Of a stretch of 34,022 nucleotides of DNA, positions 1 to 34,022 are shown piece after piece. The notes under the pieces were generated by a model, which had not been told where the DNA came from, made no database searches, and saw only the letters and a program-made list of their open reading frames with translations. Origin of the DNA: an uncultured delta proteobacterium (lineage in GTDB: Bacteria; Bdellovibrionota_C; UBA2361; OMII01); the NCBI GenBank assembly GCA_903920005.1, contig CAIXKI010000172.1, positions 1 to 34,022 on the forward strand, given 5' to 3'. Position 1 is the first letter of the stretch, and the number at the start of each line of letters is the position of its first letter. Both the position numbers and the translations under genes were made by a program.

Positions 1-5
1 AGCAA

Positions 6-1613
6 GTGGATCTCTGGAAGCGTTTTAAAGACCGACTGATATTCGACTCGGAGAGTGGCTTCTCACTTGATACAAGTCGTCTCGCTTACGATGACGGATA
101 TCTCGCTCGTATGGAGCCCGCGATGCAGAAGGCCTTCGCGGCCATGCAGAGTTTGGAAGAAGGAGCGATCGCCAATCCGGACGAAAATCGGATGGTAGGA
201 CACTATTGGTTGCGAACACCGAGCCTCGCTCCTCAACAAGATCTGCGGGAAGCGATAACTGGTACAGTGGCGAAGATTAAAAAATTCGCCGCGGATGTTC
301 ATTCCGGCGTGTTCGCCCCTTCCACGGGCGGAAAGTTTTCTCACGTGCTTGTAATTGGAATTGGCGGATCGGCATTGGGTCCCCAATTCGTAAATCAAGC
401 GTTGAGCTCCGTTGCCGATCCGATGACCATCTCGTTCTTCGACAACACGGACCCTGATGGTATGGCTAAAGCGCTCTATTCTCTGTCGAGCATAGAGCGA
501 ACGTTAGTTGTGGTCATATCAAAGTCTGGCGGAACTAAGGAAACTCGTAACGGACAGCTTATAGCAAAAGCCGCTTTCGAGGCCGCAAAGATTGATTGGA
601 GGAAGCATTTTGTCGCCGTAACGGGTGAGGGGAGTGAACTGGATAAGGTGGCCATCTCAGAGGGCTGGTTGGAGCGATTCCCAATGTGGGATTGGGTTGG
701 TGGTCGCACAAGCGAGTTTAGCGCCGTGGGATTACTTCCATTCGCGTTGCAGGGATTCGACGTTGACTCCTTCCTCGCGGGAGCTGCGCATATGGACGCG
801 CTCACTCGACGCAAAGCCACCAAGCAGAATCCTGCCGCTATGCTGGCTCTTGGTTGGTATCACTGCGGGTGTGGTAAGGGAAACAAGGATATGGTTGTGC
901 TTCCCTACAAGGACCGCCTTGAGCTCTTCAGTAAGTATCTTCAACAGCTGGTGATGGAGAGCCTCGGTAAGGAGCATGATATTTCTGGTGCGGTTGTAAC
1001 CCAGGGAATTGCTGTGTACGGGAACAAAGGGTCGACGGATCAGCACGCGTACGTGCAGCAGCTTCGGGACGGATTGCATAATTTCTTCGCGGTATTTGTC
1101 GAGGTGTTGCGCGATCAATCCTCGTGCACAAGAGCGAGCGACGCCTTGAAGTCGTTCAACCCGGGCGATATCGCCGTCGAGGCAGGTATAACAAGTGGCG
1201 ATTACCTGACCGGCTTCTATCTTGGGACTCGGCGAGCGCTCTTTGAAAAGAAGAGAGAGAGTATCACCGTCACGGTACCTGAAGTAACCGCCAATTATGT
1301 TGGTATGCTGATCGCTCTCTTCGAGCGAGCTGTGGGGTTATACGCGTCACTTGTACATGTGAACGCGTACCACCAGCCCGGCGTAGAGGCAGGTAAGAAG
1401 GCTGCCGCGGAGGTCTTGAAGCTCCAAGAGCGGGTGTGCGCTTTCTTGAGGAAGGAAGGGCGCCCTCTCTCGGTAGATGAGATTTCGGAGGGAGTTCAAG
1501 ATAAGGACTCCGCGGAGACGATTTTTAAGGTGTTGAGGCATCTTGCGGCGAATCGGAGACTTGAGGTCTCCAAAGGGACCTCAATCTTTGACGATCGATA
1601 TGCGTGTTCTTAG
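6..1613 (+). CDS. pgi: Glucose-6-phosphate isomerase
   Basis: [27 protein letters not shown] and [16 protein letters not shown] motifs; full length with GTG start at the window edge and a C-terminal extension after the catalytic fold. Confidence 0.95.
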
Positions 1614-1625
1614 GAAATGCCATAG

Positions 1626-4013
1626 ATGCTCAACACTGTTAGCCCTGATCTCTTAGGGCTCGCTGCCCTCGTAATCGTAATGGTTGTTCTGTTCGTTACG
1701 GAGCGGTTACCCGTTGATGTCACCGCGATGGGTGTGCTGCTCGTTCTGATGCTCGCTGGGTATGTTTCGCCCACGGAGGCATTTAGCGGATTTTCGTCTC
1801 CGGTAGTGGTGGTAATGGTGTCCACACTCTTCGTGGCCACGGCGTTACGCATAACTGGGGTAAGTGACGCGATCGCTCGTTGGATTCACGGGTATGCGGG
1901 AAAGAATGAGCGAGTTGCGATCGCTATTATTATGGTGATCGCGGCGTTTCTCTCCGGTTTTATGAACAACATATCGGCCGCGGCGCTTTTGATGCCGGCC
2001 GTCGCGGTTTTGTCTCACGAGACGGAGATCCCTCCCTCACGGTTGTACCTGCCACTGGCGTTCGGGGTAACGCTTGGTGGAATGTTGACACTCATCGGCA
2101 CGCCGCCAAATATTGTAGCGTCGGAGCTTGTGCGCCACGCTGGCATGGCCCCGATCTCCTTCTTTGATTTTACCCCGTACGGATTGTCAGCGCTCCTCGC
2201 GGGGGTGCTCTTCATGGTGGTGTTTGGTCCCAAACTCCTGCCCGTTCGAAAAACTCAGCGCCTCACCAAGCGGATTACAGATCTTCGCTCCTTGTATCAC
2301 TTGCAAGACCGGCTTTTCTCCGTGCGAATTCCAGAGGCTAGTCGAGTTGATGGAAAAACGCTTTCAGAGCTTCGTTTCGGATCTCTTGTGGGTGGCGTCG
2401 TCGTTACGATTATTCGGGGAGGCCGAAAACTCCTCTCTCCAAAAGCAACCGAGACGCTGCATGCTCGCGATATATTGTTGGTGCGTGGGAATCCAGATCG
2501 CTTCGCTGAGGTGGCGGCCCTGAACGGCGTTGAGGCGTGTCCAGTTCCTGAGCGGGTAGTTGAGAAGTTGGCGCGGACCGTTCAGGTCGTCTCCGCTACC
2601 ATTCGCGATGTACACGCGGATACTAGAATGATCTCTCTAAGGGAGATACTTCGCACTACGGGTATCGTTCCGTTTGCCGTTGAGCGCGCGTCTTTCGACC
2701 ACGCTTGGGAGGCTCATCCTCCATCATGGTTCCTGGACAGCCTTGTGCACAAAGGTGATGTACTCCTTGGTGGTATCGTGGCGAAATTCTCTGAGGAATC
2801 GCCCAAGATAGATATAGATCTTATAGAGGTACAAAAGAGCGCTGAGGCGGTGACGAAGGCACTCCACGTCGTCACAATTAAAAGAGATGGATGGAGTGGC
2901 GCTCCTCTTCATCGCTTCGCGCATGAAACGAAGCTCTCCATTCTCGGACGGATTGGCGCTGATGATTCAGTAGAGTGGCTCGATGTGTCTGTCATTCACC
3001 CCGGGGGCGAATTGGGAGGCGCGCTCCTCTCCTCTGATCATGTTTTGCGGGACGGGGAGGCGTATCTTGTGAGCGGCTCTCTAGAGGAAGGAAGGCGGAG
3101 GGAGCTTATCAGCTCGCTTGTGTTAGAGGCTGAAGCAGCGTCTGTTGAACTTGAATCGCCGGACGTGGGAATAGTTGAACTTGTTTTGACGCCGCGATCC
3201 GAATTTATCGGCAAGACGCTGGCTGACCTTCATTTCCGCGAGAAGTATGACGCTCAAGTGCTCGCGCTGTGGCGGGATGGCAAGGCGCAGATGTCCTTAT
3301 CCTCGGCCTTACCTCTAATGTATGGGGACGCGCTTCTTGTTCAAGGCGCGCGCAAAAGTTTGACAGTGCTCGCTAAAGAACCAGATTTCGTCGTGCTCTC
3401 CGAGCATCGAAAAACACCACCTCTTTCATCGAAATCGTTCTTCTCGATTATCGCGCTATTCATGCTGATGTTTACTCCGCTTCTGACGGGGATGCCTGTA
3501 CACCAAGCGGCGTTCCTCTCTGCCTGCCTCGTTATTTTTTGTGGGGCGGTAACGATGGAGCAGGTCTATCGAGAGATCGACTGGCGCGTGGTATTTCTTC
3601 TTGCGCTTCTTATTCCCCTCGGAACCGCGGTTGAAAGAGCCGCCGCCGGAGAGGTGATTGTGCAGGCATTGGGAAGCATTGCCACAACCACACCGCCACT
3701 ACTTTTGGCGGCTATCTTCCTGTGCGCCGGAAGCCTTCTGAGCCAAGTGATCGATAGCTCCGTGTCCGTGATTTTTTTAGGGCCGATCGCGTTGGTTCTT
3801 GGCAGACACGCCGGGGCCGATCCATATGGGTTGCTGATGGCTGTAACGCTCGGCAGTTCGTTGGCGTTTGTGCTCCCCACCAGTTGCCGCTCAAATATGA
3901 TCGTGAGTGGAGCTGGAGGCTACCGAGTCTCTGACTTCGTTCGCGTTGGCGTTCCCTTTACTATCGCGATAGCTGTGGCGCTACTTTTGATGCTTCAGTT
4001 GCGTGCGCTGTAG
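1626..4013 (+). CDS. SLC13/CitM-type anion permease with central TrkA-C (RCK_C) domains
   Basis: Two hydrophobic TM blocks (MNNISAAALLMPAV, GVTLGGMLTLIGTPPNIVAS, LPTSCRSNMIVSGAGGYRVSDF) flank TrkA-C-like segments (LSELRFGSLVGGVVVTIIRGG; GKTLADLHFREKYDAQVLALWRDG). Confidence 0.88.
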   Translation: MLNTVSPDLLGLAALVIVMVVLFVTERLPVDVTAMGVLLVLMLAGYVSPTEAFSGFSSPVVVVMVSTLFVATALRITGVSDAIARWIHGYAGKNERVAIAIIMVIAAFLSGFMNNISAAALLMPAVAVLSHETEIPPSRLYLPLAFGVTLGGMLTLIGTPPNIVASELVRHAGMAPISFFDFTPYGLSALLAGVLFMVVFGPKLLPVRKTQRLTKRITDLRSLYHLQDRLFSVRIPEASRVDGKTLSELRFGSLVGGVVVTIIRGGRKLLSPKATETLHARDILLVRGNPDRFAEVAALNGVEACPVPERVVEKLARTVQVVSATIRDVHADTRMISLREILRTTGIVPFAVERASFDHAWEAHPPSWFLDSLVHKGDVLLGGIVAKFSEESPKIDIDLIEVQKSAEAVTKALHVVTIKRDGWSGAPLHRFAHETKLSILGRIGADDSVEWLDVSVIHPGGELGGALLSSDHVLRDGEAYLVSGSLEEGRRRELISSLVLEAEAASVELESPDVGIVELVLTPRSEFIGKTLADLHFREKYDAQVLALWRDGKAQMSLSSALPLMYGDALLVQGARKSLTVLAKEPDFVVLSEHRKTPPLSSKSFFSIIALFMLMFTPLLTGMPVHQAAFLSACLVIFCGAVTMEQVYREIDWRVVFLLALLIPLGTAVERAAAGEVIVQALGSIATTTPPLLLAAIFLCAGSLLSQVIDSSVSVIFLGPIALVLGRHAGADPYGLLMAVTLGSSLAFVLPTSCRSNMIVSGAGGYRVSDFVRVGVPFTIAIAVALLLMLQLRAL

Positions 4014-4042
4014 CACGGCGATCAAAGACTCCCGCGGCTCTG

Positions 4043-4801
4043 TTAGTTTTTGCTGGGGGCTACCATTCCAACGATTCGTCCAATGAGGATGACGAGGTAG
4101 AGGTTTCCACCCAGGCTCTCCACCGCTATGACATTTCTTACCAATTGGGATTGAGCTGGAAGCGTTGGAGTGCCTCCGCTGATAGCGACGAGGGAGCAGT
4201 ACAGCATTTCGGAAAACGTAGCGAAACCTGGACTCAGAGCGACTCCGAAGGTAAGCGGTTCGATTAAATTAAGAAGCTCAAATATGCTCGCGAAGCTAAT
4301 GGCGATCATGAGGAATAGGCTGACAGCGCCCCAAAGGTTATTTTTCGTGATGTTATGGGAGGAGAATACATCCTTGAACACCCAATATATGGTCAGAAAT
4401 TCAACACTCAATAGGCCGATATGAAGTATTGTAAAGCCTGCGGAGGGGTCTTTTACAATCTGCAAGAAAGGATTCTGGAGGACGAGCATTATGAGGAATA
4501 ACGTGATCAGGTAGAGGAAGAGAAAGACGATCACGGCTTTGCGACGCAGAAAATTCTTAAGAAGATCCCACACAAGGTAGAAGTACGTAGCGCCGAGCGC
4601 TGTGTACACCGAATCGTGAATTACGGTGAACAAGGGAGCCCGACACAATCGAAGAATTTCGGCTAAGAAGAGCGCGACAAATATCAAAGCGCTCTGAATA
4701 ATGAAGACGTTTCGATAGTCTCGCGTTTTGGCTGCCGCTGAGGGCCTTTCGTGGTCGAAAAAATCCATGGAAGATATTTGCACGGTGGGAGCGGGGCGCA
4801 C
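4043..4801 (-). CDS. Ion-channel-like (Ion_trans_2 fold) membrane protein with non-canonical pore loop
   Basis: Multiple TM helices; C-terminus FSEMLYCSLVAISGGTPTLPAQSQLVRNVIAVESLGGNLYLVILIGRIVGM resembles bacterial 2-TM K+ channel pore and last TM helix but lacks TVGYGD. Confidence 0.65.
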   Translation of the reverse strand: MRPAPTVQISSMDFFDHERPSAAAKTRDYRNVFIIQSALIFVALFLAEILRLCRAPLFTVIHDSVYTALGATYFYLVWDLLKNFLRRKAVIVFLFLYLITLFLIMLVLQNPFLQIVKDPSAGFTILHIGLLSVEFLTIYWVFKDVFSSHNITKNNLWGAVSLFLMIAISFASIFELLNLIEPLTFGVALSPGFATFSEMLYCSLVAISGGTPTLPAQSQLVRNVIAVESLGGNLYLVILIGRIVGMVAPSKN

Positions 4802-5022
4802 TAGGGAAATAAAGGAAGGCTTTGATCCCCAGGGATCTCCAATAACGCGTTTGAGTGGCGTTCAGGAAAAGACTAGGGGTCTCATAGTCGAGCGTCGGTT
4901 CGGGTCTGGCCTCGAATGGGCGCTCCTTTTTGGACGATGCAGTTAAGGAGATGGATTGAAAATTGTTAGTGAGGTAACGGAGCCGCTATTGAAGCCCCCC
5001 CTCCGAGGCACATCGGCTTTCT

Positions 5023-5325
5023 TTAGTTCCGCGGCGGCCCACGAAAGCTTTCGAAAGAGACTATTGGGATGCTCGCGCCGATAGCTTGAAGCACCTCGTC
5101 TGAGAGTAGCCCGTCCGCCATCATGATTAACTCTTCGATTGCGGTAAGGCAGAGGTTCGCATGGTCCCAATCAGGACAGGTGTCCGTCCCGACTTGTAGC
5201 TCTACGACAATTCGTCTCCATTCTGGCTGCGTCCATGGAAGCAGGGCTATAAGCGGCGAGGAGGGGCCGAAGTAGGCTGGACCGACCAGGGTGACGTGAC
5301 ATGTATCCTGACCGTAGGTGCTCAT
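5023..5325 (-). CDS. Hypothetical protein (100 aa)
   Basis: ORF whose ATG overlaps the upstream ORF stop (ATGA), suggesting translational coupling. Confidence 0.55.
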   Translation of the reverse strand: MSTYGQDTCHVTLVGPAYFGPSSPLIALLPWTQPEWRRIVVELQVGTDTCPDWDHANLCLTAIEELIMMADGLLSDEVLQAIGASIPIVSFESFRGPPRN

Positions 5326-5570
5326 GCTGCGTTCGTCCCTTCAAGCACTTTGATTAAGATCCTTGCTCCAGAGTCCAAAAACTGCCGATTCTGCCGCCAT
5401 TTTTCCCCGAACGATTTCGCTGTAAGGGGGCGCCTCTCGGCTGAGGACTGGTTTTCTGGTCCGATATTTGTGAATGTTTCGGCCCTCAGATCTCTATTGT
5501 TCTGAGACTGACTTTGGGGCGCCTGTTCTCTCGTTTCACCTGGTGTGTTGGTGGTTGTTCTATCTGCCAT
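5322..5570 (-). CDS. Hypothetical hydrophilic protein (82 aa)
   Basis: SD-like GGGAG 5 nt before ATG; ATGA overlap with the downstream ORF. Confidence 0.55.
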   Translation of the reverse strand: MADRTTTNTPGETREQAPQSQSQNNRDLRAETFTNIGPENQSSAERRPLTAKSFGEKWRQNRQFLDSGARILIKVLEGTNAA

Positions 5571-5580
5571 AAAAACTCCC

Positions 5581-5605
5581 CTCTCTCTCTCTCTCTCTCT
5601 CTCTC
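5581..5605. repeat. (CT)12 dinucleotide microsatellite ((AG)12 on minus strand)
   Basis: Direct reading: ctctctctctctctctctctctctc, directly upstream (minus strand) of the SD of ORF 5322..5570. Confidence 0.97.
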
Positions 5606-5736
5606 CGCCCTGCTAGGATCGGGTGGCTGGTGCGATTCTTTATATTTGATGCCCAAAAGTGTGAGATTGTGTGTGGGCGGGTCAGAAATAAAGGCCCTTG
5701 TTTACCCTAACGCATTGAATTTAGGCTGTAGTCGCC

Positions 5737-6108
5737 ATGACACATACTACACATACAGAACTTCTCGCTCGGAAGTGCTCGCCACTTCCCCCCGGAGCCC
5801 CCCGACTTTCCCCTGAGCAGGTAGCGCCGCTCTTACAAGAGCTAGATGGATGGCAGGTGGTCGATCATGCCATTCAGAAGCAGTTCTCTACGTCGACATA
5901 TCTGGCCGGCATTAGGTGGGTTGATCAGGTCGCGCTCATCGCTGAAAGCGAGGACCATCATCCAGATCTTCACGTGTCGTGGTGTAAGATTACGGTGACC
6001 CTGTGGACGCATACGGTTCAAGGGCTCTCAATCAATGATTTCATCGTAGCCGCTAAACTGGATGATGCGTGGAGGCGATTTGTCCCGAGCGGAGAGAGTG
6101 CTGCATAG
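5737..6108 (+). CDS. Pterin-4a-carbinolamine dehydratase
   Basis: LDGWQV...AESEDHHPDLHVSWCKITVTLWTHTVQGLSINDFIVAAKLD matches the PCD/DCoH family motif. Confidence 0.9.
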   Translation: MTHTTHTELLARKCSPLPPGAPRLSPEQVAPLLQELDGWQVVDHAIQKQFSTSTYLAGIRWVDQVALIAESEDHHPDLHVSWCKITVTLWTHTVQGLSINDFIVAAKLDDAWRRFVPSGESAA

Positions 6109-6172
6109 TTTGGTTGTAGCGGCGTACGTCTCATAGTAATAGAAACACAAGAAATTCACCTAAGGAGTTTAT

Positions 6173-6688
6173 ATGGCCAAGAGCAATGACAAGATTACGA
6201 TGAAGGGAAATCCTCTTAAGGTAGAGGGGCGTTGTATTGAAGAGGGAACTTCGGCTCCCGCATTCACTCTTACTGCCGCAGATATGTCGGATTCAACTAA
6301 CGCTACCTTCGCCGGAAAGGTTGTAGTGCTTCTCGCCATCCCGAGTATCGATACGCCGGTATGCGCGGCTGAAACGAAGAAGTTTAATGAAGAGGCCGCA
6401 AGTCTCTCTCACGATGTGGTGATCGCCTCGGTAAGTCGGGACCTTCCGTTTGCGCTCAAGCGATGGTGTGCCGCTGAGGGAGTTAATCGTGTTGTCACCC
6501 TGAGTGATTACAAGTATCGAACCTTTGGACAACAGTTTGGCGTGGATCTTCCTGACCTCGGGTTGCTTGCTCGAGCGCTCTTCGTTGTCGACAAGGCCGG
6601 AAAGGTTGTGCACGTTGATTACGTGAGCGAGGTCGCGGAAGAGCCTGATTATCAAGCCGCGCTCGCCGCGATCAAGAAGGCGGTATAA
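6173..6688 (+). CDS. tpx: Thiol peroxidase (Tpx, atypical 2-Cys peroxiredoxin)
   Basis: VVLLAIPSIDTPVCAAETKKFNEEA; ASVSRDLPFALKRWC; SD aaggag upstream. Confidence 0.94.
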   Translation: MAKSNDKITMKGNPLKVEGRCIEEGTSAPAFTLTAADMSDSTNATFAGKVVVLLAIPSIDTPVCAAETKKFNEEAASLSHDVVIASVSRDLPFALKRWCAAEGVNRVVTLSDYKYRTFGQQFGVDLPDLGLLARALFVVDKAGKVVHVDYVSEVAEEPDYQAALAAIKKAV

Positions 6689-6708
6689 AGCCTTAAGGAG
6701 CGAAAAAG

Positions 6709-6753
6709 CCGCGCAGGCCCATCGACTGTTGATGCGGGCTGCGCGGTTTTTTT
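6709..6753 (+). terminator. Intrinsic terminator downstream of tpx
   Basis: CCGCGCAGGCCC...GGGCTGCGCGG stem followed by TTTTTTT. Confidence 0.88.
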
Positions 6754-6902
6754 GTGTCTACTCCTCTCTCTGATCTCGAGTAGGTCTGAGAATCTTTTTG
6801 AGTGGTAGGTAACTCAAGGTAACGTGCCTTGTCGAATCGTAGGCATGGTGTCCGATCTTTTCGCGCGCAGTTCAACGATACATTCGTTGAGGATGAGCTG
6901 GT

Positions 6903-7211
6903 ATGAAGCGCAAGAATGACGCGAGTCGTAGATTAAGCTTGTTGGTTCTAGCAATCGTGGCTCTTTCCTCATGTTCTCGCCCGGCGCCGTTTGTCTCCAA
7001 TCCGACCGATGAGTGGGAGGAGGTTGCCGAGCGGGGCCGCATGCGGATGCCGGAACAGCCTGCCTATCCCACTCCGTATGTTGAGCCACAGGCGGTCGAC
7101 GTGGCCGAAGAGGTTCCGATCAAAGACGGGGCTACGGTGGAGACCGCATTGGCCGATGTTATTGGATTTCCGTTTCGCGCTGCGGCTTGGCTCGCGCATG
7201 TGCTCCTCTAA
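6903..7211 (+). CDS. Small putative lipoprotein
   Basis: N-terminal signal RRLSLLVLAIVALSSC with lipobox-like LSSC. Confidence 0.6.
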   Translation: MKRKNDASRRLSLLVLAIVALSSCSRPAPFVSNPTDEWEEVAERGRMRMPEQPAYPTPYVEPQAVDVAEEVPIKDGATVETALADVIGFPFRAAAWLAHVLL

Positions 7212-7251
7212 GGAGCGGAATAGGGTGGGGCTAGTCCGGAGATAGATAACC

Positions 7252-7283
7252 AAAAAAGAGGAGGGGATTCCTTTCCCGCTCCT
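7252..7283 (-). terminator. Intrinsic terminator for the minus-strand ORF 7286..7927
   Basis: Minus strand reads AGGAGCGGGAAAGGAATCCCCTCCTCTTTTTT just after the stop codon. Confidence 0.75.
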
Positions 7284-7285
7284 TC

Positions 7286-7927
7286 TCAATTCCTCACCCG
7301 CCAGTGCTCGATCATGAGCTTGGCTTCGGTGGAGACCCCATACAACGAAAGGGTCTTCAAAAAAGCATCCATGCGAGAGTCCGGCGCGCTTGTGGCTTGC
7401 GAGGAAGTAGGGAGGTATTCCCTAAGTCTCCACATGAGCCAAGCCGCGAACGGATCCTCGTTTACCTTCCAGGCGTCCTTCTTGGACGCTCCGAAAAGGT
7501 GCTCCTCCTTGTCGGTTGGATTTTTAAAGGCCCTGATTTCATCACGATGAGTTCGCAGGTTGTCTGCTTTCGTGATGAGATACGAGACCTCTAAAAATTG
7601 CCGGTCGTTCGGGTAGGGAATGTAAAACACCCCTGCCACTGGAAGACTAACGACATCCTCCGGTGGATATATATGCCATCCAGGCGCATATATCCGATCA
7701 CGACCCAATCCAACGTGTTCAGCAGGAACGAGTCTACCGACAAGTCCGCCTACGACGAGGATTCCGCCTAGGAGAGTAGCTACTACTCCCCGAAACACCT
7801 GCACCGTCCTGGTGCTCCGTCCTTTCCAAGCTGTCCTACTCGCGATGAAGGCGATGTAGGCGACAGCGCTGACAACTCCTATGAACACGTACGTATTCAG
7901 AGGAGGAAGGTCCGAAAGAAATTTCAT
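7286..7927 (-). CDS. Membrane-anchored protein with short SPFH/Band-7-like segment
   Basis: Two N-terminal TM helices, then LVPAEHVGLGRDRIYAPGWHIYPPEDVVSLPV resembling the start of SPFH domains; SD aaaggagg before ATG. Confidence 0.55.
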   Translation of the reverse strand: MKFLSDLPPLNTYVFIGVVSAVAYIAFIASRTAWKGRSTRTVQVFRGVVATLLGGILVVGGLVGRLVPAEHVGLGRDRIYAPGWHIYPPEDVVSLPVAGVFYIPYPNDRQFLEVSYLITKADNLRTHRDEIRAFKNPTDKEEHLFGASKKDAWKVNEDPFAAWLMWRLREYLPTSSQATSAPDSRMDAFLKTLSLYGVSTEAKLMIEHWRVRN

Positions 7928-8259
7928 AAAAACCTCCTTTCTCCGGAAAGCCTCCGCGACGCATCCAACATCGTTGTCTGGATGTGTAGCCGAGGCCCGA
8001 AAAAATCACCCTCTACCCTAAAAAAGTATCCTCGCAGATTCGCACAGTGACCCTAGTTAAGAAACGATTGAGCGCGACCAGTGCGGCCAAGCTGTCGCGT
8101 TCGGATCGAATCTGAGTGATTCTCGTCGCGTTGTTGAGAGCGCCCACGTCCTACGAGTTCCTCGTAGAGCCGGCTATATAATGACTCAAAAGCCCTGAAA
8201 ATATTGGCTTCGAAGCACTTAGGATGACGCAGTTGCCGCTGAGGTCTCGATAGGGGGCC

Positions 8260-9711
8260 ATGAAGTTTCTGAGGCTCATACCGTTTCTATTGCTTACCGT
8301 GCACCTCGCGCACGCTGAGCCGTTGTCGCCCTTTCGGGGGCCGATAGTAAAGAAAACCTCAAAGCGCGCTCGTGTCTCAAAGGTCGCGATATATGACCGT
8401 AAAGAGGCAACTCGCATAGATCCGGTCACCTTTACCGCGCGCATTCGAACCGAGGGTACTGTTGTAGTTTCTCTGACCTCAAAGAGGGAAAAGGATTGGG
8501 ATTCAACACTCGTTCGTGACGGACGGGAGCAGCGGGAGGAGTCTTCGATAACGCTTTATCAAGGGACAGTGCGGATCCGTGGGGAGGAGTTTCCCGCCGC
8601 CGCTTCGATGTACGCAAAGAAGATTATGCTCACGTTTCCTGGGCGCCAAAAGGGCTCAGAGGGAAAGCAGCGAGTGTACACTCTCACTCTTCCGGAACGG
8701 TTGTCAGGTCGGGGAATGGCCCGGGTATCCGCCGTTCCTCAGTCGGTATTTCACAACAAAACGTGCGCAGATGTTGGTTTTGGTCATGCCGGAGGCCATG
8801 CGCGTGCCTCGGCCATCAAAGCGGTGACGAAAGCGTCTACGCCCGTAAAAACATACCGTGTGCTTACAATTAGCACTGAGGCGGATCCCTATTTGTACGC
8901 GATTCATGGAGACCAAACAAATGCGTACATCGCGCGTATTATCAATACCGCCGAGGCGCTTTTTGAGGCTCCACTTGGAATACGTTTCCAAATAGTCAAG
9001 CAGACTGTCTATACGGATCTCTCCACCTACGCTCTTTCCCAAACAGACCCACTCCAACTTCTCAGCGCGTTTGCGACGAACCCGCAAAATCCCTCCACCC
9101 TTGGAGTTTCAGCGCTTAGCTTTGAGCAAGATGTAGATGTGAAGCATCTGTTCACTGGTAAGGACCTTGATGGCCCACCGGTAGGATTGGCTTATATCGG
9201 AACCATCTGCTACGCGCCGAAATCCGCGTACGGCCTCACCCAAGCGACATCTACAGCCGGGGCTCCCTATTACTTCGCGCACGAGATAGGCCACAACCTG
9301 GGTGCTAGGCACGACCTGACAACGAGTGGAAGTGTGATGAATCCGAAGATTTCTATAGGCAGTGTCTTCTCACAGGGAAGTATAGATCAGATTCATGAGC
9401 ATCTTTCGTATTTCGGAAAGTGTCTTGAGACGAAGACTCTCACCCCAAACCTTGCGAACGCGAAGTTAACCCTTAGGCGCACGATAACGCCGGTCGGTAT
9501 TAAGCTTCGTGGACGCCTTGTGTATACCAACAACGAGCCGATCCCTGGCGTTGATATCGTTCTGAGTATCGGTAAGAGGCGGGTGGTTGTGAGCACCAAC
9601 GCGGCTGGCGTGTACTCGTATACGCTCAAGAAGAAGGGCGGAAAGAAGCCTGCCGCGGTGATGGCTTCTACTGCGGGTGGAGAGACGCAGTCGCCGTTAA
9701 TTGGTGGATAG
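8260..9711 (+). CDS. Secreted reprolysin-like zinc metalloprotease with C-terminal CarboxypepD_reg-like domain
   Basis: Signal peptide MKFLRLIPFLLLTVHLAHA; HEIGHNLGARHD zinc motif, VMNPK Met-turn; LRGRLVYTNNEPIPGVDIVLSIGK...AGVYSYTL beta-sandwich. Confidence 0.85.
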   Translation: MKFLRLIPFLLLTVHLAHAEPLSPFRGPIVKKTSKRARVSKVAIYDRKEATRIDPVTFTARIRTEGTVVVSLTSKREKDWDSTLVRDGREQREESSITLYQGTVRIRGEEFPAAASMYAKKIMLTFPGRQKGSEGKQRVYTLTLPERLSGRGMARVSAVPQSVFHNKTCADVGFGHAGGHARASAIKAVTKASTPVKTYRVLTISTEADPYLYAIHGDQTNAYIARIINTAEALFEAPLGIRFQIVKQTVYTDLSTYALSQTDPLQLLSAFATNPQNPSTLGVSALSFEQDVDVKHLFTGKDLDGPPVGLAYIGTICYAPKSAYGLTQATSTAGAPYYFAHEIGHNLGARHDLTTSGSVMNPKISIGSVFSQGSIDQIHEHLSYFGKCLETKTLTPNLANAKLTLRRTITPVGIKLRGRLVYTNNEPIPGVDIVLSIGKRRVVVSTNAAGVYSYTLKKKGGKKPAAVMASTAGGETQSPLIGG

Positions 9712-9871
9712 CGGGGCCTATCCAAAGCTGCGCTACCGGTCTCCATGTCTCCTAAACGCTTGTGAAGAACGCGACGAGTTTTTCGCTTTGCGGACTCTAG
9801 CGAGCGCTGGTCTCTAAGAAAACGGCTCTGTTACTCGAAGGCGTCGAACCATGGCGTGGCGATCTCTCCCA

Positions 9872-11410
9872 TTAGAGTTTCTCGATATTGTTCAGGATTT
9901 CGGCGCCTTTTTCCCTGATGGCAGCTTTATCTTTCTCAGGCATCTTTTTAAGTAGTTGGTACCCCATGCCGATGCGTGGATTTTTTTCGAGTTTCTCTTG
10001 GTTTCGGATCAGGAAGTCCCAGTACAGCGTGTTAAAGGGACATCCTCGTTCGCCGAACTTCTCTTTGTAGTTATAGAAGCACTTCGAGCAGTAGTTTGAC
10101 ATCTTGTTTATGTACTGAGCGCTCGAGGTGTAGGGCTTGGTGCCTACGATACCTCCATCGGCAAATTGACTCATGCCACGAGTGTTCGGAAGCTGCACCC
10201 ACTCGACGGCATCGGCATAGATCCCTAAGTACCAGGCGTCAATCTCATCTGGATTAATGCCGGTCATGACCGCGAAATTACCAGTCACCATGAGTCGCTG
10301 AATGTGATGGGCGTACGAATCATCAAGAGATTGTTGAACGGATTGTCGTACGCAGTTCATCTTGGTGTCGGCGTCCCAGAAGTAGTGGGGCAAGGACCGC
10401 TCTGCCTTGAAAAAATTAAGACGTTTGTACTCTGGCATATGAGTCCAGTAGACTCCGCGCATGAATTCACGCCAGCCGGCTATCTGCCGAACGAATCCCT
10501 CTATCTGTTCGATCGAGACCCTCTCCGGATTTTCCTCCCAGGTTTTGATAGCGGCCTCAATAACCTCTCGGGGAGAGATAAGTTTCACGTTGAGCGCGAA
10601 GGAGAGCTTAGAGTGGAAGAGCGTTCGATGCTCTGTCGTCATCGCGTCTTGATATGATCCGAACTCGGGAAGTAGGTGGGCGCAAAAATACTGAAGCGCC
10701 TGTTGTGCGTCATTACGAGAGACCGCCCAGGTGAAACGTTTCGGATCTACCGTGCCGATAGATTGAACGTTTTCCTGTGTGAGCATTGATACTATATCTG
10801 AAACATCTCTCGGAAATTCAATAGCGGGGGGAGGTTTTACTCCTGCCGGCAGTTTCTTTCGATTCTCGGAATCAAAATTCCATCGTTCGCCGATCGGTTT
10901 TCCATTCTGCATCAGGAAGCCAGTGGATCGTCGAACCTCGCGATAAAAAAGCTCCATGACGTAACGTTGGTGACCCTTGAACACCGACCGAAATTGTTCG
11001 GGAGTCGTCAGGAAGTGCTCGGTGTCGAACTTCTTCGTTGCGACCGGCAAGCGTTGGGCCAAAAGCTCCATGGCCTGAGCGACCCGGTACTCGTCGGGCT
11101 GTTGGTATTCGAACGCCGAATATCGTCCTGATGAGACCATTTCTTCTACATTACTCGCGAAGGAGTGTTTGTTCGAAGAGGTGTCGAGAGCAATATAGCG
11201 AACCCTGAAATTGCGAACGGTTAGCTCTTTAGCAAACTCTCTCATCGCTACGAAGAACCCGATTATTTTTTGAATATGGTGAGGAGCGTATGAGGCCTCC
11301 TCCTTTACCTCCATCAAGAGATACTCCGCATGCGTCGGCGGATCTTTGAACCACGAGTGGGCGATATTCAGTTGGTCGCCCATGATCAGCCGTAAGATAG
11401 GTTTGGTCAT
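9872..11410 (-). CDS. Cryptochrome/photolyase-related protein, FeS-BCP type
   Basis: ILRLIMGDQLN start; MNCVRQSVQQSLDDSYAHHIQRLMVTGNF and YCSKCFYNYKEKFGERGCPFN supply four candidate cluster cysteines. Confidence 0.92.
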   Translation of the reverse strand: MTKPILRLIMGDQLNIAHSWFKDPPTHAEYLLMEVKEEASYAPHHIQKIIGFFVAMREFAKELTVRNFRVRYIALDTSSNKHSFASNVEEMVSSGRYSAFEYQQPDEYRVAQAMELLAQRLPVATKKFDTEHFLTTPEQFRSVFKGHQRYVMELFYREVRRSTGFLMQNGKPIGERWNFDSENRKKLPAGVKPPPAIEFPRDVSDIVSMLTQENVQSIGTVDPKRFTWAVSRNDAQQALQYFCAHLLPEFGSYQDAMTTEHRTLFHSKLSFALNVKLISPREVIEAAIKTWEENPERVSIEQIEGFVRQIAGWREFMRGVYWTHMPEYKRLNFFKAERSLPHYFWDADTKMNCVRQSVQQSLDDSYAHHIQRLMVTGNFAVMTGINPDEIDAWYLGIYADAVEWVQLPNTRGMSQFADGGIVGTKPYTSSAQYINKMSNYCSKCFYNYKEKFGERGCPFNTLYWDFLIRNQEKLEKNPRIGMGYQLLKKMPEKDKAAIREKGAEILNNIEKL

Positions 11411-11416
11411 GATGAA

Positions 11417-11554
11417 TTATCTCTTGTTCCGTCTACACCGCTCGCTGCAAAAGACAACGCGACTCCAGTTCAGCCGCCACTTTTTCCGCCAGGAGAAAGG
11501 CTTGCCGCATACGGGGCATGTTTTCGTCGGTAGGTGCTGTTTGAAGCCTTTCAT
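11417..11554 (-). CDS. DUF2256 small zinc-finger-like protein (45 aa)
   Basis: Manual translation: [45 protein letters not shown]; stop lies 6 nt before the photolyase ATG. Absent from the supplied ORF track because it is under 60 aa. Confidence 0.92.
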
Positions 11555-11990
11555 CTCACTATCGTCGCATAGGCGCAAGCGGGAGGACAGGTGAAACGAG
11601 ATGAAGAGTAAGGTGGTCGTATCAATCTATCGCACTCTCGATGGTTTTGGCGGTATGCGTGCGGAGAGCCAAATAGGTTCTGTTCTCGTCCGCCTCGTTA
11701 CGTCAAAAATATCAAAACGGTCGCTACGAAATATTTTTGCGCCATCCTGCTCATCTACGAGCCCAAGTATTAGAATTCAGAGAGGAACGCAGGTGATGGA
11801 ATCTTCTACATCCCAGGATTCCAATACGTCTCATGAGGTTGCGCCGATTGTGTGGAACTCCTAACCGTTCGACAACGAACTCCTAACGCTGCTTTCCTTG
11901 ATTACCAAGCTACATTCAAAGAGCATTCAGTTGGCATGTAAAAAACCGAGAGCGGCTGGATAGTGTAAACGCGAGCTGGACTCCTGAGAT

Positions 11991-12515
11991 ATGAATGAGC
12001 TTGTAAAAGATATAGTGGTGTGTGGATTAGTTCTCCTCATCTGCGGTTGTTTCGTTAGACAGCGACGATACTGGCGTGAGATGCAAGAGAGTCGACTTTC
12101 GGGCTCTTTGAGAGTTGGGTACCGGTTGGCGATCCTTGCAACCGTTGCGGCGCTTTCCTTCGCGTGCGTTACCAACACCGAAGCGTCCTGGGAGCTCGTG
12201 GGGAGTGTTATGCTGATGGTTCTCGTTTTCTGTATGAAGATAACTTTTTCCCCAACGATTATCGCTTTAACTCTCTCTGCGTGTACGTTTCAACTGTACA
12301 TCAATGACGAATTCCCCCTATGGCAGATATGGCTCTCCGTCACCAGCATGCTTACTTGGAGGCTGCCGGAAGATGTGCGCGCGGCTTACGCGACGATTTC
12401 GTTTCTATGGGTGCTCGTGACCTTGGTGAGTGGCACAGCGGCCCACCCTGACGCCGCCGGTGGCGATGACGCGGCTGTCGGACTCGACGAGGCTATCGCC
12501 TCTCTGCATACGTAA
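11991..12515 (+). CDS. Hypothetical membrane protein
   Basis: Several hydrophobic helices; no recognised family. Confidence 0.55.
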   Translation: MNELVKDIVVCGLVLLICGCFVRQRRYWREMQESRLSGSLRVGYRLAILATVAALSFACVTNTEASWELVGSVMLMVLVFCMKITFSPTIIALTLSACTFQLYINDEFPLWQIWLSVTSMLTWRLPEDVRAAYATISFLWVLVTLVSGTAAHPDAAGGDDAAVGLDEAIASLHT

Positions 12516-12696
12516 TTGGCTGTGTAGCCCAATCAAGATGAGGTGCCGTCATTTTTAGCTTGCCTCAGGCTCTCTGAGTCGTAACGGCATCCTATCCCCG
12601 TTGGTGATTCTAACGGTTCTTTGGTGATGGATGATTGCCGCAGTCGGCGCTACAGTGGTGTAGGATTTTTGTGCTCGTTTTTTTGGGGGGAGTGAT

Positions 12697-13038
12697 ATGG
12701 CTCGTCTGTGTTGGGGTCTTGTTGGGGCCTTTGGGCTTCTGGGTTCCGCTTCCGTATTGTCTGCTTGGGAGAGCCTCGCGCAGCCGCCCGCTCCAAGGGT
12801 AGGTGTCTGTCCCGGTGGTTTTTATCCGAGCGGTAAGCAATGTGTGCCGATCAAAGATAAGTCGAAGCCCGCCATGCAGATAGGGGGGCAGTGTCCTTCA
12901 GGGTACTACACGAGCGGAAAGTACTGTGTCGCTATGAGCGAGAAGTCGAAGCTGCCGATTCCGAAACATGGGCAGTGTCCCAACGGGTACTATCTGAGTG
13001 GGAAATACTGTCTGGAGAACGGTGCGCGTGACAGATAG
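12697..13038 (+). CDS. Small secreted cysteine-repeat protein
   Basis: Signal-like N-terminus, then three repeats: CPGGFYPSGKQC, CPSGYYTSGKYC, CPNGYYLSGKYC. Confidence 0.7.
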   Translation: MARLCWGLVGAFGLLGSASVLSAWESLAQPPAPRVGVCPGGFYPSGKQCVPIKDKSKPAMQIGGQCPSGYYTSGKYCVAMSEKSKLPIPKHGQCPNGYYLSGKYCLENGARDR

Positions 13039-13075
13039 CGTCGCTGTACAGCAACGTTTGAGCTTCGGTAAATTG

Positions 13076-14053
13076 CTAGGCGCTTACCGGGAACCCCTTG
13101 TATACGATGTGTTCAAAGACGGGGATGACCTCTAGCTTTTCAATGTCGTGAGGAAATGCCTCATGAAGTGCCGCGGTAAATTCCTTGATCGCCCTGTTGT
13201 CGAGAAGCTCAAGTTCCATTTCGTAGTCCCAGCTGCCAAAGCTCTCGACGAGGATTCGGACCGGCAGCTGCTTGTCGCAGAACTTTATGACGCGTTGGCG
13301 CAGGTCAGCTCCGAGTCGCTTCATGGTTATGAGCACTCGGTACGAATTGTATCCCAGCTTTCGAGAGTCAACTCGATGCGTGTCGCCGAGGAGGATGCCT
13401 TCCTCTCGCATGCTCGCCACTCGACGTGTCAGCGTGCTTGGCGCGACCTCGAGTTCTTTTGCCACCTCGTTGTCATTTTGGAAGTCGCCACGGCTAAGGT
13501 GGTTTAGAATGTTACGATCGAGCTCGTCGATCTGAAGGACGTTTTCGGAGGCCCCCATAATAAACGTGTCGCTACCCTTTGTCTGAGGGGAGAGATACCG
13601 CCGTGGGTATCGAATCATGTAGGTTCGCAGTGCCAGTTGCTTGCCCACAAACGCGTCTTGATGTTTCTGAGAGATACGGTCGAGAAAGTGTCGAACTTCC
13701 TGGGTCGATTTTGAGAGGAAGGTAACCGCATAGTCGAAACTGCCGCCAACATCGGCGACCCAGCGGACCAGGGGAGATTGAGTTAGAGACCGAATCAGGC
13801 TTTGCTGCTCTTTATGGTTGCTGGATTTTAGAGAGAAGAAGAGAGCGAAGTCCGTATAGCCGAGTCGCATGGTGTCTACGTAGAGCGAGCGCCCGGTAAT
13901 TATCCCGTTTTTCACAAGTCGGTGGTACGTTCGTCGGACAGTATGTTCTTCGCTTCGGGCCAGGTCGGCTATCGCGCGGAAAGATTTATCCGCGTTGGAC
14001 TCCAGCAAAAACAGAATTTTCAGCTCTAGCTCATCGAGTTGCATGCTGGTCAT
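13076..14053 (-). CDS. Double Lrp/AsnC-family transcriptional regulator
   Basis: Two Lrp/AsnC winged-helix units (LDELELKILFLLESNADKSFRAIADLARSEEHTVRRTYHRLVKNGII and IDELDRNILNHLSRGDFQNDNEVAKELEVAPSTLTRRVASMREEGIL), each followed by a RAM-like segment. Confidence 0.82.
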   Translation of the reverse strand: MTSMQLDELELKILFLLESNADKSFRAIADLARSEEHTVRRTYHRLVKNGIITGRSLYVDTMRLGYTDFALFFSLKSSNHKEQQSLIRSLTQSPLVRWVADVGGSFDYAVTFLSKSTQEVRHFLDRISQKHQDAFVGKQLALRTYMIRYPRRYLSPQTKGSDTFIMGASENVLQIDELDRNILNHLSRGDFQNDNEVAKELEVAPSTLTRRVASMREEGILLGDTHRVDSRKLGYNSYRVLITMKRLGADLRQRVIKFCDKQLPVRILVESFGSWDYEMELELLDNRAIKEFTAALHEAFPHDIEKLEVIPVFEHIVYKGFPVSA

Positions 14054-14481
14054 TATACCGAGGTGCCTGCAGCTACGCGACAGTCTTTGCCTGTAAGGTG
14101 TCGAAATATACTTATATACGGCATTCTTCTGGTGTTCGTCGGAGCTGTATGCCCTGTAAACGTGTTTCTCTTTTAGTATCGTCTGACGATTAGGGAGGGG
14201 GCTGGGGCAAAAAAGCGGTCGCGGAGCGGACGATAGGAGTCACCATCGGATAGCAAGGGGCGTTTTCTGAATGGCTGTCACTTATGCTGCTATTGATTCG
14301 GCCCGTCATCATGCCGAAAAGCCGCAATTCTCTACTCGCCACCGAAAACTTTCTGTATATATCCCCGTCGAGGAAAGCTGATGGAGTAGTGGTTTTTGGG
14401 TTGCCCCCTTTGAGTGGCTCTGAGGAGCCCCTGAGAGGGGAAGGCCCCGCGTTTTTTGTTCTCTCCTGGAGGGTAGAGCCC

Positions 14482-14745
14482 ATGACGGTGTACGAGTGGT
14501 TATTTGATCTGTGTAAGCAACGAGGAATGCTTGAAGTGGAAGCCGCCACTGTGCTTGAGAGGATGATTTCGGATCCGTCGACAGTCGAGATGCGTGATCG
14601 ATGGGGCGAGTCTATCGAGTTATATACAGAGCCTTTGAAAGCGCTTCTTGTTCATCGACTCTCACTATGTGTTGTGAGGTGGATAGAACAGGAGAATCCC
14701 AGGGCCTTTTACAAGCCGTTGTTTGACGGAACGGTTAAGGGCTAA
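14482..14745 (+). CDS. Hypothetical protein (start revised from 14284)
   Basis: GGAGGG SD about 8 nt before ATG at 14482; the upstream part of the ORF is not protein-like. Confidence 0.5.
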   Translation: MTVYEWLFDLCKQRGMLEVEAATVLERMISDPSTVEMRDRWGESIELYTEPLKALLVHRLSLCVVRWIEQENPRAFYKPLFDGTVKG

Positions 14746-14819
14746 CTTGTTTTCGGGGTCGCTTTCGCGAAATCGAGTGCCGACTCGAAAGGTTTAGCTC
14801 CGTCGCTATCCTCCCCTTT

Positions 14820-16052
14820 ATGGAAAGCCCCCCCCCCTCCCTGAAGCGCGTGGAATCGTTCTGGCTAACCGCATTCGTATCGAATAGTCTCCTGGCTGGG
14901 ACGGGGCGTGCGACTATGAGGGAAAATCGAAGTCCACATCGGCAGCAGGCGGTAGCGGCATTGAGAGGGGTCGTGGCCGCGGTTGAAAAGTTTAAGCCTG
15001 AGAGTTCGCTCGGGGATCGCTCGTGGTCAATCTCACTAAAAACGGGCGGGGTCTGGCGTCAACTTGAGGTGACTGAATATCAGGGCGCCTATTACGTTTC
15101 TTTAGGACGGGCTCTGCAGTGTGCCTATCGAAAAGAGCAGGATAAGGTAGAGGGCACTCTTAGAATTAAAGACAAGCTGCTGTTGCTGCAAGTGAGCGAC
15201 GCCCTCGCGGAGATTCACCATAAAGTCGCCCGAGATCCGGTTGAGTACCATCGAGAGCTGCTTCGAACCATCTCTCCGACCCTGAGATTCGGAACGATCC
15301 CTCGACAATTGTGTAAAATACTCCTGCCTGAGTGGAATCGATTCGACCGCGAGCTCTCTTCTGAAGAGATACGCGCGAGTATCTCGCTCCTAGAGCGGGA
15401 TGCCCCGAAGATCTTCCCTGGCATGACCGCGAACGCCTACTTTGAGTATTGTAGGGTCGCGTACCTCGCCAATCCCACCACGCATGGTAATGGCGCGCTG
15501 GACCTTTCGTTGAGTGGTCGGGAGCTCTATAGCCGTTTCGCGGATGGACGAGACGGTGGTTTGCGTGCGGTAGCTCCCGATTCTGCTGAAGCATTCCGAA
15601 GTTGGTATCAGACGGCACGGATGTCCGATGGGCATCCGTGGGAGATTTATCGAGGTGGTAATTCAACGCATATCGACCTCGGGATAAAGAGTGCGACTTC
15701 GGGAGGCGATAATGATTTTTCTGTGTACCTCTGCGCGTTCTCAAGCTTGCGTCTCGTAGAGGCGTGTCGCATCGCGCTTGCATTGCACAGCGCAGGGCTG
15801 CCGTTCGAGTGGCTTGATAAAGAGTCGTACTTAGATCGCTTGCGTGGAGAGGATAACGTCGGCATCGTTCCCAATGATTGTCCGTTGTCGTATGGATCAC
15901 AGCGCTTTCCGGCAGAGCTGAAGGTGGCGGATTGTGTTCACTACGATATGTTTCGTGACTATAACACCGGCAAGCCCCTCGCCTCGTGGGCCGCCATCAA
16001 GGGCATTATTAGTTGGTTGCCCATCCGTCCGCTGATGGTGGTTTCGCGGTAG
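14820..16052 (+). CDS. Hypothetical protein (410 aa; a start at 14916 is equally plausible)
   Basis: Long ORF with protein-like composition; the N-terminus crosses a C10 tract; alternative ATG 14916 (MRENRSPHRQQ). Confidence 0.65.
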   Translation: MESPPPSLKRVESFWLTAFVSNSLLAGTGRATMRENRSPHRQQAVAALRGVVAAVEKFKPESSLGDRSWSISLKTGGVWRQLEVTEYQGAYYVSLGRALQCAYRKEQDKVEGTLRIKDKLLLLQVSDALAEIHHKVARDPVEYHRELLRTISPTLRFGTIPRQLCKILLPEWNRFDRELSSEEIRASISLLERDAPKIFPGMTANAYFEYCRVAYLANPTTHGNGALDLSLSGRELYSRFADGRDGGLRAVAPDSAEAFRSWYQTARMSDGHPWEIYRGGNSTHIDLGIKSATSGGDNDFSVYLCAFSSLRLVEACRIALALHSAGLPFEWLDKESYLDRLRGEDNVGIVPNDCPLSYGSQRFPAELKVADCVHYDMFRDYNTGKPLASWAAIKGIISWLPIRPLMVVSR

Positions 16053-16093
16053 GCGAGTCTTTTCTTTCATCGAAGAGGTCGGTTCCGACATAT

Positions 16094-16678
16094 CTAAAAG
16101 AGTGTAACGTCGACGACTGGTCTTTGATCCTTACACTGGCCTTCATAGCGGATAGGCTGATTGAATCCGAACTCTTTCATCGAGATAGAAGGGGGCGTGG
16201 ACGAATCAAAAAGAGAGTCTCGACCGGCCTCAACCGTTATTGAGAGCTCTTGTTTCGCGGCGATAAAGAAATGAATAGAGCAGGTTCCAACCTTTGAGAC
16301 GCCGAATCCTGGTCGCTCGGTACGAAAGTCATCGTCGTCATGCGTGGCCAGGCCTGAGTCCCCAAATCTTTGCTTGTATTGTAGCGATAACCAGTGAGAG
16401 CCAGGGAGGACTTGCATCGTTCGTCCAGGCGAGGGGCTCGCGCGCCCGTCAACTGAGACGGCCGTAATTTCGGCTCCAAGCTTGCTGAAGTATACGTGAG
16501 CAACTTCTCCCTCTGGTCGGGCGGGTCCGGGGTAGAGTTGCACTGGTTGGCAGCCGGAAATCAGGAGGACGAGAGCGCCGTAGGCGCGGCGGGGGGCGAG
16601 GTTGCTAGGTAGCGTCAGTGGTCGGCCGAGCATAGGTGTAGATTGCCCGAGTAGGTTAATGCTACGCGGTAGGATCAA
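16094..16678 (-). CDS. Putative lipoprotein
   Basis: RRAYGALVLLISGCQPVQL lipobox; internal Met (MLGRPLTL) is a likelier start. Confidence 0.55.
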   Translation of the reverse strand: MILPRSINLLGQSTPMLGRPLTLPSNLAPRRAYGALVLLISGCQPVQLYPGPARPEGEVAHVYFSKLGAEITAVSVDGRASPSPGRTMQVLPGSHWLSLQYKQRFGDSGLATHDDDDFRTERPGFGVSKVGTCSIHFFIAAKQELSITVEAGRDSLFDSSTPPSISMKEFGFNQPIRYEGQCKDQRPVVDVTLF

Positions 16679-17201
16679 GGATTAGATCGAGGACCTTTCT
16701 TGTGGGCGCGTAGACAGCCCCTGGAGCAAAGCTTTCACGCGGGCCGCCGATGTTAAGGATTCGAATGTCGTGTTTATTGATCCAAGCCCAGAACGCGTCA
16801 ACATCTGGACTCTCGTCTAGATTAAGTTCAAGAGTAGGCTTTCCGTGGAGCTTCGCGCGCTCAACGGTAAGGGGTGTTCCGTCCTGTGGATTGCCGCGGC
16901 TTAAGACGAGAGTTCCATCTGAGTCGATGGTATTAAGTTCGGTACGAACTGCCGGCGTTGCGCTTCCGCACTCTTGAAGTGGATACACAGCCGCTATTGC
17001 GTCATCCTCTGCCCAGCGCTCGTTTGGACACCACCCCCTGCACGGCAGCATCAGATGCATCGCTGAATCGAGAGCCGCTCGATCGACGCCGGTTTGCCCC
17101 CCGTTTACGATGGTGAGGCGGCGCTTGCCGGGCTTGACGTTGAGGATGCTTTTCCCAATCAGAAGGGTGGCTGTTTCATCAAGAAGTTTACCGGTGGTCA
17201 T
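16662..17201 (-). CDS. Putative molybdenum-cofactor carrier-like protein (SLOG fold)
   Basis: TIVNGGQTGVDRAALDSAMHL...GWCPNERWAEDDAI..YPLQE...VRTELNTIDSDGTLVLSRG. Confidence 0.85.
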   Translation of the reverse strand: MTTGKLLDETATLLIGKSILNVKPGKRRLTIVNGGQTGVDRAALDSAMHLMLPCRGWCPNERWAEDDAIAAVYPLQECGSATPAVRTELNTIDSDGTLVLSRGNPQDGTPLTVERAKLHGKPTLELNLDESPDVDAFWAWINKHDIRILNIGGPRESFAPGAVYAPTRKVLDLILDPTA

Positions 17202-17278
17202 AGGTGTCCTTACTATATGCCAGGCGATCTGATAGTCGCCACTCCGCGGTAAAGAGTCAATCGCAACGCGTTCCTCTA

Positions 17279-18721
17279 CTATTGGTCGAATTGTCCGCAG
17301 AATCCAGCTAGCTCCCGAAGCGAAGCCGCGTCCCCACGGCAGATTCGCTTGATAGCTTCCGCTAACAGGGTCTCAACAGATACAACGGTAATGAGGTCTC
17401 CTCGCCCACGACGAAGCGGAAGGGTGTCAGTTACGAGGACCTCGTCGACAACTCTTTGACCTGTGGCGGTCTTCGTATTTCTGAAGAGGTCGACGCAACG
17501 CTTTGAGAAGAGCGCATGAGTGGCGCAGATCACCACGTTCTTCGCGCCGTATTCTCTCAAGCTTTCGGCCGCCTTGATAGCAGATCCTCCGGTATCGACC
17601 ATGTCGTCAACGAGGATGCATGTCGCGTCGCGAACGCTTTCTCCGTCTCCGATGAGTCTCGATTCGGCTATTTCATTTGGTTTGTCGCGTCTTTTATACA
17701 TGCCTTCGACGCGGATGGGCGTATCTAATACAGGTTCGCCGCTGGCGGAGACCATGGTGAGGTGTCGCGCAAGGAGGTGGCTTGCGTTTACAGCGCGTTG
17801 CATACCTCCAGCGTCGGGGCTTACTACGGTAATCTTACCCGAGCCGTATTTCTTACAGATGTGGTGTACCATAAGTGGAAAGCCGGCGAGGTTGTCCATC
17901 GCGCCTTTAAAGAAGCCCTCTATCTGTTCGGCGTGGATATCGATCGTGACGACTCGATCGATACCTGAGGTCTCGTATAGATCGGCTACCCAACGAGCGC
18001 TGATAGGGCCACGGACTCCACCCTTGCGGTCCTGTCGGGAGTATCCGAAGTAGGGGACCACGGCCGTGATAGAACGAGCGGAGGCCCGTTTAAGCGCGTC
18101 AGCAGTGAGCCCCAGTTCAACAAGGCTGTCATTAACTGGATTAGCGATGCTTTGAACAATGAAAACGTCTCGGTCCCGCACACTCTGTCCCACCTGAATG
18201 CGGGATTCTCCATTCGCGAATTGGCCGAAGAGGATGTCCCCTCGAGAAATGCCAAGTCTGTCAGCGATTCCATTTCCTAGTGAACGGCTCGCCGCGCCCG
18301 CGAAAACGACGCAGTTGTCTAACGACGTGTCTGTCGATTTAGCCGAGCCAGAGAGGAGCGCGCGACGTTTTCCCTCCCATTCTAAAGCTCTTTCGGTTTT
18401 GAATAGAAGAGCTTCGGACCTCGATACAAGCTCAAATGAGTTTCTCCCTGTGTAGATGAAAGCGTCGGCCTCGCGCGGAAATTGCTTGTCCAGGTACTCT
18501 TCAACGGCGGCGAGCTCAGGTTCTGATGCATGATCGAGATTTGGGATAGGGAGCCAGTCCTGTCCTGAGACGTTTATTGAGAGTCGCTCAAGTGAAGTAG
18601 GGGCGAGTAGTTTTGTTGTTGCTACGGCTCCAGGGTCTCTCGGGGGGGTAATCTCGGGGGTCATTGAGCGCTCCGCGTTGGTAGTGTGGACCCGAGATTG
18701 TAAGCAAGATTCGCTCGTCAC
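17279..18721 (-). CDS. prs: Ribose-phosphate pyrophosphokinase with about 135-aa N-terminal extension
   Basis: VVPYFGYSRQDRK, VTIDIHAEQIEGFF, CILVDDMVDTGGSAIKAAESLREYGAKNV motifs; Prs core begins near VVFAGAASRSLGNGIADRLG. Confidence 0.92.
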   Translation of the reverse strand: MTSESCLQSRVHTTNAERSMTPEITPPRDPGAVATTKLLAPTSLERLSINVSGQDWLPIPNLDHASEPELAAVEEYLDKQFPREADAFIYTGRNSFELVSRSEALLFKTERALEWEGKRRALLSGSAKSTDTSLDNCVVFAGAASRSLGNGIADRLGISRGDILFGQFANGESRIQVGQSVRDRDVFIVQSIANPVNDSLVELGLTADALKRASARSITAVVPYFGYSRQDRKGGVRGPISARWVADLYETSGIDRVVTIDIHAEQIEGFFKGAMDNLAGFPLMVHHICKKYGSGKITVVSPDAGGMQRAVNASHLLARHLTMVSASGEPVLDTPIRVEGMYKRRDKPNEIAESRLIGDGESVRDATCILVDDMVDTGGSAIKAAESLREYGAKNVVICATHALFSKRCVDLFRNTKTATGQRVVDEVLVTDTLPLRRGRGDLITVVSVETLLAEAIKRICRGDAASLRELAGFCGQFDQ

Positions 18722-18790
18722 TAAAGAGAGGGTCGCAAAAATCTTACATGTGGGCCGAGCCTGTGTGGAACGTCATAGGCTTTGTGATTT

Positions 18791-18837
18791 GAGGTGGTTA
18801 CTTATCTTTTTGGAGTGCTGGTGCTCCAAAACCACTT
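18791..18837 (-). promoter_or_regulatory. Hairpin in the prs/HD divergent intergenic region
   Basis: TTTTGGAG(18808-18815)/CTCCAAAA(18824-18831) with an outer arm GTGGTT(18794-18799)/AACCAC(18830-18835); the two arms overlap by 2 nt. Confidence 0.5.
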
Positions 18838-19019
18838 GATAGATATAGAAGCGATCTGTCTTAAGGTGATTGTTAAATTTGCGTGAGCGAGAAGTTGCCT
18901 CGCTCTTCATGAGGAATTCGTGAGAATTCTCTTTCGCGCTTGGAACCAATCCGGGAAGCCGATAAGGTTCAGACGAGAAGCGACGAGAAGAAAGTTGGAA
19001 CTTAAAACTTCGAGAAGGT

Positions 19020-20192
19020 ATGGGAACAACACCAGACGGACATAAGCGAACAGAGCAGACTGAGACTGGCGCACATTTGCCTCCTCTTCCTGCGAGCACA
19101 GCTCCCGTTGATGCCGTGTTCTCCTCACTCGAGCTTACGCGCAGTTCCTTTCGCCCCATTTTTAATCACAGAGAAGCTCACGCGGTATCAGGAGCACTTA
19201 AGCTCGCGTCGAAGATCTTTGAGCCTTCTCAGAGGAATAACCTCTCGGTTCGACAGAATGTGGATCTCCCTTTGATGCCCCATGCGGTTGATGTTGCCTT
19301 CCAGCTTCTCGGAGCGGGCGCACCTCCTGTTGCTGTCGTAGCTGGATTGCTTCACGACAGTTTTGCTGGCTATGTTAAGGGGGCTCGAGAACTCCTTGCA
19401 AAGAACATCGACAGAAAATTTGGCTCGCTATCCAAAACGGGCAGTGTGTCGGGTCTCCTCGATATTGTCGCAAAGCCCGATCGCTCCGAGGCTGCTGTCT
19501 GGCTCGAGAGGAAAAATAAGATCGTCGGCGCCATCCTAGAAACGGTGAGGCCAGAAGATATGCGAGCTTCGCCGTACTCTCCGGAAGACGTGAAGTTCAT
19601 GGTCAAAGCGGTGTGGTCGGCTCACAATCTGTTCTTAAGCGCTAATCCGAGACCGTGGGGCCCGCAGGAACGGCTCTCGATGTTTAGACATGCCGCTGAT
19701 GTTGGATTGTTACTCGCGTGCGCTGGACAGCCGAAGGAGGTTGTCGCGGCCGGCATTATGCACGACTTCTATGAGCGCTATGTGAAGGAGCCCGCGATAG
19801 AGTTGATCGAGCAGCATGTAATTTCAGAGTTCGGCGCGGATGTTCACGAAATTATCGCGGCTGTGACAGAGCCTCCAAAGCTTTCGAATTCACTCAATTG
19901 GTGGCAGCGTAAGTTAACGGTCGTGAACAGTCTTAAAGAAAAAGACGAGCGAGCGAATACGGTGGTTTGTGCGGCTAAGATCTCCACTATTGCTGAAGGA
20001 AATAAGTTTCTCCATGCGGCTGGCAGCATAAAAGATTGGTCTGCGGGAACATGGGAAGATAACTACCGCGTGTTTGTTGGGTTGCGGGACCTCTTCGCCG
20101 AGAAGGGCGTTTGTCCATCATTGATGGGCAGGTATGATCTCGAGCTCAAGCGTTGGCGTTCGCACGATCCGAGCAAAAAAACGGTTCACTGA
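19020..20192 (+). CDS. Tandem RelA/SpoT-like HD-domain protein
   Basis: Two similar modules: HAVDVAFQLLGAGAPPVAVVAGLLHDSFAGYVKGARELLAKNIDRKFG and HAADVGLLLACAGQPKEVVAAGIMHDFYERYVKEPAIELIEQHVISEFG. Confidence 0.72.
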   Translation: MGTTPDGHKRTEQTETGAHLPPLPASTAPVDAVFSSLELTRSSFRPIFNHREAHAVSGALKLASKIFEPSQRNNLSVRQNVDLPLMPHAVDVAFQLLGAGAPPVAVVAGLLHDSFAGYVKGARELLAKNIDRKFGSLSKTGSVSGLLDIVAKPDRSEAAVWLERKNKIVGAILETVRPEDMRASPYSPEDVKFMVKAVWSAHNLFLSANPRPWGPQERLSMFRHAADVGLLLACAGQPKEVVAAGIMHDFYERYVKEPAIELIEQHVISEFGADVHEIIAAVTEPPKLSNSLNWWQRKLTVVNSLKEKDERANTVVCAAKISTIAEGNKFLHAAGSIKDWSAGTWEDNYRVFVGLRDLFAEKGVCPSLMGRYDLELKRWRSHDPSKKTVH

Positions 20193-20365
20193 TATAACAG
20201 CCCCCCCCCTGAGGTCGTTCTTGATATTCAGGGTGTTGAGTCACTGCCCGAAAACTGATCTGAATCCTCGGTGCGATTTTCATTGAAAATACCAGCCTCA
20301 TCTGAGATTACTGAGAAGCTATGAAAAAGATCTGTCCAAAACACATGGATTCCTATGTTGGGCTA

Positions 20366-20389
20366 AACCGTCGCTTCCCCGCGACGGTT
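20366..20389. other. Perfect 9-bp inverted repeat
   Basis: AACCGTCGC-TTCCCC-GCGACGGTT. Confidence 0.9.
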
Positions 20390-20742
20390 GCGTGGTCTTT
20401 TGCGCCTGTTTGCTCCTAGCGAGCGACAGATTCTCGCGAAGACCCGTTAGCTGATAAAGGAGCGGGTTTTCGGAAAAAGAAAAATCCAAAACCAAATCCC
20501 TAAAGCTTTCGGTCTGTCGCGACATGGCTCGTCGCGCGTCAGTGTGCTTTGAGTTCTCTCAGAGCTCGCCGACGCGAGGCGAAGAAGTGTGTAACTACTA
20601 AACGTAAAGAGGAAAAAATGAGCATTACGCTTCGCTATACGAATGATTCATCAAGAGTCCGTCACCCCAAATCCACAGGAGCTCTTTGGCGCCTAGGAGG
20701 AATGTCCTCTCTTGAGACGGTTGAATTAACGCCTTTTTCTAG

Positions 20743-21279
20743 ATGGAGACGATTGTGAGAGAGTTAAAGTTATTTTTTGAAAGTGAAGAATTAGTAGAAG
20801 TTGAAATCTCCAACCAAATGACCGGTGAAGTGCGTCGATCTGTGCGTGGAAAGCAGAGTGGGGCGTACCGAGATGCCGGATCTTTTCAGTGGACCTCGGC
20901 GGTTCGGGGTCTCGCTCTTCTTGTTGTGCGAACGGCGGCTCGCTTCGAGCAGCCAGCGATAGAAGGGGAGGCGAAGTCGCTTACCGCCAGTCTTGATTAC
21001 GCGATATCGAAGCAGCCGCTTTGGCTGACGGAGATGTTCGGCTGTGATCGGATGGGTACATGCCTTGTTCGCAGAATGGTCTTGAGGACTAATCCGGAGA
21101 GGAAGCGCCCGGGGCCAACTGTCCTGGCGATCAATGAGCGGTATATGCCAGTGGAGGCGATATCGATCTTTAACGACGGGGCGCGATGCACGAGGGAGGA
21201 CCTCATTGTTCTTGCCGTAGGGCTTGCGTGCGCATGGTCGTCTAGCGCGACTCGAGCAGAGGCGGCAAAAGCGGCCTAG
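20743..21279 (+). CDS. Hypothetical protein (178 aa)
   Basis: Protein-like ORF preceded by a possible small ORF starting at 20618 (SD agagg) that overlaps its start. Confidence 0.5.
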   Translation: METIVRELKLFFESEELVEVEISNQMTGEVRRSVRGKQSGAYRDAGSFQWTSAVRGLALLVVRTAARFEQPAIEGEAKSLTASLDYAISKQPLWLTEMFGCDRMGTCLVRRMVLRTNPERKRPGPTVLAINERYMPVEAISIFNDGARCTREDLIVLAVGLACAWSSSATRAEAAKAA

Positions 21280-21280
21280 T

Positions 21281-21583
21281 ATCGAACCCGCGACAATCGC
21301 GCCTGGAGGGGCGCCGGCCTCGATGCCCGGGGTCGGCGCCCCGCCGGCTTGCTGCAGCCCTCCACATAGACCGCATCGCAACATTTGTACCTGCGGCCGG
21401 CGAGGCCGCCGGCCCTCCAACGAACCCGCGACATGTGTACCTGGAGGGCCGGCGGCCCCGCCGGCTTGTCGCAACCTGCGACATTAAACGCATGAAACCT
21501 TTATTCCCGTGGGCACCGAGGCCGGTGCCCCTCCAAATCCATTCCATGTTGCATGTGTACCTGCGGCCACCCCGCGCCCCTCC
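21281..21583. repeat. GC-rich palindromic repeat cluster 1
   Basis: GAACCCGCGACA at 21284 and 21422; CAT[TG]TGTACCTG at 21382, 21432 and 21552; 27-mer TGGAGGGCCGGCGGCCCCGCCGGCTTG at 21442-21468, shared with cluster 2. Confidence 0.9.
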
Positions 21584-21793
21584 CCGGGATGCCACAAGGA
21601 ATCGCCGGATTGGCATAATGAAAAGCCTCTAAGGCGACGTTTCGACGCCCTGGCCCCATAACCCCCAAGTGGGCGGCACTCTGCGAAAAGGTAGTGCGAG
21701 TCATCTTCATTCTTTGTGAACCCCCTGGATAGCTTTTGGTATTGAGAGCTGTGCGGGGGGTTCATAGGGAACTTTTTTACAAGGAGGTTGGAG

Positions 21794-22099
21794 ATGATTG
21801 AAGTACGGCAAGGACGCCGGAGTTGCACCCTGGTTTTCGAGCCATCTCGTGTAGATGGCTGGGCGGAGTATTTTGTGGAGGACCTCTGGCTTCCTCTCAA
21901 TATCCCCGTCGAAATTCAGGGGGCAACCTTTGTACCCGTCGACCATGGCCTGCTCATGGAACCTGGAGATCACCTCGTTGTGGTTAAGCCGCATCGAGGT
22001 CTCAAGGTCCCTTGGAACAGGCAGCTCTTATTCCGAAAGGAATCAGGGCGCATCATGGTCGAGTTCCTATGTTCAAAGCACAGCGTTGCTGCTGCGTAG
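21794..22099 (+). CDS. Small hypothetical protein (about 101 aa)
   Basis: AAGGAGG SD at 21781-21787, ATG at 21794; followed by a terminator. Confidence 0.7.
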   Translation: MIEVRQGRRSCTLVFEPSRVDGWAEYFVEDLWLPLNIPVEIQGATFVPVDHGLLMEPGDHLVVVKPHRGLKVPWNRQLLFRKESGRIMVEFLCSKHSVAAA

Positions 22100-22114
22100 G
22101 AGATAGGAATTAAA

Positions 22115-22174
22115 AGGGGGGGCGTCTTTGCATTTTATTATTACGGTTATCTGCAGAGACCGCCCCTCTTTTTT
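22115..22174 (+). terminator. Intrinsic terminator
   Basis: AGGGGGGGCGTCT ... AGAGACCGCCCCTCTTTTTT. Confidence 0.8.
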
Positions 22175-22260
22175 ATTGCGGATCATAGATCCGAATCCTT
22201 TTCCGCGATTACGGCCTAATTATTACTGCAAATGCGCTAGTTTCCCTGCACAATAGAACC

Positions 22261-22725
22261 ATGATCTCATATCGACCCGCAGACAGAGAGAAGGATTTCG
22301 CGTTCGCTCGACAGGTGCATCATCGAGCGTACCGCGACGTTGTCACCAAGCAGTTTGGTACTTGGAATGAGACCATGCAGGACCGGTTCTTCGCCGATGA
22401 ATGGTGGACGTTGCCATTCCAGATAGTTTCGCTTAATGATGCTCCGATAGGAGTCTTGAGTGTGCGCTCGGTAAATGGATACCTCTTTATTCATGAAATA
22501 CAGCTGCTACCTGAGTTTCAAGGACAGGGCATTGGCTCTGAAATATTGCGAGAGCAGATCGCCGAAGCCAAACAGCTCGCCCTGCCTCTAAAGCTCAAAG
22601 TCCTCCGTAAGAATAGGGCGCAGGAGTTATATAAGCGGATGGGCTTCGTCCCCTATAAAGAGACTGATATTGATATCTTTATGAAGTTCGAAGCGGGTTT
22701 CTCATCTGGCGGCGACACTCGATAA
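22261..22725 (+). CDS. GNAT family N-acetyltransferase
   Basis: LFIHEIQLLPEFQGQGIGSEILREQIAEAKQ...KVLRKNRAQELYKRMGF. Confidence 0.92.
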   Translation: MISYRPADREKDFAFARQVHHRAYRDVVTKQFGTWNETMQDRFFADEWWTLPFQIVSLNDAPIGVLSVRSVNGYLFIHEIQLLPEFQGQGIGSEILREQIAEAKQLALPLKLKVLRKNRAQELYKRMGFVPYKETDIDIFMKFEAGFSSGGDTR

Positions 22726-22727
22726 TT

Positions 22728-22915
22728 ATGGAGGGACACCGGCCCGTCCCGCCGGAGGCGAGGGGGACCCCGCCGGCCCTCCAATGTTCCCTTGATAATT
22801 ATGCGATTCGCCCGAACCAACGACGATCGTCCGTGGAGGGCCGGCGGCCCCGCCGGCTTGCTGCGGCCCTCAACGATCATGGAGGAGCGCAGGTCGCGCC
22901 GCCGCGCCCGCCGTA
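22728..22915. repeat. GC-rich palindromic repeat cluster 2
   Basis: 27-mer identical to cluster 1 at 22834-22860; CCGCCGGCTTGCTGCGGCCCTC at 22850-22871 matches 21341-21362 with one mismatch; TAATTATG direct repeats. Confidence 0.9.
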
Positions 22916-22925
22916 AAAGTCTTCA

Positions 22926-22988
22926 TCTAGTGTTGACTAGAGGGGCCATTTGCTTTAATTCCGATTAAAGCAAACAAGTTTTGTTTGC
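22926..22988. promoter_or_regulatory. Three consecutive inverted repeats, two mutually exclusive
   Basis: TCTAGT-gttg-ACTAGA; TTTGCTTTAAT-tccg-ATTAAAGCAAA; GCAAACAA-gtt-TTGTTTGC. The last two share GCAAA at 22970-22974. Confidence 0.8.
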
Positions 22989-23270
22989 GCGATTGATGAG
23001 TTGTTCAAAGTCAGTCGAGGTCAGTTGCCTCTTCAATCTCCAGTCCCGGCTAAAAGCAGGGATGATTTGAGGACACGCTCGCGCTTAAAAGAGCTACAGT
23101 GAGGGCCATTCGGGTTCTCGCCGAGGGCCGTGTAAACTGGTGAGGTGGTTGAGTCGAGAGAGTGCTCTTGCGACTCGCGCCTTATTCGTTGGAAGTTGCC
23201 TGAACGTTTGCTGGATGCCCCATGGCATGAGTAGGCTGAATGTCAGCTTCCCTTTGGGAGAAAAGAGGAA

Positions 23271-24365
23271 TTGGTATTTCACCATGATGGCCGACGACCG
23301 GCCGAACCTGCTAAATCACTTTTTTCGGTCAACATAGTCCAGCCAGGATCCAGCATTGAATCAGCTGAGGCCGCGGCCACGGAGCAGTACTCTGTGATGC
23401 CGGCTTCCGCCGAATCACCCTTCCGTGCGATGACGTTCTCTACGGCAATGCAGGAAGTTAGGGATGGGAGTCCACGGCCCGTCAAAGTAACCGAGCGCCG
23501 ACCTCTAAGCCCTGACGCCGTATTCTTTAGTTCGTTAGAAGGGGAGAGAGCGACTCGCCGGATTGAGCGACCGATCGGGATAAAAGGAGAGGGGCCGGCC
23601 ATATCCTTTAATTCAACCAGCCTTCGTTCATTGATCGGTGACAATCGAGAGAAGGCGATAGCCTTATTGGATCGCTATTATGACATATATAGCGCGTCGT
23701 TCCCGGATCCGGATGAACGGCTACCTTTTGAAACTATTCTTACTCTGATCGAAGATCCTCTAATCTCCATAGATGTTGATATTCTTACTCAGCAACGAGG
23801 AGTTATTGGTGGGTATCAAACGCACGTGGCCGAGATACACGGGGATTTTTATAGCCTCGGTGACTATCTGTGCGTTGATAATCGCTTGAAGGGGATGGGA
23901 ATTGCCCCGCTGGTGTATCGCACCACCATTCAGCAGCGTAGGGATTTGTTCGGCACTATTGCGCACTTCGGTGAGGTCAACGATCCAAGGCTGATGGATG
24001 TGTCTCAGAGGATGGTAGATATTAAGTCGGGGACGGATCCCGATGCTCGACTGCGGTTTTGGACGAGGCAGGGTCGTCAGATGTTGGATATTCCATGGAT
24101 TCAGCCGGCGACCGCTGAGGGACTGTCGACCGTCGATTACATGATGTTGACGGTTCATCATATCGACCACACCAAATCTCTGCGGCTTACAGGAGAGATC
24201 GTACAGAAGGTGTGGGATGCGTATTACCTGCCCCTTGCGGAGGTGGCGCCCGTACATGAAACCAGAAAGGAGATGGAGCGACTCTTGGCTCCATATCAGG
24301 GGAGAGAGATCTCGTTGCTTCCTCTTACGTCTCCGCGGTCATTTATGGGAAAGGCTCAGGGGTAA
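23271..24365 (+). CDS. GNAT-like acyltransferase (start uncertain)
   Basis: GDYLCVDNRLKGMGIAPLVYRTTIQQRR (acetyl-CoA loop-like), FGEVNDPRL...DPDARLRFWTRQGRQMLDIPWIQPA. Confidence 0.7.
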   Translation: MVFHHDGRRPAEPAKSLFSVNIVQPGSSIESAEAAATEQYSVMPASAESPFRAMTFSTAMQEVRDGSPRPVKVTERRPLSPDAVFFSSLEGERATRRIERPIGIKGEGPAISFNSTSLRSLIGDNREKAIALLDRYYDIYSASFPDPDERLPFETILTLIEDPLISIDVDILTQQRGVIGGYQTHVAEIHGDFYSLGDYLCVDNRLKGMGIAPLVYRTTIQQRRDLFGTIAHFGEVNDPRLMDVSQRMVDIKSGTDPDARLRFWTRQGRQMLDIPWIQPATAEGLSTVDYMMLTVHHIDHTKSLRLTGEIVQKVWDAYYLPLAEVAPVHETRKEMERLLAPYQGREISLLPLTSPRSFMGKAQG

Positions 24366-24410
24366 CTCTTGTTTTGCTCGACGAGCTTTTTGAGGGGGGG
24401 ATAGAGGTCC

Positions 24411-25283
24411 ATGACTAACTCTAAGCGGCCAGACCGAGAGCGCCTCGCTTCCATTACATGGGGAGTCGCCTCTATTAGTAGAGTCGACGAGTTCTTTCAG
24501 CATTTGCGAACGCTTGTCGAGAATTCAGTGAGGCTGGGAGCGACGATGGTGCTCCTACCAGAACTCTTCGAGACTGAGCTTCTCAAAGCCATGCCAGATG
24601 GGCCAACCGAGCAGGTCGCGGAGAAGCTCGTTCCGTTCGCGGAAGCTATCGATGATGAGTTGCGCGCCCTCGCGCGCGCCCATCAGATCACGATCATTGG
24701 GGGGTCTCACCTCAGGCGAGGTGATGCAGGAGTCGTCAATGTATCGACCATCGCTACTCCGATAGGAGATCTCTATTTTCAGCCAAAGAATTGTCGCACG
24801 CAGTGGGAGATCTCCCCGTGGGGACTTCAGCAGCGGCTTGGCTTGCAAAAGTTCCCGGATCCTCGACTTGGCGTTCTCGTTTGCTATGACTCTGAATTTC
24901 CTGAGGCTGCTCGTGCTCTGGCGGAAGTTGGTACGCAGCTTCTGTGTGTTCCGAGCTACACGGAGAGCCAGCATGGATATCAGAGGGTTCATTGGAGCTG
25001 TCGCGCACGAGCTATTGAGAATGAGATATTTGTCGCGCAGGCTTGCATCGTCGGAGAGATCGAGTGTTTTGGGCTCGGCACGGGATACGGACAAAGCTCC
25101 ATTATAGCACCGAGTAAAGACCCGTTCCCGGCTAACGCTATCCTGGCGGAGAGTCCGCTTAACCGAGAGGGAATAGCCATCGCAGATCTTGATTTTGGGG
25201 CGCTGGCTGAGTGTAGAGCTACCGGAGACGCTCGCCCGTGGAGTGATAGACACCTCGCGCCGTGGACTTTTGAAGGTAGCTAA
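24411..25283 (+). CDS. Carbon-nitrogen hydrolase (nitrilase superfamily)
   Basis: Catalytic E (LLPELFE), K (QPKNCRTQWE) and C (GVLVCYDSEFPEAARALA); YTESQHGYQRVHWSCRARAIENEIFVAQACIVG. Confidence 0.9.
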   Translation: MTNSKRPDRERLASITWGVASISRVDEFFQHLRTLVENSVRLGATMVLLPELFETELLKAMPDGPTEQVAEKLVPFAEAIDDELRALARAHQITIIGGSHLRRGDAGVVNVSTIATPIGDLYFQPKNCRTQWEISPWGLQQRLGLQKFPDPRLGVLVCYDSEFPEAARALAEVGTQLLCVPSYTESQHGYQRVHWSCRARAIENEIFVAQACIVGEIECFGLGTGYGQSSIIAPSKDPFPANAILAESPLNREGIAIADLDFGALAECRATGDARPWSDRHLAPWTFEGS

Positions 25284-25396
25284 GCGTGTGTAGTGAAAAC
25301 AATCTCTGGCGCGGCCGGCCGCAAATTTCCCAATCGTTCCCCATGCCCGTGGCGAGGTATTCGTCGCGCGTGCGTTCCAAGGAAAGCTAATTCGAT

Positions 25397-26131
25397 ATGG
25401 TCACTATAGCTCAAAAGCTGCTTCCCACCCTCGACCTCGCTTCGGCTTGCGAAGTTAATCTTAACCATGCCGCGGTCGAATGGTTGCGATATCGTGGTAA
25501 TCCTCTTGGGAATCCGCTCCTCGATCCGCGAGAGGCTCAGGAGATGATTGATTGGTTGCATCACACCAAAGAAGTGACATGGTCGTACGGCAGTTACCTT
25601 GAGGATAGGTGCGACTTCTTGAGGGAGAGTTATCTCGACGATACGGGGGGATATATTCACCTGGGAGTCGATGTGAATGTTGCTCCGGGCACTGTCGTGG
25701 CCGCCCCCTTTGATGCCCTTGTCGAGAACGTCTTCGATGATGGCGATACTCCGCAAGGATGGGGCCCGAGGCTTATTTTAAAGCCGTTTGATAGCAGGAT
25801 CCCATATTTGATTTTGGGCCACCTTACTTCCCTGAGTGGTTATCGCGCAGGTGATAAGGTGAGGGCAGGGGACGAGTTGGCGCGGATAGCTCCCGCCCCT
25901 CATAATGGATATTGGTTTCCGCACCTTCATGTGCAACTCCTGTCACGCGCGGCGGTTGAGCCTCATCAAGCCGATATGTACCAAAGCCTTGACGGATATG
26001 GGCATAGACGCGACCTTCCTCTCTTGATGTGGAGCTATCCGGATCCGACATGGCTCGTCGTGCCTGAAACGTCGGCGTTGCTAAGGGATCAAGTCTTTAG
26101 TGGAGAGATGATTGCCGAGATGGAATCATAA
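25397..26131 (+). CDS. M23/LytM-fold metallopeptidase-like protein without signal peptide
   Basis: GGYIHLGVDVNVAPGTVVAAPFDALV...LILGHL...GDKVRAGDELARI...NGYWFPHLHVQLL. Confidence 0.8.
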   Translation: MVTIAQKLLPTLDLASACEVNLNHAAVEWLRYRGNPLGNPLLDPREAQEMIDWLHHTKEVTWSYGSYLEDRCDFLRESYLDDTGGYIHLGVDVNVAPGTVVAAPFDALVENVFDDGDTPQGWGPRLILKPFDSRIPYLILGHLTSLSGYRAGDKVRAGDELARIAPAPHNGYWFPHLHVQLLSRAAVEPHQADMYQSLDGYGHRRDLPLLMWSYPDPTWLVVPETSALLRDQVFSGEMIAEMES

Positions 26132-26300
26132 CGCTTGGGTTTTGATGTGATGGTGCGGGCGCAAGAGTCCTGCTGTCCTCATAGTGGTTTTTTTCGAAAA
26201 GATAAAATATTCGGCTGAAATTTGCGTAGCGCGCCCACGCGTCTATGATGCACGGCGAGCGTCGCAAAAAACTTAATAGGGGTAGTGTGAAGAGATCCGT

Positions 26301-26338
26301 CTCTCATCGTTTTGGGAATAGTCCCGAAAGGATGAGAG
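26301..26338 (+). promoter_or_regulatory. Long hairpin in leader region
   Basis: CTCTCATC-G-TTTTGGGA-ATAG-TCCCGAAA-G-GATGAGAG: 8 bp + G·G mismatch + 8 bp (one G·U), tetraloop, no T-run. Confidence 0.8.
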
Positions 26339-26422
26339 GCGCGAGAAAGGAAAGCGGTTGCGTACGTTAGAGGATCTTCCTCGAATATATTGATTGCCGC
26401 GTTCTATCGATTACGTATGAGT

Positions 26423-26473
26423 CTACTGACCTCCCTGGGCGGCACGTGAAGTGCCCTCCGTGGAGTTCAGTAG
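26423..26473 (+). promoter_or_regulatory. Nested hairpin in leader region
   Basis: CTACTGA...TCAGTAG outer stem, CTCC/GGAG middle, GGCAC-gtgaa-GTGCC inner. Confidence 0.75.
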
Positions 26474-26507
26474 CGCTGTGCTGGTGGACCCTATGTTCGA
26501 CCCTTAC

Positions 26508-26520
26508 GGGACAAAGTCCC
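26508..26520 (+). promoter_or_regulatory. Small hairpin abutting the SD sequence
   Basis: GGGAC-aaa-GTCCC immediately followed by AAGGAG. Confidence 0.7.
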
Positions 26521-26535
26521 AAGGAGTTAGTTACA

Positions 26536-26994
26536 ATGGATAGTTACATTAAAGCTCTTGATCTTGAGAGTGCTTTGGTTTCGGTCGGTTGCATGATGGC
26601 CCTCGTGTGCATTGCCCAGGCGATCGTCACGCGGGCTTTTTACAAGCTTGAGTTGAAGTTCGCGACAAAAGACCATCCCCTGAAAAAGCCTTCGTATGGG
26701 CACTTGGTGTGGTTTGGTGCAATGTTTATGGTGTTGGGGGCCGCCCCCTACATCGCCAAGGTGCGAGACATTGATCGAACCCCTAAGGAAGTTATCCAGG
26801 GGGAGATTGTCGAGGTCGACACTGTAGCGGGTGAAGCGCTGTTGAGGATTTCAACGGCGAACAATAGGTTGATTAAGGTGGTTCGACCTAAATCATCTTC
26901 CTGGCCCACGACGGTTGGTCCGGTCCAGGTAGAGTTGTTTCACCATGCGGGGCAAGAGTTTGTCAGCCAGGTCAAAAGCCAGCCTGAAACGTAA
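26536..26994 (+). CDS. Hypothetical membrane protein (start revised from 26446)
   Basis: AAGGAG SD at 26521-26526, ATG at 26536; two TM helices then a soluble domain. Confidence 0.65.
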   Translation: MDSYIKALDLESALVSVGCMMALVCIAQAIVTRAFYKLELKFATKDHPLKKPSYGHLVWFGAMFMVLGAAPYIAKVRDIDRTPKEVIQGEIVEVDTVAGEALLRISTANNRLIKVVRPKSSSWPTTVGPVQVELFHHAGQEFVSQVKSQPET

Positions 26995-27173
26995 AGCATT
27001 TTGAACCCCCTGCCTCACACGCAAGGAGTTCGTGATTGTGAATAGCGCCTAAGCTTTTTTCACACTCGGGATTTGCTTATCGATAGAGCGGCGACGAAGG
27101 TTCTTTACCTCCTTTCTCGCCCTCTATCTTCCACACCTATGCCCTTCGTTGCCGAGACGGCTAATCTTAATGG

Positions 27174-27548
27174 CTAAGAGCGGTAGCGTTGAATCTCTAC
27201 GCCAACCCATTCAACGCCTGGAAGGATGAACTTTTCGATGGTGATATGAACACCGATCGCTAATGAGAAATCTTCAAGGAGTTGATCGGCGAACGCCTCC
27301 GCAAGTTCCTCTACTAATACCCATGGTTTCGCGGCCCCTATCTCTCGGACCTGCTGACATACGGTAGCGTAATTAATAGTTTGGGAGAGGTCTCCGGTCC
27401 TGGCCGCCTTTTGAGTATTGGTCTCAAGTTTTACGGAAACGAGGAGGCGTTGAGGAAAGGCGCGCTCCTCCTCTGAGCATCCAATCCGGCAGAAGGTCTC
27501 AATCTTGTGAGCGAGTACGAAATCGGTCATGAGGCGTTCATGCCTCAA
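27174..27548 (-). CDS. folB: Dihydroneopterin aldolase
   Basis: IGCSEEERAFPQRLLVSVKLE...INYATVCQQVREI...LVEELAEAFADQLL...HITIEKF. Confidence 0.87.
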   Translation of the reverse strand: MRHERLMTDFVLAHKIETFCRIGCSEEERAFPQRLLVSVKLETNTQKAARTGDLSQTINYATVCQQVREIGAAKPWVLVEELAEAFADQLLEDFSLAIGVHITIEKFILPGVEWVGVEIQRYRS

Positions 27549-27615
27549 AACGCCTCTTCTGTCATCCTTTTTGGTTCAGATGAAAGGAATGGCAGTCTGA
27601 CTTTGCTTCCTCACA

Positions 27616-28662
27616 TTAGGGGAGGGGCGGTCTGAAAGCGCCCGTGCCTGTGAGCTGAAGAGTGCCCGCTGGCATGTCGGGTGAGAATGGGCTTTCAAGA
27701 GGCACGCTCGATGTGACTGGATTGTTCACTACGAGGACCTCTACCTGGTCAGCGAGCCGAGTTGTCGCACGGCCGTTAGGCGGCGCGTGGGGCTCCATGA
27801 CGAGTGAGTATTCAACGGGACCTGGCATGAGGCACGCGAGTCGGTACGCAAGCTCATGTAGCTCAGGAATCGTCTTTGACAGAGCGATCATATGCGTGGC
27901 TCTGTGAGGATAGTTCGCGACAATTCGGAGGAACTGTTTCACGTCTCTATCTGTTACGGGAGTGAAGCAAAACGGTCGATGAATGAAACCCACATCGAAG
28001 AGCACGTGAGTCTTCAAAAGGTGGGAGAGAGTTTGAAGTGACTCTTTTTTGTTGGAATGGATCTCAAAGCTCACGACGCTGGGAGTTGTTGTTAGGAACG
28101 TTTCGAGTTCAGGGAGCGCTGTATCCGAGGTGAGTTTAATGAATGCACTCTCGACGCCAGCATCTCTTAAGAAATCGCAAAGGGACGTCGGTTGTGGCTT
28201 GTACTCCACGTGAGATTCCGCCCCGTTTAGAGTGATATTAAATGGAATGAGATCCGCGGTTTCAGCCGACTCAAGGCAGTACGCCTTTCCCTTGAAGCCA
28301 AGCGTGCGAAAGAAATTGCCGTAACGAATCCCCATCTGTCCACAGCGTGCTTCGGTGTCGATAAAGGTCGGCTTTATGCCATTTTCAATTAAGTGATGGA
28401 GGATAAGGTAGATTCCATACCGAGCGTCGGTGACCGTCGTGATGGTCGCGGGGGGTACTGCAGACGGCTGTTTGTTTTGGTCCGCTTTTGAGGCGTAATC
28501 GGGATCGACCTGTGATGCTCTGTGTGTGGTCGCGATACAACCGCGGTAGAGTTTGTCGCTTGTACGCATGAAGGCGCGACAATCGCCAAGGTTTACCGAG
28601 TCGACACCGCCATCAGGATATTTCGGCGGAAGACAGTTGCGCGAGGAGGCAGTTGCATTCAT
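27616..28662 (-). CDS. Divergent FkbM-like methyltransferase
   Basis: TFIDTEARCGQMGIRYGNFFRTLGFKGKAYCLESAE..IPFNITLNGAE...FIKLTSDTALPELETFL. Confidence 0.6.
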   Translation of the reverse strand: MNATASSRNCLPPKYPDGGVDSVNLGDCRAFMRTSDKLYRGCIATTHRASQVDPDYASKADQNKQPSAVPPATITTVTDARYGIYLILHHLIENGIKPTFIDTEARCGQMGIRYGNFFRTLGFKGKAYCLESAETADLIPFNITLNGAESHVEYKPQPTSLCDFLRDAGVESAFIKLTSDTALPELETFLTTTPSVVSFEIHSNKKESLQTLSHLLKTHVLFDVGFIHRPFCFTPVTDRDVKQFLRIVANYPHRATHMIALSKTIPELHELAYRLACLMPGPVEYSLVMEPHAPPNGRATTRLADQVEVLVVNNPVTSSVPLESPFSPDMPAGTLQLTGTGAFRPPLP

Positions 28663-28796
28663 GTGGAGGGTCCCAAGGGTGCTTTTTCTTAAACACTTCT
28701 CATCCCTATGATCGATGCGCGCGGATGTGCCTTTGCTTCAACTTTGTAACGCCTTGATTATACTGTCTTTGTAGGCTGTTTTTGGCGATCCGAAGG

Positions 28797-29852
28797 CTAT
28801 TCTTGGGGCGAGAGTCCCTTGATGTGGTGCCACATATCGAGTGGAACGTCCGGAAAGAGTCCCCGCTCGCCGTGGCGGAGGTGCTCCAGCTCCTGCAGGG
28901 CGTTTAAGACACGGGAGCCGGTTGCGGGCAGGAGAGAGAGTAGCTCACAGGTGTGGAGGAATCTGTCTGCGACGTCAATGCCGCTCTGGAACGCTTTGTT
29001 GAGGTGAACCGCAAGATCGAATTCCCTGAAAGTTACCTCTTCCGGGATCCCGATGATCGACCAATTCTCATTGTTGCAAGCGCCTTCGGCATAAAGGCGG
29101 ATCATTTTTAAAAGAGATTGGCCGTGGAGACTTGGCTTGCGGTGAAGAGTGCCGCCTCGATACCGTGAGGGCCTAATCGTTTGACCGAGTGTATCAAGGA
29201 CACCAAGGAGAGACGAATAAAGGATATCGTCAATCAGAACTACTTCATTAATCGTCAGGTCCCGAGAGTTGAGGTAGCCGTCGAGCGCTCGAATGAGCTC
29301 TACTCTCGCGCCCAGTTCGAAATCCCGGGCCATAATCTTCCGAGCAATCTCATCGTCTGCTGGTAATCGGTGGTGCCCTCGTCGAACGAGGTCGATGTCT
29401 CTCGGTTCTCGGCGCTCTCGTAAGCCGAGCGTTACAACGAGTTCCTCGCGAGCAGCTCCCCCCTTTATTCCATAGCCATGGGGGATCTCGATTGAGCGGG
29501 GGGCTCTCACGGGAATGATGAGATAGTCTTCCTCCGTCGCTACCTCAATCGCACAGAGGTCTCGGACGAATTCAAGCGCTTGCTGTGCTATGTGTCGCGC
29601 GTTGTGGCTTTGGATGAGCGCTTTCGCAAGATCCTGCGCGTGAGCTTGCTCAGGAGAGAGTTTCCGCTCAGGCAGGAGCGCTCGTTGCGAGGTGCTGAGA
29701 ATAGACCCTTGAATCCACACCTCTCTACGGTCACACAGATTTGGCTGCGGGCGCAATGCTGGTTTGAACGACAAAAACAGAGATTCCGAGGACTGAGAGA
29801 GGGTGCTAAGATCTCCCAACATCAACCGTAAAAGAGGCTTTTCATGATACAT
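28797..29852 (-). CDS. Divergent poly(A) polymerase/CCA-adding-like nucleotidyltransferase
   Basis: GGAAREELVVTLGLRERREPRDIDLV (GG...DxD) and SRDLTINEVVLID, followed by LLKMIRLYAEG. Confidence 0.65.
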   Translation of the reverse strand: MYHEKPLLRLMLGDLSTLSQSSESLFLSFKPALRPQPNLCDRREVWIQGSILSTSQRALLPERKLSPEQAHAQDLAKALIQSHNARHIAQQALEFVRDLCAIEVATEEDYLIIPVRAPRSIEIPHGYGIKGGAAREELVVTLGLRERREPRDIDLVRRGHHRLPADDEIARKIMARDFELGARVELIRALDGYLNSRDLTINEVVLIDDILYSSLLGVLDTLGQTIRPSRYRGGTLHRKPSLHGQSLLKMIRLYAEGACNNENWSIIGIPEEVTFREFDLAVHLNKAFQSGIDVADRFLHTCELLSLLPATGSRVLNALQELEHLRHGERGLFPDVPLDMWHHIKGLSPQE

Positions 29853-30482
29853 GTCTTTCGTTGTCTCGCTGTGAAAGCCGTTCTTCTTGTTTTTGCTTTA
29901 TCGACGACGCCAGGTATCGCGTTCGGACAATCGGGGTGTACGCCACTCGGTACGGATATTCCGGTCGGCTCCGCCCTCGCGAGCGCGAGTTTCTTCGCCA
30001 ATCTTCGCAACGCGAGTAACTCAATCAATTACCTCATGGATCGGCTCATCGCTAAGTCAGAGGTTCAGGCTCAGAAGATCTCTTTGGACCAGAAAGCCTG
30101 CGCACGGGCATGCTCAAATCCAGTGGTTGCGGTCGTTTTTACATCTACTCCTAACATGACCTTGGATGGCTACGATGAAGCATCCTCCTGTCAAAAATTT
30201 TACGAGGCAACCAAAGCAACTCCAATCGTATACGCAAATCGTGCATTTGATTCTCAGGGTGACGCTGAGGGATGGTATGAGGATCTTACGCAAGGGGACG
30301 GCGTCGATGGCGAGGACCTGTATGAAAAATGTCCCGGTAAATGTAGCCCCGCGTACTCTTCCGTCATCTATAAGCGCGAGGAAAAGTTCCTTGTCTCCAC
30401 CTCTATTGTTTGTGGGCATGCCCGCGATAAAGACGATAATCAGTATCGCTTGAACGCGGCTTTGCGCTGGGTCTGTGGATAG
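29844..30482 (+). CDS. Secreted hypothetical protein
   Basis: Signal peptide VLLVFALSTTPGIAFGQ; several cysteines; SD-like AAGAGG. Confidence 0.65.
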   Translation: MIHVFRCLAVKAVLLVFALSTTPGIAFGQSGCTPLGTDIPVGSALASASFFANLRNASNSINYLMDRLIAKSEVQAQKISLDQKACARACSNPVVAVVFTSTPNMTLDGYDEASSCQKFYEATKATPIVYANRAFDSQGDAEGWYEDLTQGDGVDGEDLYEKCPGKCSPAYSSVIYKREEKFLVSTSIVCGHARDKDDNQYRLNAALRWVCG

Positions 30483-30491
30483 CTGTAGGCG

Positions 30492-30929
30492 CTACGCCGC
30501 GTCGTTCGGTCGATTGTTTTTAGGCGAATGAAGGTACATAGAGCGAGTCTGATATCTCCGCAGCATGGTGGGAGCGTTTTGCTCAAGAAGTGCAAGAGCC
30601 TTTTCTCCCGAGCATGACAATCCTGCCAGGAGGGGTTTTATCTTGAGAAGTTGCGACGCGTCCCCTAGGGACAAGGCCTGTCCGTTGTTGAGGCGCTCGA
30701 TGAGGTGAGGAATGTGTTCACCCAATGCTGTCGGATTCGCTTGCAGCGCCCGAGTGGCTGCGCGCCCGATCTCCTCTGACTGAGGGCGGGCGATGAGAAA
30801 ATTACAGCGACCATTTCGCGTCGGTTCTAATCGAAGCATTTCGTGGTGTTGGGTCTGTGCCATAGTACCCATGATACCAGTAGGGGAGAGGTACTCAATT
30901 GAGCCCAAAAGTCTCAATAGGTAGGCCAC
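30492..30929 (-). CDS. Hypothetical protein
   Basis: Protein-like ORF, helical composition; start uncertain. Confidence 0.5.
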   Translation of the reverse strand: MAYLLRLLGSIEYLSPTGIMGTMAQTQHHEMLRLEPTRNGRCNFLIARPQSEEIGRAATRALQANPTALGEHIPHLIERLNNGQALSLGDASQLLKIKPLLAGLSCSGEKALALLEQNAPTMLRRYQTRSMYLHSPKNNRPNDAA

Positions 30930-30958
30930 TTGGAGGGCAGATATGGGAGTATTCTCGG

Positions 30959-32650
30959 CTAGTAGAACGTGAACGTATCCCCATCAAAAAGTCCCTTATC
31001 GCTGAGCTTCACATGCGGAATAACGAGGAGCGCCATAAACGAAAGGGACATAAAGGGGGCCGCAAGTTTCGAGCCGAGCTCTTTCGCGGCCTGATCTATA
31101 GCTGTGTAGGCTTCCGCCACGGCATACCCATCGTCTCCGCTCATGAGTCCCGCGATAGGAAGGGGCAGGATTCTCTCCCCTTGATGTCCAACACAGCTTA
31201 CACCGCCTTTGCGTTCGATGATGAGATTAATCGCTCGGGCAAGGCTCTCGTCGTCGACGCCTACAGCGACAATATTGTGGGAATCGTGCGCCACTGACGA
31301 TGCTATGGCTCCGTGGGAGAGCCCGAATTTGTGAATAAACGCTTTTGCTATCGGCGCTTGATTGTATCGGTTAACGACCACCATCTTTAGGACATCCGAG
31401 GCAGTGTCGCTGCACCAGTTGTTGTTTGCTTTTTTCGGTTTCAGAGCCAACTTCTTGGTGATGAGTTGTCCGTCTATGCATTCGATCGTTGGAAGGATGT
31501 AGTCGCTCTTAGCCTCGATGGCGAGATCCTTGGGAGAGATCTCTCGGATCCCGAAGCGGTTAATCGGAGTCGATTCGGACGCGCGCTTCGCGATGAGCGT
31601 TTTTCCTGAGTCCGCTACTTTCTGTCCGTTGATGTAGGTAGCGATCACGTCAAAACTGCGCAGGTCTTGTAACACCGCGAAGTCCGCTGGATCTCCGGTT
31701 TTTAGCGTTCCGACATCGAGCTTATAGTGAAGTACTGGATTAACGCACGCGGCGCGCAATACGTTGAAATGGTTGTATCCGAGATCGACCGCCCGAGCGC
31801 ACAGCGAGTTGATGTGTCCCGCTACGAGGCTGTCAGGATGTTTATCATCCGAGCAGAACATAATCATCTCTGGATGTTGATCGATGAGTGGAATGAGCGC
31901 GTCAAAGTTCTTTGCGGCGCTCCCCTCGCGAATAATGATCTTCATACCGAGAGCAAGCTTCTCCTGCGCTTCCTCGATAGTGAAGCACTCATGGTCGGTC
32001 GAGATTCCACGATCTATGTAGCGCTTGAGCCCATCGCCCGAGAGTCCAGGGGCGTGCCCGTCAACTGGTTTCCCAAGTTCATGAGCGGCGGAGATCTTCT
32101 TTAAAACCTCCTCGTCGCCTGCAATCGCGCCAGGAAAGTTCATCATCTCGCTTAAGTATCGAACTTCCGGCGTCTCAAGTAGAGCGCGGACATCCGAGGA
32201 GTCTAGCTCGTCGCCTGCGGTTTCAAAGACCGTCGCTGGTACGCAACTTGGCGCGCCGAAGTTGAATTTGAAGGGAACTGTCCTGCCGTCATCTATCATG
32301 AATCTGACACCGTCCATGCCGCACACGTTAGCGATCTCGTGAGGATCACTAACGGTACTCACCGTGCCGTGAACAACGGCGAGGCGGGCGAACTCCGAAG
32401 GGGTCAGCATTGAGCTCTCAATATGAACGTGTGAGTCGATAAATCCTGGGGTGATGTAGGGTAGGGTAGGGTCAGGTAAGTCGTTGAGCGGCGAGATCTC
32501 AATGATCTTCCCTCTTCTCACCTTAATCTGCGACGGTGTGATGCTCTTCGCGACACAGTCTACGACGTTGCCTCTGATGGTTAGATCTTCCATGAGGGAA
32601 AGGTACGAATCGAGCCGGAGGCTGTCAAAGGGATTAAGAGAGCGGAACAA
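30959..32650 (-). CDS. ade: Adenine deaminase
   Basis: TPGFIDSHVHIESSMLTPSEFARLAVVHGTVSTVSDPHEIANVCG; MFCSDDKHPDSL; GVDDESLARAINLIIERKGG. Confidence 0.95.
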   Translation of the reverse strand: MFRSLNPFDSLRLDSYLSLMEDLTIRGNVVDCVAKSITPSQIKVRRGKIIEISPLNDLPDPTLPYITPGFIDSHVHIESSMLTPSEFARLAVVHGTVSTVSDPHEIANVCGMDGVRFMIDDGRTVPFKFNFGAPSCVPATVFETAGDELDSSDVRALLETPEVRYLSEMMNFPGAIAGDEEVLKKISAAHELGKPVDGHAPGLSGDGLKRYIDRGISTDHECFTIEEAQEKLALGMKIIIREGSAAKNFDALIPLIDQHPEMIMFCSDDKHPDSLVAGHINSLCARAVDLGYNHFNVLRAACVNPVLHYKLDVGTLKTGDPADFAVLQDLRSFDVIATYINGQKVADSGKTLIAKRASESTPINRFGIREISPKDLAIEAKSDYILPTIECIDGQLITKKLALKPKKANNNWCSDTASDVLKMVVVNRYNQAPIAKAFIHKFGLSHGAIASSVAHDSHNIVAVGVDDESLARAINLIIERKGGVSCVGHQGERILPLPIAGLMSGDDGYAVAEAYTAIDQAAKELGSKLAAPFMSLSFMALLVIPHVKLSDKGLFDGDTFTFY

Positions 32651-32717
32651 AAGACCCCTCGGGTGCGCATGACTGCGAGCGGCCTCTGCCTCGTCTGAGG
32701 CCCGAAAGGTGCTTAAC

Positions 32718-32813
32718 CTAGGACGCTAGCACGTATGGACCCCTTTTTGATCAGCATCCTAGTGTGTGGGCACCTCCGCCGAACCGCGCTACCAGGTCTA
32801 TGGTGTTGCCCAC
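32718..32813 (-). promoter_or_regulatory. Structured intergenic region between glycosyltransferase and ade
   Basis: CTAGGATGCT/AGCGTCCTAG (one U·G on the minus strand) and GTGGGCA/TGCCCAC stems. Confidence 0.65.
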
Positions 32814-32855
32814 CCTCACTAAGCCTCCGGCTCTACCCCCTCTGGGATGGGGGGG

Positions 32856-33941
32856 CTACCTCATGACCATCTGCAGGGCCTCAACGAGGAGGTCGTAACC
32901 TTCGCCGATGTATGCAGTTCCCTCTTCAGGCGACTCAAGTAGGTGGTGGATGTCGGACAACCACTCCCCGGTCTCAAATGTATGCGGGTCGATTGCTTTT
33001 CCATTTAATTCCCGCTTAACGAACTCTTCCAGGATCCCTGATTCGGGAAAGCGTGGACGTGGGAGATAGAGGAACTGGGTTCGTCCGTAATACGCCTCCG
33101 CGACGGTGCTGTATCCTAACTTTCCCACCACGGCATCCGCGGCGGCCACTAGATCCGGATGGTAAAGGGGCGAGATGTGAGGGATCGCTCGCACGTTTCT
33201 GGGCAGCGGTGTCGTTGGCTCTGTTCCAGCAAGAATAAAGTAGGTCCCTTTGTGGCTATCCAGTCGTGAGATAAAAGAGAAATCTCCGGGAACGCCTCCC
33301 ATAGTGCAGAGAATAGTCGGCGCCTCTTCAGGAATGGAGAGGTGCTTACGAATTTCGCCAGGAGCTGCCCGCAATGGACGAGCGAGCGGCGGAACTCGTG
33401 TCGCTGTGCTCATCGGAACCGAGACAGGCTGTGGTTGGATGCGCAGAGTGGCCTGGTTATACAGAGGCTTTAGATACTCGATGAAGGATTGAAAGCGAGG
33501 CTCTACGTCAAGATATCCAGAATAGATCCAGTCCCACGTGAAGTTCTCGATGAGCACGGACGGTATTGAAGCGAGCTTCGCGGCCTCAATTCCAAGAACT
33601 GAGATATCGCATATCGCAAGATGTACGTTCTCCTTTTGGAGTGTCGAAGCGGTGGCCTGCGTCAGGGAGTCTCTGAGCGGGTAGAGTTCAGAGAGCGCCG
33701 ATATCGTTCCCCCGTAATCCTCCGCCATGGGCGTGGCTTGAACAAAGCCGACGTCTGTTTGCAGGGGGTGGTATGTGAAATTCGCGGTGCCGTTGAGTGA
33801 TTGTTCAAAAAAAACCTTTGGTACTCGCGTGAACACAGAGAACTGAGCGTCAGGGTTATGCTGTGTAATCGCAGTCATGACCGCGCACGCTCGCGCCGCG
33901 TGTCCAAAACCGTGAGGGGAGATGAAGTAGGCGATTTTCAT
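32856..33941 (-). CDS. MurG-like (GT-B) glycosyltransferase family protein
   Basis: MKIAYFISPHGFGHAARACAVMTAI; ADAVVGKLGYSTVAEAYYGRTQFLYLPRPRFPES. Confidence 0.8.
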   Translation of the reverse strand: MKIAYFISPHGFGHAARACAVMTAITQHNPDAQFSVFTRVPKVFFEQSLNGTANFTYHPLQTDVGFVQATPMAEDYGGTISALSELYPLRDSLTQATASTLQKENVHLAICDISVLGIEAAKLASIPSVLIENFTWDWIYSGYLDVEPRFQSFIEYLKPLYNQATLRIQPQPVSVPMSTATRVPPLARPLRAAPGEIRKHLSIPEEAPTILCTMGGVPGDFSFISRLDSHKGTYFILAGTEPTTPLPRNVRAIPHISPLYHPDLVAAADAVVGKLGYSTVAEAYYGRTQFLYLPRPRFPESGILEEFVKRELNGKAIDPHTFETGEWLSDIHHLLESPEEGTAYIGEGYDLLVEALQMVMR

Positions 33942-34022
33942 ACTAAGCGATGGGCAGGTAGGCGTGACTGAGTCAAAGAAGCGCCCGCTTCTTGAGCGGT
34001 AGTGTTCGCAATTACTCCCTGA

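Follow-up and report, generated by a model that had tools for sequence, protein, structure and literature searches.

What are the GC-rich palindromic repeats that form two clusters around a two-gene segment in an uncultured delta proteobacterium (Bdellovibrionota_C), and how did they come to be there? The window, by which we mean the whole stretch of 34,022 nucleotides that was analyzed, had been read from its letters alone in an initial annotation, which offered REP- or MITE-like non-autonomous elements or mRNA-stabilizing hairpins as possible readings. We followed the repeats through the window, their own genome (G000) and related genomes, and conclude that the clusters are very probably REP elements arranged in REPIN/BIME mosaics and spread by a RAYT, with the gcvPB site of this genome now RAYT-less.

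Results

Anatomy of the two clusters

Cluster 1 extends from about 21304 to 21584, starting 24 nt 3′ of a stop codon, and cluster 2 from 22729 to about 22876, starting 3 nt 3′ of another. The repeats that had drawn attention to the locus, namely a 27-mer with identical copies at 21442–21468 and 22834–22860, a 22-mer at 21341 and 22850, and in cluster 1 the spacers GAACCCGCGACA (21284 and 21422) and CAT[TG]TGTACCTG (21382, 21432, and 21552), were all confirmed. The "variable cores" described between them turned out to be REP subtypes, with GGCCGGCG and GGGCACCG stems in the window, together with decayed copies.

Cluster 1 opens with REP 1 (21305–21328, + strand; GGAG-GGGCGCCG-GCCT-CGATGCCC), a decayed copy 25 nt past the stop of the gene at 20743–21279, followed by a decayed or chimeric REP on the − strand (21329–21363; foot CCCTCCA at 21358). 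REP 2 (21395–21418, − strand; GGAG-GGCCGGCG-GCCT-CGCCGGCC) has a perfect 8-bp stem with a folding energy of −12.5 kcal/mol as single-stranded DNA, and REP 3 (21443–21466, + strand; GGAG-GGCCGGCG-GCCC-CGCCGGCT) lies within the 27-mer. Between these two is the spacer ACGAACCCGCGACATGTGTACC (21420–21441, + strand), toward which the feet face inward on both sides and whose type recurs elsewhere in the genome. A 44-nt REPIN spacer with outward-facing feet (21467–21510, + strand) leads to REP 4 (21511–21534, − strand; GGAG-GGGCACCG-GCCT-CGGTGCCC), which is of the second subtype, and the cluster ends in a spacer containing CATGTGTACCTG followed by a decayed REP remnant (21536–21584, + strand). Cluster 2 holds a decayed REP pair with its feet outside (22729–22783), 3 nt past the stop codon of a GNAT gene, and REP 5 (22835–22858, + strand), a 24-mer identical to REP 3. 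Predicted hairpin folds were obtained for the intact copies in the window, and REP 2 and REP 3 together could form one long hairpin (−34.6 kcal/mol, z −6.65). Over the window, Rfam gave no curated match, and a relaxed threshold gave chance matches only.

The genes between the clusters lie outside the element. The GNAT acetyltransferase gene (22261–22725, + strand) was borne out by Pfam (PF00583, 4.2e-12). The small gene at 21794–22099 (+ strand) has a Shine-Dalgarno sequence (AAGGAGG), and no family match was found for it. A terminator-like hairpin (GGGGGGGCGTCTTT...AGAGACCGCCCCTCTTTTTT) at 22103–22175, 3′ of this small ORF, suggests that the ORF may be expressed. That the clusters bracket the two genes looks incidental, since there are 42 clusters in the 327 kb of sequence analyzed, or about one per 8 kb. 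We saw no sign that the segment moved together with the clusters, and its DNA had no match in 11 genus-mates among the matches listed; with nothing in its favor, a composite-transposon reading of the segment was rejected. Directly after cluster 2 lies a stretch of 214 bp without a predicted gene (22923–23135), which is 85.5% identical to a sequence in the genus-mate G005 (L122 7090–7303), where adjoining genes are about 67% identical, and parts of which also match G011 and G006. It is a candidate regulatory region or small RNA, and an Rfam search of it gave no match.

A hairpin with a GGAG foot

The constant unit is T-GGAG followed by an 8-bp GC stem, a 3–4-nt loop and the second arm. Three subtypes occur in the own genome, with arms GGCCGGCG, GGGCACCG, and GGTCGGCG and the loop GCCY, the GGTCGGCG subtype being present beyond the two stems seen in the window. 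When we counted perfect 8-bp stems with loops of 3–5 nt behind eleven tetranucleotides in 327 kb of the own genome, GGAG stood at the foot of 61 hairpins, vs 0–3 for each of the ten others, including GTAG (1) and GTGG (0). The conserved, unpaired tetranucleotide at the hairpin foot by which REPs are recognized is therefore GGAG here, and it was the foot in every REP set observed within the genus. In 27 of 56 copies the foot was immediately preceded by CCT, which by analogy is only suggestive as a hint of a cleavage site.

Across nine REP types from four species, stem covariation was 0.80, compared with 0.22 after shuffling, and both-sided changes were found in six of the eight pairs. Pairing was 100%, a percentage that is partly by construction, as the types were picked as perfect hairpins; that selection does not account for the way compensatory changes are spread over the species.

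Copy number in the genome and its relatives

In the own genome (3.33 Mb), the TGGAGGGCCGGCGG core was found 160 times as an exact match and its reversed control not once, which establishes a genome-wide family; with units of 24 nt, these are 20–40-nt, high-copy, extragenic palindromes, as REPs are. Among 57 other genomes searched, G005 held 79 copies and G001 held 2, and none were found in the remaining genus-mates or in any more distant genome. The repeats are thus neither confined to the window nor constant in copy number. We rejected the two G001 copies as evidence from a third species, since their contig (C74, L127) is about 97.5% identical to contig C31 of the own genome (L053), whereas another G001 gene is only about 73% identical to that genome, so the contig is probably misbinned. 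A scan of GTDB r220 gave a single match (L043), at which the element lies 3′ of what looks like prmC.

Other members of the genus carry REP cores of their own. Those of G004, G006, and G009 differ from TGGAGGGCCGGCGG: GGAGGGCCCGTNTCCYNACGGGCC has 7 copies in G006 and 31 in G004, GGAGGGCGCGCRTTCCTG has 16 in G004, and TGGAGGGCGSCCGG has 121 in G009. The core in G001 is GGAGGGTCGGCGTCCCCGCCGACC, and six of the ten genus-mates other than G005 had none of the cores searched for. G010, which has no intact core, holds a decayed copy of the mosaic element (L102 1485–1578) behind the orthologue of the gene that adjoins a cluster in the own genome (L054 1018–1253), which suggests that the family may be older than the split between the two species.

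Around the clusters we obtained no site that was cleanly empty, with the element precisely missing. In G001 and G008, the orthologue of the gene at 20743 lacks a trailing repeat but has different neighbors; in G009 the orthologue is followed by that species' own REP, and in G005 the downstream block is present with other neighbors. Many G000 contigs (for example C14, C70, C107, C118, C125, and C153) begin or finish at REP arrays or inside them; the repeat thus probably breaks the assembly, which would make the copy number a lower bound.

Pairs, mosaics, and placement

REPs often occur in inverted pairs with reusable spacers, with preferred spacings of 44 nt (own genome) and 54 nt (G005) for outward feet and about 53 nt for inward feet. 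Units and spacers combine into a mosaic with a period of about 199 bp, sometimes reduced to tandem arrays of about 55 bp, as at the start of contig C14. The inverted pairs, regular spacing and conserved spacers that mark REPINs and BIMEs are therefore all present. Core identity was 0.94 within the own genome and 0.95 within G005, with a consensus common to both, whereas the 20-nt flanks were only 35–60% identical and the spacer sets of the two species mostly differed.

A cluster lay no more than 30 nt from 20 of the 37 gene 3′ ends that faced one, compared with 2 of 26 facing 5′ ends, in 327 kb of stretches that were selected mostly for holding repeats and whose gene ends, called with a simple hexamer gene finder, are approximate. 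Genes border 21 clusters on either side, and of these gaps 13 are tandem, 7 convergent, and 1 divergent. Placement behind genes agrees with what has been published for REPs (PMC3733652).

RAYT genes in the genus and the gcvPB site

That no RAYT is visible is true of the window. Y1 transposase genes occur in 12 of 12 genomes of the genus, and the majority are long genes without flanking REPs. Short RAYTs in G006, G004, and G001 adjoin GGAG hairpins of the same design, with cores other than TGGAGGGCCGGCGG. The G006 gene has REP pairs on both flanks, and the G004 gene lies between a remnant and four REP pairs in tandem, so a RAYT flanked by its cognate REP, the arrangement termed a REPtron, is seen in both; in G001 a perfect REP adjoins the gene on the one side seen. 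At the 36 other Y1 loci there were merely two weak GGAG hairpins. The three short RAYTs form a clade of their own (support 100/99, with a warning of long branches from the tree tool), and their scores against NF047646 (REP-associated tyrosine transposase) were 82.6 bits in G001, 77.2 in G006, and 69.4 in G004, the latter two being under the cut-off of 80. The sole solved relative found for the G006 protein was E. coli TnpA-REP (PDB 4er8).

In the own genome (91% complete) and in G005 (70% complete) no short RAYT was found, nor was a RAYT with a cognate REP found in the own genome, whose Y1 genes were rejected as REP-flanked RAYTs as none is flanked. One long Y1 type (L035 on G000 contig C3; L074 on G005 contig C28) is exclusive to the two species that share TGGAGGGCCGGCGG and has no REP flanks. 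A RAYT-like gene of G039, from the same class but more distantly related, is surrounded by GTGG hairpins.

G006 and G004 each have the RAYT with its REPs bounded by gcvPB and a downstream gene, which is the same one in both species. In the own genome, gcvPB and that downstream gene enclose the window's repeat on one contig, without a RAYT, and these shared neighbors place the repeat in the position that RAYT and REPs occupy in the sister species. In G009, gcvPB runs into that species' REP array, which reaches the contig end. A RAYT gene thus probably stood ancestrally between gcvPB and its conserved neighbor. The enzyme seems to be gone from this old site in the own genome, through loss rather than relocation as we infer, and the RAYT missing from the genome as a whole may have been lost or may lie within the unassembled 9%.

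Discussion

Of the readings proposed at the outset, that of REP-like non-autonomous elements gains support from the genome-wide, lineage-specific copy number, from the REPIN/BIME layout and from the RAYTs flanked with sister repeats in genus-mates. Studied TnpA-REP enzymes recognize foot and hairpin in single-stranded DNA and cut at a nearby CT or CA (PMC8266576). By analogy, a RAYT/TnpA-REP of the HUH type would most likely recognize the GGAG foot and hairpin in single-stranded DNA, and most likely cut nearby and copy REP pairs into new sites. We infer the cognate enzyme from the sister species, since neither the own genome nor G005 has a short RAYT. Local duplication could then produce the mosaics and tandem arrays, copies would be retained chiefly at positions immediately 3′ of stop codons, as the places of least harm, and once transcribed they would be expected to form stable RNA hairpins. 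The enzyme would be an ancestral RAYT at the gcvPB site, kept in two genus-mates and gone from that site in the own genome.

An unlikely alternative mobilizer is a long Y1 protein (315–350 aa), for instance of the L035/L074 type, in which the gene of the own genome and that of G005 pair with each other exclusively among the Y1 genes recovered, or the protein on contig C240, which scores above the cut-off of the REP-transposase model (81.5 vs 80). Yet GGAG hairpins flank no long Y1 gene of the own genome, the C240 gene being truncated by the contig end with one flank outside the assembly; such genes occur in all genus-mates whatever their repeats, and the REP-flanked transposase genes of the genus are of the short type. 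We find it quite improbable that the hairpins were instead kept for a role in RNA, as 3′ mRNA stabilizers or terminators, and spread by recombination without a transposase. Compensatory stem changes, stable folds, placement just behind stop codons and the rarity of clusters in divergent gaps (1 of 21) would all fit that role, and mRNA-stabilizing hairpins are compatible with placement at 3′ ends. However, the GGAG foot is kept across species even though it is not part of the stem, other genus-mates lack the copies or carry replacements, a RAYT is flanked by sister repeats, and the hairpins in the window are not followed by a T-run. Spread by a RAYT and a role in RNA that came later would be compatible.

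The MITE-like reading, by which the long CCCTCCA...TGGAGGG arms would be terminal inverted repeats of elements moved by a DDE transposon, found no support and is extremely unlikely. Inverted arms do recur around spacers, but their orientation and spacing vary, with single units, inward pairs and outward pairs all occurring. The constant unit is the hairpin with its foot, and neither a parent transposon nor a target duplication was seen, there being no clean empty site at which to see the latter.

RAYTs have been described as domesticated transposases that occur in single copy and pass down vertically (PMC8049555), co-evolving with their REPs (PMC2817692). The genus studied here offers a shared RAYT site, REPs at that site that differ between species, a changed foot, and one REP-bearing species without the enzyme there, and such a series is natural material on how foot recognition changes and for how long REPs survive their enzyme. 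The arrays would also explain why the metagenome-assembled genome is broken at repeats.

Compared with known systems, the repeats come closest to the RAYT-associated GTAG REPs, with which they share the plan of a foot tetranucleotide and a short-loop hairpin, the stem there being of 6–9 bp (Nunvar 2010, PMC2817692; Di Nocera 2013, PMC3733652). High copy number, dimers and clusters, species-specific families, location behind genes and, here in genus-mates, a RAYT gene flanked by REPs are likewise common to both. They differ in that no cognate RAYT was found in the own assembly and in the foot, which is GGAG instead of GTAG or GTGG and lies outside the GTAG superfamily, whose reported degeneracy covers GYAG, GYRG, GTRG, and GTMG (PMC2817692, PMC3733652). 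In the REP/RAYT literature that we searched, the feet described are GTAG, GTGG, degenerate forms of these, or CGTC, and no word starting with GGAG was found, a search that GGAG within longer words or in figures would escape. Given the GTGG hairpins at G039, the foot may have changed within the class. E. coli TnpA-REP and the G006 RAYT have the HUH motif and the WQ..FW[ED] region in common, whereas at the positions of the foot-contact residues E100 and H101 of TnpA-REP (PMC6006769) the RAYTs of the genus have D and S/R/T. These residues would fit a changed specificity and are no proof of it, since D also occurs there in other RAYT subclasses. It is possible, if somewhat doubtful, that GGAG REPs and short RAYTs make up a separate tag superfamily, in which guide specificity switched from GTRG to GGAG within the class and more than 160 intact-core REPs have outlasted the RAYT at its ancestral site.

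Inverted pairs, reusable spacers, alternating orientations and tandem arrays are shared with the BIMEs of E. coli and the REPINs of Pseudomonas (PMC6006769, PMC3116915). Unlike these, the repeats described here combine two or three REP subtypes in each mosaic of about 199 bp, and their spacer sets mostly differ between two species with a shared core. This kind of REP is already well known, and the novelty is modest: a GGAG foot, cores that change species by species, and a relic RAYT site.
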